Source of the DNA: Arthrobacter sp. B1805
GTDB taxonomy: Bacteria; Actinomycetota; Actinomycetes; Actinomycetales; Micrococcaceae
Assembly (NCBI RefSeq): GCF_002929745.1
Contig: NZ_PJIQ01000006.1
Coordinates: forward strand, 1 to 64,000
Reading direction: 5' to 3'
DNA: 64,000 nt
In this document: in pieces, positions 1-64,000 of the stretch
How positions within the stretch are numbered: position 1 is the first letter of the stretch
How the letters are laid out: each line of letters begins with the position of its first letter
The notes under the pieces: generated by a model
Databases searched by the model: none
Told to the model about the DNA's origin: nothing
The model's input: the letters and a program-made list of their open reading frames with translations, nothing else
Translations under genes and position numbers: made by a program

Positions 1-194
1 TCCTTGGAGAGCTTCGGGATGGTGCCGAACTGGCCTGTCGCGCGGGCTTCTGCCAGCTGCGCGAGGGCGTCGTTGGCGCCCTTGACGTAGGTGGCCTGGT
101 GCTTGGAGTGGTGCAGCTCCATGATCCGGCCCGAGATGTGCGGCTCCAGGGCCGCGTAGTCGTAGTCAAGATCCGGCAGTACGTATTCGCTCAT
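1..194 (-). CDS. sodA: Superoxide dismutase (Mn/Fe), N-terminal part
   Basis: This is the first 64 codons of an iron/manganese superoxide dismutase, which converts superoxide to hydrogen peroxide and oxygen in the cytoplasm. The gene runs off the left edge. The protein opens [18 protein letters not shown] and then carries [17 protein letters not shown]. This holds the first metal-ligand histidine (E. coli SodA His26 equivalent), the active-site gateway His (His30) and Tyr (Tyr34), all conserved. The ATG at 194 is preceded by a good ribosome site (GAGGAG). It is followed, in the opposite reading order, by flavin reductase and soxR genes on the same strand, an oxidative-stress neighbourhood. 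Metal preference cannot be judged from this half. Confidence 0.96.
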
Positions 195-225
195 GTGGTG
201 CTCCTCGTTCGGTGTGGCGGTGGTT

Positions 226-747
226 TCAGCCCACCATCGACTGGTCGCCCAGGCGATGGTAGGAACGGTTGTGGTAGACGAGCGGGGTGGCGTTGTCGCT
301 CCTGGCCTGCTCAATCGTTACGACCTCGGCGGCGAGGATCATCGATCCGCCGATGGGGAGTCGGTGCAGGATACGGCAGCGCAGGGCCCAGGGTGCGTCA
401 GTCAGGAGCGGCTCGCCCGTCGGGAGCGGCTGCCATTCGACCGCTCCGCCGAATCGGTCTGCCCCCCGCGTGGCGAACAGGCGTGCGATGTCGAGCTGCT
501 CCGCGCCGAGCAGGTGCACCACCAGGGTCTCCGCAGCGACGAGGACGGCGGCCGACGACGACGCCGTCGACACCGAGAAGGCCAGGACAGGTGGTTCCGC
601 CGATACCGAGGAGACCGATGACGCCGTCAGGCCGACCGGACCGTCGGGCCCCTGCGCCGTGATCACGGCTATGCCGGCAGGGTGCGTGCGGAACGCATCC
701 TTGAAGAGCTCTGCGGTGGGGGCGGCGTGCCCGGTGGGGATCGTCAT
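226..747 (-). CDS. Flavin reductase-like (FMN-binding split barrel) protein
   Basis: A 173-residue protein of the flavin reductase-like family, whose members use NAD(P)H to reduce FMN/FAD, often for a partner monooxygenase. Visible are the N-terminal helix and first strand ([13 protein letters not shown] near residues 20-32), the flavin-contacting segment [20 protein letters not shown], and a late [11 protein letters not shown] stretch, all usual for the fold. The reading frame stays open upstream to 837, but the ATG at 747 is preferred. It gives the normal family start, has GGAGG before it, and sits 7 nt behind the -10 hexamer of a SoxR-type promoter. Position and promoter suggest induction by redox-active compounds; the partner enzyme is not visible here. 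Confidence 0.9.
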
Positions 748-754
748 GCCTCCA

Positions 755-785
755 ACGCTAGAACCTGAACAAAGGTTGAGGTCAA
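755..785 (-). promoter_or_regulatory. SoxR-type promoter with 19-bp spacer and SoxR box
   Basis: Read on the minus strand, a -35 element TTGACC (785-780) and a -10 element TAGCGT (760-755) are separated by exactly 19 bp, the long spacer typical of MerR/SoxR-activated promoters. The spacer holds an 18-bp palindrome at 764-781, CCTCAACCTTTGTTCAGG. It matches the E. coli SoxR box pattern CCTCAA-N6-TTGAGG with one mismatch. The -10 ends 7 nt before the flavin reductase ATG, so the transcript may be leaderless or nearly so. Confidence 0.8.
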
Positions 786-790
786 ATCGG

Positions 791-1231
791 TCAGGAGTCG
801 AGCAGCGTCGAGCGGATGCCCTTCGATGCCGCGGCATCGTCCGGGTTGACGAAGCCGCAGGTCGCGAGCGAAAGACACCCGCAGCCGATGCACCCGCCCA
901 GTCGGTCGCGGAGGTGTTCCAGCTGGGCGATGCGCCTGTCGATCTCCTGGTGCCAGGTCGCCGAGAGCCGCTGCCAATCCGCCTGGTCCGGCACGCCGTC
1001 CTTCGGGAGCTCCGCGAAGGCGGTGGCGACCGTCGCGAGGGGGATACCAGCGCGCTGCGCCGCCGCGATCACGGCTACCCTGCGCAGCACCGAGCGGTCC
1101 TACCGGCGTTGGTTGCCAGCGGTCCTTCGGCTGTGGATCAGGCCCTGGCGCTCGTAGAAGTGCAGCGCGGAGACGCTCATGCCGCTGCGCGCGGCCACCT
1201 GCCCCACCGAGAGATCCGGGTCGTTCGGCAT
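791..1231 (-). pseudogene. soxR: SoxR-type MerR regulator interrupted by in-frame TAG
   Basis: This frame encodes a complete SoxR except for one stop codon. SoxR is a [2Fe-2S] MerR-family sensor of redox-active compounds. From the ATG at 1231 (SD AAGGAG) it reads [19 protein letters not shown], then [17 protein letters not shown] and TAGNQRR. Codon 44 (1102-1100) is TAG where E. coli SoxR has Tyr in NQRRYKRD. The frame then continues DRSVLRRVAVIAAAQRAGI and keeps all four cluster cysteines in CIGCGCLSLATC before a normal stop at 791. TAC to TAG is a single-base change. The product as read would be a 43-residue HTH fragment. Restart at GTG 1090 would give a protein without the DNA-binding helices. 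It is a recent nonsense mutation, a readthrough case or a base-call error. Confidence 0.9.
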
Positions 1232-1325
1232 GAGCGCTCCTTCCTGCTGCGGCGAACCGCCGTCGTCGTGCCAGCGTAGGCCGCGAGGCGACGTCGATGG
1301 CGGGGGCGACGGCGAACGCCATCAG

Positions 1326-2183
1326 CTACTTGCCCAGCAGCTCGATGGCGTACTGCTTCAGCGGCGTCGTCGGGCGCCCGATGATGCGGGAGAGCGTGCC
1401 GTCGCTCTCGGCCAGGAGTCCGTCCGCGATATTGGCGTCGATTGCGGCGACGAAGCCTGCCGTGCCCTCGTCGAGTCCGAAGCCCTTGAGTGCCGCGATG
1501 TGCTCGTCGGTCGAGACCTGGTTGACGGTGACGTGGTTGCCGGCAACGTCCGAGACGGTGGCTGCAAGCTCCTCCATGGTCCAGGGCTCATCGCCGCCGA
1601 GCTCGAGGATCTCGCCCGTGTACTCGTCCGAGAGCAGGACGACGGCGGCCGCTTCTGCGTAGTCCCTGCGCGTCGCGCTCGCGACCCTGCCGTCACCCGC
1701 ACTCGTCAGGATCGCGCCCGTCGAGGCCGCCTGGCGGATGGTGTCGTCGTAGTTCTCGGTGTACCAGTTGTTGCGGAGCACCGTGTAGGTCAGTCCCGAG
1801 CCCTCGAGAAGTCCTTCGGTGGCTTTGTGCTCCGGCGCGAGGACGAGCGCCGATGTCGATGCCTTCGGTGCGCTCGTGTAGACCAGTGAGGCATCCACCC
1901 GGCGGGCGGCGTCGATCACGGCCTTGTGCTGGACGGAGCGCTGCCCCACCTCGTTGCCCGAGATAAGGAGGATCTTGTGGGCCCCCGCAAACGCGGCGTC
2001 GAGCGTGGTGGCGTCCGCGTAGTCGACGCGCGCGGTACGGACACCGTGCGATGCGAGCATGCCGAGGGCTTCCTCGTTGCGTCCACCGGCGACGATGGTC
2101 GAGGGATCGACGCCGCGCGCCAGCAGCTGCTCGACGACCTGGCGGCCGAGGTGACCCGTGGCTCCGGTGATGACGATGGTCAT
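1326..2183 (-). CDS. NmrA/QOR2-like NAD(P)-dependent quinone oxidoreductase
   Basis: A 285-residue atypical short-chain dehydrogenase of the NmrA/QOR2 (YtfG) type, probably an NADPH-dependent quinone reductase. It begins with a Rossmann motif ITGATGHLGRQVVEQLLARG (GxxGxxG, residues 5-24). Next come the VAGGRN strand that usually contacts NADPH, a LLISGNEVGQR loop, and VLRNNWYTENY near residue 140, the substrate-side NWY segment of this family. An AGGAGG ribosome site precedes the ATG at 2183. It lies upstream of soxR and the flavin reductase on the same strand (95 bp to soxR), which fits a redox-stress group. A role in quinone detoxification is inferred from family and context. Confidence 0.88.
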   Translation of the reverse strand: MTIVITGATGHLGRQVVEQLLARGVDPSTIVAGGRNEEALGMLASHGVRTARVDYADATTLDAAFAGAHKILLISGNEVGQRSVQHKAVIDAARRVDASLVYTSAPKASTSALVLAPEHKATEGLLEGSGLTYTVLRNNWYTENYDDTIRQAASTGAILTSAGDGRVASATRRDYAEAAAVVLLSDEYTGEILELGGDEPWTMEELAATVSDVAGNHVTVNQVSTDEHIAALKGFGLDEGTAGFVAAIDANIADGLLAESDGTLSRIIGRPTTPLKQYAIELLGK

Positions 2184-2340
2184 GTGTGTCCTCCTGGTGG
2201 GTTGGATCGGGCACCTGGGCGGTGCGTCTACGAGGCGTAACCGGGCGAGGGCGAATTCACTTCCCGGTGACGGGTCCGGACTGCGCGGGAAGCGGAGAAT
2301 TATGGGCGGACCTGATCAGGGCAGGTCGTCCTGCGGCGTG

Positions 2341-2991
2341 TCATGACTCGGCCGGCTGCCACTGGGACAGGTCGACGATGCGGTCCGCGGCACTCCTCGT
2401 CGCCCCGACGAGCGCGGCATTCGGCTCGTCGACGCGCTGCACCCACTCCTCCGCGGCGCGCGCGTCCTTGCCGAAGCGGATGTGGCGGTCGACCAGGCGA
2501 CGACGGCGGACCTCCTGGTCGCCGTCGACGAACCAGACCTCGTCGAGCTGCTCCCTGGCTTCACGCCAGCCCGGGGCATCGAGCAGGAGGTAGTTGCCCT
2601 CGGTGACGACCAGGGCTGCCGATGGCGCAACGGGCAGAGCATTGGCCAGTGGCTGCTCGAGGGTGCGTTCGAAGGCCGGGGCATAGACGACATGACCGGG
2701 ATTCCGCCGGACCCGTGCGAGCAGTGCCGCATAGCCGTGTGCGTCGAACGTCTCGGGGGCGCCCTTCCGTCCGAGGAGCCCCAGTGCGTTCAGGGCCTGG
2801 TCGGCGAGGTGGAAGCCGTCCATGGGGACATGCGCCGACGCTCGGGGATCGAGGGCCACCAGTGCGGATGCGAGAGTGGTCTTTCCTGCGCCCGGCGCCC
2901 CCACGACCCCCAGCAGGATGCGCTGCCCTGACGCGGAGCGCGGCACGAGCCGGCGGAGCGCGTCGGTATCCCGGATCTGCTGTGCTTCCAT
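2341..2991 (-). CDS. P-loop nucleoside/fructose kinase-like protein (PanK/uridine kinase fold)
   Basis: A 216-residue P-loop kinase resembling the uridine kinase / pantothenate kinase / FrcK group, which phosphorylates small cytoplasmic metabolites. The Walker A motif is GVVGAPGAGKTTLASAL (near residues 29-45). It is followed by VPMDGFHLADQALNALG (substrate-site Asp and His), GAPETFDAHGYAALL, YAPAFERTLEQP and VVTEGNYLLLDAPGWRE, motifs in the order seen in this family. The C-terminus VDRHIRFGKDARAAEEWV resembles the lid. The reading frame is open far upstream, but that part is antisense to the next gene; ATG 2991 gives the normal family length. The substrate cannot be read from sequence. Confidence 0.85.
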   Translation of the reverse strand: MEAQQIRDTDALRRLVPRSASGQRILLGVVGAPGAGKTTLASALVALDPRASAHVPMDGFHLADQALNALGLLGRKGAPETFDAHGYAALLARVRRNPGHVVYAPAFERTLEQPLANALPVAPSAALVVTEGNYLLLDAPGWREAREQLDEVWFVDGDQEVRRRRLVDRHIRFGKDARAAEEWVQRVDEPNAALVGATRSAADRIVDLSQWQPAES

Positions 2992-3225
2992 GCCGCCGTC
3001 CCTCGCCACGCATCGGTCCCGTCCTGCCGTGCTGCCCGGCAGGCATTCCAGCTCCATCATGCCGGGAGGCGCCAGGGAAAGCGCGCACGAATTTGCCCGA
3101 CGGGCGCCACCAGTTGGCCGGGAGCACGAGCGCGGGACCGGCGCAAGCGCTACCTGCCCGAGGGCGGGGCTGGAGGGCCGGACAGGCGCTCCGCGAGGAT
3201 GGAGCGATACCTGCCGGGAGGGCGA

Positions 3226-3855
3226 ATGGGACACGCGGTGCTGCTGGGGGACTCCATCTTCGACAACAAACGGTATGTCGGCGGGGGGCCCGACGTCGTG
3301 GAGCAGCTGCGGGACATCCTGCCGGTGGACTGGTCCGCCACCCTGCTGGCGGTCGATGGTGACATCACGACCGGAGTCGCCCGCCAGCTGCGCTCCGTGC
3401 CCGCCGATGCCACCCACCTCGTGGTCAGCGTCGGCGGCAACGACGCCCTCGGACACAGCCACCTGCTGCAGCGGCCCGTCGGGAGCGTGCCCGAAGCACT
3501 TCTCGCGTTCCATGCCGCGCAGCAGGCCTTCGCCCACGACTACGCGACCATGCTCGACCGCGTTGTCGCCATGGGTCTGCCCGTCGCCGTCTGCACCATC
3601 TACGACACGCCCAGCTCGGAGCCGGCCTACAGGGTCATCCGCACGGCGCTCGCGTTCTTCAACGACTGCATCACCCGGGCGGCCTTCGCGCGAGGCGTGT
3701 CCGTCGTCGACCTCCGATTGGTGTGCGACGACGACGGCGACTACGCGAATCCGATCGAACCGTCGGTGCAGGGCGGCAGCAAGATCACGGCAGCCATCCG
3801 CGCATTCCTCCTGCCCGAGCCGACCGTCAGGCACTCGGCCGTCATCGCGGGCTGA
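3226..3855 (+). CDS. SGNH/GDSL-family hydrolase
   Basis: A 209-residue SGNH-fold esterase or lipase. Block I is VLLGDSIFDN (nucleophile Ser near residue 10), block III is VVSVGGNDALGHS (Asn), and the C-terminal part has VVDLRLVCDDDGDYANPIEPS with the acidic end of the fold. No signal peptide is seen, so it is probably cytoplasmic. An in-frame ATG nine codons upstream (3199) is possible, but GGGAGG lies 5 nt before the ATG at 3226 and the protein then begins MGHAVLLGDS as in relatives. It is convergent with the lipoprotein gene that follows. The substrate is unknown. Confidence 0.85.
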   Translation: MGHAVLLGDSIFDNKRYVGGGPDVVEQLRDILPVDWSATLLAVDGDITTGVARQLRSVPADATHLVVSVGGNDALGHSHLLQRPVGSVPEALLAFHAAQQAFAHDYATMLDRVVAMGLPVAVCTIYDTPSSEPAYRVIRTALAFFNDCITRAAFARGVSVVDLRLVCDDDGDYANPIEPSVQGGSKITAAIRAFLLPEPTVRHSAVIAG

Positions 3856-3878
3856 AATTCCCATCAGGTCACGGCCTG

Positions 3879-4658
3879 CTAGCCCGCAGGACGCAGCGAG
3901 GTGATCATCGTCCTGATATCCCGGTACTCCTCCGTCTCCATGTAGGTCTGCGGAGTGTCGATGTGCATCGGTTTGCCTGGATACACCTCGAACGGATCGT
4001 AGGTGCCTCCGAAGGCAGCCCCGGACGGCGGCCACGTGAAGAAGTGGGAGATGGGGCAGGCCGTGGGTCCCGCTGGTTCAGGGGCGGAGGTGATGCCGTA
4101 GGCGAGCGTCGATGCGGCCACCGGATCTGCCACGGCGGGATCCGTGCGTCCCTCGAAGACGAACCTCGGAGCGTCCGGTCCCTGTGCCAGCGCCGGCAGG
4201 GGCTCCGAATCGAGCAGGGCATACGGAAGTTCCGCCGGGCATACTGCCCCGGTGACCAGATTGGTCCGGAGGGTTGCCAGTTGTCGACCGGCTTCGTCCG
4301 TGACGATGACGGAAGCGCCCTGGGCAGGTGCATCCGGGGAGACGGCCACCGACCAGCCGGACGGGTGATCGAAGGACAAACCCCCGTCCGTCGTCGTGTA
4401 GGTCGCCCAGTCCCCGTCTGCGACCGGGTTCGCTGACGCCGTTGATGCCGGTGGCGTAGCTGGGGACGGGGAGGGTGCTGGAGACGGCGACTGGGTCGAT
4501 GTGGGCGTCGGCGCGGACGAGGTCGCCGTGACGACGTCGGCTTCCTGGTCCGGATCACCGCCCGCGGTGCCCGAGCCAGGGAAACTGCAGGAGGCGAGCA
4601 CGACGGCGAGGCACAAGGCCCCGGACGGAAACAGCGCGGACGTAGCTGATCGATGCAT
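3879..4658 (-). CDS. Putative secreted lipoprotein, function unknown
   Basis: A 259-residue exported lipoprotein of unknown function. The start MHRSATSALFPSGALCLAVV leads to the lipobox LASC, with the cysteine near residue 25. A Ser/Thr/Pro-rich tether follows (PTPTSTQSPSPAPSPSP), then a globular domain of about 180 residues containing LSFDHPSGWSVAVSPDAP. That wording recalls PsbP/LpqN-type domains in which a DHPSGW segment is common, but I cannot assign it. The ATG at 4658 has GAAGGAG at good distance, so longer upstream starts are rejected. A perfect 13-bp hairpin lies 36 nt upstream of the start codon. Confidence 0.8.
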   Translation of the reverse strand: MHRSATSALFPSGALCLAVVLASCSFPGSGTAGGDPDQEADVVTATSSAPTPTSTQSPSPAPSPSPATPPASTASANPVADGDWATYTTTDGGLSFDHPSGWSVAVSPDAPAQGASVIVTDEAGRQLATLRTNLVTGAVCPAELPYALLDSEPLPALAQGPDAPRFVFEGRTDPAVADPVAASTLAYGITSAPEPAGPTACPISHFFTWPPSGAAFGGTYDPFEVYPGKPMHIDTPQTYMETEEYRDIRTMITSLRPAG

Positions 4659-4693
4659 GGTTACTCCTTCGAAACGCGGCTGGATCGCCCCAT

Positions 4694-4726
4694 GATGCTG
4701 TTCCTCCGGGGGTGAGGAACAGCATC
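4694..4726. repeat. Perfect 13-bp inverted repeat upstream of lipoprotein gene
   Basis: GATGCTGTTCCTC (4694-4706) and GAGGAACAGCATC (4714-4726) are perfect reverse complements around a 7-nt spacer. The element sits 36 nt upstream of the lipoprotein ATG (4658) and about 140 nt upstream of the divergent amidohydrolase start. There is no T-run on either side, so a plain terminator is unlikely. It could be an operator or a leader hairpin for the minus-strand gene. Confidence 0.75.
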
Positions 4727-4855
4727 GCAACGGGATTGTTGCCGGTACCGCCCGATCGATGCAGATTCGTGCGCTCATCGTTATGCCGGCGTGATCACTC
4801 GCGGTGGCGACTGCTGCCGCCGGATGCGGTAGCGCCACCGTCGCCGGGCGGTGCG

Positions 4856-4861
4856 TAGGGT
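4856..4861 (+). promoter_or_regulatory. -10 element, leaderless arrangement
   Basis: TAGGGT ends 6 nt before the ATG of the M20 amidohydrolase at 4868, and no Shine-Dalgarno is present in between. A transcript starting at this promoter would begin at or next to the start codon. Confidence 0.55.
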
Positions 4862-4867
4862 CGAACC

Positions 4868-6121
4868 ATGAGACCCGAGACGATCACTGCCCTCCGCCGC
4901 CAGTTCCATTCCCACGCCGAGCCCGGGTTCCTCGAGTACCGGACGGCTTCCCTGATCCTCGCGGAACTGGCGGGGATGGGCGTGCGCGCCATCACCGGAA
5001 GGGGCGCGATCGACGTCGGGGGCATCGCGCTCCCGCCGACCCAGGCCGAGAAGGACGAGTGGGGCGGGCGGGCCGTCGCAGCCGGAGCATCGGCGGAGGA
5101 TGTCGCCTACTTCCAGGAGCACGGCACTGCGATCATCGCGGAGCTGGAGGGGAACCGGGCAGGGCCGACGTGGGGACTCCGGGTGGACATCGACGCCCTG
5201 CCGGTCGACGAGGAGACCGCCACCGATCATGCCCCGGTGGCTGGAGGGTTCCGCTCCACCACGCCGTGTATGCATGCCTGCGGCCATGACGGCCACGCAG
5301 CGATCGGCCTGGCGCTCGCGGACCGCCTGCGCGACGGGAACTTCCCGGGCCGCGTGCGCATCATGTTCCAGCCAGCCGAGGAGGGTGTCCGCGGGGCGCA
5401 ACCGATGATCGACGCCGGGGTCACGCGCGGCGTCGACCGTATGCTCGCGGTCCACCTCGGTGGAGACCTGCCGACCGGGACGGTGGTCGGCGGCGTCACG
5501 GACGCGATGGCGACCACCAAGTGGAAAGCCACGTTCGACGGCGAGGCCGCCCACGCGGCGGCAGCACCGGAGAAGGGACGCCACGCCCTCGCGGCCGCCG
5601 CCCAGGCGACCCTCGCGATCCTCGGACTCACCCGCTTCGCGGAGGCGGACACCCGAGTCAACGTCGGGACCTTCCACGCCGAGGGCAGCGCCAACATCAT
5701 CCCCGCACGTGCCACCATCACCTACGAGACCCGGTCGACGTCCAACGCGGTCCTCGACGGTCTCAACGACCGTGCGGAGGCAGCCGTCCAGGGAGCGGGG
5801 CAGATGTACGGGGTGACCGTCTCCACGAAAGCCTACGGACGGGCCGCGGTCTCGCAGCCGGACGACGGGCTGCTCGAGGACGTCGCCCGCGCGGCCGCCG
5901 GCGTTCCGGGCATCACGACCTTCACCCCCAAGGGTCCCTCCGGCGGTGGAAGCGATGACGCACACCTGCTCATCCGCGACGTCCAGGCGGCCGGTGGCTG
6001 GGGCACCTACATCTTCGTCGGTGCCTCCAACCCCGCACCGCACCACCACCGCCGGTTCGACGTCGACGAGGACGCCCTGGTTCTCGCCGTCGACCTGCTC
6101 GAACGCCTTCTCAGAAGCTGA
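4868..6121 (+). CDS. M20-family metallo-amidohydrolase (AbgA/HipO-like)
   Basis: A 417-residue M20 peptidase-family amidohydrolase, closest in pattern to the p-aminobenzoyl-glutamate hydrolase and aminoacylase group, which cleave N-acyl amino acids in the cytoplasm. It has the opening RRQFHSHAEPGFLEYRTAS, the metal-site motif WGLRVDIDALPV, CMHACGHDGHAAIGLAL (near residues 136-152), and IMFQPAEEGVRGAQ with the catalytic glutamate. The dimerisation insert includes KATFDGEAAHAAAAPEKG, and the C-terminal ligand region is NPAPHHHRRFDVDEDAL. The length fits AbgA rather than the shorter HipO enzymes. A leaderless promoter is likely. The substrate is not determined; no abgB or abgT partner is adjacent. 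Confidence 0.88.
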   Translation: MRPETITALRRQFHSHAEPGFLEYRTASLILAELAGMGVRAITGRGAIDVGGIALPPTQAEKDEWGGRAVAAGASAEDVAYFQEHGTAIIAELEGNRAGPTWGLRVDIDALPVDEETATDHAPVAGGFRSTTPCMHACGHDGHAAIGLALADRLRDGNFPGRVRIMFQPAEEGVRGAQPMIDAGVTRGVDRMLAVHLGGDLPTGTVVGGVTDAMATTKWKATFDGEAAHAAAAPEKGRHALAAAAQATLAILGLTRFAEADTRVNVGTFHAEGSANIIPARATITYETRSTSNAVLDGLNDRAEAAVQGAGQMYGVTVSTKAYGRAAVSQPDDGLLEDVARAAAGVPGITTFTPKGPSGGGSDDAHLLIRDVQAAGGWGTYIFVGASNPAPHHHRRFDVDEDALVLAVDLLERLLRS

Positions 6122-6167
6122 ACGACGACCACTGGACCGGAGGGGCTGCCGGTGCGAGGGTTGGGGA

Positions 6168-6476
6168 ATGGTCAGCGAAGACGACGTCCGGTCGGTATGC
6201 CTCGCACTGCCCGGGGCCTCCGAGCGGCTCAGCTGGAACAGGCCCGCGTGGTTCGGCCGCACGCTGTTCGCCCGAATGTGGGACGACGCCGTCCTGACCG
6301 TCAAGACCGCCGAGCGCGACGCATTGATCGCTACCCAGCCGGCCGTCTTCTTCGTCCATCCACACCATGAGCGGTACGAAGCGCTGGTCCTCGTCCGGCT
6401 CGGCGCGGTGGACCTCGGCGAGCTGACGGAACTGATCGACGAGTCCTATCGGATCGCCGGGCGCAACCGGTCCTGA
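6168..6476 (+). CDS. MmcQ/YjbR-family protein
   Basis: A 102-residue protein of the MmcQ/YjbR family, a small CyaY-like fold sometimes linked to DNA binding but with no firmly known role. Typical segments are VRSVCLALPGASERLSWNR near the start, WFGRTLFARMWDDAVLTVK in the middle, and the end LTELIDESYRIAGR. The ATG at 6168 gives the family's normal beginning; the frame open upstream overlaps the amidohydrolase and is not coding. It sits 46 nt after the amidohydrolase gene. A weak -10-like GAGGGT lies 6 nt before the ATG. Confidence 0.85.
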   Translation: MVSEDDVRSVCLALPGASERLSWNRPAWFGRTLFARMWDDAVLTVKTAERDALIATQPAVFFVHPHHERYEALVLVRLGAVDLGELTELIDESYRIAGRNRS

Positions 6477-6508
6477 AGGCCGACGAAGGGTCCACCCACC
6501 GGCGCCTC

Positions 6509-7501
6509 CTAGCCGGTGGCCACCCGAAGATGGGTGGGGAGGATCGCTCCGGGCGCGCGGCTGCGGATCAGCAGGAGGTTCCGGGCATGCTCGTGGAGCC
6601 GGTGGTCCTCCTCCGAGCGCGGCACCCACGGCGGCACCGGGACAGCGGTGCCCTCGTCGTCGCGCGCGACCATCACGGTCAGGCACGTGGTGGTCAGGGC
6701 CATCTCCCGCGACGTCGGGCTCCCCGAGCGGACATGGACGGCCACGTGCATGCCCTTGTGACCCGTGTAGACGAGGCGCGCCTCCACCTCGACGACGTCC
6801 CCGATGCGCAGTGGCTTGAGGAACCGGACGCCGCCCGAGAAGACGGCCACCGTGTCGAGTCCGCAGTACCGCGTCGAGCAGACGTAGGCCGCTTCATCGA
6901 TCCAGTCCATCACCGTTCCACCGTGCACCTTGCCGCCCCAGTTGACGTCGGTGGGTGCGGCCAGGAACCGGAGGACGGTGCGTTCCGCCGTGCCCGCGTC
7001 GGTGTACTCCTGTCGGCGCATCTCCTCGACGATCTCCTTGCGGACGCCGATCCGCGCCACCGCGTGTTCGCTCTCCAGCCGCTCGTCATCCGTGGCCGGC
7101 ACGAAGGCGGGGACGGGCACGGGCCTTCCGTCGGGTCCCACGGCCACGAAGATCACGAGGCACTCGCTGCGCTTCCCGCCGTCGTTCCCGGAGACGGAAC
7201 CGGACGAGACCACGGTGCGGATGTGCATGGAGGACGTGCCCGTGTGCACGATCGTGGCCTCGACCTCCACGAGATCGCCCACCACCACCGGGTCGGCGAA
7301 GTGGATGTTGCCCACATAGGCCGTCACGCAGTAGGTCTTGGCCCAGCCGACCGCTGCCGCGTACGCCGCCTTGTCCACCCACTCGAGCACTGTTCCGGCG
7401 TCCACCGAGCCGCTGTGCCCGAGATCGGTGGGAGAGGCCAGGAACCTCAGGGTGACGGCGTTCGAGGGGGTCTGGGCCGGAAGCGCCGGGTGTTCGTCCA
7501 T
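6509..7501 (-). CDS. Acyl-CoA thioesterase with two hotdog domains
   Basis: A 330-residue protein made of two HotDog acyl-CoA thioesterase (4HBT/ACOT) domains that hydrolyse acyl-CoA to free acid and CoA. Domain one (about 10-140) has DAGTVLEWVDKAAYAAAVGW. Domain two (about 175-300) repeats the pattern as HGGTVMDWIDEAAYVCSTRY. Each holds the GGxxMxWxDxAA signature helix with the catalytic Asp. Both halves also have the outer strand pattern GNIHFADPVVVGDLVEVEA and GGVRFLKPLRIGDVVEVEA. Start ATG 7501 is chosen over an in-frame TTG two codons earlier. It follows a TetR regulator gene on the same strand, with a strong inverted repeat between them. Confidence 0.9.
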   Translation of the reverse strand: MDEHPALPAQTPSNAVTLRFLASPTDLGHSGSVDAGTVLEWVDKAAYAAAVGWAKTYCVTAYVGNIHFADPVVVGDLVEVEATIVHTGTSSMHIRTVVSSGSVSGNDGGKRSECLVIFVAVGPDGRPVPVPAFVPATDDERLESEHAVARIGVRKEIVEEMRRQEYTDAGTAERTVLRFLAAPTDVNWGGKVHGGTVMDWIDEAAYVCSTRYCGLDTVAVFSGGVRFLKPLRIGDVVEVEARLVYTGHKGMHVAVHVRSGSPTSREMALTTTCLTVMVARDDEGTAVPVPPWVPRSEEDHRLHEHARNLLLIRSRAPGAILPTHLRVATG

Positions 7502-7505
7502 GACC

Positions 7506-7538
7506 AAGTATCACCATGACAGGGACATGGTGATACTT
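7506..7538. repeat. Perfect 13-bp inverted repeat between tetR-type gene and thioesterase
   Basis: AAGTATCACCATG (7506-7518) and CATGGTGATACTT (7526-7538) are perfect reverse complements with a 7-nt spacer. The repeat fills nearly the whole gap between the TetR stop (7541) and the thioesterase ATG (7501) and ends 4 nt from that start codon. No other ribosome site is visible, so a hairpin here would bear directly on translation. An operator is the alternative. Confidence 0.75.
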
Positions 7539-7540
7539 GA

Positions 7541-8113
7541 TTACCCCGGGGCGACGAGTCGCCCGACGGCCAGACGGATCAGTCGACGTCGCTCCTCGTG
7601 CTCCGATTCGGGATCGTCCGGCGCGGCAGCGATAGTGGTGCTGACAGGAGACCACGTCAGGGAGAGCGCGATCACCAGCGAGAAGAGGTGGGCCGGCGGG
7701 ATTCCGGGATCGACGAGGCCCTTCGCCTGAGCGGAGGCGATCGATGCGAACTTCGCCTCGTCCAGCGTGCCGATCTCCGGTCCCAGCCCACCGGACGGGG
7801 CCCGCTCCAGCCGGGTCCAGACCGCGAGCTTCACGACGACGGGATGTGCGAGGTAGTCGTCGTAGAGGCGCACGGCGTAGCCCGGCAGGTTCTCGCCATC
7901 GATCGGGACGGCGTCCACGATGGCACGGAGGCTGTCCTGCAGGACGGCGCTGAAGAGTTGCTCCTTGTTGCCGAAGTAGGCGTAGAGCAGCGCCTTGTTG
8001 GCCTGCGCTGCAGCAGCGATGCGATCGATACGAGCCCCGGCGAGTCCGGAACGGGCGAATTCCGCGGTCGCGGCGTCGAGTATCCGCCGCTTGGTCGCAT
8101 CGCTGTTGCCCAT
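7541..8113 (-). CDS. TetR-family transcriptional regulator
   Basis: A 190-residue TetR-family repressor. The N-terminal HTH is KRRILDAATAEFARSGLAG, then ARIDRIAAAAQANKALLYAY and FGNKEQLFSAVLQ (residues 8-60), a strong match to the TetR_N pattern. The rest is a helical ligand domain with C-terminal PDDPESEHEERRRLIRLAV. The ATG at 8113 is chosen over GTG 8122. A -10 hexamer TAGAGT lies at 8126-8121 and would overlap the GTG; it leaves the ATG 7 nt downstream. The gene diverges from a zinc alcohol dehydrogenase and is followed by the thioesterase. A palindrome at 8179-8194 is the probable operator. The ligand is unknown. Confidence 0.9.
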   Translation of the reverse strand: MGNSDATKRRILDAATAEFARSGLAGARIDRIAAAAQANKALLYAYFGNKEQLFSAVLQDSLRAIVDAVPIDGENLPGYAVRLYDDYLAHPVVVKLAVWTRLERAPSGGLGPEIGTLDEAKFASIASAQAKGLVDPGIPPAHLFSLVIALSLTWSPVSTTIAAAPDDPESEHEERRRLIRLAVGRLVAPG

Positions 8114-8120
8114 GCCGCCC

Positions 8121-8126
8121 ACTCTA
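8121..8126 (-). promoter_or_regulatory. -10 element of the TetR-type gene
   Basis: On the minus strand TAGAGT lies 7 nt before the ATG at 8113 with no clear ribosome site, the leaderless layout. It argues for ATG 8113 rather than GTG 8122 as start. Confidence 0.5.
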
Positions 8127-8178
8127 ATCCAACCAGGTAGTTACTTCGCGGCGGGGGAAGGGGTAGGGTGACGGAACC

Positions 8179-8194
8179 AACCAAACGGTTGGTT
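8179..8194. promoter_or_regulatory. Candidate TetR operator
   Basis: AACCAAACGGTTGGTT is a 16-bp imperfect palindrome (14 of 16 positions symmetric) in the gap between the divergent TetR gene and the alcohol dehydrogenase gene, 17 nt before the latter's start. Its length and symmetry suit a TetR dimer; assignment to the adjacent regulator is inferred from position. Confidence 0.55.
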
Positions 8195-8210
8195 TACTTG
8201 AGGAGCAGGA

Positions 8211-9245
8211 ATGAGACAGATCACCGGCTACGCCTCGCAGCAGGGCAGCGACGGCGTCGCGCCCTACGCCTTCGAGCGACGACAGCTCCGTCCCGACGAC
8301 CTCGCGGTCGACGTCCACTACTGCGGTGTGTGCCACAGCGATTTGGATGCGGTCGACTCGGCCGCGCAGGGTCCGGCTCGGCTCGTGCCGGGCCACGAGT
8401 TCACCGGAAGGGTGGCGGAGATCGGCAGCGAGGTGACGCGCTTCGCCGTCGGGGACATGGTGGCAGTAGGGAACATCGTGGACTCGTGCGGGGCCTGCAC
8501 CGCCTGCCTCGCCCATCAGGAGAACTACTGCCACGCCTTCCCGACCCTCACCTACGGCGGCTCGGACCGGCATGACGGACTGCCGACCCAGGGCGCCTAC
8601 TCCACCGGTTACGTGGTGCGCGAGAACTTCGCGTACGCAGTGCCGCCCCACCTCGACGCTGCGGCTGTGGCGCCGTTGATGTGTGCCGGAGTCACGGTGT
8701 GGGAGCCGTTGCGCCGGTGGCAGGTCGGACCGGGCACACGGGTGGGAGTCGTGGGGGTCGGCGGTCTGGGTCACCTCGCGGTCAAACTCGCGAAGGCGCT
8801 TGGTGCGCGGGTCACCGTCTTCACCACGTCGCCGTCGAAGGCGGATGCTGCCTACGCGCTCGGGGCAGACGATGTCGTTCTGTCGAACGACAGTGATGCG
8901 ATGAGCGCCCAGCACGACACGCATGATCTCATCCTCGACACAGCGTCCGTTCCCCACGACATGACGCCGTACCTGCGAGTCCTCGCGATGGACGGGACGC
9001 TCTGCAGCCTCGGCATCCCGGAGAGGCTCGACTTCGATCCGATGGCCCTGCTGATAGGGCGCAAGAGCATCGCCTCGGCTGGCAGTGGCGGAACCAGGGC
9101 CACTCAGGAACTACTCGAGTTCTGCGGCGACCACGGCATCACCGCGGATGTCGAGGTGGTGCCCGTGGCCGAGGTCAACGAGGCCCTCGCGCGGCTCCGA
9201 CGCAACGATGTCCGTTACCGGTTCGTCCTCGCCATGAAGGCCTAG
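8211..9245 (+). CDS. Zinc-dependent alcohol dehydrogenase (CAD/YahK-type)
   Basis: A 344-residue medium-chain dehydrogenase/reductase of the cinnamyl-alcohol/YahK type, reducing aldehydes or oxidising alcohols with NADP(H). Visible are the catalytic zinc motifs YCGVCHSDLD (Cys near residue 40) and GHEFTGRVAEIG (His-Glu), the structural-zinc run CGACTACLAHQENYC, a second catalytic cysteine in PLMCAGVTVW, and the Rossmann GVVGVGGLGHLAVKLAKALG near residue 180. AGGAG precedes the ATG. It is divergent from the TetR gene across a palindromic operator, so it is probably that repressor's target. The last two bases of its stop lie within the stop of the convergent next gene. Confidence 0.92.
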   Translation: MRQITGYASQQGSDGVAPYAFERRQLRPDDLAVDVHYCGVCHSDLDAVDSAAQGPARLVPGHEFTGRVAEIGSEVTRFAVGDMVAVGNIVDSCGACTACLAHQENYCHAFPTLTYGGSDRHDGLPTQGAYSTGYVVRENFAYAVPPHLDAAAVAPLMCAGVTVWEPLRRWQVGPGTRVGVVGVGGLGHLAVKLAKALGARVTVFTTSPSKADAAYALGADDVVLSNDSDAMSAQHDTHDLILDTASVPHDMTPYLRVLAMDGTLCSLGIPERLDFDPMALLIGRKSIASAGSGGTRATQELLEFCGDHGITADVEVVPVAEVNEALARLRRNDVRYRFVLAMKA

Positions 9246-10291
9246 CAACCGGATACGAGGTCGACGACGGTCACCCCACCTGCCGAACGGTCGTCCGCCA
9301 TGGCGACGAGGGCATCGGGGACGTCCGCGAGGGGGATGGTCCGCTCGATCAGGTCCTGCGGACGCAACCTGTTGTCGGCGACGAGGTCGAGCAGGCCCGG
9401 GTAGTCCTGCGCCGGCATCCCGTGGCTGCCGAGCACGGACAGCTCCTTGCCGATCACCGCGCCCATCGGGATCACCGGGTCCTTCGGGAAGAGGCCGATC
9501 TGCACGTGGCGGCCGCGGGGTCGTAGCGAGAGGATCGCCACTGCAGCGGTCTCCTCGCGGCCGAGGGCGTCCACGGACACGTCGAACCCGCAGGGTGCCG
9601 CATTCGCCAGGGCCTGTAGCACCGCGGCTCGGGACATCCAGGCCGAGTCGACGGTGCTGACGGCGCCGAAGCGGGCGGCGCGCTCCAGCGCCGCAGGATC
9701 GACGTCGACCGCGACCACCTCCGCGCCCAGCGCCACGCCGATCATGACGGCGCTCAGTCCTACCCCGCCGCAGCCCACCACGACGAGCGTATCCCCGGGT
9801 TCGAGGCGCGCCTGGTGCACGAGCCCGCGGTAGGACGTGGCGAACCGGCAGCCGAGAAGGGCAGCTGCGCCGCTGTCCAAAGAGGCGGGCACGGCGATGA
9901 GGTTGGTGTCGGCGTCGTGCAGGGCCACGAAGTCGGCGAACGAGCCCCAGTGCGTGAAGCCCGGCTGTGTCTGGTTCCGGCACACCTGACCGTTGCCGGA
10001 CGCGCACTCCGGGCACTGCCCGCAGGCGCACACGAAGGGAGTGGTGACGCGGTCACCCACGGAGAAGCGGCGGACCTCGTCACCGAGCGCGGTGATGGTG
10101 CCGACCAGTTCGTGGCCGGGGACGTGGGGGAGGGCGATCCCGTCGTCGTGCCCCAGCCAACCGTGCACGTCGCTGCGGCACAGGCCGGTCGCCTCCACCC
10201 GGACGACGACGCCTCGCCGCGAAGGGGTGGGCTCGGGAACGTCCCTGAGAACGGGACGGGCGGAGAATTCGTCGAACCAGACAGCGCGCAT
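9242..10291 (-). CDS. Zinc-dependent alcohol dehydrogenase
   Basis: A 349-residue zinc alcohol dehydrogenase of the medium-chain family. The catalytic zinc site is GLCRSDVHGWLGHDD and HVPGHELVGTITALG. The structural zinc cysteines are CACGQCPECASGNGQVC. The third catalytic ligand is in ALLGCRFATSYRGL, and the cofactor loop is VVGCGGVGLSAVMIGVALG followed by VVAVDVDPAALE, where the Asp after the second strand suggests NAD(H). It is convergent with the preceding dehydrogenase and the two stop codons overlap. The CAGAAT hexamer 6 nt before the ATG suggests a leaderless mRNA. The physiological substrate is unknown. Confidence 0.92.
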   Translation of the reverse strand: MRAVWFDEFSARPVLRDVPEPTPSRRGVVVRVEATGLCRSDVHGWLGHDDGIALPHVPGHELVGTITALGDEVRRFSVGDRVTTPFVCACGQCPECASGNGQVCRNQTQPGFTHWGSFADFVALHDADTNLIAVPASLDSGAAALLGCRFATSYRGLVHQARLEPGDTLVVVGCGGVGLSAVMIGVALGAEVVAVDVDPAALERAARFGAVSTVDSAWMSRAAVLQALANAAPCGFDVSVDALGREETAAVAILSLRPRGRHVQIGLFPKDPVIPMGAVIGKELSVLGSHGMPAQDYPGLLDLVADNRLRPQDLIERTIPLADVPDALVAMADDRSAGGVTVVDLVSGC

Positions 10292-10297
10292 CGCACC

Positions 10298-10303
10298 ATT
10301 CTG
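10298..10303 (-). promoter_or_regulatory. -10-like hexamer, leaderless arrangement
   Basis: CAGAAT on the minus strand ends 6 nt before the ATG at 10291, and no ribosome site lies between. It differs from TANNNT at the first base, so support is moderate. Confidence 0.4.
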
Positions 10304-10343
10304 CCTCGCGGATTCCCCGCCCGGACCATTCAGGCCTGTCGTG

Positions 10344-11969
10344 TCAGGACCTGAGCTGCCCTGCCGTGCGCGCAGTGCGCGAGCCGGCGCGCCGGGCTCC
10401 GGTGATGAGTGGGTCCTTCGAGAGGTCCATCATGAGCGCCACGCACAGCCCGATCATCACGAGCAGGAACGGTGCCGCGGCGATGATCGTGAGTGTCTGC
10501 AGGGCCTGGAGGCTTCCGACCGACAGCAGGATAGCGGCCACGCCGCCTGTCAGGGCCCCCCACATGATGGTCAGCCACTTGCGCGGCACGGCCGCGCCGA
10601 AGGAGGACAGCGATCCGAGGACGATCGACGAGGCGTCCGCTCCCGAGATGAAGAAGATGGCGACGAGGATCACCACGAGGATCGAGGTCACCGAGGCCAG
10701 CGGGTACTCGGCCAGCAGTGCGAACATCGCTGACTCCTGGCTCTCGGCATTCGCCGCCGCGATGTCGACGCCATTGTTCTGGAGGTTGAGCGCCGAGCCG
10801 CCCCATACGCCGAACCACACCACGCTGATGAGGCTCGGAACGGCGACGACCCCGATGATGAACTCGCGGATGGTGCGGCCGCGCGAGATCTTCGCGAGGA
10901 AGGAACCGACGAACGGGGTCCACGAGACCCACCATGCCCAGTAGAAGATCGTCCAGGCGGCGAGCCACTCGTGTCCGCCGAAGGCGCCGGTGCGCGAGGA
11001 CATCTGGGGCAGGCTGATGAGGTAGTTGCCCGCCGATGCCGGGATCAGTTCCAGGATGAAGACCGTGGGGCCGACGACGAAGAGGAAGAACAGCAGGGCC
11101 AGGGCAAGGATCATGTTGCCGTTGGAGAGCCACTTGATGCCTCGGCTGATGCCGCTGACGGCGGACAGGACGAAGCAGGCCGTCAGCAGGGCGATCAGTC
11201 CTATCTGCAGACCGAGGCTGCTGCCCACTCCGAAGACCTTGGTGAGCCCGCCGTTGATCTGAAGGACGCCGAGGCCCAGGGAGGTGGCGGATCCGAAGAG
11301 GGTTGCGAAGATCGCGAAGACGTCGATGGCGCGCATGCCCTTGGGCGTGGGGCGGCCCCGGAACAGTGCGGTGAAGGCGCCGCTGAAGCCGGTGCCGCGT
11401 CCCTTGCGGAAGGCCGAGTAGGCGAGCGCCAGACCGACGACGGCGTAGATGGCCCACGGATGGATGGCCCAGTGGAAGAGCGTGTAGTTCATCGACTGGC
11501 GCGCCGCCTCGGAGGTGGCGGGCTCGATGCCGTTCACGGGGGGCGTGAGGTAGTGCGTGATCGGCTCGGTCACGCCGTAGAACATGAGACCGATGCCCAT
11601 GCCGGCACTGAACATCATCGCGATCCAGGATGCGCGGGAGTACTCGGGTTTCTCGCCGTCCTTGCCGAGGGGGATGCGCCCGTACTTGCTGAAGGCGAGG
11701 AAGAGCGCGAATACGACGAAACCGGTTGCCGTGAGGACGAAGGCCCAGCCGAAGTTCGAGACGAGGCCGTTCAGCACCGCGGTGGTGACATCGGAGAAGG
11801 CGGTCGGGAAGATGACGGCCGCGAGCATCAGCAGGATGACGATCGACAGCGAGATAAAGAGGACGGGCCTGTCCAGCGCGGCCTTCGCGGGTGCCTCTCC
11901 GGGAGGGGCCTCGAAGGGCGTGTCCTCGCTGGGCGGTGATCCTTGAATGGGCTCGGTGGAATTAGACAT
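10344..11969 (-). CDS. BCCT-family betaine/choline/carnitine transporter
   Basis: A 541-residue secondary transporter of the BCCT family, importing quaternary ammonium compounds such as glycine betaine, often for osmoprotection. Twelve hydrophobic segments are visible after a 33-residue cytoplasmic head. Family signatures include AGMGIGLMFYGVTEPITHY (TM3 glycine stretch and following loop) and the aromatic run TIFYWAWWVSWTPFVGSFLAKISRGRT (TM8). The latter supplies the aromatic box and the conserved GxFLAxxSRGRT ending. The C-terminus ends with a short basic tail (residues 515-541), where BetP-type proteins sense osmotic stress. A TATCGT hexamer 7 nt upstream suggests a leaderless transcript. 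Confidence 0.94.
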   Translation of the reverse strand: MSNSTEPIQGSPPSEDTPFEAPPGEAPAKAALDRPVLFISLSIVILLMLAAVIFPTAFSDVTTAVLNGLVSNFGWAFVLTATGFVVFALFLAFSKYGRIPLGKDGEKPEYSRASWIAMMFSAGMGIGLMFYGVTEPITHYLTPPVNGIEPATSEAARQSMNYTLFHWAIHPWAIYAVVGLALAYSAFRKGRGTGFSGAFTALFRGRPTPKGMRAIDVFAIFATLFGSATSLGLGVLQINGGLTKVFGVGSSLGLQIGLIALLTACFVLSAVSGISRGIKWLSNGNMILALALLFFLFVVGPTVFILELIPASAGNYLISLPQMSSRTGAFGGHEWLAAWTIFYWAWWVSWTPFVGSFLAKISRGRTIREFIIGVVAVPSLISVVWFGVWGGSALNLQNNGVDIAAANAESQESAMFALLAEYPLASVTSILVVILVAIFFISGADASSIVLGSLSSFGAAVPRKWLTIMWGALTGGVAAILLSVGSLQALQTLTIIAAAPFLLVMIGLCVALMMDLSKDPLITGARRAGSRTARTAGQLRS

Positions 11970-11976
11970 AGGGCTT

Positions 11977-11982
11977 ACGATA
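11977..11982 (-). promoter_or_regulatory. -10 element of the BCCT gene
   Basis: TATCGT on the minus strand lies 7 nt before ATG 11969 with no Shine-Dalgarno between; leaderless layout. Confidence 0.45.
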
Positions 11983-12292
11983 CGCGCGGCGCACGAGCCG
12001 GGCGTGGCGCAATTCGGCCCGGATGCTGCTTGCCGGTACCATCCGCTGCTGCTTCCGCGCGTCCGGGTCCGACCCGCCGGCGGCCTCCGCCCGAGCGGGC
12101 GCAGGGCGCCTGCTTCCCTCTATCCCCGGCGAATCCTCTGCCCCGCCGGCGTGCAGTCGGCGCCACTCGGGGTGCTGCAAGCCACGCCGAGGGGTGACCG
12201 CTTCCAGCGGTTGCGGCCGCTGCATCCGACGGTCCGATTGTGACCAAGCACGCAGCCCGGGCCCTCGGTGCGGGGCCGGAGCGGCCGACGGA
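11983..12292. other. Non-coding gap of about 310 bp
   Basis: Between the BCCT gene and the end of the MFS gene there is no convincing gene. Short open frames exist on both strands but have no start signal and no recognisable product. I see no strong hairpin with a T-run. The stretch is GC-rich and otherwise unremarkable. Confidence 0.6.
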
Positions 12293-13516
12293 TCAGCTCG
12301 CGCGCAGCTGGTGGCGCTCCCGCCGGTCCTTCACGGTGTCGGTGGCGAGGCTCAGTCCGAGACCGATCGCGACGAGGAGGATCATCACGAACGGGAGGAC
12401 GTCGAGCCCGATGCCGTCGAGCAGGAGTCCGCCGAGCAGGGCGCCGCCACCGATGCCCACGTTGAACGCCGTCGTCTGGAGCGCGGCCGAGAGATCGCGG
12501 GTCCGGAAGGACGCGGTGCGCAGCATGCGGGTCTGCAGCATCGCGGGGATGCCGCCGAACGCCGCGCCCCAGACGATGACGGCTATCAGGACCACCACGG
12601 TGCTGGCGGTGGCGAGCGCAAGGGTGAGGACTGCCGCCATGACGACCAGCACGACGCCGACGAACGCCTTGCGCGGGAAACGGTCGGAGGCGTACCCGGC
12701 ACCGACCAGCCCGATGATCCCCGCACCGCCGTAGAGGAACAGGACGAGGGCGACGGATCCCTGCTCGAAGGAGGAGACGTCCGTCAGCCAGGGGGCGATG
12801 TAGGTGTAGAAGGTGTTCTGGCCGGTCAGCAGGATCAGGATCACGGTGCACAGCAGGAGCACGGCTTTGAAGCTCGGGTCCCGGTACAGGGGAACGCGTT
12901 CCTCTCCGGCCTTCCGTTCCACGTGGTGGTTGACCGGTGGCAGGAATTTCACGATCACGAGGGCGAGGACGGCGACCACTACCCCGATGATGACGAAGGC
13001 CGCACGCCAGCCCAGCGCATTGCCGATGGCCGTTCCCACCGGCACGCCGAGCACGAACGCCGCCGTCCCGCCGCCGGCGGTGATGGACACGGCCTTGCCG
13101 AGTTGGTGGGCGGGGACGAGGTGCGCCGCGTACGCTGCCACGACGGCCCAGAACAGGCCGTGCGCCAGCCCGCCGAGGATGCGGGCCGCCACGAGCACGC
13201 CGTAGGTGGGCGCTATCGCCGCGATGACGTTCGCCACGGCGATGACGAGCAGCACCACGACGATCAGCGACTTCCGTGAATACCGCTGCGTCACGGCAGC
13301 GAGTGGAGTGGTCGCGATGACGACGGTGCCGGCGAAGATGGTCACGAGGTAACCCGCCGTAGAGATCTTGACGTCGAGGTCACGCGCCATGGCGGGGAGG
13401 AGTCCCGTGGGAAGGAATTCGCTGGTCACGGAGACGAAGATCGCTCCCGCAAGGGACAGCAGCCCGATGTAGGGGAACGGTGCGGTGGTCTTCACCGGCG
13501 AGGAGGAAACAGACAA
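12293..13516 (-). CDS. MFS transporter, DHA1 drug/arabinose-efflux type
   Basis: A protein of about 407 residues with 12 membrane segments, of the major facilitator DHA1 group (AraJ/PbuE/YdhP-like exporters). Features are FVSVTSEFLPTGLLPAMARD in helix 1 (the TxxxPxGLLP signature of this group), ATTPLAAVTQRYSRKSLIV in the helix 2-3 loop with basic residues, and AARILGGLAHGLFWAVVAA in helix 4. There is a conserved central loop and GYASDRFPRKAF between helices 8 and 9. The start is uncertain: TTG at 13516 is used, with GTG 13495 as alternative; neither has a clear ribosome site, and the frame remains open to 13639. The exported substrate cannot be told. Confidence 0.85.
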   Translation of the reverse strand: MSVSSSPVKTTAPFPYIGLLSLAGAIFVSVTSEFLPTGLLPAMARDLDVKISTAGYLVTIFAGTVVIATTPLAAVTQRYSRKSLIVVVLLVIAVANVIAAIAPTYGVLVAARILGGLAHGLFWAVVAAYAAHLVPAHQLGKAVSITAGGGTAAFVLGVPVGTAIGNALGWRAAFVIIGVVVAVLALVIVKFLPPVNHHVERKAGEERVPLYRDPSFKAVLLLCTVILILLTGQNTFYTYIAPWLTDVSSFEQGSVALVLFLYGGAGIIGLVGAGYASDRFPRKAFVGVVLVVMAAVLTLALATASTVVVLIAVIVWGAAFGGIPAMLQTRMLRTASFRTRDLSAALQTTAFNVGIGGGALLGGLLLDGIGLDVLPFVMILLVAIGLGLSLATDTVKDRRERHQLRAS

Positions 13517-13737
13517 GGGATACCAATCATGGGGATTCCGGCGGTCGTCGCCCCGGCTGCACCGTTGAAATCCGAAGGGCGTACTGCGGTCAAGACTAAT
13601 GATCGCCCTGACCCTTGCGCCAACACCGCGGGCTCCCATGTCATTCCTGCGGCGTCATGTCCCCCGGTGGGAGCCGCCCGGCTCCAGATGACGCCCTGCG
13701 CGCGGGAAGTCGGCCTGCAGGGCGCGGTGAACCGGCG

Positions 13738-14091
13738 TCAGTTCCGCTCCGCGTCGAAGGCGAAGCGACTGGGCGCCGTCTCGGTCCGCTCGCCCGGCGC
13801 TGCTGTCTCCTGGGCGCCAGGGGCCGGCTCGCCGCTGGTTCCGGCGGAGTCCTCCGGGTTCGCGTGCTGCGGGACGAGCGTCAGGCGCGGACCGTCCTCG
13901 CGGTCGTCGAGTTCCTCGGCCAGTTCGGCTTTCCGGAACTCCGTCTCGGTGGCCACCTCGCCGTCCTCGGCGACCTCGTGCTCGATCTCGCGATGCACCT
14001 TGCTGTTCAGGATCTCGACATCCTCGTCCCTCAGCCGACCGAGGTCGGCGGGGAACGGTTCGTCCGGGGTGATCCTGCTCTTCATGGCCAT
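13738..14091 (-). CDS. Small charged hypothetical protein
   Basis: A 117-residue protein I do not recognise. From the ATG at 14091 it reads MAMKSRITPDEPFPADLGRL, then a strongly acidic middle region rich in Glu, Asp and Lys (HREIEHEVAEDGEVATETEF, AELAEELDDREDG). It ends in a low-complexity tail (GEPAPGAQETAAPGERTETA). It is hydrophilic, with no signal peptide or membrane segment. Its composition looks like a small intrinsically disordered cytoplasmic protein. GC-biased third positions support coding. It stands alone between two transporter genes on the same strand. Confidence 0.55.
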   Translation of the reverse strand: MAMKSRITPDEPFPADLGRLRDEDVEILNSKVHREIEHEVAEDGEVATETEFRKAELAEELDDREDGPRLTLVPQHANPEDSAGTSGEPAPGAQETAAPGERTETAPSRFAFDAERN

Positions 14092-14205
14092 CCAATCTCT
14101 GACCGTGAACCGCACGGCAACCGTTCGATAGTAGGGGCAGGGCACGCAGGGAACAAGCAGGCGGCTTACTGCTCGGACGGGGGACCCCGCGCGGTCGCCC
14201 GCCGG

Positions 14206-15126
14206 TCAGGCGAGCAGGGCGGCGACCACGATCAGTGCCGGAATCGCCAGGGCCGAGGACAACAGCACCGAGTCGCGGGCCAGCGGTATGCCGCGCCCGT
14301 AGCGAGTGGCGAACATGAAGACGTTCTGGGCGGTGGGCAGGGCGGACACGACGACTGCGCCGAGCAGCCTCTCGCCGTCGAGCCCGAAAAGATGATGTGC
14401 GGTCAGGTAGGCGGCCACCGGCATGAGGACCGTCTTGAGCGCCGTCGCGGTGAGCACCTGGAGGCGGTCCGGGCTGCGCCTGAGCGGTCTGCTCCCCGGC
14501 AGGGACATCCCGAAGGAGATCAGCACCATCGGAACCGCGGCGCCGCCGATCAGGGTGAGGGAGTCCCACACCGGCGCGGGCGGCCGGATCCCGGTCGCGG
14601 CCACGGCGACGCCGAGCAGCGAGGTGATGATCATCGGGTTGCGGAACGGTTGGGTGAGCACGGCCAGCACGGAGGGCTTCCGGCTGGAGGTGAGGTCGAG
14701 GATCGTCAGGTAGAGCGGCGCCAGGAGGAGGAGTTGCACGAGGAGTACGGGAGCGATCAGGGCCGCGTTGCCGAGGGCGTAGACGGTGATGGGGATGCCT
14801 ATGTTGTTGGCGTTCACGTAGGAACTCGCCATGGCGCCGATCGCCGTTTCGGCTGCCGCCCGGCGGAAGAGGAACCTGCTGATGAGCACGTAGACGCCGG
14901 CGACGCCCAGCGAGGAGATGAGGGCGATCGGCGCATACTCCGAGAACACCGAGCCGAGGTCGGCGTCCGCGAGGACGGTGAACAGCAGGGCCGGATTGGT
15001 CACGAAGAATGCCACCTGGTTCAGCGCGGCTCCGGCCTGGGGTCCGCCGATGACGAGGCGCCCGGCGATGTAACCGACCAGGATCACGGCGCCGACGACG
15101 GCGAAACCACCCAGCACTCCGAGCAT
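14206..15126 (-). CDS. AEC-family (auxin efflux carrier-like) transporter
   Basis: A 306-residue permease of the AEC family, related to malonate/malate transporters and plant auxin carriers. The protein has about ten hydrophobic segments in two five-helix halves. Helix 1 includes GAVILVGYIAGRLV, followed by FFVTNPALLFTVLADAD with the NPALLF motif of this family. Later are SSYVNANNIGIPITVYALGN (the NxxNxGxP crossover) and VSALPTAQNVFMFATRYGRG in the second half, another crossover-type motif. The ATG at 15126 has GGAGGGAGG before it. The same frame stays open far upstream, but that is antisense to the 15445-20463 gene. A perfect 11-bp inverted repeat lies about 50 bp upstream. Confidence 0.9.
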   Translation of the reverse strand: MLGVLGGFAVVGAVILVGYIAGRLVIGGPQAGAALNQVAFFVTNPALLFTVLADADLGSVFSEYAPIALISSLGVAGVYVLISRFLFRRAAAETAIGAMASSYVNANNIGIPITVYALGNAALIAPVLLVQLLLLAPLYLTILDLTSSRKPSVLAVLTQPFRNPMIITSLLGVAVAATGIRPPAPVWDSLTLIGGAAVPMVLISFGMSLPGSRPLRRSPDRLQVLTATALKTVLMPVAAYLTAHHLFGLDGERLLGAVVVSALPTAQNVFMFATRYGRGIPLARDSVLLSSALAIPALIVVAALLA

Positions 15127-15175
15127 GCGTCCTCCCTCCGTGCAGTCGAGACCGATAGCACCGCTTAAGAACCTA

Positions 15176-15204
15176 GTGCGTCCTGCGGTGGAAGCAGGAC
15201 GCAC
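15176..15204. repeat. Perfect 11-bp inverted repeat in divergent promoter region
   Basis: GTGCGTCCTGC (15176-15186) and GCAGGACGCAC (15194-15204) are perfect reverse complements with a 7-nt spacer, 50 bp upstream of the AEC transporter start and about 240 bp upstream of the rhamnogalacturonan lyase gene. No T-run follows. An operator for the AEC gene is the simplest reading. Confidence 0.7.
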
Positions 15205-15284
15205 CAGGTCCCACCGGGCAAGCGGGGTCCGGAGGACGACAATAGCGGGCCTCGACAGGCCACATGGCAGACTCCGCCTGAAGC

Positions 15285-15298
15285 GGCAAGCGTTTTCC
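15285..15298. promoter_or_regulatory. Candidate LacI-family operator
   Basis: GGCAAGCGTTTTCC is an imperfect palindrome with a central CG, 10 of 14 positions symmetric, the form typical of LacI-family sites. It lies about 145 bp upstream of the secreted rhamnogalacturonan enzyme gene, a gene class often under sugar repressors. No LacI gene is adjacent, so the regulator would be elsewhere. Confidence 0.4.
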
Positions 15299-15444
15299 CA
15301 AAAGCATTGATTAGTTGTCGCGAGCACCGTTAGGCTGACGGGACGTCGCTGCTGATCTGCTCCGGACGCCGCCGTACCCGGCATCCGGAAGGGCAGTCGA
15401 TCCCGCTCACCGTTTTCAATGACGAAACGAGAAGGTACCTCCCC

Positions 15445-18400
15445 ATGCCCCGATCCGGTCTCCAACGCGCCCTTTTCACCTCCCCGCTTCTCGCCGGGGT
15501 CACGATCCTCGGTCTCTCCGTCGCCGGGACACCCGCGCTCGCGCTCGATCCACCGCCTCCACCCGCCGCCGCTGAGGCACAGTCGTCGCTTCCCGTTCCG
15601 ACGAACCTGCGCATGGCACGCGTGACGGAGACGTCCGTGATGCTGCGCTGGAACGAGGTCCGGGGCGCCACCGGCTACGTCATCTCTAGGGCGGATTCGG
15701 TGGGTGGCGACTACGTGCAGGTCGCGGAGACCGGCGGTGATGTCTTCGCCACCGATCCGTCCGTCGACACCTCGACGCCGCACTTCTACCGTGTCCAGGC
15801 ACGTGGAACGGACGGCATCACCGCTCCGTCCGCCGCGACGGCGTCGAGCTTCTACAACAACCCGCCCGCGCTGCCCGACGGCGGATTGCTCACGTTCGAC
15901 CTCGGCTCCGGTGCGCTGGCGCCGGGCGCCGCGCGGTTGGACGCATCGTCCGCCTATGGCGCCACCTCGCGGGCGGGATTCGTCGATCCGTCGGAGGTCA
16001 CGGCTACCGACCGCGGGACGCCGGACGCCACGCGCTCCGACTTCGTGACGGTCGGCGACACCGATCTCGTCGTCGATCTCCCCAATGGCGACTACACCGT
16101 GGGCCTCACGGCCGGCGACGCCGCGGGCGCGACGGACATCGCGATCGTGGCCGAGCAGATGACCAAGGTGCAGCCCACGGCGCGCACTGCAGGGCAGTAC
16201 CTCGAGATGTCCTTCGACATCGCCGTCGTCGACGGCCAGCTCAACCTCGACTTCGCCGGGACGGCGGCCAACCTGAACGCGCTGACCATCAAGCGCCAGG
16301 CGGACCGCGCACAGGCCCCGACGCCGACGGTCTGGGTCACGGGTGACTCGACGGTACAGACGTACCGGTCGGATGTCGCACCGCAGGCGGGCTGGGGGCA
16401 GATGATCGACCGCTATCTCGACGACGACGTCGCCGTGGACAACCGGGCGATCGGCGGCCGCAGTTCCAAGAACTTCATTAGCCAGGGCCGCCTCGACGAG
16501 GTGCTCCGCGGCATCAAGCCGGGGGACTACCTGTTCGTGCAGTTCGGCCACAACGACAACAGCTACGGTGTCGACGACCGCTTCGCCGCCCCCGCCGACT
16601 ACTACGAGTACCTCCGGACGTACGTGGACGGCGCGCAACAGCGCGGTGCGACGCCGGTGCTCGTCACCCCGGTGTCCCGACGGGCGTTCGGGACCGACGG
16701 CAAGGCCGTGGTGTCCTTCCCCGCCTACGTCGAAGCCGTGCAGAAGCTGGCCGCGGAGACCGGCACGCCGATCGTCGACCTCGCGGCATCGAGCCGCGCC
16801 TACCTCGACGAGATCGGAGCGGAGGCAGCCAAGTCGGTTTACCTCCACGTCCCGGCCGGCGTCTACCCGAGCAGGCCCACGGGCACGGTGGATGACACCC
16901 ACTTCCAGGAGTACGGCGCCATCCAGATGGCCCGCCTGGTCGCCGACGGCGTCGCGGGGCTCGACATCCCGCTGGCCGCCGAGGTCGAGGAAGCCGAACC
17001 GCCGGCGGCAGTGCCGGCAGCTCCGGCCGGGGTCGTCGTCGCGAGCGTCTCCAACTCCACCGCACAGCTCACCTGGGGCGCCGTGGAGGGCGCGGACATC
17101 TACCGCGTGTTCAGGAAGGACGCGGGGACGGGGGACGAAGCGTACGCCCTCGTGGCGACCTCGACCCTTCCGCAGGCGGCCGTGCCGGGCCTTGCTGAAG
17201 GCAGGGAGTACGACGTGCGCGTCGTCGCCGTCAACGGGCGCGGAGAGTCGGCCCCGTCCGCGGCTGTGCGCGTCGCCACGAAGTCGCCCCTCCACCGCTT
17301 CGACGTCCAGCAGGCCGGATCGCCGGTGATGCCCGGCTACACCGAGGTCAACCAGACGAGCGCCTACTCGGCACAGCGTGGCTGGGGCTTCCTCAACACC
17401 ACGGGACTGGCCGGTCGGGATCGCGGGATCGCGTTCACGCCGCCGCCCACGGACCTCGAGCGCGACTTCCTGCTGCCGACGCCGAGCCACGACTTCGCCG
17501 TCGACGTACCGAACGGCTCCTACGCCGTGAGGACGTACAGCGGTGACTGGATCGGCACGAGCCGCTCCAACGTGCAGCTCGAGGGCAAGGACTTCGGATC
17601 GGCCAACGCCGGCCGTGCCGCCGTCGCACAGAAGACCAGCGAGCCCGTCCTCGTCACCGACGGCCAGCTCAACCTCGTGATGACGGGGACGTCGTCGCGC
17701 CTCAACGGCATCGAGATCACGCCGCTGCAGCTGGCGCCGTCGGACCTCGCGCTGACGGACCTCAGCATCGACGGGGCCGGTGTCGCCGTGTCTCTCACCT
17801 GGCAGGCGGCCGAGGGAGCCGCGGGCTACCGCGTGTACCGCACGGCGTCCGGCTCCAGGGAGCTGGTCGCGATCGGCGACACGAAGGACACCGCGTTCAC
17901 GGACACGACGGCGGACGTCGGGCTCGAGTACACGTACACCGTCGTGGCCCTCGCAGCGGGGGGCACCGAGTCCGTCGCGTCGAACGCGCTGGTACTCACC
18001 ACGGTGGATCCGGACGTCCCGACGGCACCCGTGCCTACCGGGCTCACACTCGGCGCCGTCAACAAGAACGACGTCACGATCAACTGGACGCCGTCGGACG
18101 GAGCCCTGTTCTACCAGGTGTACCGCGCCGAGCCGAAGGCCGACGGCACGCTCGGCGACTTCGAAGCCGTGGGCCGGGCCGACAGCGCGAGCTACACGGA
18201 CCGCGATGTCCTCACGACCATCGAGTACACGTATGCAGTCGCTGCCGTGAACGCCGGCGGCGCCTCCGAGCGGTCCTCGACGATCACCTCTCCGGCGGCC
18301 ACCACGCTGCAGCGCCAGGCCGAGCGGCTGGACCGGGCACCCGTGGCGGTGCAAAGCGAGGGCGGCGTCTACGTGGGGTGGCGCATGCTCGGCCTGGACG

Positions 18401-20463
18401 ACGACGGCATCGCCTTCCACGTCTACCGCGACGGCGAGCGCGTCACGGATTCCCCCGTCACGGCGAGCACGAACCTGCTCGACAAGGAGGGCTCGGCGGA
18501 ATCGGTGTACCGCGTGAGTGAGGTCGTCGACGGCGTCGAGCGCTGGGCCACCGAGGACTTCACGGTCTGGGACCAGCAGTACCTCGACGTCCCGATCGAG
18601 AAGCCAGCGGACGCCGTCACCAAGGACGGCCAGCCGTACTCCTACAAGGCCGGTGATGCCTCCGTGGGCGACGTCGACGGCGACGGTGAGTACGAGGTCA
18701 TCCTCAAGTGGGATCCCACCAACAGCCGCGACAACTCGCAGGCCGGCTACACCGGGACCGTCTACATCGATGCCTACAAGCTCGACGGAACGCGCCTGTG
18801 GCGTATCGACCTCGGGAAGAACATCCGGGCCGGCGCGCACTACACGCAGTTCCAGGTCTTCGACCTCGACGGCAACGGGAAGGCGGAGGTCACCCTGAAG
18901 ACCGCCGACGGCACCGTGGACGGCGCGGGCACCGTCATCGGCGACCCTGCGGCCGACCACCGGAACTCCTCCGGCTACGTCCTCAGCGGCCCCGAATACC
19001 TCACGGTGTTCGACGGCGCGACGGGCGCGGCGGTCGACACGATCGACTACGTCCCGGCCCGGGGCGCCGTCGGATCGTGGGGCGACACCTATGGCAACCG
19101 CGTGGACCGCTTCCTGGCCGGCGTGGCCTACCTCGACGGCGAGAAGCCGAGCGTCGTCTTCAGTCGCGGCTACTACACCCGCGCCGTGATCGCCGCCTTC
19201 GACTTCGACGGCACCAACCTCACCTCGCGCTGGACGTTCGACTCCGACGAGTCGGGCAGCCAGTACCGGGGACAGGGCAACCACGAGTTCTCGGTGGCGG
19301 ATGTCGACGGGGACCAGAAGGACGAGATCGTCTTCGGGTCCATGACCATCGACGACGACGGCGAGGCGCTGTACACCACGGGCCTCGGCCACGGCGACGC
19401 CCTGCACGTCTCCGACTTCGACCCGACCAACCCGGGTCTCGAGGTCTTCGCGGCGCACGAGGACATGAACTCCTCCGGCAACCGCGGTGCGACCTACCGC
19501 GACGCCGCGACGGGTGAGATCCTCTGGTCCATCCCTGCCGCCCGCGACACCGGCCGTGCGGCCATGGCTGACATCGATCCGAACCACCCCGGCGCGGAGG
19601 GCTGGGCGATCGGCGGGGACGCCGCCTACAACTCGCCGGTCGGTCAGCTCCGCTCGTCCTCCGGCGAACTGCTGTCGGAGAAGATTCCGGCGGCGAACTT
19701 CGTCACCTGGTGGGACGGCGACCTGCTGCGCGAGATCACGGACAACGACTACGATGCGGCGGCGGCCGCCGGAGTCCCGACCATCTCGAAGTGGAACCCT
19801 GCCACGCAGGAGTCCGAGGAGATCTACCGGGCCGAGGGCACGCTGAGCAACAACACCACGAAGGCGAACCCCGCCCTGCAGGCGGACCTCTTCGGTGACT
19901 GGCGCGAGGAGATCATGACGCGCACCGACGATTCGTCCGCACTGCGCATCGCGACGACGGTCGACGTCACCGATCACCGCATCAGGACGCTGCAGTCGGA
20001 TCCGGTGTACCGGCTGGGCGTGGCGTGGCAGAACACCGCGTACAACCAGCCGCCGCACACCTCCTACTTCCTCGGGAAGGACATGCAGGAGCCTGCGGCA
20101 CCGAGCATCTCCTACACGGGCGAGGACACAGGGCCGGGCGAACTCGTGAACCCGGAGCCGTCCTTCGTGCCGGGCCCCGCGGGAGCGAAGGACCTCAAGG
20201 ACGCCACCGGCGTCGACCTCGGTCTCGCGGGCGAGAAGTTCGGCCGCGGGCCCAGCGAGGTAACGCTGGAGAACCTCGAAGCGGGCGAGTGGTACTACGT
20301 GTACCTCAACGGCTCGGGGCTCGGCTGGCGGCAGGCGTCCGACGACGGCGAGGTCACCGTGACTACGCCCGCGGACACCCGCCCGGGCAACAACAAGGTC
20401 GTCGTGTACTCCGGCGACGGTGCACTCCATGGCTGGGAGGCGCTCCGGGTCACCGGCAGCTGA
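15445..20463 (+). CDS. Secreted rhamnogalacturonan acetylesterase (CE12-type) - rhamnogalacturonan lyase (PL11-type) fusion
   Basis: A 1672-residue exported enzyme for pectin breakdown. Domains in order: signal peptide (1-34), fibronectin type III (51-135) and a beta-sandwich (145-290). Next is an SGNH acetylesterase of the YesT/CE12 type (295-510) with WVTGDSTVQTY (nucleophile S302), QFGHND (N370) and DDTHF (D483, H486). It is followed by FN3 (530-612), a second copy of the beta-sandwich (618-740), two FN3 units (about 766-950), and a YesW-like PL11 lyase domain (about 953-1555). The lyase has VGWRMLGLDDDGIAFHVYRD, several DxDGDG calcium loops such as VGDVDGDGEYEVILKWDPT, and GAHYTQFQVFDLDGNGKAEV. 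The C-terminal domain (1570-1672) is unassigned. It would deacetylate and cut the rhamnogalacturonan-I backbone outside the cell. AGAAGG precedes the ATG. A strong hairpin follows the stop. Confidence 0.93.
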   Translation: MPRSGLQRALFTSPLLAGVTILGLSVAGTPALALDPPPPPAAAEAQSSLPVPTNLRMARVTETSVMLRWNEVRGATGYVISRADSVGGDYVQVAETGGDVFATDPSVDTSTPHFYRVQARGTDGITAPSAATASSFYNNPPALPDGGLLTFDLGSGALAPGAARLDASSAYGATSRAGFVDPSEVTATDRGTPDATRSDFVTVGDTDLVVDLPNGDYTVGLTAGDAAGATDIAIVAEQMTKVQPTARTAGQYLEMSFDIAVVDGQLNLDFAGTAANLNALTIKRQADRAQAPTPTVWVTGDSTVQTYRSDVAPQAGWGQMIDRYLDDDVAVDNRAIGGRSSKNFISQGRLDEVLRGIKPGDYLFVQFGHNDNSYGVDDRFAAPADYYEYLRTYVDGAQQRGATPVLVTPVSRRAFGTDGKAVVSFPAYVEAVQKLAAETGTPIVDLAASSRAYLDEIGAEAAKSVYLHVPAGVYPSRPTGTVDDTHFQEYGAIQMARLVADGVAGLDIPLAAEVEEAEPPAAVPAAPAGVVVASVSNSTAQLTWGAVEGADIYRVFRKDAGTGDEAYALVATSTLPQAAVPGLAEGREYDVRVVAVNGRGESAPSAAVRVATKSPLHRFDVQQAGSPVMPGYTEVNQTSAYSAQRGWGFLNTTGLAGRDRGIAFTPPPTDLERDFLLPTPSHDFAVDVPNGSYAVRTYSGDWIGTSRSNVQLEGKDFGSANAGRAAVAQKTSEPVLVTDGQLNLVMTGTSSRLNGIEITPLQLAPSDLALTDLSIDGAGVAVSLTWQAAEGAAGYRVYRTASGSRELVAIGDTKDTAFTDTTADVGLEYTYTVVALAAGGTESVASNALVLTTVDPDVPTAPVPTGLTLGAVNKNDVTINWTPSDGALFYQVYRAEPKADGTLGDFEAVGRADSASYTDRDVLTTIEYTYAVAAVNAGGASERSSTITSPAATTLQRQAERLDRAPVAVQSEGGVYVGWRMLGLDDDGIAFHVYRDGERVTDSPVTASTNLLDKEGSAESVYRVSEVVDGVERWATEDFTVWDQQYLDVPIEKPADAVTKDGQPYSYKAGDASVGDVDGDGEYEVILKWDPTNSRDNSQAGYTGTVYIDAYKLDGTRLWRIDLGKNIRAGAHYTQFQVFDLDGNGKAEVTLKTADGTVDGAGTVIGDPAADHRNSSGYVLSGPEYLTVFDGATGAAVDTIDYVPARGAVGSWGDTYGNRVDRFLAGVAYLDGEKPSVVFSRGYYTRAVIAAFDFDGTNLTSRWTFDSDESGSQYRGQGNHEFSVADVDGDQKDEIVFGSMTIDDDGEALYTTGLGHGDALHVSDFDPTNPGLEVFAAHEDMNSSGNRGATYRDAATGEILWSIPAARDTGRAAMADIDPNHPGAEGWAIGGDAAYNSPVGQLRSSSGELLSEKIPAANFVTWWDGDLLREITDNDYDAAAAAGVPTISKWNPATQESEEIYRAEGTLSNNTTKANPALQADLFGDWREEIMTRTDDSSALRIATTVDVTDHRIRTLQSDPVYRLGVAWQNTAYNQPPHTSYFLGKDMQEPAAPSISYTGEDTGPGELVNPEPSFVPGPAGAKDLKDATGVDLGLAGEKFGRGPSEVTLENLEAGEWYYVYLNGSGLGWRQASDDGEVTVTTPADTRPGNNKVVVYSGDGALHGWEALRVTGS

Positions 20464-20483
20464 CGGCGAGCACAACGGACACC

Positions 20484-20518
20484 GCAGGGGCCCGGACGTT
20501 CGACGTCCGGGCCCCTGC
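20484..20518 (+). terminator. Hairpin terminator after the rhamnogalacturonan enzyme gene
   Basis: A perfect 15-bp stem, GCAGGGGCCCGGACG (20484-20498) with its complement at 20504-20518 and a TTCGA loop, begins 21 nt after the stop codon. There is no run of T, as is common for actinobacterial terminators. Confidence 0.75.
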
Positions 20519-20599
20519 CCTGTCCGCCGGCGGGTCAGGACTGCTCAGGGCCCTTGCTAAGCTCTCGACGAAACAATCACGACTTCGAGGGAGCAGGCA

Positions 20600-21874
20600 G
20601 TGGCTGAGGGTGCGCGTACGGACGTCGACGGGCTCGAGAAACCGAAGTGGAGGATCGTCGGACCAGGGCTGCTGGCCGCGGCGACCGGCGTCGGCGCCGG
20701 CGACCTCGTCGCCACCCTGATAGCTGGCAGCCAGTACGGGTACGCGCTGCTGTGGGCCGCGGTGATCGGTTGCGTCCTCAAGATCATCCTCGTCGAGGGA
20801 GTGGGTCGCTGGTACCTCGCCACGGGCAAGACCATCTTCCAGGGCTGGCGGACCCTCGGCGTCTGGACCAGCTGGTACTTCGGCCCGTACATCGTCATCT
20901 GGGGTTTCGTGTACGGCGCGACCGCGATGAGCTCCACGGCGTTGCCACTCCAGGCACTACTCCCCGCGATCCCGCTCAACGTCTTCGCGGTGGCCTCGGG
21001 GCTGATCGGCCTCGCCCTGGTGTGGTTCGGCCGGTACGGGCTCTTCGAGAAGATCATGACCGTGATGATCGCCATCATGTTCATCTCGGTGGTCGGCTCG
21101 GCCGTCCTCGCCCTGCCGAACATCCCGTCGATGCTCACCGGGCTGGTACCCACCCTCCCTGCCGGCTCCGTCTTCTACGTGCTGGGGCTCGCCGGCGGCG
21201 TCGGAGGCACCATCACCCTCGCGGCCTACGGGTACTGGCTGCGGGAGAAAGGGTGGAACCGGCCCAAGTGGATGAACGTCATGCGGGTGGACAACACGGT
21301 GGCGTACACCGTGACCGGCATCTTCGTGGTCTGCATGCTCATCCTGGGCGCCGAGCTGCTCTACTCCGCGAACATCTCGCTCCAGACGGGCGACCGCGGC
21401 CTGCTCGACATGGGCGAAGTGCTCGAGGACCGCTACGGGGTCGTCTGGGCGAAGGTCTTCCTGGTGGGTTTCTGGGCGTCGTCGTTCTCCTCGCTGCTGG
21501 GCGTGTGGCACGGCGTCAGCCTCATGTTCGCCGACTTCTGGGCGAACTTCCGCAAGAAGGCGGACGACCTCTCCGACGACGACGCTCCGGGCGCCACCAG
21601 CAAGCCGGCACGTGCATACATGCTGTGGCTGACCGTTCCGCCGATGCTGCTGCTGCTCATCGGACGGCCCTTCTTCCTGATCCTGCTCTACGGGGTCCTC
21701 GGTTCCTTCTTCATGCCGTTCCTGGCCATCACGCTCCTGGTCCTCCTGAACAGCACCCGGCTCGCGAAGGAATGGCGGAACAAGTGGCTGTCGAACGTGT
21801 TCCTCACGGTCACGACCATCGTGTTCCTCGTCCTTGGCGCGAACGAACTCGTCAAGGCGGTCTCCGGAGGCTGA
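20600..21874 (+). CDS. Nramp-family (SLC11-like) transporter lacking the DPGN motif
   Basis: A 424-residue membrane protein of the Nramp/SLC11 family with about eleven hydrophobic segments. The first helix reads GPGLLAAATGVGAGDLVATL followed by IAGSQYGYALLWA, which aligns to the Nramp TM1 pattern. The canonical metal-binding DPGN is replaced by a GAGD sequence. The sixth helix region GLAGGVGGTITLAAYGYWLR lacks the usual MPH. Classic Mn/Fe Nramp proteins need these residues, so the transported ion is probably different; Nramp-related magnesium transporters and other divergent clades are known. GTG 20600 is preceded by GAGGGAG. It is followed, after a promoter, by a thiamine-binding protein gene. 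Confidence 0.85.
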   Translation: MAEGARTDVDGLEKPKWRIVGPGLLAAATGVGAGDLVATLIAGSQYGYALLWAAVIGCVLKIILVEGVGRWYLATGKTIFQGWRTLGVWTSWYFGPYIVIWGFVYGATAMSSTALPLQALLPAIPLNVFAVASGLIGLALVWFGRYGLFEKIMTVMIAIMFISVVGSAVLALPNIPSMLTGLVPTLPAGSVFYVLGLAGGVGGTITLAAYGYWLREKGWNRPKWMNVMRVDNTVAYTVTGIFVVCMLILGAELLYSANISLQTGDRGLLDMGEVLEDRYGVVWAKVFLVGFWASSFSSLLGVWHGVSLMFADFWANFRKKADDLSDDDAPGATSKPARAYMLWLTVPPMLLLLIGRPFFLILLYGVLGSFFMPFLAITLLVLLNSTRLAKEWRNKWLSNVFLTVTTIVFLVLGANELVKAVSGG

Positions 21875-21894
21875 CCCGCGGCGGGGGTGCATGC

Positions 21895-21900
21895 CAGACT
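21895..21900 (+). promoter_or_regulatory. -10-like hexamer, leaderless arrangement
   Basis: CAGACT ends 6 nt before ATG 21907. It resembles the TAGACT seen before pyrE at the same distance. Confidence 0.4.
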
Positions 21901-21906
21901 GGGGTC

Positions 21907-22248
21907 ATGCTCGTAGCCTTCAGTGTCGCCCCGTCCGGAACGTCCGACCTCTCCCGCGAGAACCCCGACGGGTCCGTGCACGACGCCGTGGCCGCCGCAG
22001 TGGCCGTCGTCCGTGAATCCGGACTGCCGAACCACACCGACTCGATGTTCACCACGATCGAGGGGGACTGGGACGAGGTGATGGCCGTGGTCAAGAACGC
22101 GACGGAGGCAGTGGGCCGCTACGGCAGCCGCGTCTCCCTCGTGCTGAAGGCGGACATCCGCCCGGGCCGCACGGGCGAGCTGACCGGCAAGGTCGAGCGG
22201 CTCGAGGCGGCGCTCACCGAGCAGGAACAGTTCGAGGGCCACTCCTGA
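21907..22248 (+). CDS. Thiamine-binding protein (MTH1187/YkoF-like, YqgV family)
   Basis: A 113-residue protein of the MTH1187/YqgV thiamine-binding family, small ferredoxin-fold cytoplasmic proteins. It opens MLVAFSVAPSGTSDLSRENP and continues VHDAVAAAVAVVRESGLPNH, then DSMFTTIEGDWDEVMAVVKN. These are the family's core strand-helix units, with the conserved Ser/Asp near the ligand site. The end is VSLVLKADIRPGRTGELTGK. The exact role in thiamine handling is not established. It follows the Nramp-like gene by 32 bp and has its own leaderless-type promoter. Confidence 0.85.
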   Translation: MLVAFSVAPSGTSDLSRENPDGSVHDAVAAAVAVVRESGLPNHTDSMFTTIEGDWDEVMAVVKNATEAVGRYGSRVSLVLKADIRPGRTGELTGKVERLEAALTEQEQFEGHS

Positions 22249-22282
22249 CGCGACAGCCGGTCACTCCATAGCCTCAGGACAC

Positions 22283-22288
22283 TAAACT
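22283..22288 (+). promoter_or_regulatory. -10 element deciding a GTG start
   Basis: TAAACT ends 6 nt before GTG 22295 and only 3 nt before the preceding in-frame GTG 22292. A transcript start 6-7 nt after the hexamer would place GTG 22295 at the mRNA 5' end. Confidence 0.55.
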
Positions 22289-22294
22289 GGCGTG

Positions 22295-22831
22295 GTGACA
22301 CAGCCCTTGCTGACGCTGCCCTACCTGATCCGACCGGCCACCGTGGACGACGCCGAGGCGTATGCCCGCACGCACGTCGCAGCCCTGCACGAGGCGTACG
22401 AGCACATTATGCCGCCGGAGTATCACGAGTACTACGACGCCGAGCTACCCGCCATCATCGAACGGCGGCGCGCAGCCTTCGAGGAAGCGGAGGGAACGTC
22501 GGGCAGCGCGCGGAGCTGGCTGGCCTGCGACGACGGCGGCCCCGTGGGCATCGCGACCTCCGGCCCGGGGCGCGACGAGGACAGGCCCGACTTCGAGCTG
22601 CACCACCTCTACACGCTGCGGTCCACGCATGGCACGGGCCTCGGGCAGCGGCTGCTCGACACCGCCATCGGGACCCGCGCGGCCTACCTCTGGATCCTCG
22701 ACGACAACCCGCGGGCCGAGCGCTTCTACCTCCGCAACGGCTTCGTGCCGGACGGCACCAGGATGCTCTGCGGACCCACGTGGCACCACAAGCCCATGTT
22801 CCGCATGCACCGCCCCGACCAGCCGGGCTAG
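22295..22831 (+). CDS. GNAT-family N-acetyltransferase
   Basis: A 178-residue acetyl-CoA-dependent N-acetyltransferase of the GNAT fold. It shows the N-terminal YLIRPATVDDAEAYARTHVA, a central strand SWLACDDGGPVGIATSGP, and motif A FELHHLYTLRSTHGTGLGQR, whose GTGLGQ loop is the pyrophosphate-binding Q/RxxGxG/A equivalent. The C-terminal AYLWILDDNPRAERFYLRNG, then FVPDGTRM, is the FYxxxGF motif. GTG 22295 is taken as the start because of the -10 placement. The substrate amine is unknown; related proteins modify toxins, antibiotics or ribosomal proteins. Confidence 0.9.
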   Translation: MTQPLLTLPYLIRPATVDDAEAYARTHVAALHEAYEHIMPPEYHEYYDAELPAIIERRRAAFEEAEGTSGSARSWLACDDGGPVGIATSGPGRDEDRPDFELHHLYTLRSTHGTGLGQRLLDTAIGTRAAYLWILDDNPRAERFYLRNGFVPDGTRMLCGPTWHHKPMFRMHRPDQPG

Positions 22832-23043
22832 CACCGCGGGCAGGCGCTGCCCCGACTGGCCCGGCACTGCGCGCCGTTGTACGCGCCGTTCCCGCGATAC
22901 GGCTCGGGGGAGCGCAACCAGCGACAATTGGACCGAACGTCCACCGGTCGTTCCGGCATCGACCGGTACCGGGCGGGCGCAGCAAGCACCCACAGGAACC
23001 GCTCGGTCTCCCGTTGGAACGACGACTCGAAGAGGCTTTACTG

Positions 23044-23856
23044 ATGGCGAAACCCGCGGGTGCGCGCCCGGAGATCGGCGAGTTCCCCATCGACACCGGT
23101 ACCTGCGAGCTCGAGCCGGACCCGTACAACGCCAACGGCTGGGTATTGCGCATCAACGGAGTACCCAGCTCGCACATCGACCTCGCCGACCCACTCCGGC
23201 TCGACTTCGAGTACATGCGGTGGATCGCATCCCTCGTCGACTCCCGCTGGGCGGCGTCCGAGAAGCTCCGCGTCCTGCACCTCGGAGGAGGGGCCTGCTC
23301 GCTCGCCCGCCGGTTCGCAACCTCCCACCCGCAGGCACGCCAGGTCGTCGTCGAGCTGGACGGACGACTGGCGGAGCTGGTGCGTGAGTGGTTCGACCTC
23401 CCGCGGGCGCCCCTCGTCCGTATCCGGGTGGGCGAGGCGCGGGCCGTCACGGAGTCGCTCAGTGAGCAGAGCCGCGATCTCGTGATCCGCGATGTCTTCG
23501 CCGGGAGCGTCACTCCCGAGCCGCTCACCACGCTGGAATTCACGCAGGCTGCCAAGCGTGTGCTCGCCGCGGACGGCGTCTACGTGGTCAACTGCGGAGA
23601 CGGCCCGGACCTGTCGATGGCCAGACGCGAAGCGGCCACCATCGGAGAGGCGTTCGACCACACCGTCGTTATCGCCGACCCCGCCATGCTCAAGGGCAGG
23701 CGCTATGGCAACGTGATCATCGCCGGGAGCGACGCTCCGCTGGCCGGGGACCCGGGGCTGGCACGCGAACTGCTCGGCGGTGGCGTTCCGGCGCAGATCT
23801 GGCAGGACGCCCGGGTGAGGTCCTTCGCGGCCGGGGCACGCATTCTCACGGACTGA
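23044..23856 (+). CDS. Spermidine synthase-like class I methyltransferase-fold protein
   Basis: A 270-residue protein with the spermidine-synthase-type Rossmann fold. Motif I is LRVLHLGGGACSLARRFATS (near residues 77-96), the strand-2 acid is in QVVVELDGRLAELVREW, and a post-motif segment DLVIRDVFAGSVTPEPLTTL occupies the aminopropyl-acceptor region. True polyamine synthases have a conserved DSTDP-type gate loop, replaced here by RDVFAGS, so it may not make spermidine. Similar unassigned proteins are common in actinobacteria. The ATG at 23044 gives the normal start; the frame stays open upstream into the GNAT gene but is not convincing there. About 210 bp of featureless sequence precede it. 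Confidence 0.8.
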   Translation: MAKPAGARPEIGEFPIDTGTCELEPDPYNANGWVLRINGVPSSHIDLADPLRLDFEYMRWIASLVDSRWAASEKLRVLHLGGGACSLARRFATSHPQARQVVVELDGRLAELVREWFDLPRAPLVRIRVGEARAVTESLSEQSRDLVIRDVFAGSVTPEPLTTLEFTQAAKRVLAADGVYVVNCGDGPDLSMARREAATIGEAFDHTVVIADPAMLKGRRYGNVIIAGSDAPLAGDPGLARELLGGGVPAQIWQDARVRSFAAGARILTD

Positions 23857-24084
23857 CCAGGCGTAGCGGGCCCGGTGGTGGCTGACGACGGGCCACGCCG
23901 AGTCGCTCAGGGCCGACCGGCGGGAAGCAAGGGGTCACGGGCGGGCCGTCGCTTGACGTCGCGGACGACGCCGGCGACCCGGGCGGGGCCTGCGGGGACC
24001 GGAAACTCGCAAGCCCGAGGTGTCCGAAGCGTCAACCCGGCCGAGGATGAACGGGGGCCACGGGCACCCCGAACAGCCCGGCAC

Positions 24085-24090
24085 TAGGCT
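24085..24090 (+). promoter_or_regulatory. -10 element, leaderless arrangement
   Basis: TAGGCT ends 6 nt before GTG 24097 of the antiporter gene, with no ribosome site between. Confidence 0.55.
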
Positions 24091-24096
24091 GGCAGC

Positions 24097-25821
24097 GTGG
24101 AAGTGGGACTGCTGGGAATCATCGGGATCGCCGTCCTCGTGGCGGTCGCCGTCCTCTCCAGGCGCGTGGGTGTGGCAGCCCCGCTCATCCTGGTGGTCGT
24201 CGGGATCGGACTGTCCTTCGTGCCCGGGGTTCCCGGTTTCAGCATCCCGGACGAGTGGATCCTCACGGGCATCCTGCCACCCCTGCTCTACGCCGCGGCG
24301 ATCAAGACGCCCGTCACGGACTTCCGACGCAACCTGACGCCGATCGTCAGTCTCTCGGTGGCGCTCGTCGTGGTCTCGGCGCTCGCTACGGGGTTGCTCC
24401 TGCATGCACTCCTGCCAGGGTTGGGCCTCCCCGCGGCGATCGCGCTGGGCGCCGTCATCAGTCCGCCCGACGCCGTAGCGGCCACCTCGATCGGGCGGAG
24501 GCTCGGTCTGCCGCCGCGCCTGCTCACGGTGCTCGAGGGGGAGGGCCTGGTCAATGACGCCACGGCGCTCGTTCTCCTGCGCAGCGCCATCGCAGCATCA
24601 GCGGGGGCATTGTCCGGCGTCGGCTCGGCCGTCGCGGACTTCGCGTTCGCCGTCGTCGTGGCGATCCTGGTGGGATACGTGGTCGGCGTGGTGACTGTCC
24701 TCGTCCGCGCGAAGCTCGACGATCCCGTGCTGGACACCGCCATATCGCTGGTGGTCCCGTTCGTCGCCTTCATCCCCGCCGAGGAACTCGGCGCCTCGGG
24801 AGTGCTGGCGGTGGTCGTGGCAGGGATCTACACGGGCCACAGGAGCGCGAGCCACCTCGACGCACGCGCCCGGATCAGCGACAACGTGAACTGGCGCACG
24901 GTGCAGTTCCTCCTCGAGAACGGCGTCTTCCTGCTGATCGGACTCGAGGTCCGGAGCCTGCTGCAGAATATCGACGAATCACTGCTGACGGTCGGGCAGA
25001 CGGTGCAGATCGGTCTCCTGACCACCCTCGTGCTGATCCTCATCAGGTTCGTCTGGGTGTTCCCCCTCGTGCTGCTGATGCGGCGGCTGCCGAGCCGGGC
25101 CGAGCGGCGGACCTTCCAGCTTCGACGGGGCCTGGCCAGACTCAAGCAGCAGGAGCACCTCGATGGGCGGCAGGAGCGCCGCAAGCGGGCCTTGACCAGG
25201 CTGTACGCGCGACGCCAGGCCGACTTCGACCTCGAACGGCGTGAGGGATTCGGCTGGAAGGGCGCCACCGTCCTCGGGTGGTCCGGCATGCGCGGAGTGG
25301 TGACGCTCGCTGCGGCGCAGTCCCTTCCGTCGTCGTTCGCCTACCGGGAGCAGTTGGTGCTGATCGCCTTCACCGTCGCCGTCGCCACCCTGCTGGTGCA
25401 GGGCAGCACCCTGCCCGCCCTCATCCGGGTGCTGAGGATCGAGGGCATCGATGTGGGCACCGATCGGGAGGAGTCCGCGACTCTCTTCGATGAACTGCGG
25501 AGGGAGGGCCTCCGTGTCCTGGAGGACCCGCAGGCCGTCGTGGGGGAGGACGTTCCTGTGGACGACGACGTGCTGGACCGCGTGCGGATGGAAACGGGCA
25601 TGCGGAGCGAGGTCGAGTGGGAGAAGGCCCGTCTGTCGGAACAGAAGCTCGTGCGCTCGCCCCATCGCCAGTACCGCGACCTCCGCCTCGCCGTGCTCGA
25701 GGCGGAGCGGCAGGCACTATTGGCAGCCAGGGCCCGCGGAACCTATTCCTCGCGGGTGCTCGCACGGGCCCAGCGCATCCTCGACGTCGAGGAGACGCGC
25801 CTGCGGCCACGGAGCGGCTAG
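24097..25821 (+). CDS. Na+/H+ antiporter, CPA1 family
   Basis: A 574-residue cation/proton antiporter of the CPA1 (NhaP/YjcE) family. The first about 415 residues hold twelve hydrophobic segments. Key motifs are LPPLLYAAAIKTPVTDFRRN in helix 3-4, GAVISPPDAVAATSIGRRLG in helix 5 and LEGEGLVNDATALVLL in helix 6; the last two carry the ND ion-binding pair typical of electroneutral exchangers. Later are ENGVFLLIGLEVRSLL and GWSGMRGVVTLAAAQSLP. A long charged insert (about residues 332-390) and a helical cytoplasmic tail of about 120 residues (RMETGMRSEVEWEKARLSEQ) follow. It uses GTG with a leaderless-type promoter. It probably serves pH and sodium homeostasis. Confidence 0.93.
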   Translation: MEVGLLGIIGIAVLVAVAVLSRRVGVAAPLILVVVGIGLSFVPGVPGFSIPDEWILTGILPPLLYAAAIKTPVTDFRRNLTPIVSLSVALVVVSALATGLLLHALLPGLGLPAAIALGAVISPPDAVAATSIGRRLGLPPRLLTVLEGEGLVNDATALVLLRSAIAASAGALSGVGSAVADFAFAVVVAILVGYVVGVVTVLVRAKLDDPVLDTAISLVVPFVAFIPAEELGASGVLAVVVAGIYTGHRSASHLDARARISDNVNWRTVQFLLENGVFLLIGLEVRSLLQNIDESLLTVGQTVQIGLLTTLVLILIRFVWVFPLVLLMRRLPSRAERRTFQLRRGLARLKQQEHLDGRQERRKRALTRLYARRQADFDLERREGFGWKGATVLGWSGMRGVVTLAAAQSLPSSFAYREQLVLIAFTVAVATLLVQGSTLPALIRVLRIEGIDVGTDREESATLFDELRREGLRVLEDPQAVVGEDVPVDDDVLDRVRMETGMRSEVEWEKARLSEQKLVRSPHRQYRDLRLAVLEAERQALLAARARGTYSSRVLARAQRILDVEETRLRPRSG

Positions 25822-25854
25822 CACGGAGCAGTTCCTTCCGGTGGCGCTGCCTCG

Positions 25855-27306
25855 TCAGATTCCGAGGAGCTCCTCGATGGGCCCGATGCCGAAGAAGACC
25901 ACGAAGGCCGCCGCGACAGCCCACATCAGCGGGTGGACTTCACGGCCGCGGCCCTGGATGGCGCGGATCAGGACGAAGGCGACGAACCCGGCGCCGAGCC
26001 CGTTCGCGATCGAGTAGGTGAACGGCATCAGGGTGAAGGTGAGGAAGGCCGGGATGGCGATGCCCCAGTCGTCGAAGTCGATGCGGCCTACCTGCGCGAC
26101 CATCATGAAGCCGACCACCACGAGTGCGGGCGCCACGGCTTCGAACGGCACGAGGCTGATCAGCGGCGTGAAGAACATCGCGAGCAGGAACAGCAGGCCC
26201 GTGACGACGTTCGCGAGGCCGGTCCGTGCGCCTTCCCCGATGCCGGCGCCGGACTCGACGTAGATCTGGTTCGACGACACGGATCCAGCGCCACCGGCCA
26301 CTGCACCGAGGGCGTCGATCACCAGCACGCGGTTGACGCCCGGGATGTTGCCCTTGGCGTCGACGAGCTTCGCCTCGTTCGCGAGACCCACCATCGTGCC
26401 CATGGCGTCGAAGAAGATGCTGAGGAGGATCGTGAAGGTCAGCAGGATGGCGGCGGTGCCGCCGAGGTGTCCGAAAGCGCCGAAGAGGCTGACGTTCCCC
26501 ACGAGGCTGAGATCGGGAACGCCGACCCACGAGCCGGTCGGCAGTTCGGGGACCACGAGGGACCACCCGGCCGGATTCGGCTCCTGGCCGGGAGAGACGC
26601 TGGCGCCGACATCGAACACGGCTTCGAGGACGACGGCGAGGACCGTCGCTGCCAGCACGCCGATGAGGATGGCGCCGCGCACCCTGCGGACCACGAGCGC
26701 GATTGTCAGGATCAGGCCGAACACGAAGACCAGGGTGGGCCACCCGATCAGGACGCCGCCGAACCCGAGTCCTACGGGCACGGTGGTGTTGGCGACGTCG
26801 GGCACCCGCCGGACGAAGCCCGCGTTGACCAGGCCGATCAGGGCGATGAACAGGCCGATGCCGACCACGATCGCCGTCTTCAGGCTCTCCGGCACGGCGT
26901 TGAACACCGCCGTCCGGAAGCCTGTCAGCACGAGGACGAGCATGGTGAGGCCCGCGAGCATGACCAGGCCCATGATGTCCGGCCAGGTGAGGCCCGGGTT
27001 GGTGGCGACAGTGATCGCGACGAACGCGTTGACGCCGAGCCCCGTGGCCAGCGCGAACGGGTACTTCGCCCAGGCGCCCATCACGATGGTGAGGATGCCG
27101 GCCACCAGGGCGGTCACGGCGGCCACGCGCTCGAATCCCAGTTCGGCTCCGGAGGAATCCGCACCCGCGAGGATGAGCGGGTTGAGCACCACGATGTAGC
27201 TCATGGCGAAGAAGGTGGCGAGTCCACCGCGGATCTCCCGGGAGAACGTCGACCCCCGCTTCGTGACGTCGAAGTAGCGATCCAGCACGGAACCAGTTTT
27301 GAGCAT
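25855..27306 (-). CDS. NCS2-family purine permease (AzgA/PbuG-like)
   Basis: A 483-residue proton-coupled nucleobase importer of the NCS2 family, AzgA/PbuG branch, for adenine, guanine or hypoxanthine. It begins MLKTGSVLDRYFDVTKRGST, with the STFSREIRGGLATFFAMSYI amphipathic start of the branch. It has PFALATGLGVNAFVAI in helix 3 and ILLSIFFDAMGTMVGLANEA in helix 8, whose FFDxxGT is the substrate/proton motif. GAGSVSSNQIYVESGAGIGE is in helix 10, and ARTGLANVVTGLLFLLAMFF follows. The ATG at 27306 is used; the frame extends 32 codons further but lacks family similarity. It is convergent with the antiporter gene, with only 33 bp between. Confidence 0.93.
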   Translation of the reverse strand: MLKTGSVLDRYFDVTKRGSTFSREIRGGLATFFAMSYIVVLNPLILAGADSSGAELGFERVAAVTALVAGILTIVMGAWAKYPFALATGLGVNAFVAITVATNPGLTWPDIMGLVMLAGLTMLVLVLTGFRTAVFNAVPESLKTAIVVGIGLFIALIGLVNAGFVRRVPDVANTTVPVGLGFGGVLIGWPTLVFVFGLILTIALVVRRVRGAILIGVLAATVLAVVLEAVFDVGASVSPGQEPNPAGWSLVVPELPTGSWVGVPDLSLVGNVSLFGAFGHLGGTAAILLTFTILLSIFFDAMGTMVGLANEAKLVDAKGNIPGVNRVLVIDALGAVAGGAGSVSSNQIYVESGAGIGEGARTGLANVVTGLLFLLAMFFTPLISLVPFEAVAPALVVVGFMMVAQVGRIDFDDWGIAIPAFLTFTLMPFTYSIANGLGAGFVAFVLIRAIQGRGREVHPLMWAVAAAFVVFFGIGPIEELLGI

Positions 27307-27440
27307 GGGGGATCCTAGGGCGTAGGGACGGGGAGCGATCGCAGAAATTCTATCCCGGCGCTCGTGCGGGGCTCCGTTCATGACGAACCCGGGCAGGCGC
27401 ATGCCCGTACGAGTGCCAGCATCTGATCAGTGTCGACGCG

Positions 27441-27446
27441 TAGGGT
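27441..27446 (+). promoter_or_regulatory. -10 element, leaderless arrangement
   Basis: TAGGGT ends 6 nt before ATG 27453 of the copC-like gene, identical in sequence and spacing to the hexamer before the M20 amidohydrolase. Confidence 0.55.
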
Positions 27447-27452
27447 TGGACC

Positions 27453-28082
27453 ATGGCTGCCCTTCCGACCCTGCCCGAACAGCACCCGATGAGCGCGCGT
27501 AGCGACCGCCGTCGTCGTCCCGCCCCCTCCGCTGCCGCGATCGTCTCCGCCGTGCTGCTGACGCTCGCCGTGCTCCTCGGCGCGGGCGGAGCGGCGAGTG
27601 CGCACGACGAACTGGTCGGCAGCAATCCTGCCGAGGGCGCCACCCTGGAGGTGCTGCCGCCTGCGCTGGAGCTGAGTTTCTCGAACGTTCCCTCGGGGAT
27701 CGGCGCCCAGGTGCAGGTTCTCGACGAAGCCGGTGTGGACTGGGCCGACGGTCCGGTAGCGATCGTCGATCGCACCGCCAGCCAGCCGCTGAGGGCCGGT
27801 GCCCCCGCCGGCGAATACACGGTGAACTGGCGCGTCGTGAGCTCGGACTCGCACCCCATCGAGGGCACCTTCGCCTTCAGGACCCAGCAGGGCACGACGA
27901 CGGTCCCGGACTCGGCGACCACCGCCGGCCCGCTGGACGCCCAGGAGGACCCGGCCAACGAGACGCAGACGGCCGGGGTGAGTGACTTCCCGTGGAGTGT
28001 CGTGCTGATGATCGCAGCCCTGATAGCCATCGCCGTCGCCCTTGCGGTGACCGCCCGGAAGCGGCTCGGCGCGAACAAGTAG
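27453..28082 (+). CDS. CopC-domain copper-binding exported protein
   Basis: A 209-residue exported, membrane-anchored CopC-domain protein. Residues 1-50 are a long basic signal peptide ending AASA. The mature protein then starts HDELVGSNPAEGATLEVLPP, with the N-terminal histidine that forms the copper site in CopC. The second ligand region is SSDSHPIEGTFAF near residue 140. A Thr/Asp-rich linker leads to a C-terminal membrane helix (VVLMIAALIAIAVALAVTA) and a basic tail. It probably handles Cu(II) outside the membrane. No CopD/YcnJ partner follows, which is unusual. ATG 27453 is preferred over 27489 because of the -10 hexamer. Confidence 0.88.
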   Translation: MAALPTLPEQHPMSARSDRRRRPAPSAAAIVSAVLLTLAVLLGAGGAASAHDELVGSNPAEGATLEVLPPALELSFSNVPSGIGAQVQVLDEAGVDWADGPVAIVDRTASQPLRAGAPAGEYTVNWRVVSSDSHPIEGTFAFRTQQGTTTVPDSATTAGPLDAQEDPANETQTAGVSDFPWSVVLMIAALIAIAVALAVTARKRLGANK

Positions 28083-28158
28083 GGCGGATGGCCGTGCGGC
28101 AAGGATGACGCTGTCGTACGAGCAAGTAGCGCAGACGGCCTGCCGAGGGCAGGAGCGG

Positions 28159-28812
28159 TCAGGCTCCCAGGGGCGAGATGGCTGCCCGAGGCGGGGCGAT
28201 GCGATTGAGCGCCGCCGGACCCTGGGTCACGATGGCGTCGCTGACGAGTTTCGCCTGGCGGACGATCTCGCGCGTGGTGGGCGTCAGCAGTTCGCCGACG
28301 CCGACGAGGTGGAGGCCGATGGCGCGGAGGGCCGCCTTGAAGTCGCGTCCGATCGCGATGCCCATCGAGTTGAGGAACCTGCGCAACTCGTTCTGCGGGT
28401 ACTTGGTCAGCACCACATGATCGGCGAGCAGCACTCCGTCTGCCGTCTGGACCGCCCACTTCTTGCGGCCCACGGGCGCCGAGAGGAGCTTGGGGTGCCC
28501 GATGATGCTGAGGTGTTCCGCCACGGTGCTCTGCCGCACGTCGAGCTGGTGGGAGGCGGCATAACCGCGCAGGAGGCGCATGAGTTCGGTGCGCTCGGAG
28601 AGGGAGACGGAGTCGGTCATCACGGTGCGCATGGCTCCGGAGTCGAAGCACTCGAGGCTCTCGACGACGATCGAGTCGATGCCGCGGCGGCTGAGTTCGC
28701 TGGCGACGGCGAGACCGGACAACCCCGAACCGATGACCACCGTGCTCGTATGCTCTGCTGACGCGGGTAGCGCAGACGCAGAGCGGGCCGGGTCGAGCGG
28801 CAAGGAATCCAC
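28159..28812 (-). CDS. Short Rossmann-fold FAD/NAD(P)-binding protein
   Basis: A 217-residue protein with one N-terminal dinucleotide-binding motif, STVVIGSGLSGLAVASELSR (GxGxxG, near residues 23-42), then GIDSIVVESLECFDSG, where the acidic residue after strand two suits FAD or NAD. The rest (SLSERTELMRLLRGYAASHQ, AVQTADGVLLADHVVLTKY) resembles the start of FAD-dependent oxidoreductases. The protein is far shorter than those and lacks the second nucleotide domain and a catalytic region. It could be a reduced regulator or a decayed oxidoreductase, but the frame is clean and GGAGGT precedes GTG 28812. It is divergent from the universal stress gene across two strong inverted repeats. Confidence 0.65.
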   Translation of the reverse strand: MDSLPLDPARSASALPASAEHTSTVVIGSGLSGLAVASELSRRGIDSIVVESLECFDSGAMRTVMTDSVSLSERTELMRLLRGYAASHQLDVRQSTVAEHLSIIGHPKLLSAPVGRKKWAVQTADGVLLADHVVLTKYPQNELRRFLNSMGIAIGRDFKAALRAIGLHLVGVGELLTPTTREIVRQAKLVSDAIVTQGPAALNRIAPPRAAISPLGA

Positions 28813-28840
28813 CGAGTTACCTCCACACGAAGCATTGGTC

Positions 28841-28874
28841 CCGTACGGCCCGGCGCCTCTTCCGGGCCGTACGG
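28841..28874. repeat. Perfect 13-bp inverted repeat (first of two)
   Basis: CCGTACGGCCCGG (28841-28853) and CCGGGCCGTACGG (28862-28874) form a perfect 13-bp stem with an 8-nt loop. It lies 28 bp upstream of GTG 28812 on the minus strand, in a divergent gap where terminators are not expected. Confidence 0.75.
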
Positions 28875-28875
28875 A

Positions 28876-28904
28876 CTCTTGGCTGCGAACGGGTCAGCCA
28901 AGAG
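28876..28904. repeat. Perfect 10-bp inverted repeat (second of two)
   Basis: CTCTTGGCTG (28876-28885) and CAGCCAAGAG (28895-28904) are perfect reverse complements with a 9-nt spacer, starting one base after the preceding repeat. Together they form two back-to-back palindromes in the promoter region shared by the oxidoreductase-like gene and the universal stress gene. Confidence 0.7.
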
Positions 28905-29069
28905 CACTGCGCATAGGGGTATTCCAGCCATCAGGCCGGGCCCCCGCAACGGTTCATCGAAGCCTATATAACTTTTCAGACCGTGGATAGACCGATGCAC
29001 AGGAGTGCGCTACAAATGGGGAACCGGCCGCTCAGGCGGGAACAACACGCGACCGAGGGGAGATCTGCC

Positions 29070-30071
29070 GTGAGCAGCGAGCACGCAGAGGGATTGTCGC
29101 AGCACGGGATCGTGGTGGGCGTCGACGGCTCCGACCAGAGTACGTGTGCCCTGTTGTGGGCCGCGAGGGAGGCCGAGCGGCGCGGGGCGCCGCTGTACGT
29201 CGTGACGGCGTACACCGTGCCCGTCTTCGCGGCCTCGAGCATGGATGCCGGCTATGCGACGGTCGACGACGACGTCATCCGGGAGAGCGCCCAGGCCGTC
29301 CTGAACGAGTCGCTGTCGCACCTCGAGGGTATCAGTGTCGACGTACACCCCAGGATCGAGACGGGCGATGCAGCAGGTGTGCTGCTCGATCTGTCCGAGG
29401 AAGCCGAGTTGATGGTTGTCGGGTCACGTGGTCGCGGCGGCTTCGTGGGCCGGCTGCTGGGCTCCGTCAGCAGCGCCCTGCCGGCGCACTCCAAGTGCCC
29501 GACGGCAGTGATCCCGGTGTGCACGGGCGCGCGCCTCGGGCATCCCGAGCTCGGCGGCAAGTCGGGCAGGGAGAGGCCCTCTGCGACGGTGGAACCTGTC
29601 GTGGTGGTCGGGGTGGACGGCTCGGAACAAGCCCGGATGGCGTCGCTCGCTGCAGCGGAGGAGGCGCGTTCGAGGGGACTGGCGCTCAGGGTCATCTGCT
29701 CCGTCGCCCCCTTCAACGGCTCGCTGGCGTGGGTGCCGGCACCTGTCGACCGCGAGGCGCTTCACGCCGATCTCGCCCTTCAGCTCGCGGCCGGCCGGGA
29801 CTGGCTCAAGAGCCACTTCCCCGACGTCGACATCTGGGTGGACCTTGTGGACGGCCCTCCCGCGGAAGTCCTCATCGAGGCATCGGCGACATCCGAGCTG
29901 CTGGTCGTAGGAACCAGGGGCCGCGGAGGCTTCGCCGGGATGCTCATGGGTTCCACGAGCCAGGGCGTCCTGCACCATGCGCGGGGGCCGGTGCTCGTCG
30001 TGCCGGACAAGGCTGATCCACGGCTCGACGACCGGAAGTCCTTCGGCCCGATGATCGCGCCCGTACGCTAG
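29070..30071 (+). CDS. Tandem-domain universal stress protein
   Basis: A 333-residue universal stress protein with two UspA domains, a layout common in actinobacteria. Domain one starts HGIVVGVDGSDQSTCALLWA and ends with the ATP-binding loop VVGSRGRGGFVGRLLGSVSS. Domain two starts VVVVGVDGSEQARMASLAAA and ends VVGTRGRGGFAGMLMGSTSQ. Both carry the G-x2-G-x9-G(S/T) signature, so both probably bind ATP. GTG 29070 is used: GAGGGGAG lies just before it, while the upstream in-frame ATG at 28983 gives unrelated residues. A TATATAAC stretch near 28965 may be part of the promoter. Such proteins act in hypoxia, stationary-phase or oxidative stress. Confidence 0.92.
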   Translation: MSSEHAEGLSQHGIVVGVDGSDQSTCALLWAAREAERRGAPLYVVTAYTVPVFAASSMDAGYATVDDDVIRESAQAVLNESLSHLEGISVDVHPRIETGDAAGVLLDLSEEAELMVVGSRGRGGFVGRLLGSVSSALPAHSKCPTAVIPVCTGARLGHPELGGKSGRERPSATVEPVVVVGVDGSEQARMASLAAAEEARSRGLALRVICSVAPFNGSLAWVPAPVDREALHADLALQLAAGRDWLKSHFPDVDIWVDLVDGPPAEVLIEASATSELLVVGTRGRGGFAGMLMGSTSQGVLHHARGPVLVVPDKADPRLDDRKSFGPMIAPVR

Positions 30072-30149
30072 CCGAATCCCCTGGGGCTCGCTACGCGTCG
30101 TCCATCGCCGCCGAAGCCAGTGTCAGCAGGCCGGCCTCGGCGTCGCAGG

Positions 30150-31709
30150 TCAGACCCGCCCGGCCGACGGGTTCAACGGACCCATGCCGCCCATGTGGGC
30201 GAGATCCGTGACGAGGATGCCCTGGCTGGGGTTGAGCGCGTTGACCACCTTGTTGCCGCCGATGTAGATCGCGACATGCCAGATGTCCGCTCCGCTGCCC
30301 CAGAACACCAGGTCTCCGGGCTGCATCTGTGACAGCGGCACATGCCTTACGGCGAAGTATTGCTGTGCTGCCGTGCGCGGCAGGGATACGCCGGCGGACG
30401 CGAATGCCTGCTGGGTGAGGCCCGAGCAGTCATAGCCGAGTGGGCCGTTGCCGCCCCACGCGTAGTAGTACGGACTGCCGGTCTTCGACAGTGCGTAGTT
30501 CATCGCCAGCGCACCGGCGCCGCTGCTCGAAGGAGGAGCGGGCGGTGCCGGGGCAGGCGGAGCTGGTGCGGGCGCAACAGGTGCTGCGGGAGCCACCGGC
30601 GCAGGCGGAGCGGGTGCCGGTGCTGCCGGAGGTGCGGGTGCTGCCGGAGGTGCGGGTGCTGGCGGAGCGGGCGCTGCCGGAGGCGCCGGTGCCGGTGGCG
30701 CGGGTGCCGCCGGCGGTGCAGGGGCCGGCGCAACGGGGGCCGCCGGTGTCGATACCACTGGAACGCCCGCCGTGGAGCGGACCGGTGCGGGTGCGACTCT
30801 CGCGGGGGCTTGAAGGGACGCCGGGTCACGCAGCGGCGGGGTGCTGGTGGGAGTGCTCTGCGGTGCGGCGGCCGCTTCCGTCGCTGCAGCGGCGGATTCG
30901 GCGATCATGCGGGCGAGGTCGCGCTCCCGCTGGGCCTGTTCCAGGCCTGCTAGGCGCTGGTCCTCGAGCTCTGCCGTGGTGTTCCTGAGTGTGGCGAGCT
31001 GGCCCACGAGTGTTGATCGCTCTGCCTGCTTCTCGCCGACGAGCTGTTCCGCGCTGCCCGCCGCTTCCCGGGCCTGCTCGCCGGCCGCCTGGGCTGCGTC
31101 GGCAGCGTCCTGCGCCGCTTGCCGTGCTGCCGCGGCATCCTGGGTCAGGGATGCCCACGCGTCGCGTGCCGACTGGGCCTCATCAAGGGTGCGGGTACTA
31201 CTGCTCGAGAGTCCGTACAGGGTCGACGCGCGGTACATGACCTCGTCGGGATCGGTTCCATCCAGCACGCTCTCGATACCGGGGTTCATACCCCCGGACC
31301 GGTAGAGGTCGCCTGCGAGTCGGCCCACCTGCTCCTCCGCGGCGTCGTGCTGACGCCCGGCGTCCGCAGCGCGCTGGTCGGCACGGTCCGCGGCAGCCCG
31401 GCGTTCGTCGAGGACGGCAAGGGCGTTGTTGTAATCGTTCTGGGCCTTGAAGGCGGTGAGTTGCGCCTCCTGCAGCTGCTCGCCGGCCACCGCGATGATC
31501 CCCTCGATGTCCGCAACGAGTCCGGCTGCTGCGACGGCGTCATCCTGGGCCCGCTTGATGTCGTCCGGCGACGGGAGCGCCACCCCGCCGGGATCGCTCG
31601 CCGGAGCTGCGAACGAAGGAGCAATCATGGTGCAGCCGATCAGCGCGACGGCGGCCAGGGTGGCGACACCGTGACGCAGGAGGTTGCCGGTGGTTCTAGA
31701 TGACTGCAC
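30150..31709 (-). CDS. NlpC/P60 cell-wall peptidase with coiled coil and Pro-Ala linker
   Basis: A 519-residue exported peptidoglycan endopeptidase, similar in layout to RipA-type proteins. A signal peptide (1-34, ending SFA) precedes a long Ala/Glu/Gln-rich coiled-coil region (about 50-265). Next comes a very low-complexity Pro-Ala linker of about 80 residues, mostly APAPPAAPAPP units (about 305-395). The C-terminal NlpC/P60 domain (about 400-519) has YDCSGLTQQAF (nucleophile C428), PGDLVFWGSGADIWHVAIYI (H478) and GNKVVNALNPSQG. It should cut stem peptides during growth or division, with the coiled coil holding or regulating it. Start is GTG 31709. The DNA encoding the linker is repetitive, but that is coding, not a separate repeat element. 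Confidence 0.93.
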   Translation of the reverse strand: MQSSRTTGNLLRHGVATLAAVALIGCTMIAPSFAAPASDPGGVALPSPDDIKRAQDDAVAAAGLVADIEGIIAVAGEQLQEAQLTAFKAQNDYNNALAVLDERRAAADRADQRAADAGRQHDAAEEQVGRLAGDLYRSGGMNPGIESVLDGTDPDEVMYRASTLYGLSSSSTRTLDEAQSARDAWASLTQDAAAARQAAQDAADAAQAAGEQAREAAGSAEQLVGEKQAERSTLVGQLATLRNTTAELEDQRLAGLEQAQRERDLARMIAESAAAATEAAAAPQSTPTSTPPLRDPASLQAPARVAPAPVRSTAGVPVVSTPAAPVAPAPAPPAAPAPPAPAPPAAPAPPAPAPPAAPAPPAAPAPAPPAPVAPAAPVAPAPAPPAPAPPAPPSSSGAGALAMNYALSKTGSPYYYAWGGNGPLGYDCSGLTQQAFASAGVSLPRTAAQQYFAVRHVPLSQMQPGDLVFWGSGADIWHVAIYIGGNKVVNALNPSQGILVTDLAHMGGMGPLNPSAGRV

Positions 31710-31860
31710 GTTCTGCCGCTCTTTCGCCCGGATCTGCCGTTGGTGGTTGACGCAACAGACCCGACGATAGAGCCCTCCTGTTCACTTTGGCAACAGGAGT
31801 CACATCCGTATCGTAAAACAACATCAGTGTCATTTCACCGATCCGGAGCGGCGTGTCGCC

Positions 31861-32232
31861 TCAACCCCATCCCAGTTCATGGAGCCTCTCGTCGTCGATG
31901 CCGAAGTGGTGGGCGACCTCGTGCACGACCGTCACCAGGATTTCCTCGACCAGTTCCTCCCGCGAGTCGCACAGGCGCGACAGGGGGCCGCGGAAGATGC
32001 TGATGCGGTCCGGCAGGGACCCTGCCTCCCACCACGAGTCCCGCTCCGTGAGGGGAGTTCCCTCGTAGAGACCCAGCAACTCGGTGTCTGCCGGTTCGCC
32101 GGGCGCGGGCTCGTACTCCTCCACGACGAAGATGGCCACGTTGTCCATCGCGCGGGCGAGATCGTCCGGGATCTTGTCGATGGCGTCGTTCACGGCGTCC
32201 TCGAACTCTTCACGGGTGATCTCGTACGGCAC
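31861..32232 (-). CDS. Zincin-like metallopeptidase family protein
   Basis: A 123-residue protein of a small metallopeptidase family common in actinobacteria. The C-terminal HEVAHHFGIDDERLHELGWG contains the zinc motif HExxH plus a distal Asp-Glu, as in minimal gluzincin/metzincin folds. The N-terminus reads VPYEITREEFEDAVNDAIDK, then AMDNVAIFVVEEYEP. GTG 32232 is chosen because the -10 hexamer TACGAT ends exactly 6 nt before it and relatives begin with PYEI; upstream in-frame residues look like noise. It is probably cytoplasmic; the substrate is unknown. Confidence 0.88.
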   Translation of the reverse strand: MPYEITREEFEDAVNDAIDKIPDDLARAMDNVAIFVVEEYEPAPGEPADTELLGLYEGTPLTERDSWWEAGSLPDRISIFRGPLSRLCDSREELVEEILVTVVHEVAHHFGIDDERLHELGWG

Positions 32233-32238
32233 GCCCTG

Positions 32239-32244
32239 ATCGTA
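32239..32244 (-). promoter_or_regulatory. -10 element, leaderless arrangement
   Basis: TACGAT on the minus strand ends 6 nt before GTG 32232. It is one of the best TANNNT matches among the leaderless candidates here and fixes the start. Confidence 0.55.
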
Positions 32245-32325
32245 CCGATCGTCACCGCATCCGCGGTGCGGCGAGGGATGCTTGCCGGGCAGCGGCCGGT
32301 CGACGGATGGTCGCGGTGCCTGATT

Positions 32326-32354
32326 TTGTGTAATCGGCAAACTCGACCTATAGT
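32326..32354 (+). promoter_or_regulatory. Promoter of the tRNA cluster
   Basis: TTGTGT (32326-32331) and TATAGT (32349-32354) are separated by 17 bp, the best sigma-70-type promoter in this part. Transcription would start near 32361, about 75 nt before tRNA-Glu. Confidence 0.6.
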
Positions 32355-32435
32355 TTTACAGGTCCACGACAGGGAATGATCGGCCGGAAGTGCTTGCCTT
32401 TCGGTAGGTCGCAGGAACCCCGAACTGTGGTCCAG

Positions 32436-32508
32436 GCCCCCATCGTCTAGCGGCCTAGGACACCGCCCTTTCACGGCGGCGGCACGGGTTCGAATCCCGT
32501 TGGGGGTA
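32436..32508 (+). tRNA. tRNA-Glu (anticodon TTC)
   Basis: A 73-nt cloverleaf. The acceptor stem GCCCCCA pairs with TGGGGGT, the anticodon stem-loop is CCGCC-CTTTCAC-GGCGG with anticodon TTC, and the T arm ACGGG-TTCGAAT-CCCGT is standard. The 3' CCA is not encoded. First of three tRNA genes in one cluster. Confidence 0.97.
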
Positions 32509-32593
32509 CGCAGGAGATGCCCTCACGGGCGGTCAACCAGGACGAAAAGTGCTGGTAGGCTGGAACCTGCAAATCAGCAAGTGAAGTTAGCAA

Positions 32594-32667
32594 GGCCCTG
32601 TAGCGCAGTTGGTTAGCGCGCCGCCCTGTCACGGCGGAGGTCGCGGGTTCAAGTCCCGTCAGGGTCG
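32594..32667 (+). tRNA. tRNA-Asp (anticodon GTC)
   Basis: A 74-nt cloverleaf with acceptor GGCCCTG/CAGGGTC and discriminator G, anticodon loop CTGTCAC (GTC) on a CCGCC/GGCGG stem, and T arm GCGGG-TTCAAGT-CCCGT. CCA is not encoded. It lies 85 nt after tRNA-Glu. Confidence 0.97.
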
Positions 32668-32738
32668 CTCAGGCGACTGGTTCCCTTCGGGGGCGCCGGT
32701 CGGGCTGGATACGGTGATCATCCGCAAGATGGTCGCAA

Positions 32739-32811
32739 GGCTCTGTAGCTCAGTTGGTAGAGCGTTCGACTGAAAATCGAAAGGTCACCGGATCGACGCC
32801 GGTCGGAGCCA
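32739..32811 (+). tRNA. tRNA-Phe (anticodon GAA)
   Basis: A 73-nt cloverleaf with acceptor GGCTCTG/CGGAGCC, anticodon stem TTCGA/TCGAA and loop CTGAAAA (GAA), and T stem ACCGG/CCGGT. The T loop reads ATCGACG, so position 54 is A rather than the near-universal T. All else is regular, and the stem pairs perfectly. Confidence 0.95.
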
Positions 32812-32816
32812 CCGCT

Positions 32817-32854
32817 GAAAACCCCGTAGTTCCCCTCGGAACGCGGGGTTTTTT
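32817..32854 (+). terminator. Rho-independent terminator of the tRNA cluster
   Basis: AAAACCCCG (32818-32826) pairs with CGGGGTTTT (32844-32852), followed by more T residues (TTTTTT at 32849-32854). It starts 7 nt after tRNA-Phe and is a classical terminator. Confidence 0.9.
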
Positions 32855-32971
32855 CGTGTGCGTCCGGCGGTCCTGCCGCTCACCCCAGGTTGCCCGGGCG
32901 AACGATTTGGGATAGTAGTGGGCGCCTCGTGCGTTGAACCACCGGCACCGAATCGAGACGAAAGGGCACCC

Positions 32972-33481
32972 GTGAGACTCCTTCGTTCCGCAGTCGGACC
33001 GGGTGTCCTGACCGTGGTCCTCGGCGTGACCCTGACCGGTTGCAGCCAGGGTTCGGCACCACCGGCCGACACGATGCTCACCATGCCCGCCAGCCCCGCG
33101 CCGCAGCCGTCCGCGCTGCCCACGCCAGCGCTGGAGCCCGCGCCCCTGCAGTCCGAGGGCGCGCCGGCGGATGCGGCCACTCCGGGTGGCGTGTCCGGCG
33201 CGTCGGACCACTGTGTCGTCGTGGCCGGTGGGGTCACGACGGCGATGCTCGCGCCGCTCGGCCTGCGCTCTCATCCGGATCCGAGTGAGCTCGTCACCCT
33301 CCGGCAGCAGATACTCGACCTCCGGGACAAGGTGCCGGCCGATCTGCAGGATGAATTCACGACGCTCGCTCACTCCGTGGAGGTGCCTCCCGAAGGTTCG
33401 GGGATCTTCGACGAGAAAGCCTTCCGGCACGCGATCGTCCCCGTGCAGGATTGGCTCGCACAGCATTGTGACGGCTCCTGA
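32972..33481 (+). CDS. Putative lipoprotein, function unknown
   Basis: A 169-residue exported lipoprotein. From GTG 32972 (AAAGGG upstream) it reads VRLLRSAVGPGVLTVVLGVT to the lipobox LTGC near residue 24. A Pro/Ala/Ser-rich tether follows (ASPAPQPSALPTPALEPAPL), then a roughly 90-residue domain with HCVVVAGGVTTAMLAPLGLR, DLRDKVPADLQDEFTTLAHS and a final cysteine in AQHCDGS. The two mature-domain cysteines (HCVVV and QHC) may form a disulfide. I do not recognise the family. The in-frame extension to 32858 falls in the tRNA terminator region and is rejected. Confidence 0.75.
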   Translation: MRLLRSAVGPGVLTVVLGVTLTGCSQGSAPPADTMLTMPASPAPQPSALPTPALEPAPLQSEGAPADAATPGGVSGASDHCVVVAGGVTTAMLAPLGLRSHPDPSELVTLRQQILDLRDKVPADLQDEFTTLAHSVEVPPEGSGIFDEKAFRHAIVPVQDWLAQHCDGS

Positions 33482-33589
33482 AGCGCGGGCGACGACGGAG
33501 GCCCGGCCCTGTGGGAGCAAGCCCGTGTTCCCACTCATGGTGGCGGCGCAGTGCCTTAGGCTGTCCACAAGCGAAAGGGGTCCGATCCG

Positions 33590-34048
33590 ATGACCGAGCA
33601 ATCCGCGGGGCGGCCATTCCCCGCTCTCCAGGACGTGCCGGGCGGGAGGACCCTCATCGGAGACCCCGCCGCGGTGAAGATCGCGGCGATCGCCGCGCGT
33701 GGCGTGCCGGGCGTGTACTCTCTCGGGGCCGGCTCCGGACGGGCTCTGGGAGCCATCCGCGATGCCGTCGGCGCCAACGACCTCATCCACGGTGTGAAGG
33801 TGGAGGTGGGTCAGACCCAGCTCGCTGTCGACGTCAGCCTCGTCGCGGAGTACGGCTACGCGCTCAACGCGCTGGCTGATGCGGTTCGCGTCGCCGTCTA
33901 CGAGGCACTCACAGAACTGGTCGGGCTCCAGGTCATCGAGGTCAATGTCGAGATCCTCGACGTGCACCTGCCGCCACCTGCGGAGCCGAGGACCGTCGAG
34001 CGACTCCGCACGACCGGTTCGACACAACTCAAGCAGCCTGCCGAGTGA
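33590..34048 (+). CDS. Asp23/Gls24-family envelope stress protein
   Basis: A 152-residue Asp23/Gls24 (DUF322) protein, first of a five-gene cluster. It has AVKIAAIAARGVPGVYSLGA, the family's Ile-Ala-x3-GVxGV start. It continues GVKVEVGQTQLAVDVSLVAE, YGYALNALADAVRVAVYEAL and ELVGLQVIEVNVEILDVHLP, which match the core strand-helix-strand pattern. Proteins of this family gather at the inner face of the membrane under alkaline or envelope stress, held by a membrane anchor. Here the anchor candidates are the next genes. A TAGGCT -10 near 33558 and a ribosome site GAAAGGGG lie upstream. Confidence 0.92.
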   Translation: MTEQSAGRPFPALQDVPGGRTLIGDPAAVKIAAIAARGVPGVYSLGAGSGRALGAIRDAVGANDLIHGVKVEVGQTQLAVDVSLVAEYGYALNALADAVRVAVYEALTELVGLQVIEVNVEILDVHLPPPAEPRTVERLRTTGSTQLKQPAE

Positions 34049-34055
34049 GCCGGCC

Positions 34056-34247
34056 ATGAGTCCCACCACCACCGGTATGGCGGCCGGGGCCGTCCTCTCC
34101 TTCGCGGCCCTGATCTTCGGCTTCTGGGGTTTTCTGCTGACCCTCGTCCTGGTGCTCTGCGGCGCCGTCGTCGGACGCGTCATCGAGGGCAAGCTCGACC
34201 TTCGCGGGGTCCTCGACGCCCTCTCCGGCCGCCGCTCGTCCTCGTGA
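34056..34247 (+). CDS. Small DUF2273-like membrane protein of the Asp23 operon
   Basis: A 63-residue protein with two adjoining hydrophobic segments (MAAGAVLSFAALIFGFWGFL and LTLVLVLCGAVVGRVIEG) and a basic tail. It matches the small DUF2273 membrane proteins regularly found next to Asp23. ATG 34056 starts 8 nt after the Asp23 gene stop, and its end overlaps the next gene start (GTGA). It is probably a membrane partner of the Asp23 protein. Confidence 0.8.
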   Translation: MSPTTTGMAAGAVLSFAALIFGFWGFLLTLVLVLCGAVVGRVIEGKLDLRGVLDALSGRRSSS

Positions 34248-34663
34248 CCACGGAGTCCGTCCCGACCGTGCGCGCGTCTGCCGGAGGTGCCGTTCGTGGT
34301 TCCCGGAGCCATGCTCCCGTCGCCGGCCACAACCGGATCACCACCGAGGCCCTGACCAGCACCGCACGGGCCGTGGCCGCAGAGGTGCTGGACGTGCCGC
34401 CGGCGCAGGTCAGGGCATCCCTGGCGGATGACCGCGGCCTGCTCGCGCTCGTTCTCTCCCTGCCCCTTCCCGTACCGTCGTTGACCCGCGTACTCGAGGA
34501 GCCCGGCATCGTCGCCTCCTTCGGGGGGCCCCTGCTGGCGCGCGTGGACGCGGCCAGGACGCCGATCCTCGAGCGGGTCCAGGCACTGACCGGGGCGCGG
34601 CTGAGCCGAGTGGACGTCCGGATCATCGGCAGCACCGTCACGCGGGGCGCGAGGGTGCTGTGA
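34244..34663 (+). CDS. Divergent Asp23-like protein
   Basis: A 139-residue protein in the middle of the Asp23 operon, translationally coupled on both sides through GTGA overlaps. It looks like a divergent Asp23 domain: ITTEALTSTARAVAAEVLDV near residue 33, VRASLADDRGLLALVLSLPL in the middle, and the ending RVQALTGARLSRVDVRIIG, which resembles the VxxxTGLxVxxVNVxV close of the family. The central YG motif is missing. It has no membrane segment, so it is cytoplasmic, perhaps a heteromeric partner. Confidence 0.7.
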   Translation: MTTESVPTVRASAGGAVRGSRSHAPVAGHNRITTEALTSTARAVAAEVLDVPPAQVRASLADDRGLLALVLSLPLPVPSLTRVLEEPGIVASFGGPLLARVDAARTPILERVQALTGARLSRVDVRIIGSTVTRGARVL

Positions 34664-35262
34664 GTCCTGACCAGCTCGACCGGTCCACACCGGAAGCCAC
34701 GTCCCGGTTCGTGCGCCGGGAACTCCACTCATCCCGGGCGGTCGCCTCGGTCGTCACAGGCGTCTTGTTGATCTCGGGTTGCCTGCTCCTCCTGTTCGAA
34801 GCCGTGCTGAGAGCCGTGGGGGATGAACCGTTCCTGCTCGACGTGGAGGCCGCGGTGGCGCTGCTCGGACGGCTGCCGGACGGTGTGCCACCCTCGCTGC
34901 TCGTTGCCGCTTCCCTCCTGTTGCTCGCCGTCGGCGCGGTGCTCGTCCTCCTCGCAGTCCTGCCCGGCAGACGTGCGCGCTATGCGGTCCCGAACGAGCG
35001 GGCAGCCGTGGTCGTCGACGCCGAGGTCGTGGCGTCGTCGTTGGCCCGCCGCGCGCGGGTCGCGGCCGGAGTGGCACCCGAGCAGGTCCTCGTGACGGTG
35101 GGACGGCGCACCGTCAGGGTCCAGGTCCGGCCGACGTCGGGTGTACCCGTCGACGCCGATGCCGTCCGTGCGGCTGTCGCCGACGACCTCGGCCGCCTGG
35201 GCGTGGAGCCCGCCCCTCGTATCACCGTCCTGGTGGCGGACACGGGGGTGGTCGGGCAGTGA
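34660..35262 (+). CDS. DUF6286-type membrane protein of the Asp23 operon
   Basis: A 200-residue protein with a short cytoplasmic head (ATSRFVRRELHSSRAV) and two membrane helices (VVTGVLLISGCLLLLFEAVL and LLVAASLLLLAVGAVLVLLA). Its C-terminal domain has RRARVAAGVAPEQVLVTVGR and RVQVRPTSGVPVDADAVRAA, an arrangement seen in DUF6286 proteins next to actinobacterial Asp23 genes. The soluble domain resembles the Asp23/AmaP strand-helix repeat. It overlaps both neighbours by 4 nt. A role in membrane attachment of Asp23 is inferred. Confidence 0.8.
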   Translation: MSPDQLDRSTPEATSRFVRRELHSSRAVASVVTGVLLISGCLLLLFEAVLRAVGDEPFLLDVEAAVALLGRLPDGVPPSLLVAASLLLLAVGAVLVLLAVLPGRRARYAVPNERAAVVVDAEVVASSLARRARVAAGVAPEQVLVTVGRRTVRVQVRPTSGVPVDADAVRAAVADDLGRLGVEPAPRITVLVADTGVVGQ

Positions 35263-35900
35263 ATACGACGCCGCGCCTGCTCAACCGCATCGTTCTCGCA
35301 GTCGTCGGGCTCATGGCCCTCGCCGTGGGGGCCTCCGGTCTGCTCCTCCTGGCTCTGCCCTCCGCCGCCTCCTGGTGGCGTGACGTCGCACCACGGATCG
35401 GTGACGCGATCGACGGCCTCCGCACCGGTACCACCCTCGGGGAGCAGTCGGACACCATGCTCTGGACGTCCGTCGCGGCGGTCCTGCTGCTCCTGATCGT
35501 CCTCCTCGTCCTGTGGATCGCGGCTCAGGGCAAGGGGCGAACGGGCGTCTTCGCGGCCGTCGGCCGCAGTGGACCGCCGGGGCAGCGGGACGGCGTCGAC
35601 GAGGCCACACCTGGATCGGTGACGATCACCGCGGCCGCCGCGGAACAGGCGCTGAAGGCGGCGCTGCTCGAACGCTCCGATCTGGCGGGCGCCTCTGTCA
35701 GCACCTGGGAGGTGCGGGGTGTTCCAGGCCTGCGTGTGCGGGTGTACCCGCGAAAGGGAGTGCCCCCCTATGCGGTGGCCGCCGAGGTCTCCCGGCTCGT
35801 CGAAGCGCTCGACACGGTCACCGGCTACCGGACGCCCGTGCTGATCAACATCAGCTCGGGGGCTCGCGCACGCCTGACCCGCGCGGAACGGGTCAGCTGA
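35259..35900 (+). CDS. AmaP-like membrane anchor of the Asp23 operon
   Basis: A 213-residue protein with two membrane helices (RIVLAVVGLMALAVGASGLL and LLLLIVLLVLWIAAQG) and a C-terminal domain GSVTITAAAAEQALKAALLE, GLRVRVYPRKGVPPYAVAAE, VSRLVEALDTVTGYRTPVLI. This is the plan of AmaP, the alkaline-shock membrane anchor that recruits Asp23. It is last in the five-gene coupled series 33590-35900. No terminator hairpin was seen after it. Confidence 0.82.
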   Translation: MNTTPRLLNRIVLAVVGLMALAVGASGLLLLALPSAASWWRDVAPRIGDAIDGLRTGTTLGEQSDTMLWTSVAAVLLLLIVLLVLWIAAQGKGRTGVFAAVGRSGPPGQRDGVDEATPGSVTITAAAAEQALKAALLERSDLAGASVSTWEVRGVPGLRVRVYPRKGVPPYAVAAEVSRLVEALDTVTGYRTPVLINISSGARARLTRAERVS

Positions 35901-35952
35901 CCCGCAGGCCGGTTACGAATCGGCATCAAAAGCGGTTTGGGCACAGGTCGCC

Positions 35953-35981
35953 TTGTGCCTGCTGATGTAAGCGCTTACTGT
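35953..35981 (+). promoter_or_regulatory. Promoter and perfect LacI-type operator of the ABC importer
   Basis: TTGTGC (35953-35958) and TACTGT (35976-35981) are 17 bp apart. The operator GTAAGCGCTTAC (35967-35978) is a perfect 12-bp palindrome with central CG, the LacI-family form, and covers the spacer and -10. Repression by the LacI-type protein encoded at 39492, sensing the imported sugar, is the likely control. Confidence 0.7.
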
Positions 35982-36078
35982 TGCGAGACCAATTCAGTGA
36001 GGCGGCGCATTCCTGGGTAGGGCGGCAACTCGCCATGACCCCTTTGAACGCGTACGCAAGACAAAGGAGTCTGTTTCA

Positions 36079-37428
36079 ATGGCGAACATTCGTTCACGGA
36101 AGTTAGCGCTGCCCGCTGCAGCACTCAGTATTTCCCTTCTCGCTCTCGCCGGCTGTGGTTCGGAAGGATCGAACAGTGCGGGAGGCTCGGGAGACGCGGA
36201 TTGCTCGGCCTACGAGTCCTACGGGACGTTCGAGGACACCGAGGTCAGCGTCTACTCGACCATCGTCGACGTCGAAGCCGAGCTCCTCGAGAACTCCTGG
36301 GCCGACTTCTCCGAGTGCACCGGCGTGGAGGTGGCCTACGAGGGTTCCAAGGAATTCGAGACGCAGATCGGCGTTCGCGCCAAGGGTGGCACCGCGCCCG
36401 ACCTCGCCATCTTCCCGCAGCCCGGCCTGCTGGCGGCCCAGGCTCCGAACCTCAAGCCTGCTCCGCAGGCCGTGTCCGACCTCGTCGACGAGGGCTGGTC
36501 CGCGGACTGGAAGGAGTACGGCACGGTAGATGGCACCTTCTACGCAGCCCCCATGCTCGCGAACATCAAGGGCTATGTCTGGTACGTCCCGGCGACCTTC
36601 GAGGAGAAGGGCTGGGAAGTCCCGACCACCTGGGACGAGATGATGGCCCTGACCGAGAAGATCGCCAGTGAGGAGGAGGACCTGAAGCCCTGGTGCGCAG
36701 GCTTCGAATCCGGTGAGGCAACCGGATGGCCGGGTACCGACTGGGTCGAGGACGCCGTGCTCCGCGAGCACGGCCCCGAGGTGTACGACCAGTGGGTCAG
36801 CCACGAGATCCCGTTCAACGATCCCCAGATCGTCGAGTCGTTCGACCGTGTCGGAGAGATCCTGAAGAACGACGATTACGTCAACGGCGGCTTCGGCGAC
36901 TCCCGCTCCATCCTGTCGACGGCCTTCGCCGAGGCTGGCCAGCCCGTCCTCGACGGCCAGTGCGCCATGCACCACCAGGCCTCCTTCCAGGCCGCCAACT
37001 GGCCCGAAGGAACCAACGTCGCCGAGGACGGCGACGTCTGGGCGTTCATGACGCCGCCCATCGACGAGTCCCAGGGCACGGCCATCACCGGTGGTGGTGA
37101 GCTGATCGGCGCCTACACGGACCGCCCGGAGGTGCAGGCACTGCAGACGTACCTCGCAAGCGCCGAGTTCGCGAACGCCCGCGTGGAGCAGGGCGGTGCC
37201 ATCAGCGCCAACAAGGGACTGGATCCCGAACTCGCAGGATCGGACCTCGACCGCCAGTCGATCGAGCTGCTGCAGGACCCGGAGACGGTCTTCCGCTTCG
37301 ACGGCTCGGACCTCATGCCGGGCGCTGTCGGTGCGAACTCCTTCTGGAGCGGCATCGTGAACTGGATCAACGGTTCATCGAGCGAGGAAGTCACGCAGAC
37401 CGTCGAGGACAGCTGGCCCTCCTCCTAG
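36079..37428 (+). CDS. ABC transporter sugar-binding lipoprotein (AglE-like)
   Basis: A 449-residue extracellular solute-binding protein of an ABC importer for oligosaccharides, most like the alpha-glucoside AglE group. The signal ends in the lipobox LAGC (C26), giving a membrane-tethered lipoprotein. The mature part has EVSVYSTIVDVEAELLENSW, GSKEFETQIGVRAKGGTAPD (the AKGGTAPDLA signature of the family), GYVWYVPATFEEKGWEVPTT, and WCAGFESGEATGWPGTDWVE with a conserved GWPGTDW sugar-contact loop. AAAGGAG precedes the ATG. It heads an operon with two permeases and the LacI regulator. No ATPase gene is present, so a shared MsiK/UgpC-type ATPase elsewhere is expected. Confidence 0.92.
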   Translation: MANIRSRKLALPAAALSISLLALAGCGSEGSNSAGGSGDADCSAYESYGTFEDTEVSVYSTIVDVEAELLENSWADFSECTGVEVAYEGSKEFETQIGVRAKGGTAPDLAIFPQPGLLAAQAPNLKPAPQAVSDLVDEGWSADWKEYGTVDGTFYAAPMLANIKGYVWYVPATFEEKGWEVPTTWDEMMALTEKIASEEEDLKPWCAGFESGEATGWPGTDWVEDAVLREHGPEVYDQWVSHEIPFNDPQIVESFDRVGEILKNDDYVNGGFGDSRSILSTAFAEAGQPVLDGQCAMHHQASFQAANWPEGTNVAEDGDVWAFMTPPIDESQGTAITGGGELIGAYTDRPEVQALQTYLASAEFANARVEQGGAISANKGLDPELAGSDLDRQSIELLQDPETVFRFDGSDLMPGAVGANSFWSGIVNWINGSSSEEVTQTVEDSWPSS

Positions 37429-37438
37429 GCAGGTAGCG

Positions 37439-37472
37439 GCAGGCGCCCCGGCATCGAGTCCGGGGCGCCTGC
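37439..37472 (+). terminator. Hairpin between binding protein and permease genes
   Basis: GCAGGCGCCCCGG (37439-37451) and its complement (37460-37472) form a perfect 13-bp stem with an 8-nt loop, 10 nt after the binding-protein stop. In sugar ABC operons such intercistronic hairpins often give more binding protein than permease through partial termination or mRNA protection. Confidence 0.7.
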
Positions 37473-37559
37473 TTCGGCAGGGCTCGGCGTCGCCCACGCT
37501 CGACGTGCAGAGCCCTGCCGTCCCATTACTTTCAGCACGCGCACCAAGGAGGCTGGGCT

Positions 37560-38525
37560 GTGGAAGATTTCGCTGACAAAGGTTTACAGGTGGTGATCGG
37601 ACTCGCGATCTTCGCCGCGATCATCGGCCTGATCATGCTGGTGGTGGATCGGGCGCCCAAGTCCGGCCGCGAGAAGTTGCAGGTCGCGGGCTTCCTTGCT
37701 CCCGCGCTGATCCTCCTGGCAGTCGGGCTGGTGTTCCCGGCCCTCCAGACGTCGTATCTGTCCCTGACCAACGGCAACGGGGATTTCGTCGGGCTGGACA
37801 ACTTCGTGTGGATGTTCACCCAGCCCGAAGCGCTGGTGACCCTGAGGAACACCCTGATCTGGGTGGTCCTCGTCCCACTGCTGGCGTCCTCGATCGGCCT
37901 GGCCTACGCGGTGTTCATCGACCGCGCGCGGGGGGAGAAAGCGCTCAAGGCGCTGGTCTTCATGCCGATGGCCATCTCGTTCGTGGGTGCAGGTGTGATC
38001 TGGCGCTTCGTCTACGCATACAAGGGACCGGAGCAGGATCAGATCGGTCTGCTCAACCAGGTGCTCGTGTGGTTCGGGCAGGAGCCCAAGCAGTTCCTGC
38101 TCGATGCCCCGGAGAACACGTTCTTCCTGATCGCCGTGATGATCTGGATCCAGACCGGCTTCGCGATGGTCGTGCTCTCCGCCGCGATCAAGGGCATTCC
38201 GACGGAGATCGTCGAGGCTGCCAGGCTCGACGGCGCCAGCGCGTGGCAGCAGTTCCGCAACGTCACCATCCCCACGATCCGGGGTTCCCTGATCGTGGTC
38301 GTCACGACGATCACGATCGGCACGCTGAAGGTCTTCGACATCGTCCGCACGATGACGGCAGGCCAGTACGAGACCTCCGTGGTCGCCAATGAGATGTATA
38401 CCCAGGCGTTCCGGGCGGGTGAGCCCGGCAGGGGCGCCGCACTGGCCCTGGTCCTGTTCCTGATGGTGCTGCCCGTGGTGGTCTACAACGCCCGGCTGCT
38501 CCGCAAGCAGAAGGAAATCCGATGA
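37560..38525 (+). CDS. ABC sugar permease, MalF/AglF type
   Basis: A 321-residue integral membrane permease of a carbohydrate ABC importer. It has an initial membrane segment (VVIGLAIFAAIIGLIMLVV), then the usual six-helix MalF-type core. The cytoplasmic EAA loop is EIVEAARLDGASAWQQFRNV followed by TIPTIRGSL, which docks the ATPase. PALILLAVGLVFPALQTSYL is the first core helix. GTG 37560 has AAGGAGG 7 nt upstream. Its stop overlaps the next permease start (ATGA at 38522-38525). It acts with the AglE-like lipoprotein and the following permease. Confidence 0.92.
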   Translation: MEDFADKGLQVVIGLAIFAAIIGLIMLVVDRAPKSGREKLQVAGFLAPALILLAVGLVFPALQTSYLSLTNGNGDFVGLDNFVWMFTQPEALVTLRNTLIWVVLVPLLASSIGLAYAVFIDRARGEKALKALVFMPMAISFVGAGVIWRFVYAYKGPEQDQIGLLNQVLVWFGQEPKQFLLDAPENTFFLIAVMIWIQTGFAMVVLSAAIKGIPTEIVEAARLDGASAWQQFRNVTIPTIRGSLIVVVTTITIGTLKVFDIVRTMTAGQYETSVVANEMYTQAFRAGEPGRGAALALVLFLMVLPVVVYNARLLRKQKEIR

Positions 38526-39487
38526 GCACTGTGCCCCTGGACAACCAGAAGGAGCTGCTGCGCGACGTCGACGATGACGCCTCGCAGGGAAACCCCACCA
38601 TGCAGACTCGTGTCCGGCAGCGGCTGACGTCCCGCGGGGCAACCGCCGCGGCCATCATCATCGCCGTGATCTGGACGGTGCCCACGTTCGGGCTGCTGGT
38701 GTCCTCGTTCCGTCCCGAGGACAACATCAAGGGAAATGGCTGGTGGAACGTCTTCACCGATCGCCAGTTCACGCTGGAGAACTACGCCGATGTGCTCAGC
38801 CCGGGAGGCAGCCAGTCTCCCAACCTGCTCTCCTACTTCGTGAACTCGCTCGCCATCGTGATTCCCGGAACCATCTTCACGCTGGTCCTCGGGTCGATGG
38901 CGGCCTACATGTTCGCCTGGGGGCGTTTCCGGGGCAAGGACAGCCTCTTCATCTTCGTGTTCGCACTGCAGATCGTGCCGCTCCAGATGGCGCTGATCCC
39001 GCTGCTCCAGTTGTTCACGCAGGTGCTGAAGTTCGGCGACTTCCAGGTGCTGCCGAGCGGTACGTATGCTCAGCTCTGGGTGGCGCACACGATCTTCGGA
39101 CTGCCCCTGGCCATCTTCCTCCTGCACAACTTCATCGCCGAGATTCCGGGCGAGGTCATCGAGGCGGCGCGCGTGGACGGTGCCGGCCACAGCACGATCT
39201 TCTGGCGGATCATCGTCCCGCTCGCCACCCCGGCGCTGGCGTCCTTCGGGATCTTCCAGTTCCTGTGGCTCTGGAACGATCTGCTCGTTGCCCTGGTGTT
39301 CTCCGGCGGCGGGGCCGACGTCGCGCCGATCACGCAGCGACTCGCGGAGATCCAGGGTTCGCGTGGCGGGGAGTGGCAGCGACTCACGGCGGGCGCCTTC
39401 GTATCCATCATCGTTCCGCTGGCGGTGTTCTTCGGGCTCCAGCGCTACTTCGTCCGGGGACTGCTGGCCGGTGGCCTGAAGGGCTGA
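38522..39487 (+). CDS. ABC sugar permease, MalG/AglG type
   Basis: A 321-residue second permease of the importer. After a 40-residue cytoplasmic head, the first helix is TAAAIIIAVIWTVPTFGLLV. LPLAIFLLHNFIAEIPGEVI leads into the EAA loop EAARVDGAGHSTIFWRIIVP. The C-terminus RYFVRGLLAGGLKG is the typical MalG end. It is translationally coupled to the preceding permease and followed after 4 nt by the LacI-type gene, so the operon is binding protein, permease, permease, regulator. No alpha-glucosidase gene is in the operon. Confidence 0.92.
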   Translation: MSTVPLDNQKELLRDVDDDASQGNPTMQTRVRQRLTSRGATAAAIIIAVIWTVPTFGLLVSSFRPEDNIKGNGWWNVFTDRQFTLENYADVLSPGGSQSPNLLSYFVNSLAIVIPGTIFTLVLGSMAAYMFAWGRFRGKDSLFIFVFALQIVPLQMALIPLLQLFTQVLKFGDFQVLPSGTYAQLWVAHTIFGLPLAIFLLHNFIAEIPGEVIEAARVDGAGHSTIFWRIIVPLATPALASFGIFQFLWLWNDLLVALVFSGGGADVAPITQRLAEIQGSRGGEWQRLTAGAFVSIIVPLAVFFGLQRYFVRGLLAGGLKG

Positions 39488-39491
39488 GTGC

Positions 39492-40505
39492 ATGACCAGC
39501 ATCGACGACGTCGCGGCCTCGCTGGGCGTGTCCACGGCCACCGTGTCCCGCGCACTGCGCGGGCTGCCCGGTGTCGCCGAGGACACGCGCGCGCGGGTGA
39601 GGTCGACGGCGAAGAGACTGGGGTACGTTCCGTCGTCGGCGGCGTCCGGACTCGCTTCCGGACGCACCATGGCGATGGGAGTCCTCGTCCCGGTCATCGA
39701 CCGCTGGTACTTCTCGGCGGTCCTCGAGGGGGTGGACCGCCGGTTGCGTGCGGCCGGCTACGACCTCATCCTGTTCAGCCTCGGCGGCGCCGGCGCCAAC
39801 CGGGATCGGGTGTTCCACCGGTCCATCCTGCGCAAGCGGATCGACGCGTTGCTCGTGATGTGCATGCACCTGACGTCCGAGGAGCGTAAGGCGGTCCAGC
39901 AGCTCGAATACCCCAGCATCGTGATCGGCGGAGCCCTCGAGGGCGTACGCCACGTCGGGATCGACGACGCGCGCGCCGCGCGGGACGCGGTCGAACACCT
40001 GATAGGTCTCGGCCACACCCGGATCGCCCACATGCGCGGCGGCGGGTCCTTCGACATCGACTTCGAGGTGCCTCGCCTTCGCGAGCAGGCCTTCCGGCGG
40101 ACACTTGCGGATCATGGGCTGACGGCGCGGGAGGACTGGTCGCCGTCGGGGGACTTCCGCTTCGCGACAGCACGCGCGTCCGCGGCGGCGCTCCTGGCCG
40201 ACCCCGACGATCGGCCGACGGCGGTGTTCTGCTCGTCGGACGAGATGGCGTTCGGCGTGCTGAAGGCCGCGGCAGACCTCGGTATCGATGTCCCTGGAGA
40301 GCTGTCGGTCATCGGCATCGACGACCACGAGTTCGCCGAGCCGATGGGCCTGACGACCATCCATCAGGACCCCGCGGACCAGGGCGCGTTCGCGGCGGAC
40401 ATCCTGCTCGGCGAGCTGCTGCGAAACGAGTCTCCCGACTATCCGCCGTCGCGCCCCCACTCACTGGTCGAGCGGACGACGACCGGGCCCGTCAGGGCGG
40501 GCTAG
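39492..40505 (+). CDS. LacI-family repressor of the sugar importer operon
   Basis: A 337-residue LacI-family regulator. The HTH is TSIDDVAASLGVSTATVSRA with hinge helix region RLGYVPSSAASGLASGRT (residues 2-60). The periplasmic-binding-protein-like sensor has MGVLVPVIDRWYFSAVLEGV at its start and PTAVFCSSDEMAFGVLKAAA and LSVIGIDDHEFAEPMGLTTI in its second half. It is the last gene of the importer operon and most likely binds the palindrome at 35967-35978, giving autoregulation. Its stop overlaps the stop of the convergent next gene (40502-40505). Confidence 0.92.
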   Translation: MTSIDDVAASLGVSTATVSRALRGLPGVAEDTRARVRSTAKRLGYVPSSAASGLASGRTMAMGVLVPVIDRWYFSAVLEGVDRRLRAAGYDLILFSLGGAGANRDRVFHRSILRKRIDALLVMCMHLTSEERKAVQQLEYPSIVIGGALEGVRHVGIDDARAARDAVEHLIGLGHTRIAHMRGGGSFDIDFEVPRLREQAFRRTLADHGLTAREDWSPSGDFRFATARASAAALLADPDDRPTAVFCSSDEMAFGVLKAAADLGIDVPGELSVIGIDDHEFAEPMGLTTIHQDPADQGAFAADILLGELLRNESPDYPPSRPHSLVERTTTGPVRAG

Positions 40506-41350
40506 GAGGCCCTGGCGAGCTGCCGGATCGGGATCCAGCGCGACGCCAGGCGCCGGTAGGACGCCGCCGCGCCCATCATGTCCGCTTCGGCGAGGCTCTC
40601 GATACCCAGGCGTACGTCCATCGGGGAATCGTCGGGAAAGACGCGGTCGGCAACCGAGCCGTAGTCGACCTCGACGACGGCGTCGCGGCGGAAGACCTCG
40701 AGCCATTCGACGATCTCCGTGAGTTCGTCGAGCAGATCCATCTCCGGCGCTCCGATGGCCAGTTGCGCCACCGACCGCCTTCCGCGGTCAATGCAGTCCC
40801 CGATCCTCGTCGTGACCCGGACCGTGCTGACGCGCCCGTCCTCCTCGATCACCTCCGTGAGGTCGTCCTCGTGGATCAGGGCGAACCAGGCGAACGGCAC
40901 ACCCCACGTCGCCGACCGCGTATGCAGCTTCGCAACCGAGTCGGCGAAGGTATCCGGGTCCAGTCTTGCCTGGTGCGCCTCCCTGGCAACCTCGGGTACG
41001 AGGACATCGATCAGCGGCCCGCGCAGGCTCTGGTCGAGGGACTCCGCTGCGAGGGTGCTGCGCACGGCGAGCTGGTTCGGGCAGTAGTAGGGCGCCGTCG
41101 TGCCGTTCTGGCCGGGGAAGTGGGTGACCCGCACGAGATCGGGTTCGTGGTGTGGGAACGGATCCGATACCGTGCGCATGATGCGCCGCAGCGACTGCTC
41201 GTGCTCGATCGCCTCGGTGAGCTCACGCTCGCGTGCCCGCTGCTCGAGGATGGCGAGCTGCTGCGCATCCGAGAAGGCTTCGAGGGGCTCGTAGACGCGG
41301 AGGTAGGAGACGTAGGGGAACGGTCGGGCGCCGCCGCCCATCCGGCTCAC
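40502..41350 (-). CDS. Conserved hypothetical actinobacterial protein
   Basis: A 282-residue cytoplasmic protein I cannot assign. It begins MGGGARPFPYVSYLRVYEPL after a GTG start at 41350 and continues EAFSDAQQLAILEQRARERE, a helical stretch. FPGQNGTTAPYYCPNQLAVR and TWGVPFAWFALIHEDDLTEV are further well-ordered regions. The end LAEADMMGAAASYRRLASRW resembles a helical bundle. No membrane or signal segment is present. It overlaps the stop of the upstream xth-type gene by 4 nt (GTGA), so the two are translationally coupled, an odd pairing with a DNA-repair gene. Confidence 0.75.
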   Translation of the reverse strand: MSRMGGGARPFPYVSYLRVYEPLEAFSDAQQLAILEQRARERELTEAIEHEQSLRRIMRTVSDPFPHHEPDLVRVTHFPGQNGTTAPYYCPNQLAVRSTLAAESLDQSLRGPLIDVLVPEVAREAHQARLDPDTFADSVAKLHTRSATWGVPFAWFALIHEDDLTEVIEEDGRVSTVRVTTRIGDCIDRGRRSVAQLAIGAPEMDLLDELTEIVEWLEVFRRDAVVEVDYGSVADRVFPDDSPMDVRLGIESLAEADMMGAAASYRRLASRWIPIRQLARAS

Positions 41351-42156
41351 GGCCCGCTGAGTTCCACGACGACGGGTGCGTGGTCCGAGGCGCCCTTGCC
41401 CTTGCGTTCCTCGCGGTCCACGAAGGCGTCGGTCACGCGCGCAGCGAGGGCGGGGGAGCCGAGGACGAAGTCGATGCGCATGCCCTCCTTCTTCGGGAAC
41501 CTCAGCTGCTTGTAGTCCCAGTAGGTGTAGAGCCCGGGCCCGGGCGTGTAGGGGCGCGCGAGGTCCGCGAAGCCGGAGTCGAGGAAGGACTGGAAAGCGG
41601 CGCGCTCAGGCGGGCTCACATGGGTGTAACCGCCGCTGACGAAGAGCTCGATGTCCCAGACGTCCTCGTCCTGCGGCGCGATGTTCCAGTCGCCCATGAG
41701 CGCGATCTGGGCCTCCGGGTCCTCGGCGATCCAGCGCTGCGCATGCCCGCGAAGGGTGTCGAGCCACTCGATCTTGTAGGGCATGTGGGGGTCGTCGAGG
41801 GATCGCCCATTCGGCACGTACAGGCTCCATACACGGACACCCCCGCAGGTCGCCGCGATGGCCCGGGCCTCCTGCACGGCTTCGGTTCCCGGCTTGCCGA
41901 ACGTCGGCTGGTCGGGGAAGGTGCGCTGGACATCGTCGAGCCCGACGCGCGACGCGATGGCGACGCCGTTCCACTGGCTCAGCCCGAAGTGCGCCACCTC
42001 GAAACCGCTGTTCTCGAACAACTCCCAGGGGAAGTTGTCGTCCTTGCACTTGGTCTCCTGGATAGCCAGGACGTCGACGTCGGACCTGTTCAGCCAGGCT
42101 TCGACGCGGTCGGCGCGGGCACGGAGGGAATTGACGTTCCAGGTGGCGATCTTCAC
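41347..42156 (-). CDS. xthA: Exodeoxyribonuclease III (AP endonuclease, XthA-type)
   Basis: A 269-residue exonuclease III / AP endonuclease of base-excision repair. Motifs in order are KIATWNVNSLRARADRVEAW (metal-site Asn), DVLAIQETKCKDDNFPWELF (catalytic Glu), WSLYVPNGRS (Tyr), ALMGDWNIAPQDEDVWD (Asp/Asn), RIDFVLGSP, and the final GASDHAPVVVEL (Asp-His). All catalytic residues are present. GTG 42156 gives the normal start KIATWN; a TAACGT hexamer 7 nt upstream suggests leaderless expression. The stop overlaps the next gene start. Confidence 0.94.
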   Translation of the reverse strand: MKIATWNVNSLRARADRVEAWLNRSDVDVLAIQETKCKDDNFPWELFENSGFEVAHFGLSQWNGVAIASRVGLDDVQRTFPDQPTFGKPGTEAVQEARAIAATCGGVRVWSLYVPNGRSLDDPHMPYKIEWLDTLRGHAQRWIAEDPEAQIALMGDWNIAPQDEDVWDIELFVSGGYTHVSPPERAAFQSFLDSGFADLARPYTPGPGLYTYWDYKQLRFPKKEGMRIDFVLGSPALAARVTDAFVDREERKGKGASDHAPVVVELSGP

Positions 42157-42163
42157 GGACCCT

Positions 42164-42169
42164 ACGTTA
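42164..42169 (-). promoter_or_regulatory. -10 element of the exonuclease III gene
   Basis: TAACGT on the minus strand lies 7 nt before GTG 42156 without a ribosome site between; leaderless layout. Confidence 0.4.
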
Positions 42170-42182
42170 CCAACGGCGGTGT

Positions 42183-43007
42183 TTACTCCCGCCACCACGA
42201 ATCGAAGAGGGTCACCGGCACCGTTCGCTTGTGACGTGTGATCCAGTAGCGGTGCTCGATGGATTTCGCCGCGTCGGGGTCCACTTCCCGCCCCTCGAGG
42301 TAGTCGTCGATCTGCTCGTAGGTGAGGCCCAGCTCCTGCTCGTCGGACTGGCCGGGGCGTTCGTCGAGGAGGTCTGCCGTGGGGATCTTGTTGTAGAGGG
42401 CGGGAGGCGCGCCGAGCTCCTTGAGCAGCGCCCGGTTCTGGCGCTTGTTCAGGCCGAAGAGCGGGAGGATGTCCGCTCCGCCATCGCCGAATTTCGTGAA
42501 GAAGCCCGTCACCGACTCGGCGCCGTGATCCGTCCCGATCACGAGCAGGTTGTGTTGCCCGGCCATAGCGTACTGGGCGACCATGCGGGCACGGGCCTTC
42601 GTGTTGCCCTTGGTGAAGTCCGAGATGTGCTCGCCGGTCGTCTCCGCGTACTCCTGCTGGAATCCGTCGACGGCCGGAGCGACGTTGAAGACCTTCGACG
42701 TGCGGGGCTCGATGAACGCGAGGGCCGCCTGTGCGTCGTCCTCGTCCTTCTGCACGTTGTAGGGCAGGCGCATCGCGATGAAGTCGGCGTCAACTCCCTC
42801 GGCGCGCAGTTCGTCGACAGCGAGCTGCGCGAGCTTCCCGGCCAGGGTCGAATCGAGTCCACCACTGATGCCGAGCACGAAGCCGCGCGTTCCCGTGGAC
42901 CTCACGTAGTCCTTCAGGAAGGCGACCCGGGCGCGCACCTCCGCCGCTGGATCGATGGTCGGCTTGACGCCCATTTCCTCGATGATCTGTGCCTGGAGTT
43001 CACGCAT
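42183..43007 (-). CDS. nadE: Ammonia-dependent NAD+ synthetase
   Basis: A 274-residue NH3-dependent NAD synthetase, which amidates deamido-NAD to NAD with ATP. The PP-loop is [20 protein letters not shown] (near residues 41-60). Also present are [20 protein letters not shown], the substrate loop [40 protein letters not shown], and [17 protein letters not shown]. The length and start match E. coli NadE; the glutaminase domain of the longer form is absent, so it uses ammonia. TAGCCT lies 6 nt upstream of the ATG; the intervening AGGGGA could also act as a ribosome site. Confidence 0.95.
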
Positions 43008-43013
43008 TCCCCT

Positions 43014-43019
43014 AGGCTA
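43014..43019 (-). promoter_or_regulatory. -10 element of nadE
   Basis: TAGCCT on the minus strand ends 6 nt before ATG 43007. The spacer AGGGGA could serve as a ribosome site if the start of transcription is further up. Confidence 0.4.
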
Positions 43020-43114
43020 CTCCGACTCGATTTCAGCAGGGTTACACGCGGCGGCTCCGTCATCACGTCGATCAGCGCGAATTACCCCGGCAGCGATCAA
43101 TTGCTGCGAGAGCA

Positions 43115-44176
43115 TCAGGCGGGTACGGGGTCGCTGTCACTCGGATACCGCAGCCCCATCTGGCGGCGCGCCTCATCCAGCAGTTCCATGATGCGGACGG
43201 ACTCCGCGGGTGTCATGAAAGGGCTCTCGGTCAGTCCCTCCTGCAGGCAGCGCGTCACTTCACGCAGTTCGTAGCTGAAACCGTTGCCGAAGACCTCGAA
43301 CCGCTCCGTGCGCAGCGTGCCCTGCCTGGGTTGGATCACGAGCTCGCCCGGGTTGAACAGGGGACCGGAGGAACGCAGCCAACCGTCGGTGCCGCTGATC
43401 GTGACCACGCTCGGGCAATGGGCGCCGATCGAGGTGGTGAGCTGCGCATGAGCACCACTGGAGTAGGAAAGGGTCAGGGCATTCTGCAGGTCGATGCCCT
43501 CAGGGGTGAGGAGCCCCTGCGCGGACACGCTGCTGGGCTCTCCCAGAGCTGCGAGTGCCCAGGTCAGCGGATAGACCGCGAGGTCCAGGAGGGCTCCACC
43601 GCCGGCCGCACGGTCCCAGGTCCTCGACGCGGGATCGAAGGGCGGCGCGAATCCGAGGTCCGCCTGCAACCACCGCGGCTGTCCGATCTCGCCCGACCGC
43701 AGAATCGTGGAGGCCCTGCGGAAGCTCGGCAGGAAGCGCGTCCAGACGGCCTCCATGAGGAACAGGCCGCGCTCCGCAGCGAGGACGGCAAGTTCCGCGG
43801 CCTGCCCGGCGTCCATGGCGAGCGGCTTCTCGCACAGCACGTGCTTCCCTGCCGCGAGCGCGGCCAGCGCGACGGCATGGTGCTGCGCGTGCGGCGTCGC
43901 GATGTAGACGACGTCGACGGCGGGATCGGCGAGCAGCCGTTCGTAGCCGGTGCTGCCCTCGCCATCGGAATACGCGGACGCAAAACCGAAGCGCAGCGCG
44001 AAGGCACGGGCGGACGCCTCGAAACGGGAGCTGACGGCCTGCAGGACGGCGTCGTCGAGCAGCGCGAGGTCGTGCACGACGCGGGCGGCGATCGACCCCG
44101 TCGCGACGACGCCCCAGCGGATGGGGCGGCCGGTCGCGGTGGAAGGAGCGATGGTGCTGACGGGAACTGGAAGCAT
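43115..44176 (-). CDS. Gfo/Idh/MocA-family dehydrogenase (first of two)
   Basis: A 353-residue NAD(P)-dependent oxidoreductase of the Gfo/Idh/MocA family, which oxidises sugars or cyclitols. The Rossmann start is IRWGVVATGSIAARVVHDLA, followed by YIATPHAQHHAVALAALAAG and VLCEKPLAMDAGQAAELAVL, which holds the conserved EKP with catalytic Lys. The second domain includes FLPSFRRASTILRSGEIGQP and GGALLDLAVYPLTWALAALG, with Asp and a Tyr in the position of the family's histidine. ATG 44176 is used; the frame remains open upstream but without family match. It is the last gene of the ROK-controlled cluster, with a 162-bp gap, so it may have its own promoter. Confidence 0.88.
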   Translation of the reverse strand: MLPVPVSTIAPSTATGRPIRWGVVATGSIAARVVHDLALLDDAVLQAVSSRFEASARAFALRFGFASAYSDGEGSTGYERLLADPAVDVVYIATPHAQHHAVALAALAAGKHVLCEKPLAMDAGQAAELAVLAAERGLFLMEAVWTRFLPSFRRASTILRSGEIGQPRWLQADLGFAPPFDPASRTWDRAAGGGALLDLAVYPLTWALAALGEPSSVSAQGLLTPEGIDLQNALTLSYSSGAHAQLTTSIGAHCPSVVTISGTDGWLRSSGPLFNPGELVIQPRQGTLRTERFEVFGNGFSYELREVTRCLQEGLTESPFMTPAESVRIMELLDEARRQMGLRYPSDSDPVPA

Positions 44177-44338
44177 CGGTGGTGTCTTTCGGGGAACGAT
44201 GGCGGTGCGAGGCTGCGGGCGCAATCTGGCCGTTGCTGAAGAGGACGGCATCGATCGGAGTGCCACGATCCAGGAAGCAGTGCATGGCGCCTGCACCGGA
44301 TGGCAGGGTGAACTCCTGGCCCACCCCGCCTCGTGCCG

Positions 44339-45337
44339 TTACTGGCTGAAGGCTGCGTCGAAGGACGTATCCGACGGTGCGAAGTCGAAGCGCTTCAGGA
44401 AAGCGAGGGCCTCAGGCGCTCCCTGCAGGCGGTCCATGCCAGCGTCTTCCCACTCCACGGAGATGGGGCCGGTGTAGCCGATGGCCGTCAGCGCGCGGAA
44501 ACTGTCCTCCCACGGAACGTCCCCCCGACCCGTGGAGACGAAATCCCAGCCTCGTCGCGGGTCGCCCCAGGCCAGGTGCGAGGACAGGATGCCGTTACGG
44601 CCTCCACCCATGCGCATCTTCGTGTCCTTGCAGTCCACGTGGTAGATGCGGTCCTTGAAATCGGAGATGAAGGCGACAGGGTCGATCTGCTGCCACATGA
44701 AGTGGCTCGGGTCCCAGTTGAGGCCGAAGGCGGGGCGGTGTCCGATGGCGTCGAGGGTGCGCTGCGTGGACCAGTAGTCGTAGGCGATCTCGGACGGGTG
44801 GACCTCGTGGGCGAAGCGGACACCGCACTCGTCGAAGACATCGAGAATCGGGTTCCAGCGGTCCGCGAAGTCCTGGTAGCCCGCGTCGATCGTCTCGGCA
44901 GGCACGGGCGGGAACATGGCGACGTACTGCCAGATCGAGGAGCCGGTGAAACCCACCACCGTATCGACGCCCAGCTTCTGCGCGAGCCGCGCTGTCAGCT
45001 TCATCTCCTCAGCAGCCCGCTGACGCACACCTTCCGGGTCGCCGTCGCCCCAGACCTTCGGACCGACGATCGCCTGGTGGCGGAAGTCGATCGGGTTGTC
45101 GCAGACGGCCTGACCCTTCAGGTGGTTGGAGATCGCCCAGACCTTGAGCCCGTTGCGCTCGAGGATGTCGAGCCGGTTCTGGATATAGTCGTCGTCGTCC
45201 CACCGCCAGGCATCGAGGTGATCGCCGGACACGGCGATCTCCAGTCCGTCGTACCCCCACTGTCCGGCGAGTTCCGCGACCTTCTCGAAGGGCAGGTCGG
45301 CCCACTGGCCGGTGAACAGGGTGAAGTTGCGTGTCAT
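44339..45337 (-). CDS. TIM-barrel sugar phosphate isomerase/epimerase-family protein
   Basis: A 332-residue AP endonuclease 2-type TIM-barrel protein of the sugar isomerase/epimerase family. Metal-binding and sugar-site motifs are RFAHEVHPSEIAYDYWSTQR (Glu-His), GLNWDPSHFMWQQIDPVAFI (Asp-His), RIYHVDCKDTKMRMGG (His-Asp-Lys), and ISVEWEDAGMDRLQG (final Glu). TGQWADLPFEKVAELAGQWG is the start of the barrel. Members of this family near Gfo/Idh/MocA enzymes isomerise, epimerise or cleave oxidised keto-sugars. AAGGAG precedes the ATG. It follows the second dehydrogenase gene by 24 bp in one operon. Confidence 0.9.
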   Translation of the reverse strand: MTRNFTLFTGQWADLPFEKVAELAGQWGYDGLEIAVSGDHLDAWRWDDDDYIQNRLDILERNGLKVWAISNHLKGQAVCDNPIDFRHQAIVGPKVWGDGDPEGVRQRAAEEMKLTARLAQKLGVDTVVGFTGSSIWQYVAMFPPVPAETIDAGYQDFADRWNPILDVFDECGVRFAHEVHPSEIAYDYWSTQRTLDAIGHRPAFGLNWDPSHFMWQQIDPVAFISDFKDRIYHVDCKDTKMRMGGGRNGILSSHLAWGDPRRGWDFVSTGRGDVPWEDSFRALTAIGYTGPISVEWEDAGMDRLQGAPEALAFLKRFDFAPSDTSFDAAFSQ

Positions 45338-45361
45338 GCGGGCTCCTTGAAGTGGTGGGGA

Positions 45362-46552
45362 CTACTGGTGGGCGTGGGCGGCCGAACCGACCTGGACCAC
45401 GGCGCTCTTCGCCGCAGCGCTCTCCTCGACGGCGGCGAGGACGCGCTGGATCTGAAGACCGGCCTCGAACGAGGGCTGGGGCTGCTCGCCCGTGCGGATC
45501 GACGTGAGGAAGTCGCGCAGCTGGTGCGTGAAGGTGTGTTCCCAGCCGATGATGTGGCCCTGTGGCCACCAGGCTTCCAGGTAGGGGTGCTCCGGCTCCG
45601 TGACGAGGATCCGGCGGAAGCCCTGCTCCGTCTCGGGTCCGGTGGCCTCCATGAACCACAGCTCGTTGAGGTTCTCGAGGTCGAAGCGCAGCGCGCCGCG
45701 TTCGCCGAAGACCTCGATGCGCAGCCCGTTCTTCACACCCGTCGCCACGCGGGAGACCTCGACCGTCGCGACGGCGCCGCCGGAGAGTTCGGCAGTGATC
45801 CAGGCGGCGTCGTCCACCGTCACGGGTTCAGGCCCGTCCGGGCCCGGCCGCTCAGCGACGAAGGTGCGCAACCGCCCGGAAACCTCGGAGATCTCCTCGC
45901 CCGTCAGGAACTGCACCTGGTCGAGGGCGTGGGATGCGATGTCACCGAGTGCACCCGATCCCGCGGTCTCCTTGCGGAGGCGCCACGTCATCGGCGACTC
46001 CGAGTCCACGAGCCAGTCCTGCAGGTAGGCCACGCGCAGCTGGCGGATCGCACCGAGGCGCCCCTCGGCGATCAGGTTCCGTGCGTGGGCCAGGGCGGGC
46101 ACGCGCCGGTAGTTGAACCCGACCATCGACTGGACGCCGTGCGTCCGCGCCTCCTGCGCAGTGGCGACCATCTCGGAGCTCTCTGCGATCGTGTTGGCCA
46201 GCGGCTTCTCCACGAGGACGTGCTTGCCGGCTTTCAGCGCCTCGATGGCGATCTCCGCATGCAGGTACCCCGGCGTGCAGATGTCGACGATGTCGACGTC
46301 GTCACGGTTGATCACGTCCCGCCAGTCCGTCGCGGATTCCTCCCACCCGTAGCGGGCGGCCGCTTCAGCGGTCCTTTCGGCATCGCGGCCCACGACGACG
46401 CGGCGCGCGACCGGCGGGACGTCGAAGTGGCTGCCGACCGTGCGCCACGCTGCCGAGTGCGCCTTGCCCATGAAGGCGTAGCCGATCATGGCGACACCGA
46501 GGGGCTTCGATGCGGGACCGTCCGGTACCTGACCGGAAAGTGGGGATGTCAT
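45362..46552 (-). CDS. Gfo/Idh/MocA-family dehydrogenase (levoglucosan dehydrogenase-like)
   Basis: A 396-residue NAD-dependent sugar dehydrogenase of the Gfo/Idh/MocA family. It has LGVAMIGYAFMGKAHSAAWR (Rossmann), DIVDICTPGYLHAEIAIEAL, HVLVEKPLANTIAESSEMVA (EKP Lys), GFNYRRVPALAHARNLIAEG, and a long second domain with AYLQDWLVDSESPMTWRLRK, GSGALGDIASHALDQVQFLT (Asp-His catalytic pair). These segments, especially FMGKAHS, FNYRRxPA and YLQDW, resemble those I recall for levoglucosan dehydrogenase of Pseudarthrobacter, which oxidises a glucoside at C3. The sugar here is unproven. It sits between the permease genes and the TIM-barrel gene. Confidence 0.9.
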   Translation of the reverse strand: MTSPLSGQVPDGPASKPLGVAMIGYAFMGKAHSAAWRTVGSHFDVPPVARRVVVGRDAERTAEAAARYGWEESATDWRDVINRDDVDIVDICTPGYLHAEIAIEALKAGKHVLVEKPLANTIAESSEMVATAQEARTHGVQSMVGFNYRRVPALAHARNLIAEGRLGAIRQLRVAYLQDWLVDSESPMTWRLRKETAGSGALGDIASHALDQVQFLTGEEISEVSGRLRTFVAERPGPDGPEPVTVDDAAWITAELSGGAVATVEVSRVATGVKNGLRIEVFGERGALRFDLENLNELWFMEATGPETEQGFRRILVTEPEHPYLEAWWPQGHIIGWEHTFTHQLRDFLTSIRTGEQPQPSFEAGLQIQRVLAAVEESAAAKSAVVQVGSAAHAHQ

Positions 46553-46596
46553 GGTGTTCTCCAGATGTAGGGGTGGAAGCGCGATCGGTGAGGTGG

Positions 46597-47436
46597 CTAC
46601 TTCACGGACCCGGCGGACAATCCCGCGACGAGGTGCCGTTGAACCAGCATGAAGCCGATCAGCACGGGAAGGGAAACGACGACCGATGCGGCCATCAGCT
46701 GGTTCCAGTACACGTCCGTCTGGTTCGCGTATGCCTGCAGCCCGATCGCGAGCGTACGGGTGTCGTTGTTCGTGAGCACCGAGGCGAAGAGCACCTCACC
46801 CCAGGCTGTGATGAATGAATAGACGGCGACCGCGATGATGCCCGGCTTCGCGACGGGGATGACCACGCGGATGAACGCTCCGGCGCGGCTTGTGCCATCG
46901 ATCATGGCCGCTTCCTCGAGTTCGCGGGGGATGGAGGCGAAGTAGCCCGCGAGCATCCAGATGGCGAAGGGCAGGGTGAAGGTCAGGTATGTGATCACCA
47001 GCCCCGTATAGGACCCGTTCAGCTGCAGGCCGACGGTCCGCTGGATCTGGGTGAAGATCAGGAAGAGCGGCAGGAGGAAGAGGATGCCCGGGAACATCTG
47101 GGTGGACAGGACCACGAGGCTGAACGAGCGCTGTCCGCGGAAGTTGAGCCGGGCCACCGCGTAGGCGGCCATGATCGCGATGATGACGGAGAAGACCGTG
47201 GCCAGCGTCGTGACGATCAGGCTGTTCTTGAAGTAGTGCGCCAGGGGAACAGTCCGCCAGATCTCGAGGTACGGCTCGATGGTGACGGTGGACGGCACCC
47301 AGGTGAAGAGACCGCGCACGTCGGCGAGCGGCTTGACGCTCGTCACCACCACCACATACAGCGGAAGCGCGACGAGGATGAACAGGAAGGTCAATCCGAT
47401 ACGGCGGAACCAGCGGAAACCGGGTGTCTCAATCAA
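46597..47436 (-). CDS. ABC sugar permease, MalG type
   Basis: A 279-residue MalG-type permease of a carbohydrate ABC importer with six membrane segments. The first helix is LTFLFILVALPLYVVVVTSV. The EAA loop is ELEEAAMIDGTSRAGAFIRV before VIPVAKPGIIAV. The end QRHLVAGLSAGSVK is the usual MalG tail. The start is assigned to TTG 47436: GAAGGG lies at proper distance, the ORF overlaps the upstream permease stop by 8 nt, and residues before it read out of family. It belongs to the ROK-regulated operon. Confidence 0.88.
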   Translation of the reverse strand: MIETPGFRWFRRIGLTFLFILVALPLYVVVVTSVKPLADVRGLFTWVPSTVTIEPYLEIWRTVPLAHYFKNSLIVTTLATVFSVIIAIMAAYAVARLNFRGQRSFSLVVLSTQMFPGILFLLPLFLIFTQIQRTVGLQLNGSYTGLVITYLTFTLPFAIWMLAGYFASIPRELEEAAMIDGTSRAGAFIRVVIPVAKPGIIAVAVYSFITAWGEVLFASVLTNNDTRTLAIGLQAYANQTDVYWNQLMAASVVVSLPVLIGFMLVQRHLVAGLSAGSVK

Positions 47437-48412
47437 TGTCTTTACCCTTCGGAAGGACCATGCGCACGTAGACCACGGAGGCGATGAACAGGAGGATGAG
47501 CAGCAGCACACTCATGGCGCCGCCCAGGCCGAAGTTCCAGTTGGAGAAGGAGTGCTGGTAGATCAGCGGTGAGACCAGGCGCGCGGACTCCGGTGGCGCG
47601 GCGCCGAAGAGGACGAACGGCACGTTGAACTGGTTGAAGATCCACAGGCTCATGACGAGCAGGAGGACGCCGTTGGCCGGGCGGATCATGGGAAGCGTGA
47701 TGAGCATGAACTGCTTCCAGAGGGAAGCGCCGTCGATCGCGGCTGCCTCGTAGACGTCCTTCGGGATGTTCTGCAGTGCAGCGAGGAGCATGAGGAAGGC
47801 GAACGGCCACATCTGCCACGCGGTCACGATGACGGTGACCCAGAAGGCGTTGCCACCGAGCAGCCAGAACGGCCGCTCGTCGAGGAGCCCGAGATCGTCG
47901 ACGAGGATCTTGTTGATGGCGCCGTCGCGCTGGCTGAACATGAACGCCCAGGCAATGGTGGCCACGTAGCTCGGCAAAGCGTAGGGGATGAGGAAGAACG
48001 TCCGCAGGAAGCCGTTCCCGCGGAAGGAACTGTGCAGCAGGACGGCGGCCATGATGCCGAGGACCCAGACGATGGCAAGCACGATCACGGTGAACACGAG
48101 GGTGCGGCCGAAGCTCGCGAGGAACTCCCCGCCGATGGGACCGTTGGGGTCGAGTCCGGCAACGAAGTTGTCGAAGCCGACGAACGGTGCCCGCAACCAG
48201 TTGCGGATGTTGAGCTGGGTCAGACCGAGGAAGGCGATCCACACGCCGAGGATCATCGGGACGATGTGGATCAGGAGCTCCATGATGACTGCTGGAGCGA
48301 TCAGGATGTAGGCGAACGGGGACTTTCGTTTGCGCCGGGCGGCAGGTGCCGGGCCCTGCGGCGTACCCGGCTCACTGCCGGCTGCTGGTGGCTTCTCGAC
48401 CAGTTGTGACAT
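47429..48412 (-). CDS. ABC sugar permease, MalF type
   Basis: A 327-residue MalF-type permease. After a basic cytoplasmic head (AARRKRKSPFAYIL) it has six to seven membrane helices, beginning APAVIMELLIHIVPMILGVW. The EAA loop is DVYEAAAIDGASLWKQFMLI then TLPMIRPANGVLL. Further features are FFLIPYALPSYVATIAWAFM and the C-terminal VYVRMVLPKGKDID. The ATG at 48412 has GAGGAG upstream. Its stop overlaps the TTG start of the MalG-type gene, so both permeases should be made in equal amounts. Confidence 0.92.
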   Translation of the reverse strand: MSQLVEKPPAAGSEPGTPQGPAPAARRKRKSPFAYILIAPAVIMELLIHIVPMILGVWIAFLGLTQLNIRNWLRAPFVGFDNFVAGLDPNGPIGGEFLASFGRTLVFTVIVLAIVWVLGIMAAVLLHSSFRGNGFLRTFFLIPYALPSYVATIAWAFMFSQRDGAINKILVDDLGLLDERPFWLLGGNAFWVTVIVTAWQMWPFAFLMLLAALQNIPKDVYEAAAIDGASLWKQFMLITLPMIRPANGVLLLVMSLWIFNQFNVPFVLFGAAPPESARLVSPLIYQHSFSNWNFGLGGAMSVLLLILLFIASVVYVRMVLPKGKDID

Positions 48413-48481
48413 GGATGCTCCTCGGACTGAGCGGGTCAGGGGCAGGTGCCCGGACGCTGCCGGGCACCTGCCTGGGGGGAG

Positions 48482-49807
48482 TTACTGGGCGGCTGCCATC
48501 TGGCTGTTGGCGTCTTCGAGCGCCTTTCGGATGTCGTCCTCCGTGACCGTACCGGTGGCCGCCTGGGCGAAGAGGTTCTTCATCGCCGTACCCACGAGGG
48601 TCTCCATCTGGCCCTCCTGGCTGATGAGCGGCATCGGCTTTGCGTTGTTCTCGAGGATCTCCTGCTTGAGCTTAATCTCCTCCGACTGGAAGGCTTCGTC
48701 CTCGTAGGCCGCGGTGAGCACGGGGAGTGCGGTGAAGGCCTTGTTCAGGTAGACCTGCTCCTCGTCGCTCGTCAGGTGCGCGGCGAGCTTCAGGGCGCCT
48801 TCCTCGTTGTCGGTCTCGTTGAAGATGCTCAGGTTGATGCCGGCCACGTGGCTCATGGTCGCCTCGTCTCCCGTGGCATCCGGGTTGGTCAGCGGAACCG
48901 GCGCTGCGGCGAAGTTCTCGAAACCGCGGGCATTGAGGGTCTTGGCCGGCGCCTGGTCGAAGAACATCGCAGCGTTCCCGGCCGCGAAGTCCTCGACCAT
49001 CTGGCTGCCGCCCGTGAACTCGGCGTTCGACGGCGACACGACCTTGTCGGTGGCCATGAGGTCGATCCACTGCTTGACGCCGGCAACCTGCTCGTCGCTC
49101 GCGAAGGTGGGCTCCCCGTTCTCGTCGAAGAGCGACCCGCCCGCCTGCAGGCCGCGGACGAACGCCTGGTGCGCGTTGTTCGAGATGGAACTGCCCGCCA
49201 GGGACACGCCCCACTGATCGATCTGGCCGTCGCCGTCCGTGTCGATCGTCAGCTTCTTCGCGGTGTCGACGAACTCGTCCCATGTCTCGGGGGGAGCCTC
49301 GATACCGGCCGCCGCGAACATCTCCGTGTTGTAGTAGAGGGAGTAGCTGAGGCCGTACAGGGGGATAGACGTGGGTGTCTCCCCTTCGGCACCGCCCGTC
49401 GACCAGCTGCTCTGGATGAAACGGTCCTGGCCTCCGACCGCTTCGAGGGCCTCGCCCTCGAACGGCAGGAAGGCGCCGGTCTCCTGGAGGGTCGTCGCCC
49501 AGGTGTTGCCGATGTTCAGGACATCCGGCCCCTCACCGCTACTGACCGCAGTGAGGATGCGGTTGTACAGGTCGGTCCACGGGATGACCTCGAGCTCCAC
49601 CTCGATGCCGGTCTCTTCGGTGAAGCGGGCGAGGGACTCCTCCAGGACCTTGCGGTCGTCCTCGACCGTGGTGCCCTGGTTGGAGGCCCAATAGGTCAGG
49701 GTATCGCCCGATGTCGCTTCCCCGGACGCGGAGCCGCAGGCGGCGAGGCTGGACATCCCCAGTCCCAGTACAGCGAAGGTCGAAAGGGCCTTGACGGGTA
49801 TTTTCAC
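48482..49807 (-). CDS. ABC transporter sugar-binding lipoprotein
   Basis: A 441-residue extracellular solute-binding protein of the oligosaccharide class. It starts with the signal KIPVKALSTFAVLGLGMSSL and lipobox LAAC (C24). The mature lobe has LTYWASNQGTTVEDDRKVLE, FTEETGIEVELEVIPWTDLY, NRILTAVSSGEGPDVLNIGN (the SGEGPDV motif of MalE-type proteins), and AGIEAPPETWDEFVDTAKKL. Start is GTG 49807, with AAGGAG 12 nt upstream. It is first in the operon 49807-44339 and divergent from the ROK regulator. No ATPase gene is included, as in the first importer. Confidence 0.93.
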   Translation of the reverse strand: MKIPVKALSTFAVLGLGMSSLAACGSASGEATSGDTLTYWASNQGTTVEDDRKVLEESLARFTEETGIEVELEVIPWTDLYNRILTAVSSGEGPDVLNIGNTWATTLQETGAFLPFEGEALEAVGGQDRFIQSSWSTGGAEGETPTSIPLYGLSYSLYYNTEMFAAAGIEAPPETWDEFVDTAKKLTIDTDGDGQIDQWGVSLAGSSISNNAHQAFVRGLQAGGSLFDENGEPTFASDEQVAGVKQWIDLMATDKVVSPSNAEFTGGSQMVEDFAAGNAAMFFDQAPAKTLNARGFENFAAAPVPLTNPDATGDEATMSHVAGINLSIFNETDNEEGALKLAAHLTSDEEQVYLNKAFTALPVLTAAYEDEAFQSEEIKLKQEILENNAKPMPLISQEGQMETLVGTAMKNLFAQAATGTVTEDDIRKALEDANSQMAAAQ

Positions 49808-49926
49808 GGTTCATCTCTCCTTTGAGTAACTGCGATCAAGCCGGTCCGGGCCCTCGCGGTTGCATGCTGCGAGTGGTGCAGGAAGCCTGCGGGAGAGGCC
49901 CAGTGTGAGCTGGTTCACCCAAGCTA

Positions 49927-49948
49927 TGACGACTTATGTCGATCGTCA
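49927..49948. promoter_or_regulatory. Candidate operator of the ROK regulator
   Basis: TGACGA (49927-49932) and TCGTCA (49943-49948) are inverted around a 10-nt spacer that itself holds CGAC-TTAT-GTCG (49930-49941). The nested palindrome sits in the 251-bp gap between the divergent binding-protein gene and ROK gene, where a shared operator is expected. Confidence 0.5.
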
Positions 49949-50058
49949 ATCAAAAGACGTCACGGTTTCGACACGTTGGGCGTCGACGGCGACGGCAAGT
50001 GCGGCGTTCGAGCGAGAAAGGCACCCGGTTCTGCTGGCGCCCGTGCTTTACTGAAAAG

Positions 50059-51291
50059 ATGCTGAACGTTCACGCGGCCGCCGGTTCCGACGGCGGATCG
50101 TCCCCTCGACCCGGACAATCGGCCGGACCTGGGGTCAGCGACATCTTCGCGCTTCTCCGCGACGGTCAGCCCCGAACCAGGGCAGAACTCGCCGAGGTGT
50201 CCGGCCTCGCCAGGTCCACTGTCGCGGCACGGATCGACGCCCTCATGGCGCTCGGGCTCGTGGCACCGTACGGCGGTGCTGCGTCCACAGGAGGGCGCCG
50301 GCCCTCACTCTTCGCCCTCAACCCGGCGGCCCGCGTCGTGGTCGGCGCGGATTTCGGCGCGACCCACGCGCTGGTCAGCCTCACCGATCTCAGCGGTACC
50401 GAACTCGCCGTCGAACGCGAGGCGCTCTCGATCGCAGCGGGTCCGGACGACGTCGTCGCCTGGCTTGCCGGTGCCGTTCGCCGGCTCCTCGCGGCAGCGG
50501 ATCGCCGCCCGGAGGATCTGGCCGCCATCGGGATCGGATTGCCCGGACCCGTGGAGCATGAGACCGGCCGCCCGATCAATCCGCCGATCATGCCGGGCTG
50601 GGACCGGGTCGACGTCCCCGCGCTCGTCCAGCGCCACATCGACGTCCCCGTGCTCGTGGACAACGACGTCAACATCATGGCCCTCGGCGAGCGCACCGCG
50701 AACTGGCCGGATGTCGATGACCTCATGTTCGTAAAGGTGGCCACCGGCATCGGAGCGGGGCTGATCTCCGGCGGCGTCCTGCAGCGGGGAGCCCAGGGAA
50801 CCGCGGGGGACCTCGGTCATGTCCGGGTGCCGCGCGGAGGAGAGGCGAACTGCCGGTGCGGTAACACGGGCTGCCTCGAGGCCCTCGCCGGTGGGCCGGC
50901 GCTTGCTGCAGCACTCAACCGCCTCACGGGCGGGACCCTCGAGGGCAGTAGTGACGTCATCGCCCTCGTCCGCTCGGGTGACCTCTCCGCCATTCAGGTC
51001 CTCCGTCAGGCCGGTCGGGACATCGGGGACGTCATAGCGATGTGCGTGAACCTGATCAACCCCTCGGTCGTCGTGATCGGCGGCAGCCTCGCCCAGGCAG
51101 GAGAGCACCTGCTCGCGGGGATCCGCGAAGTCGTCTACACCCGGTCGCTGCCGCTGGCCACCGAGCACCTGCGGATCGTGCCGTCCGTCTCGGGCGAGCG
51201 CGCCGGTGTCGCGGGGGCTTCCGCCATGGCCGTCGCCCATGTTCTCTCCCCGGAGGCGATCGACGCCGCCAGCGCGCGCCTGGCCGGGTGA
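50059..51291 (+). CDS. ROK-family transcriptional regulator
   Basis: A 410-residue ROK (NagC/XylR-type) regulator. The N-terminal winged HTH is VSDIFALLRDGQPRTRAELA, EVSGLARSTVAARIDALMAL. The sugar-kinase-like domain has VVVGADFGATHALVSLTDLS (DxGxT), GIGLPGPVEHETGRPINPPI, VPVLVDNDVNIMALGERTAN, the ATGIGAGLISGGVLQRGAQG loop, and the zinc-binding GGEANCRCGNTGCLEALAGG, with the CxCGxxGCxE cysteines of the family. It diverges from the ABC/dehydrogenase operon and should repress it until the sugar or its oxidation product binds. ATG 50059 gives the normal start; there is no clear ribosome site. Confidence 0.92.
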   Translation: MLNVHAAAGSDGGSSPRPGQSAGPGVSDIFALLRDGQPRTRAELAEVSGLARSTVAARIDALMALGLVAPYGGAASTGGRRPSLFALNPAARVVVGADFGATHALVSLTDLSGTELAVEREALSIAAGPDDVVAWLAGAVRRLLAAADRRPEDLAAIGIGLPGPVEHETGRPINPPIMPGWDRVDVPALVQRHIDVPVLVDNDVNIMALGERTANWPDVDDLMFVKVATGIGAGLISGGVLQRGAQGTAGDLGHVRVPRGGEANCRCGNTGCLEALAGGPALAAALNRLTGGTLEGSSDVIALVRSGDLSAIQVLRQAGRDIGDVIAMCVNLINPSVVVIGGSLAQAGEHLLAGIREVVYTRSLPLATEHLRIVPSVSGERAGVAGASAMAVAHVLSPEAIDAASARLAG

Positions 51292-51343
51292 CGCCCGCGG
51301 CTCCTCCGCGCGGGACGGTGCCTGGGCGCCCCCGCCCTCTCGA

Positions 51344-51349
51344 TAGACT
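51344..51349 (+). promoter_or_regulatory. -10 element of pyrE, leaderless arrangement
   Basis: TAGACT ends 6 nt before the pyrE ATG at 51356, without a ribosome site between. Confidence 0.6.
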
Positions 51350-51355
51350 GGCGGC

Positions 51356-51931
51356 ATGACCGTCGAGACCTCCACGCAGACCACAGACCGTTCCCGGCTC
51401 CTCGAGCTCATCAAGGAACTAGCGGTGGTGCACGAGCGGGTCACGCTCTCCAGCGGCGTGGAGGCGGACTACTACATCGACCTGCGCCGCATCACGCTGC
51501 ACCACGAGGCATCCGTCCTCGTGGGACGCGTCATGCTCCAGCTGCTCGACGACGCCGGCGTCAGCTTCGAAGCGGCGGGCGGCCTCACGATGGGCGCTGA
51601 TCCCGTCGGCACGGCAGTCATGCACGCAGCAGCCCGGGCCGGCCGGCCCATCGACGCCTTCGTGGTGCGGAAGACCCAGAAGACGCATGGGATGGGCCGC
51701 CAGGTCGAGGGTCCCGCTGTCTCCGGGCGTCCCGTCGTCGTGCTCGAGGACACCTCGACCACGGGCGGTTCGGCCCTGACCGCCGTCGAGGGTGTGCGCC
51801 GTGCAGGCGGCATCGTCCAGGCGGTCGCGGTGATCGTCGACCGCAGCACGGGTTCCAAGGAGCGCATCGAGTCGGAGGCCGGGGTGCCCTACCTCTTTGC
51901 CTTCGGCAAGGACGAGCTGGGTCTGGCCTGA
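51356..51931 (+). CDS. pyrE: Orotate phosphoribosyltransferase
   Basis: A 191-residue orotate phosphoribosyltransferase, joining orotate and PRPP to OMP in pyrimidine synthesis. It has the start LLELIKELAVVHERVTLSSG, then EADYYIDLRRITLHHEASVL with the orotate-side Tyr and Arg, GGLTMGADPVGTAVMHAAAR, FVVRKTQKTHGMGRQVEGPA (flexible loop with catalytic Lys residues), and the PRPP motif PVVVLEDTSTTGGSALTAVE. The frame is full length for actinobacterial PyrE. It stands apart from the other pyr genes, with a leaderless promoter. Confidence 0.95.
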   Translation: MTVETSTQTTDRSRLLELIKELAVVHERVTLSSGVEADYYIDLRRITLHHEASVLVGRVMLQLLDDAGVSFEAAGGLTMGADPVGTAVMHAAARAGRPIDAFVVRKTQKTHGMGRQVEGPAVSGRPVVVLEDTSTTGGSALTAVEGVRRAGGIVQAVAVIVDRSTGSKERIESEAGVPYLFAFGKDELGLA

Positions 51932-51990
51932 CGCGGACTCCCGACGGAGCACGCACGGGGGACGCACGGGGACAGGAGACGGAGCGGCGC

Positions 51991-52992
51991 GTGAAGCACG
52001 ACGACGGCCTCGCCCTGCAGCAGGCACGTGGATTCCGTGAATCCTCCCGCCGATCCTTCCTGATCGGTTCCGCCGCGGCCACGCTCGTGACGGCGGACCT
52101 CGCATTCACCCGTGTCATCCAGTCGCAGCGTGAGCAGACCCGCATCCTGCCGCTCGACGACGACCGGGCACGGGCGCGATTCCCCAACGACCGCTGGGTG
52201 CTCTTCCCGGGGTACAAGACCAGTTGGGAGGAAGGGCTCTGGATCCTCAATTCGCTCCGGCCCACGCTGTCCCGGCGGGCGCAGATGGCGGTGATGGGCT
52301 ACTCGAACCGCGGCCTGGACATCAACAACATCGTGGCCACGATGAACCGCTACGTGGAGAACTTCCGACTCGAGCGGCTGTACTTCTACGGCCACAGTTT
52401 CGGCGGCATGGTCGCGGTCGAGGTGGCGGCCCGCCTGCGTGACCGGGGCATCCCGGTGGAGCTGGTCCTGCTCGATTCTTCGCCGTCCAGCCGCTTCGAC
52501 GTCCAGGACCAGCGCATGTTCGACGGTGTCGTGCTGCTCTACGAGGCCGGCGTGCGTGTACCGATCAGCGTGCGCGGTACCTACGAGCTGGGTGAGCGGA
52601 TCGTCCACAAGAACGAGCGTTCCTGGAGCCAGATCGTGGACCAGACACTGGAGCAGCTCTCGCCCCTGGCGCCGAGCAGTGAGCTCATCCAGTCCGAGTC
52701 CTCGTACATTTACCACTTCGACGTGACGCGTTTCCGGCTCTCGCTCGGCGACACGAAGGTGGTCTTCACCGGCAGCCCGGACGACGGCGTGGTGAACTAC
52801 CGGACCGCACGCGCCGGTTGGGAGCGGGAACTCCCCGACAACATCGTGTCCGTGGACTACGTGACGGAGGGAGCGCTCCCTGCCCATGCCAGCCCGCAGT
52901 GGAATCCCGGCATCTACCAGGGCATCATCTCCGCGGTGCAGCGGGACTACGTCCCGGTGCCGCGCGGCGGCGGCTGGAAGAGGATCTCCTAG
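51991..52992 (+). CDS. Exported alpha/beta-fold hydrolase (twin-arginine start)
   Basis: A 333-residue alpha/beta hydrolase. The N-terminus ESSRRSFLIGSAAATLVTAD carries a twin-arginine pattern followed by a hydrophobic run, so export by Tat or membrane anchoring is likely. The core includes RWVLFPGYKTSWEEGLWILN (oxyanion side), MAVMGYSNRGLDINNIVATM, LYFYGHSFGGMVAVEVAARL (nucleophile S136 in GHSFG), VELVLLDSSPSSRFDVQDQR, and a late TEGALPAHASPQWNPGIY with a candidate catalytic His. Start is GTG 51991. The substrate is unknown; the fold would fit an esterase or thioesterase. It is 59 bp after pyrE and convergent with the HAD gene. Confidence 0.85.
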   Translation: MKHDDGLALQQARGFRESSRRSFLIGSAAATLVTADLAFTRVIQSQREQTRILPLDDDRARARFPNDRWVLFPGYKTSWEEGLWILNSLRPTLSRRAQMAVMGYSNRGLDINNIVATMNRYVENFRLERLYFYGHSFGGMVAVEVAARLRDRGIPVELVLLDSSPSSRFDVQDQRMFDGVVLLYEAGVRVPISVRGTYELGERIVHKNERSWSQIVDQTLEQLSPLAPSSELIQSESSYIYHFDVTRFRLSLGDTKVVFTGSPDDGVVNYRTARAGWERELPDNIVSVDYVTEGALPAHASPQWNPGIYQGIISAVQRDYVPVPRGGGWKRIS

Positions 52993-53002
52993 GCCCGCGG
53001 CA

Positions 53003-53782
53003 TCACACCTGGTCGATCAGGTCCGCCACCGAGTTGCAGATCTGCGCGGGGCGGAACGGATAGGCGTCGATGTCCTCGGGCTGCGTGATGCCGCTGAGCA
53101 CGAGGACGGTGTGCAGCCCTGCTTCCATGCCGGCGATGATGTCGGTGTCCATGCGGTCGCCGATCATCGCCGTCGTCTCCGAATGGGCGTCGATCTGGTT
53201 CATCGCGGAGCGGAACATCATCGGGTTCGGTTTGCCCACGATGTAGGGGTCGCGACTGGTCGCCGCCGTGATCATGGCGGCGATGGCGCCGGTCGCGGGT
53301 AGGGGCCCTTCCTTCGAAGGCCCGGTGACGTCCGGGTTGGTGGCGATGAAGCGGGCGCCGTCGAGGATCAGGCGCACCGCTTTCGTGATCGCCTCGAACG
53401 AGTACGTCCGGGTCTCGCCGAGCACCACGTAGTCGGGGTTCGTGTCGGTGAGGACGAAACCGGCCTCGTGCAACGCCGTCGTCAGTCCGGCCTCGCCGAT
53501 CACGTAGGCACGGCCGCCCGGCAGCTGGTCGCGCAGGAACTGCGCCGTCGCCAGCGCTGAGGTCCACAGGTTCTCCTCCGGGATCTCGAGGCCGGAGGCC
53601 TTGAGGCGTGCCGCCAGGTCCCGCGGGGTGTAGATCGAGTTGTTGGTGAGGACGAGGAACCGCTTCGAGGTGGCGACCCACCGGTCGATCAGCTCGGCGG
53701 CACCCGGGATGGCGTGGTTCTCGTGCACCAGCACGCCGTCCATGTCGGTGAGCCAGCACTCGATGTGTTCGTTCTCGCGCAT
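53003..53782 (-). CDS. HAD-IIA family phosphatase (NagD-like)
   Basis: A 259-residue HAD-superfamily IIA phosphatase related to NagD, acting on nucleotides or sugar phosphates. Motif I is CWLTDMDGVLVHENHAIPGA (nucleophile D13, acid D15), motif II is FLVLTNNSIYTPRDLAARLK, motif III includes IVGKPNPMMFRSAMNQIDAH (Lys), and motif IV is TAMIGDRMDTDIIAGMEAGL. The C2 cap lies between (about 85-170). GAAAGGAAG precedes the ATG. It has only 10 bp to the convergent hydrolase and is divergent from the RNA methyltransferase gene. Confidence 0.93.
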   Translation of the reverse strand: MRENEHIECWLTDMDGVLVHENHAIPGAAELIDRWVATSKRFLVLTNNSIYTPRDLAARLKASGLEIPEENLWTSALATAQFLRDQLPGGRAYVIGEAGLTTALHEAGFVLTDTNPDYVVLGETRTYSFEAITKAVRLILDGARFIATNPDVTGPSKEGPLPATGAIAAMITAATSRDPYIVGKPNPMMFRSAMNQIDAHSETTAMIGDRMDTDIIAGMEAGLHTVLVLSGITQPEDIDAYPFRPAQICNSVADLIDQV

Positions 53783-53850
53783 GTGCTTCCTTTCGCAGTG
53801 ATCGACCTCCGGGGAGCTCCGTGTGCCAGTCTTCCATCTTCGGCTGCGTC

Positions 53851-53856
53851 TACGCT
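53851..53856 (+). promoter_or_regulatory. -10 element, leaderless arrangement
   Basis: TACGCT ends 6 nt before GTG 53863 of the RNA methyltransferase gene, supporting that start over the upstream in-frame GTG at 53821. Confidence 0.5.
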
Positions 53857-53862
53857 GGGACG

Positions 53863-54537
53863 GTGAAAGAATCCCTGCCGGAGCCTCCCGATGACACCGT
53901 AACCGCTCCGGACGGAAACCCCGGGAGTCCGGCCGTCGGCGTCGGCCCGTGGGAGGGCGACCTGCCCGAGGGTGACCACTGGGACCGCGAACTGCTGGCG
54001 TCGGGGGACACCCGCAACGTCGTCGACGCGTACCGGTACTGGACGCACGAGGCCATCGTGGCGGACCTCGACGAACGGCGCCACGGCTTCCACGTGGCGA
54101 TCGAGAACTGGCAGCACGACCTCAATATCGGCTCGGTCGTGCGCACGGCCAACGCCTTCCTCGCGAAGGAGGTCCACATCATCGGGCGGCGCCGGTGGAA
54201 CAGGCGCGGCGCCATGGTCACCGACCGCTACCAGCATGTCCGCCACCACCCGACGGTTGCCGACTTCACGGCGTGGGCCGCGGCGGAGGGGCTGGCCGTG
54301 ATCGGAATTGACAACTTCCCGGATTCGGTACCGCTGGAGACCTACGATCTACCCGAGAACTGCGTCTTCGTGTTCGGGCAGGAGGGCCCCGGCCTCACCC
54401 CGGAGGTGCACGAGGCCGCGCAGGCGACCCTCTCGATCGCCCAGTTCGGCTCCACGCGCTCCATCAATGCCTCGGCGGCGGCCGCCATCGCCATGCACGG
54501 CTGGGTTCGACGGCACGTTTTCGGCCAGCACGTCTGA
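53863..54537 (+). CDS. TrmH/SpoU-family RNA 2'-O-methyltransferase
   Basis: A 224-residue SPOUT RNA methyltransferase that uses SAM to methylate ribose in tRNA or rRNA. The core is HVAIENWQHDLNIGSVVRTA (motif 1, Asn and Arg), HIIGRRRWNRRGAMVTDRYQ, CVFVFGQEGPGLTPEVHEAA (motif 2, with the GxEGxGL SAM knot), and SIAQFGSTRSINASAAAAIA (motif 3, SLN-type). The N-terminal about 55 residues are acidic and Pro/Gly-rich, probably disordered. GTG 53863 is preferred because of the -10 placement. The exact target nucleotide is not evident. Confidence 0.9.
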   Translation: MKESLPEPPDDTVTAPDGNPGSPAVGVGPWEGDLPEGDHWDRELLASGDTRNVVDAYRYWTHEAIVADLDERRHGFHVAIENWQHDLNIGSVVRTANAFLAKEVHIIGRRRWNRRGAMVTDRYQHVRHHPTVADFTAWAAAEGLAVIGIDNFPDSVPLETYDLPENCVFVFGQEGPGLTPEVHEAAQATLSIAQFGSTRSINASAAAAIAMHGWVRRHVFGQHV

Positions 54538-54646
54538 GCGCGCGCCTTCCGGAAGCCGCCGTCATCCGGCGTCGACTTCCCCTGCGCCCGGCAGGTGTGC
54601 TCGGTAGGATGAAGCAAGCACTCACCACCACTAAGGAGTCCTCAGC

Positions 54647-55666
54647 ATGCCTATTGCCACCCCTGATGTTTACGCCGAGATGATCGACCGCGCGAAGGCG
54701 GGCGGATTCGCATTCCCGGCAGTGAACGTGACCTCCTCGCAGACCCTCAACGCAGCGATGCGCGGTTTCGCCGAGGCGGGCTCCGACGGGATCGTGCAGG
54801 TCTCCACGGGCGGCGCTGCCTACTGGTCCGGCGCGAGCGTCAAGGACATGGTTGCCGGCTCGCTCGGCTTCGCGGCCTTCGCGAAGGAAGTGGCGAAGAA
54901 GTACGACGTCAACATCGCGCTGCACACCGACCACTGCCCGAAGGACAAGCTCGACGACTTCGTGCTGCCCCTGCTCGCGGCTTCCGAGGAGGCGGTGAAG
55001 AACGGCCGGGATCCCATCTTCAACTCCCACATGTGGGACGGCTCGGCCGAGACGCTCGAGGAGAACCTCCGGATCGCGCGCGAGATCCTGCCCCGCGCGG
55101 CTGCCGCGAAGATCATCCTCGAGGTCGAGATCGGTACCGTCGGTGGTGAGGAGGACGGCGTGGAGAACGCCATCAACGACAAGCTCTACACCACGGTCGA
55201 CGACGCCCTGGCGACCATCGACGCCCTCGGTGCCGGCGAGCACGGCCGCTACATCACCGCGCTGACCTTCGGCAACGTGCACGGCGTCTACAAGCCGGGC
55301 GGCGTCAAGCTGCGCCCGGAGATCCTCAAGGAGATCCAGGACCAGGTAGGCCAGAAGATCGGCAAGGACAAGCCTTTCGACCTCGTGTTCCATGGCGGCT
55401 CGGGTTCATCGGACCAGGAGATCGCGGATGCCGTCTCCTACGGCGTCATCAAGATGAACATCGACACGGACACGCAGTACGCGTTCACGCGTCCCATCGT
55501 GGACCACATGTTCCGCAACTACGACGGTGTCCTGAAGGTCGACGGCGAGGTCGGCAACAAGAAGACCTACGACCCGCGCGTCTGGGGCGCATCAGCCGAA
55601 GCGGGCCTCTCCGCCCGCGTGGTCGAGGCCGCCGCGTCACTCGGTTCCGCCGGCAAGAAGCTCTAG
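54647..55666 (+). CDS. fba: Class II fructose-bisphosphate aldolase
   Basis: A 339-residue zinc-dependent fructose-1,6-bisphosphate aldolase of glycolysis and gluconeogenesis. Key sites are NIALHTDHCPKDKLDDFVLP (catalytic Asp, zinc His), IILEVEIGTVGGEEDGVENA (Glu and glycine loop), ALTFGNVHGVYKPGGVKLRP (zinc His), DLVFHGGSGSSDQEIADAVS (zinc His plus phosphate loop) and YGVIKMNIDTDTQYAFTRPI. The length fits the long actinobacterial type. AAGGAG lies 8 nt before the ATG. TAGGAT at 54605-54610 is a possible -10 with a 30-nt leader. DUF3151 follows after 4 nt. Confidence 0.97.
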   Translation: MPIATPDVYAEMIDRAKAGGFAFPAVNVTSSQTLNAAMRGFAEAGSDGIVQVSTGGAAYWSGASVKDMVAGSLGFAAFAKEVAKKYDVNIALHTDHCPKDKLDDFVLPLLAASEEAVKNGRDPIFNSHMWDGSAETLEENLRIAREILPRAAAAKIILEVEIGTVGGEEDGVENAINDKLYTTVDDALATIDALGAGEHGRYITALTFGNVHGVYKPGGVKLRPEILKEIQDQVGQKIGKDKPFDLVFHGGSGSSDQEIADAVSYGVIKMNIDTDTQYAFTRPIVDHMFRNYDGVLKVDGEVGNKKTYDPRVWGASAEAGLSARVVEAAASLGSAGKKL

Positions 55667-55670
55667 CACC

Positions 55671-56090
55671 ATGTCCGACGAATTCCGGAAGAACCTCCTG
55701 GGACCCGAGCCGACGCTCCTTCCCGAGGAGCCCGACGTCGTCCAGCGCCTCGCCGCGGGTGACGAGGCGGTGGACCTGGCCGCGAAGCACCCGACGTCGT
55801 CGCTCGTCTGGGCCATCCTCGCGGACGAGGCGTATGCCGAGGGCAGCACGATCGAGTCCTACGCGTATGCGCGCACCGGGTACCACCGGGGCCTGGATGC
55901 CCTTCGCCGCAGCGGCTGGCGGGGCGCCGGTCCCATTCCGTACTCCCACGAACCGAACCGGGGCTTCCTCCGGGCGCTCTACGCGCTCGGCCGTGCCGCC
56001 GCGTCGATCGGCGAGATCGAGGAGGCCGAGCGCATCGCGGTCTTCCTGAGGGAGTCCGATCCGGAGGCCAGCGCGCAGCTCGCAGGCTGA
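55671..56090 (+). CDS. DUF3151 family protein
   Basis: A 139-residue protein of the DUF3151 family, regularly found just after fba in actinobacteria. It reads RKNLLGPEPTLLPEEPDVVQ, HPTSSLVWAILADEAYAEGS, IESYAYARTGYHRGLDALRR and WRGAGPIPYSHEPNRGFLRA, then a helical tail ASIGEIEEAERIAVFLRESD that looks TPR-like. It starts 4 nt after the aldolase stop, so it is co-translated with aldolase. No function is established; a link to aldolase is inferred from conserved order. A hairpin follows its stop. Confidence 0.92.
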   Translation: MSDEFRKNLLGPEPTLLPEEPDVVQRLAAGDEAVDLAAKHPTSSLVWAILADEAYAEGSTIESYAYARTGYHRGLDALRRSGWRGAGPIPYSHEPNRGFLRALYALGRAAASIGEIEEAERIAVFLRESDPEASAQLAG

Positions 56091-56104
56091 CGCAGGATCC
56101 CGAA

Positions 56105-56132
56105 GGGCGGGGCGGCTCCGGCCGTCCCGCCC
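56105..56132 (+). terminator. Hairpin terminator after the fba operon
   Basis: GGGCGGGGCGG (56105-56115) pairs with CCGTCCCGCCC (56122-56132), one mismatch in 11, loop CTCCGG, starting 14 nt after the DUF3151 stop. No T-run follows. Confidence 0.6.
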
Positions 56133-56156
56133 CGAGTGCTTCTGGGGCCGGTCAGA

Positions 56157-56179
56157 AGTGTCAGCCAGACCCTGACACT
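56157..56179. repeat. Perfect 8-bp inverted repeat, leader element 1
   Basis: AGTGTCAG (56157-56164) and CTGACACT (56172-56179) are perfect reverse complements with a 7-nt spacer, in the promoter region of the DUF2975 gene. Likely an operator half-site pair. Confidence 0.6.
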
Positions 56180-56188
56180 GGCATTTCT

Positions 56189-56203
56189 TATCGATTAACG
56201 ATA
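56189..56203. promoter_or_regulatory. AT-rich palindrome, leader element 2
   Basis: TATCGATTAACGATA has 5-bp arms (TATCG/CGATA) around ATTAA, in the least GC-rich stretch of the gap before the DUF2975 gene. It may contain the -10 region and serve as operator for the HTH protein of the same operon. Confidence 0.5.
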
Positions 56204-56204
56204 G

Positions 56205-56229
56205 CTTTGTGCTGACAATCAGCACAAAG
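56205..56229. repeat. Perfect 11-bp inverted repeat overlapping the ribosome site, leader element 3
   Basis: CTTTGTGCTGA (56205-56215) and TCAGCACAAAG (56219-56229) are perfect reverse complements with a 3-nt loop CAA. The right arm runs into the Shine-Dalgarno AAAGGAG, 8 nt before the DUF2975 ATG at 56238. As RNA it would form a tight stem next to and partly over the ribosome site; as DNA it is a good operator. Confidence 0.75.
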
Positions 56230-56237
56230 GAGCTCCA

Positions 56238-56735
56238 ATGGGAAGAATCACCGTCCTGGCATTGAGGGTCGTGCTCTGCATGATGTTCGTCGGTGCCGTC
56301 GTCATCCAGTCGGTCATGGTCCCGCTGCTGGGGATTGACATCGCGGAGGCGGACCCCGACGTCGCGCTCATCCGCACACCCCTCGTCATCCTCACGGTGC
56401 TCGCCATCCTCGCCCTCCAGGTCGCGATGGTCTGCGTGTGGGGATTGCTGACGATGGTGCGACATGGCACCGTCTTCTCCACGGACGCCTTCCGGCTCGT
56501 GAACATCGTCATCGGGGCGTTCGCCGCCGCCAGTGCCCTCACCTTCGGACTCGGCGTGGCACTTGCGCCGGGAGAGGCCGTTGCCCCCGGGGTCGTCCTG
56601 CTCATCGGAGGCGCGGCCGTGTCGATCGCGGCAGTCGCGCTGATCGTGCTGGTCCTCAGGGCGCTCCTCGCACAGGCCGTCGACCGCGACACGGAAGCGC
56701 GCACCCTGCGCACCGAACTCGACGAGGTGATCTGA
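56238..56735 (+). CDS. DUF2975 family membrane protein
   Basis: A 165-residue protein with four hydrophobic segments: about VLALRVVLCMMFVGAVVIQS, IRTPLVILTVLAILALQVAM, VNIVIGAFAAASALTFGLGV and VLLIGGAAVSIAAVALIVLV. This is the DUF2975 pattern, with the conserved MVRHGTVFSTDAFR loop after helix two. Such proteins are nearly always encoded beside a short YozG-type HTH protein, as here. Its stop overlaps the next ATG by one base (TGATG). The function is unknown; a membrane sensor acting on the HTH protein is a plausible inference. Three inverted repeats cover its leader. Confidence 0.88.
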   Translation: MGRITVLALRVVLCMMFVGAVVIQSVMVPLLGIDIAEADPDVALIRTPLVILTVLAILALQVAMVCVWGLLTMVRHGTVFSTDAFRLVNIVIGAFAAASALTFGLGVALAPGEAVAPGVVLLIGGAAVSIAAVALIVLVLRALLAQAVDRDTEARTLRTELDEVI

Positions 56736-57001
56736 TGCCCATCATCGTGCGCATCGACGTCGAACTGGCGCGGCGGAAGATGAGTGTAGGGGAGTTCGCG
56801 GACCGCATCGGCCTGACCCCGGCCAACGTCGCCGTGCTCAAGAACGGGCGTGCGAAGGCCGTCCGGTTCAGCACGCTGGAGGCGATGTGCAGGGTACTCG
56901 GCTGCCAGCCCGGGGACCTGCTCGAATGGGTCGACGACGACGACGAACGACGGCCCGAGCGCGGCGCCGCAGCCGCTGCGGTCCCGGGGGACGGCGCGTG
57001 A
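56735..57001 (+). CDS. YozG-type Cro/CI-family HTH regulator
   Basis: An 88-residue Cro/CI-family DNA-binding protein of the YozG type. The start IIVRIDVELARRKMSVGEFA leads into the HTH DRIGLTPANVAVLKNGRAKA and the family's signature close FSTLEAMCRVLGCQPGDLLE. A short acidic and Ala-rich tail follows. It is translationally coupled with the DUF2975 gene (TGATG) and with the next gene (GTGA at 56998-57001). It probably binds one or more of the palindromes at 56157-56229 and regulates its own operon. Confidence 0.92.
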   Translation: MPIIVRIDVELARRKMSVGEFADRIGLTPANVAVLKNGRAKAVRFSTLEAMCRVLGCQPGDLLEWVDDDDERRPERGAAAAAVPGDGA

Positions 57002-57873
57002 GCAGTTCCGGTCGGTTCTTCCCCCCGGCTCCTGCGCCGGGGATCGCCGGTGATCCCGGCATCTTCGGGCCGGATTCGGCAGCGTGGCGGGTCGCGCGCG
57101 AGCGGGTCATCCTGGCGGGCGGTCCGGCGGCTCTCCTGCTACAGGTGGCGCATCCCCTCGTAGCAGAAGGGGTGCGGGCACACAGCGGGTTCGCCACCGA
57201 CCCGCTGCAGCGCCTGCGCGGAACGCTCGACGCGGTGCTCACCGTCTCGTTCGGGGACCAGGCGCAGGTCCGGGGCACAGCGGGCCTCGTCGCCCGGAAG
57301 CATCGTCCGGTGCAGGGCACCCTGCCGGCGCCCGTCGGCTCTCTGCCCGCCGGCACCCCCTATCGGGCGAACGATCCCGGGCTCTCCCTCTGGGTGTTCG
57401 CCACCCTGGTCTGGAGCGCCGTCGAGGTCACGGAGGGCTTCCTCCGTCATGTGCCGCCGGAGGAGCGGGACGCCTACTACCGCGACATGACCCGGATGGC
57501 CCACCTGTTCAACGTGCCTGCGGCCCTCCTGCCCGAGGACTACGCGGGGCTCGAGGGCTATGTCACCCAGCAGATCAGGTCCACGCTCGACGTCGGTCCC
57601 GCTGCGGCCGTGATCGCGCGGCAGGTCCTCGACCCCGATCCGCCGATCGTCGTCCGGCCGGCACGGCGGCTGCCCGCTGTGCTGGCCGCGGGGGTCCTGC
57701 CGCCCGCCCTGCGGGAGGCGTACGGGCTCCGATGGCGCCGTCGTGAGCGGGTGTGCTTTGCCGTCGTCCGTTGTGCCTCGCAGCTCGCAGTGCCGCTCTT
57801 GCCGACGCGAGTCCGCTACTGGCCGCACTACCTGGTGGCCCGGCGCCGCGTCCGCGCCACCCCGACGGGATAG
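56998..57873 (+). CDS. DUF2236 / MpaB-like oxygenase family protein
   Basis: A 291-residue protein of the DUF2236 group, which includes latex-clearing protein and fungal MpaB, heme-dependent oxygenases. Segments are ERVILAGGPAALLLQVAHPL (first conserved helix), VAEGVRAHSGFATDPLQRLR with His and Asp, ARKHRPVQGTLPAPVGSLPA (KxHxxVxG motif), NDPGLSLWVFATLVWSAVEV (second helix pattern), and YYRDMTRMAHLFNVPAALLP. GTG 56998 overlaps the HTH gene stop by 4 nt. It has no signal peptide. The substrate is unknown; its coupling to a DUF2975/YozG pair is unusual. Confidence 0.88.
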   Translation: MSSSGRFFPPAPAPGIAGDPGIFGPDSAAWRVARERVILAGGPAALLLQVAHPLVAEGVRAHSGFATDPLQRLRGTLDAVLTVSFGDQAQVRGTAGLVARKHRPVQGTLPAPVGSLPAGTPYRANDPGLSLWVFATLVWSAVEVTEGFLRHVPPEERDAYYRDMTRMAHLFNVPAALLPEDYAGLEGYVTQQIRSTLDVGPAAAVIARQVLDPDPPIVVRPARRLPAVLAAGVLPPALREAYGLRWRRRERVCFAVVRCASQLAVPLLPTRVRYWPHYLVARRRVRATPTG

Positions 57874-57923
57874 CGCCGCAACGACGTCGCTGCATGGCGG
57901 ACACTCGAATCGCGGTGCGGAGT

Positions 57924-58523
57924 TCAGCGCTGCGGTCGGCGGATCGTCGTCGTCACGGACACCAGCTGCGGCCGGGGTGGTGCGGAGCTGAAGCCGAACC
58001 GGACGGGCGGGCTCACGGAAGCGAGCGGGCCCAGATCCGATCCGCGCCAGGTCGCGGTCACTCCGGTGAGGGCGCGGGCGGAGGTCACACCGTAGTACTC
58101 GGTGCGTCCGTGCCCCGCCGAACCGGCCGTCGCAACGCCCTTCACCAGCAGCGACGCGACCGGATTGATCAGCGAGAGCCACCGCGGGTGGGTGGCCAGG
58201 CGGGCGGGAACGACGCCGAGGAGCCGACCGAGCAGGGTGGTGCCTCCGATCGAGGCGGAGACCTGCAGGTCCCCGGCCTCCACGACCAGCCGGTCCGCAA
58301 GTGTCGAGGCGATCGGTACGATCACGACGTCGTCGAACGTGTAGGTCGCGGCCACGTACTCCGCCACCTCCTGCCTCGGAGCGAGCAGGGTGCGGCGGCC
58401 GGCGCCGTCCTCCACCATGACGTCGGTGAAGGCACCGAACGGGGACGAGTCCCAGCGGCCGATCACGAGCCGCGTCCCCGAGGTGGTCCCGATACCGGCG
58501 ATGTGTCCTTCGAAGCGGTCCAT
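57924..58523 (-). CDS. Conserved hypothetical actinobacterial protein
   Basis: A 199-residue cytoplasmic protein I do not recognise by function. It reads MDRFEGHIAGIGTTSGTRLV, IGRWDSSPFGAFTDVMVEDG, GRRTLLAPRQEVAEYVAATY, then STLADRLVVEAGDLQVSASI. The later part is HGRTEYYGVTSARALTGVTA followed by a basic, beta-rich end. The strand-rich pattern and GRWDxSPFG motif suggest a compact domain seen across Micrococcaceae. ATG 58523 is used; GACAAT 6 nt upstream suggests leaderless expression. The frame open upstream to 58745 has no support. Confidence 0.75.
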   Translation of the reverse strand: MDRFEGHIAGIGTTSGTRLVIGRWDSSPFGAFTDVMVEDGAGRRTLLAPRQEVAEYVAATYTFDDVVIVPIASTLADRLVVEAGDLQVSASIGGTTLLGRLLGVVPARLATHPRWLSLINPVASLLVKGVATAGSAGHGRTEYYGVTSARALTGVTATWRGSDLGPLASVSPPVRFGFSSAPPRPQLVSVTTTIRRPQR

Positions 58524-58529
58524 CGCCCC

Positions 58530-58535
58530 ATTGTC
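58530..58535 (-). promoter_or_regulatory. -10-like hexamer, leaderless arrangement
   Basis: GACAAT on the minus strand ends 6 nt before ATG 58523. The first base is off consensus, so support is moderate. Confidence 0.4.
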
Positions 58536-58613
58536 CGCCGGTCGCCGAGCGGCGACCGGGGGGCCGCGCCCGTCACGCCCGGACCTTTTTCGACGCCCTC
58601 GGAACCCCTCCGC

Positions 58614-58619
58614 TAAACT
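58614..58619 (+). promoter_or_regulatory. -10 element of purA
   Basis: TAAACT in the gap before purA. Transcription would begin near 58626, giving a leader of about 110 nt that starts with the hairpin at 58632-58668. The -35 region is weak (TTCGAC at 58589). Confidence 0.5.
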
Positions 58620-58631
58620 CGGACGGTAAGA

Positions 58632-58668
58632 GCCCCAGTGGTCGCGCACTCGTGCGGCCGGTTGGGGC
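58632..58668 (+). promoter_or_regulatory. Leader hairpin of purA
   Basis: GCCCCA (58632-58637) pairs with TGGGGC (58663-58668), and inside it GGTCGCGC (58640-58647) pairs with GTGCGGCC (58652-58659), counting two G-U pairs, with an ACTC tetraloop. The two-step stem would form at the 5' end of the purA mRNA. Confidence 0.5.
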
Positions 58669-58735
58669 GTTCTGATGCACGGCGTACTTTCCGCGGTCGC
58701 GCGTGAAGGGCCCGTACCGAATGGGGGAGGATCCC

Positions 58736-60025
58736 ATGCCAGCAATCGTCATTGTCGGAGCCCAGTGGGGCGACGAGGGTAAGGGCAAGGCCACTGACCT
58801 GCTGGGCGGGCGCGTGGACTACGTCGTGAAGCCGAACGGTGGCAACAACGCCGGCCACACCGTCGTCGTCGGCGGTGAGAAGTACGAGCTCAAGCTCCTT
58901 CCCGCCGGGATCCTCAGCCCCAACGCCATCCCGATCATCGGCAACGGCTGCGTCATCAACCTCGAGGCGCTCTTCCAGGAGATCGACGGCCTCGAGGCCC
59001 GCGGCGCGGACACCTCGAAACTGCGCGTCTCCGCCAACGCGCACCTCGTGGCGCCCTACCACCAGGTGCTGGACAAGGTCACCGAACGCTTCCTGGGCAA
59101 GCGTGCCATCGGCACGACCGGGCGCGGCATCGGCCCGGCCTACATGGACAAGGTCGCACGCCTCGGGCTGCGGGTGCAGGACGTCTTCGACGAGTCGATC
59201 CTGCGCCAGAAGGTCGAGGGTTCGCTCAAGCAGAAGAACGAGCTGCTGGTGAAGGTGTACAACCGCCGCAACGTCGAGGTCGAGGAGGTCGTGGAGTACT
59301 TCCTGTCCTTCGCCGAGCGGCTCAAGCCCCTCGTCATCGACTCCACCTTCGTCCTCAACGAGGCGCTCGACGCCGGCAAGGTGGTCCTCATGGAGGGCGG
59401 GCAGGCCACGTTCCTGGACGTGGACCACGGCACCTACCCGTTCGTGACGTCGTCGAACCCGACCGCAGGCGGCGCGTCCGTCGGATCGGGCATCGGTCCC
59501 ACCCGGATCAGCCGTGCCGTCGGCATCATCAAGGCGTACACCACGCGCGTCGGTGCAGGGCCGTTCCCCACCGAGCTGTTCGACGACATGGGCATGTACC
59601 TCCAGACCAAGGGCGGTGAGTTCGGCGTCAACACCGGGCGTCCGCGCCGCTGCGGCTGGTACGACGCCGTGCTGGCCCGCCACGCCTCGCGCGTCAACGG
59701 CTTCACCGACTACTTCGTCACCAAGCTCGACGTCCTCACGGGCATCGAGAGCATCCCGGTCTGCGTCGCGTACGACGTGGACGGGGTGCGGCACGACGAG
59801 ATGCCCATGACGCAGACCGAGTTCCACCACGCGAAGCCGATCTTCGAGTACTTCGACGGCTGGACCGAAGACATCACGGGAGCCCGCACCATCGAGGACC
59901 TGCCCGAGAACGCGCAGACCTACGTCCGGGCTCTCGAGAAGATGTCCGGCACCCGGTTCTCGGCGATCGGGGTCGGCCCGGACCGCGACCAGACCATCGT
60001 GGTCAACGACCTGATCGGGGCCTGA
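58736..60025 (+). CDS. purA: Adenylosuccinate synthase
   Basis: A 429-residue adenylosuccinate synthetase, converting IMP, aspartate and GTP to adenylosuccinate. Motifs are [20 protein letters not shown] (P-loop with catalytic Asp), [20 protein letters not shown] (catalytic His), [60 protein letters not shown], and [14 protein letters not shown]-type [18 protein letters not shown]. The full family length is present. The ATG at 58736 has GGGGGAGGA upstream. It is convergent with the SurA_N lipoprotein gene, separated by a repeat-rich gap. Confidence 0.97.
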
Positions 60026-60063
60026 ACCGCGGGGGAGCCCGGAGCAGCCTGCGATCCGACGCC

Positions 60064-60130
60064 GGCGGTTGACGCTAGCTGTCGGCGCGTGCGGTCGACA
60101 CCGGAGGTCGACCGCGGCGGTCGACGCTAG
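60064..60130. repeat. Repeated palindromic units between purA and the lipoprotein gene
   Basis: The gap holds two near-identical 15-mers, GGCGGTTGACGCTAG (60064-60078) and GGCGGTCGACGCTAG (60116-60130). Between them GCGGTCGAC (60091-60099) and GTCGACCGC (60107-60115) form a perfect 9-bp stem with a 7-nt loop. The latter can act as a bidirectional terminator for the convergent genes; the repeated units look like a small REP-like cluster. Confidence 0.6.
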
Positions 60131-60903
60131 AGGTTGACGGTGATGTCGGCGCTCTCGCGCAGTCGCACGATGAGCGCCTGCGTGGCCTCGGAGGTCTTGC
60201 CGCCCGCCAGCTGCTGAACGATCTGTTCGCGGACGTCCTCGAGCGGCGGGATCGGCGTTGTGGTGTCGCCCCCCGCCTCCTGCTGCGCCTTCGCGGCGTC
60301 GTACGCCTCCTGGACCTCCTGCTCTGTCGGCGTCGTGTCGCCGGCTTCCTCCGCCAGGAGCGTGTCGAGCGCGACCTGGTCCGCCAGCTGCTCGTCGAAT
60401 TCGGCGTCGTCGATCCCCTGTTCGGCGAGAGCGGCCCTGAGCTCCTCCTCCGATGCGAGCCCGCTCGCCTGCAACAGCTCGTCGATCGCGGCTGCCCGTC
60501 CTTCCGCGCTCGCCGTGATGCCGCGCCGCGCAGCCTCCTGTCGCAGCAGCTCCGAGCTGACCAGGTTGTCCGCGACGGTCGTCTTCAGCAGGTCCTGATC
60601 GACCTCCTGTCCCGCGGCCTGTGCCTGGGCGGCGGCCTGCGCGAACTGGCCCTCGTACGTCTCGGCGAAGAGATCCCGGCTGATCTCCGTGCCATTGACG
60701 ACCGCGACGACCTCGGGGATGCCCTCGAGGTCCGGTTCGGGCTGTGCTTCGCCCGGCGTTGCCGAGGCGGATGCCGAGCCAGATGCGCTTCCGCCATCTG
60801 GCTCACCCCCCGAGCCGCTGCAGCCTCCGAGCACCAGGATCGAGCCGATGAACGCGGTGGCCAGCAGTCGCCTGGCTGCGCTTGTTCTCCGGGTGGTCAT
60901 CAT
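60127..60903 (-). CDS. SurA N-terminal domain lipoprotein (chaperone-like)
   Basis: A 258-residue lipoprotein. The signal MTTRRTSAARRLLATAFIGS ends in the lipobox LGGC (near residue 28), followed by a Gly/Ser-rich tether. The mature domain VVAVVNGTEISRDLFAETYE is the typical SurA/PrsA-type N-terminal start. It continues with helices such as LLKTTVADNLVSSELLRQEA, RRGITASAEGRAAAIDELLQ and QLADQVALDTLLAEEAGDTT, ending PLEDVREQIVQQLAGGKTSE. The parvulin-type isomerase domain of PrsA is missing, so it is probably a chaperone for exported proteins without isomerase activity. AGAAGGA precedes the ATG. Confidence 0.88.
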   Translation of the reverse strand: MMTTRRTSAARRLLATAFIGSILVLGGCSGSGGEPDGGSASGSASASATPGEAQPEPDLEGIPEVVAVVNGTEISRDLFAETYEGQFAQAAAQAQAAGQEVDQDLLKTTVADNLVSSELLRQEAARRGITASAEGRAAAIDELLQASGLASEEELRAALAEQGIDDAEFDEQLADQVALDTLLAEEAGDTTPTEQEVQEAYDAAKAQQEAGGDTTTPIPPLEDVREQIVQQLAGGKTSEATQALIVRLRESADITVNL

Positions 60904-61011
60904 CGCCGTCCTTCTCGTGCCGCGTCTCCATGATCAGCATGCGGCTCCGGCCGCACGGACTTCCACTGACGGTGCGTATCCTTCACGAGCTGCCGTCACC
61001 GGTTCCCGGGA

Positions 61012-61518
61012 CTACCATCCCCTGGTTCCCTCGCCGCCCTTGAACGGCCCTACGATGGCGGCGGTGATCCACCCGCCGTAGAAGTCGCCGTCCTGTGCCT
61101 GCACCCGCTCGCCGTCGACCGTGCACTCGTCCATCTGTGATGGGTAGACCGCCGCGCGCGTCGCCAGGTCCTCGTACCCGCGGACGGGATCGGGGTAGGT
61201 CCAGGCGCCACGAAGGCTGCGGGCCGTTCCGGTCACGACGTCGAAATAGCGCGCCGCGCCCTTGAACTCGCAGTGCGTGGTGCCCTCGACCGGGACCAGG
61301 ACCCCAGGGGCGAAGTCCGGGATCGGAAGATAGTAGACCGGCGGGTGGCTCGTCTCGAGCACGCGGACTGCGTCCGAGGTCCGAACGATCGGCCGGCCCC
61401 CGAACCGCACCTCGATCACGGCCTGCACGCGCTCGGCCCTCGGCGGTCTCGGGTAATCCCAGACGGACTCCTGCCCCAGGCCGGGCATTTCACGCTCGCG
61501 TCGCGTCGGGTTCCTCAT
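61012..61518 (-). CDS. DUF427 domain protein
   Basis: A 168-residue protein of the DUF427 family. It has ESVWDYPRPPRAERVQAVIE and VRFGGRPIVRTSDAVRVLET, then SHPPVYYLPIPDFAPGVLVP, TTHCEFKGAARYFDVVTGTA (the family's CxxKGxAxYxD signature), WTYPDPVRGYEDLATRAAVY and the ending DGDFYGGWITAAIVGPFKGG. DUF427 forms a small beta barrel of unknown biochemical role. TACCCT lies 6 nt before ATG 61518, suggesting a leaderless transcript. Confidence 0.9.
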   Translation of the reverse strand: MRNPTRREREMPGLGQESVWDYPRPPRAERVQAVIEVRFGGRPIVRTSDAVRVLETSHPPVYYLPIPDFAPGVLVPVEGTTHCEFKGAARYFDVVTGTARSLRGAWTYPDPVRGYEDLATRAAVYPSQMDECTVDGERVQAQDGDFYGGWITAAIVGPFKGGEGTRGW

Positions 61519-61524
61519 GCCGCT

Positions 61525-61530
61525 AGGGTA
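61525..61530 (-). promoter_or_regulatory. -10 element, leaderless arrangement
   Basis: TACCCT on the minus strand ends 6 nt before ATG 61518 of the DUF427 gene. Confidence 0.5.
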
Positions 61531-61598
61531 CTCCGGCGTCCTGGGCGGAAGTCTGTACGCTGGATGGAAGGGACGGGCACATAGACGAGGGTGGCACC

Positions 61599-62405
61599 AT
61601 GAAGGTCAGCGTTGGTCAGTTCAGGCCGGGTGGGGACGTCGCGGCGAACCTCGCCGTCATCCGGGAGCTCGCTGCAGAAGCCGCAGGTGCCGGCTCGGAG
61701 CTGGTCGTCCTCCCCGAGGAATCGATGCTCGCCATCGGCAGGGTGGAGGGCTCGCTCCGGCAGGTCGTCGAGGGCGCCTGGACCTCGTTCGTGCAGCAGC
61801 TCTCCTTCGTCGCCGCCGAGCACGGCATCGCCGTCGTCGCCGGCGGCTACGAGCCGAGCGGCGAGGACCGGCCCTTCAACACGCTGGTCCTGATCGACGC
61901 TACCGGCCGCATCGTGGACACGTACCGCAAGCTGCATCTCTATGACGCCTTCAGCTACCAAGAATCGAAGCGCATCAGACCGGGCGACGGCGGGATCAAG
62001 GTCGCGCACCTGGGCGATATGCGGGTGGGCCTCATGACGTGCTACGACATCCGTTTCCCGGAGCAGGCGCGCGCTCTCGCCGACGCCGGAGCGGACCTCA
62101 TCTGCGTCCCCGCCTCGTGGTTCAAGGGTGAGTACAAAATCGAACACTGGGAGACACTGCTGAAGGCCCGGGCCATCGAGAACACGCTGTGGGTGGCCGC
62201 GGCCGGCACCTCGAGCGGCCACACGATCGGGCACTCCGCCATCATCGATCCCATGGGAGTTCCGCAGGTGCACCTCGAGGACGAGGAGCGCGGCGTCGTC
62301 ACGACGGACGTCACGCGTCGCAGGGTCGACGACGTCCGCGAGTTCCTGCCCGTGCTCCGTAACCGGCGCTTCGCCCGGAACGACTCCATTGTCGACTCCC
62401 ACTGA
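61599..62405 (+). CDS. Carbon-nitrogen hydrolase (Nit1/deaminated glutathione amidase-like)
   Basis: A 268-residue nitrilase-superfamily amidase, closest to the Nit1/YafV-like branch that clears deaminated glutathione and similar amides. The catalytic triad is complete: E40 in ELVVLPEESMLAI, K111 in TYRKLHLYDAFSY, and C148 in GLMTCYDIRFPEQARALADA. A second Glu is in GEYKIEHWETLLKARAIENT. The protein ends with AFRR-like DDVREFLPVLRNRRF. GAGGGTGG precedes the ATG. The stop lies 14 nt inside the next gene if its TTG start is right, so the two may be coupled. Confidence 0.9.
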   Translation: MKVSVGQFRPGGDVAANLAVIRELAAEAAGAGSELVVLPEESMLAIGRVEGSLRQVVEGAWTSFVQQLSFVAAEHGIAVVAGGYEPSGEDRPFNTLVLIDATGRIVDTYRKLHLYDAFSYQESKRIRPGDGGIKVAHLGDMRVGLMTCYDIRFPEQARALADAGADLICVPASWFKGEYKIEHWETLLKARAIENTLWVAAAGTSSGHTIGHSAIIDPMGVPQVHLEDEERGVVTTDVTRRRVDDVREFLPVLRNRRFARNDSIVDSH

Positions 62406-63531
62406 CGCAGGGTCCGCCCGTGCCATCGGCACCGGGCCGCCCGGATCCGATCCCTCCAGTGCGGCCGAGCCCGGACCTGGGCTTACACCACGGGAGCGGC
62501 TGACGGAGCCGGGCCGGGCCCCCAACATCCGCGATGTAGCGCGAAGGGCCGGTGTCTCGCACCAGACGGTGTCCCGGGTGCTCAACGGTCACCCGAGCCT
62601 GCGTGCCGAGACGCGAGACCGTGTGCTGGCCGCGATGAACGACCTCAGCTTCCGGCCCAACCGTGCAGCCAGGGCACTGGTCACGAGTCGGTCCACCACG
62701 ATCGGCGTCCTGGTCAGCAAGGGCTTCGAGTACGGACCGGCGGCCAGCCTCCAGGCCATCGACAGTGCCGCACGCGAGGCCGGCTACGCCGTCGACGTGG
62801 CGCACCTCGATGACGTCGAGGGCGGCTCGATCCGCTCCGCCCTCGACCGGCTGCTCGCCCACGGCGTGGACGGTCTCATCATCCTGGCGCCGCAGACGCA
62901 GACTCTCGGCGAGATCGAACGGCTGTCCATCACGCTGCCGTTCGTCACGGTCCATTCGGCGAGGGCACGGGACGATCACCGCCTGTCCGTCGACCAGTCC
63001 GGGGGAGCCGCGCTCGCGACGCGGCATCTGCTCGAGCTCGGGCACCGGCGGATCGTGCACGTCGCCGGTCCGGAGGGGTGGTTCGAGACGGAAGCCCGCG
63101 TCCGGGGGTACCGCGGCGAGATGGAGGCCTGGGGGTGCATTCCCGAGGGGCTCATGTCGGGGGACTGGACGGCGGAGTCGGGCTACCGGGCAGGGCTCAC
63201 GATGGCGCGTGACACGGGGATCACCGCTGTGTTCTCCTCGAACGACCAGATGGCGCTCGGGCTCCTCCACGCGTTCCGGGAGACCGGGCGCCGGGTGCCG
63301 GAGGACATCAGCGTCGTCGGCTTCGACGATGTCCCGGAAGCGCCGCACTACTGGCCGCCGCTGACCACGGTGCGCCAGGACTTCCCGGAGCTCGGCAGGC
63401 GCTGTGTCGGGAGGCTGCTCGGACTCATCGACGACGGCGGAGCGGGAGGAATTGCGGGCGTAGCGGGTGGGACCCCAGACGTCGTTCCCGAACTCATCGT
63501 CCGCGCATCCACGGCCGTATTCGAAGGGTGA
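62389..63531 (+). CDS. LacI-family regulator, probable arabinose repressor
   Basis: A 380-residue LacI-family regulator. After a disordered Pro/Gly-rich head of about 43 residues comes the HTH PNIRDVARRAGVSHQTVSRV with the hinge LSFRPNRAARALVTSRSTTI. The sensor domain follows: GVLVSKGFEYGPAASLQAID, VDGLIILAPQTQTLGEIERL, VFSSNDQMALGLLHAFRETG and ISVVGFDDVPEAPHYWPPLT. The TTG at 62389 gives the longest start and overlaps the amidase gene by 17 nt; no other start stands out before the HTH. Position directly upstream of araB and the palindrome in the araB promoter make it the likely arabinose-responsive repressor. That role is inferred. Confidence 0.88.
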   Translation: MSTPTDAGSARAIGTGPPGSDPSSAAEPGPGLTPRERLTEPGRAPNIRDVARRAGVSHQTVSRVLNGHPSLRAETRDRVLAAMNDLSFRPNRAARALVTSRSTTIGVLVSKGFEYGPAASLQAIDSAAREAGYAVDVAHLDDVEGGSIRSALDRLLAHGVDGLIILAPQTQTLGEIERLSITLPFVTVHSARARDDHRLSVDQSGGAALATRHLLELGHRRIVHVAGPEGWFETEARVRGYRGEMEAWGCIPEGLMSGDWTAESGYRAGLTMARDTGITAVFSSNDQMALGLLHAFRETGRRVPEDISVVGFDDVPEAPHYWPPLTTVRQDFPELGRRCVGRLLGLIDDGGAGGIAGVAGGTPDVVPELIVRASTAVFEG

Positions 63532-63640
63532 CCCGTCTTCATGCTCGGGCGGGAGTCGGCGGGCCGTCGGGAACACGCCGCGTCCTCTGGGCCGACACGC
63601 CGTCCGTGTGATCCGACGCACGGTCGTTATCTTCCAGCCG

Positions 63641-63671
63641 TTGACATGCACCACCGCACCGCCCCTACACT
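63641..63671 (+). promoter_or_regulatory. Promoter of araB
   Basis: A consensus -35 TTGACA (63641-63646) and a -10 TACACT (63666-63671) are 19 bp apart, slightly long. The operator follows within about 10 bp. Confidence 0.65.
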
Positions 63672-63680
63672 GGTACTCAA

Positions 63681-63696
63681 ATGTGAACGGTCACAT
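63681..63696. promoter_or_regulatory. Candidate LacI-type operator of the arabinose operon
   Basis: ATGTGAACGGTCACAT has perfect 6-bp arms (ATGTGA/TCACAT) and a central CG, just after the araB -10, in the position for repression at the transcription start. A half-site GGTCACAT recurs at 63701. It is the probable site of the LacI-family protein encoded immediately upstream. Confidence 0.65.
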
Positions 63697-63770
63697 GGCT
63701 GGTCACATACTCGCTTCGATCCACCAGAGCACTGCATTGCGGTCTCGAGAAGAACAAAGAGGTCCTTCCC

Positions 63771-64000
63771 TTGAGTGACTCCACCACGGGCACATCCGGC
63801 ACGACCGATGAGGCCGCGAGCAGGCCCACCTACGTCATCGGCGTCGACTACGGCACGCTGTCTGGGCGCGCGGTCGTCGTCCGCGTCTCCGACGGTGCCG
63901 AGCTCGGCGCCTCGACGCTGGAATACCCGCACGCCGTCATGGACTCCACGCTGGCGGCCTCCGGTGACCGGCTTCCGCCGGAGTGGGCTCTGCAGGTGCC
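63771..64000 (+). CDS. araB: Ribulokinase, N-terminal part
   Basis: The first 76 codons of L-ribulokinase, which phosphorylates L-ribulose in arabinose catabolism. The gene runs off the right edge. After a Ser/Thr-rich head of about 20 residues it reads [20 protein letters not shown], the FGGY-kinase phosphate-1 motif with the catalytic-domain Asp and the GTLSGRA wording specific to AraB. It continues [20 protein letters not shown] and LPPEWALQV, also AraB-like. The start is TTG 63771 with AAGAGG upstream. araA and araD probably follow outside the window. Confidence 0.93.

Follow-up and report, generated by a model that had tools for sequence, protein, structure and literature searches.

An amber codon interrupts the assembled soxR reading frame of Arthrobacter sp. 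B1805 beside a predicted SoxR operator

Gene content of the soxR locus

The window analysed here is a stretch of 64,000 nucleotides (bases 1-64000 of contig C67, NZ_PJIQ01000006.1) from the 3.80 Mb genome of Arthrobacter sp. B1805, which is assembled in 79 contigs. Near its start, all on the reverse strand, we detected a gene for an NmrA-like NAD(P)-binding protein (1326-2183), a soxR reading frame with one internal stop (791-1231; established by translation, profile search and alignment with relatives), a putative SoxR-type operator/promoter (763-785) and a flavin reductase gene (226-747; PF01613) that is the predicted SoxR target. Another 31 bp behind the flavin reductase lies the 5' end of a gene that, judging from its sequence, we take to encode a superoxide dismutase (3-194) and that is cut by the contig end. 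With soxR, a candidate SoxR-dependent promoter, the flavin reductase and the superoxide dismutase gene, the locus appears to be an ordinary actinobacterial SoxR module. The NmrA-like gene is a frequent neighbour that precedes soxR in 14 of 18 genus loci, and the dismutase gene follows the flavin reductase in 8 of the 18 and is absent there in the other 10.

The 5' end of the dismutase gene occurs twice in the genome, in the window (3-194) and at the start of contig C60 (C60:3-194, L235), as near-identical copies of about 200 bp. Both contigs end inside the gene, and the repeat probably broke the assembly.

A single internal stop in soxR

The soxR frame comprises 146 codons and a terminator, and its translation contains one internal stop, a TAG at codon 44 (1102-1100, reverse strand). 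Scored as a whole, with an X at the stop, the frame reaches 200.5 bits against the SoxR equivalog model TIGR01950 (cut-off 116.9). Taken separately, residues 45-146 reach 131.4 bits and residues 1-43 reach 56.0 bits. All four cysteines of the CX2CXCX5C motif that holds the [2Fe-2S] cluster are present (CIGCGCLSLATC), and the preliminary description of a full SoxR with its four Fe-S cysteines is thereby borne out. The stop falls between the two Pfam domains, the MerR helix-turn-helix (PF00376, residues 8-43), which lies in the 43-residue N-terminal piece before the stop (1103-1231, reverse strand), and PF09278 (residues 49-114), so that no uninterrupted frame joins the DNA-binding and sensor parts.

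As the same description had stated, the amber codon is the sole visible lesion: the translation of 791-1231 contains no second one, and the alignment, in which relatives are collinear over up to residues 1-145, revealed no frameshift. Identities of 77-92% to 18 SoxR genes of the genus show that the frame is not a chance ORF. It also resembles Escherichia coli SoxR (PDB 2zhg/2zhh), with which it is collinear over residues 7-145 (2zhg, E 1.6e-43) and shares the four cysteines and the MerR-type helix-turn-helix, but it differs in being interrupted at codon 44, equivalent by the alignment offset to E. coli residue 49.

An alignment with related soxR genes had been proposed as a check, and none of the 103 related loci carries a stop at codon 44. 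At this position 84 of them encode Tyr and 19 encode Phe (counts pooled from two collections that share some species, so that the rows are not independent). Codon 44 had been described as a conserved DNA-binding Tyr; the sequences point instead to a conserved aromatic residue, with a putative role in DNA binding, rather than a strict Tyr.

SoxR in the genome, the genus and the family

The genome search gave one soxR match and no second SoxR; its four other hits (29-31% identical) are probably other MerR-type regulators. Within the genus, SoxR was detected at E <= 1e-20 in 23 of 38 genomes and not found at that threshold in the other 15, a few of which are incomplete; just one of 24 matches, that of B1805, has a stop. 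In the family, 139 of 295 genomes have a SoxR match at E <= 1e-25, and among the matches listed B1805 is again the only one with a stop. The closest SoxR proteins among named relatives are those of Arthrobacter agilis, A. bussei, A. ruber, A. cheniae and A. echini, and B1805 probably belongs with these species.

Two database records drew attention by their names. The record WNZI01000070.1 (L076), titled 'Vibrio cholerae strain 35D', contains an Arthrobacter-type soxR locus (87% SoxR identity, gene order alike) and appears to be mislabelled or contaminated. The record NZ_JADHDY010000006.1 (L095), titled Sporosarcina beigongshangi, encodes a SoxR that is 74% identical to the Arthrobacter SoxR of B1805, and its name or the contig may be wrong.

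The predicted operator and its regulon

SoxR-dependent promoters follow a 19-bp spacer rule. Between soxR and the flavin reductase gene we identified the palindromic sequence TTGACCTCAACCTTTGTTCAGGT (763-785, reverse strand), which departs at one position from the clade pattern used for the search; a -10-like TAGCGT comes after it at 19-bp spacing (counted by eye). This putative operator is flanked by the -35 and -10 elements, which are separated by a 19-bp spacer, and its position is kept in relatives. With up to three mismatches allowed, it is the sole match that the genome yields, in a search that is blind to boxes with more than three and in which the reversed-pattern control gave 0 matches.

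Across the genus, a box with at most one mismatch is present in 20 of the 23 SoxR-containing genomes and missing from all 15 others (Fisher p 5e-8, ignoring relatedness). The reversed-pattern control matched in 7 of the 38 genomes, so matches with two or three mismatches are not evidence. The box sits in the gap between soxR and the flavin reductase gene in the 18 genus loci (of 23) in which the two genes adjoin; in three of the loci (L011, L014 and L017) it was missed by the strict pattern and recovered with one mismatch, and the -10-like letters differ in a few of the 18. In one genus genome (G013) the box precedes soxR instead of following it.

The preliminary description held that, if the stop is real, the sensor was lost while its target promoter was kept. 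The promoter does appear to be retained, with an intact operator at 763-785. The claim as a whole has to be narrowed, since one box in the genome (at up to three mismatches) means that probably a single operon is affected.

Selection on soxR and the age of the stop

Compared with 14 relatives, the soxR frame has a dN/dS of 0.034-0.143, ratios that are rough because the synonymous distances are high (0.58-1.02). The corresponding values are 0.091-0.180 for the flavin reductase gene (14 relatives) and 0.095-0.224 for the NmrA-like gene (13 relatives). Besides the stop, the B1805 protein has five private residues in an alignment of 15 sequences, and the six relatives counted have 0 to 5. These values are compatible with the recent origin proposed for the stop: soxR was constrained until very recently, and a new mutation or a wrong base would fit alike.

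An older decay, with soxR long non-functional and the rest of the module going the same way, would accord with the losses of SoxR that seem to happen in the genus, given the 15 genomes in which it was not found. Just 10 nonsynonymous differences stand against 59 synonymous ones to the nearest relative, no second lesion has accumulated and the operator is intact, and we consider such a decay scarcely credible.

Translation past or after the amber codon

The gene could still work if the amber codon were read through, yielding a full-length protein, or if termination at codon 44 were followed by a restart at codon 48, yielding SoxR in two pieces. Tolerance by readthrough had been suggested for this locus, a suggestion that the tRNA complement does not support. 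The 46 tRNA matches in the genome were all passed to ARAGORN and gave 45 distinct tRNA sequences, none of which has the CUA anticodon of an amber suppressor. An alternative code with a reassigned TAG was rejected, as TAG is an ordinary stop that terminates 64 of the 173 called genes on contig C67.

More can be said for a restart. Codon 48 is GTG in B1805, where the 18 closest relatives within the genus have GTC or ATC; a TAGGA sits 7 nt upstream of it, and the anti-Shine-Dalgarno pairing energy before it is -5.7, compared with -5.0 as the median for called gene starts. The location of the stop between the two Pfam domains would also suit a two-piece protein. The possible restart ORF (791-1090, reverse strand) would encode 99 amino acids with the PF09278 region and the Fe-S cysteines but without the N-terminal helix-turn-helix. 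The site may nonetheless be due to chance, for an upstream site of equal quality precedes 17% of the internal GTG/ATG codons in a sample of 3000, and 36% of valine codons are GTG. Codon 48 is also GTG in two of five more distant genus SoxR genes, which have no stop at all, and a split SoxR is absent among the matches listed in the genus and family searches. We therefore regard a still-working gene, by either route, as improbable. The more specific version of a two-piece soxR, in which the helix-turn-helix peptide (43 residues) and an Fe-S/dimer piece (99 residues) would reassemble, or the latter would act as an Fe-S protein freed from DNA binding, strikes us as very improbable.

Frame breaks on the contig

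Genes of contig C67 were matched to genes of relatives at >=60% identity with a codon-position filter, and the flagged places were viewed by eye. The comparison with one relative (G003) covered 132 matched genes (48,165 residues) and flagged two with internal stops and five with split frames. One of the two stop flags is soxR and the other a gene whose stops precede an intact same-frame ORF of the contig, which leaves soxR as the only clean single-stop lesion found among the 132 genes. With a second relative (G024), 139 genes were matched, six flagged with stops and six with split frames; soxR escaped this comparison because the filter picked an overlapping frame, which shows that genes can slip through it. 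An unfiltered comparison of all ORFs with both genomes was swamped by the shadow frames of GC-rich DNA, and a third genome (G002) is not collinear with the contig in the compared region. Apart from soxR and the permease described below, the flagged places correspond, as judged by eye, to an intact contig ORF matching the relatives or to a start-extension effect, with one exception (C67:120046-121075), whose ORF is not among the four considered.

A TAG at C67:79014, in a codon for Gln in the extended frame of relatives, resembled another amber lesion but was rejected because it lies in leader RNA, within a c-di-AMP riboswitch (RF00379, 51.1 bits, cut-off 38; C67:78857-79032) before the ATG at 79038 of a LysM-NlpC/P60 gene. 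Riboswitch and gene together (C67:78857-79979; L154:18857-19979) give the impression of an N-terminal extension that is conserved and carries an amber codon.

The contig also carries an amino-acid permease pseudogene (C67:182600-183900; L160:2600-3900). Compared with two related genomes, its 5' end is replaced and it shows several small indels; it is preceded by sequence that resembles the end of what is presumably a uracil phosphoribosyltransferase gene. Split frames in G024 (L178-L190) were seen against 13 of 143 C67 genes and 15 of 135 G003 genes, more than in other pairs, which suggests that the G024 assembly is indel-rich.

A base error as an alternative

A base-call or consensus error would mean that soxR is intact in the cell and that the TAG exists in the assembly alone. 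The constraint on the frame and the retention of its single genomic operator favour this reading, and indeed a retained operator and a low dN/dS are expected equally if soxR is intact and the base wrong. The assembly is a draft of 79 contigs with a 100-N gap in contig C67. How many errors such a false stop would imply can be calculated. Of random substitutions in the C67 genes, 2.7% create a stop, so that one false stop would be expected from about 37 errors in about 145 kb; by the same arithmetic, a consensus of about Q36 would produce one false stop per about 145 kb of coding sequence, but at Q50, a more usual consensus quality, only about 0.04 would be expected. The flagged places on the contig show no scatter of errors, and the codon is some 1.1 kb away from the contig end, in a gene with a single match in the genome. 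Because some 37 errors in about 145 kb would be needed per false stop, we favour a real mutation, and rate an error as less likely yet a serious alternative.

Discussion

The explanation we consider best, with moderate confidence, is that soxR of B1805 is a very recent null allele, which arose through one nonsense codon either in the isolate itself or not far back in its ancestry and which leaves one operon without its activator. It is supported by the stop in the assembly, the lack of a second SoxR among the genome matches, the intact operator and past purifying selection. Under such a null allele, translation would end after 43 residues and no Fe-S sensor able to bind DNA would be made. The flavin reductase promoter, with its 19-bp spacer, would then show no more than basal activity in the presence of redox-active compounds, and the flavin reductase/dismutase operon, predicted from the 31-bp gap, would lose its only recognisable activator, the promoter remaining.

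Single-nonsense pseudogenes of bacterial regulators, with one stop in an otherwise constrained frame, are a known class. The B1805 gene is like them and unusual only in its retained and unique target operator; we see here either an error or an ordinary allele, with a single nonsense codon, of a known regulator, in a context that is tidy and not surprising. The SoxR of Streptomyces coelicolor, as described in PMC4146615, likewise controls a small regulon with oxidoreductases among its members. Six target genes are reported there, whereas B1805 has one box in the genome and an interrupted regulator gene. A non-exhaustive set of literature titles and abstract openings made no mention of a broken Arthrobacter soxR.

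Whether null allele or error, the locus leaves current understanding unchanged. If the base is wrong, the result is a one-base correction to the public assembly. If it is real, B1805 would be a natural soxR null with a seemingly one-operon regulon still in place, and would offer a convenient background for the roles of SoxR, the flavin reductase and the extra superoxide dismutase in Arthrobacter.
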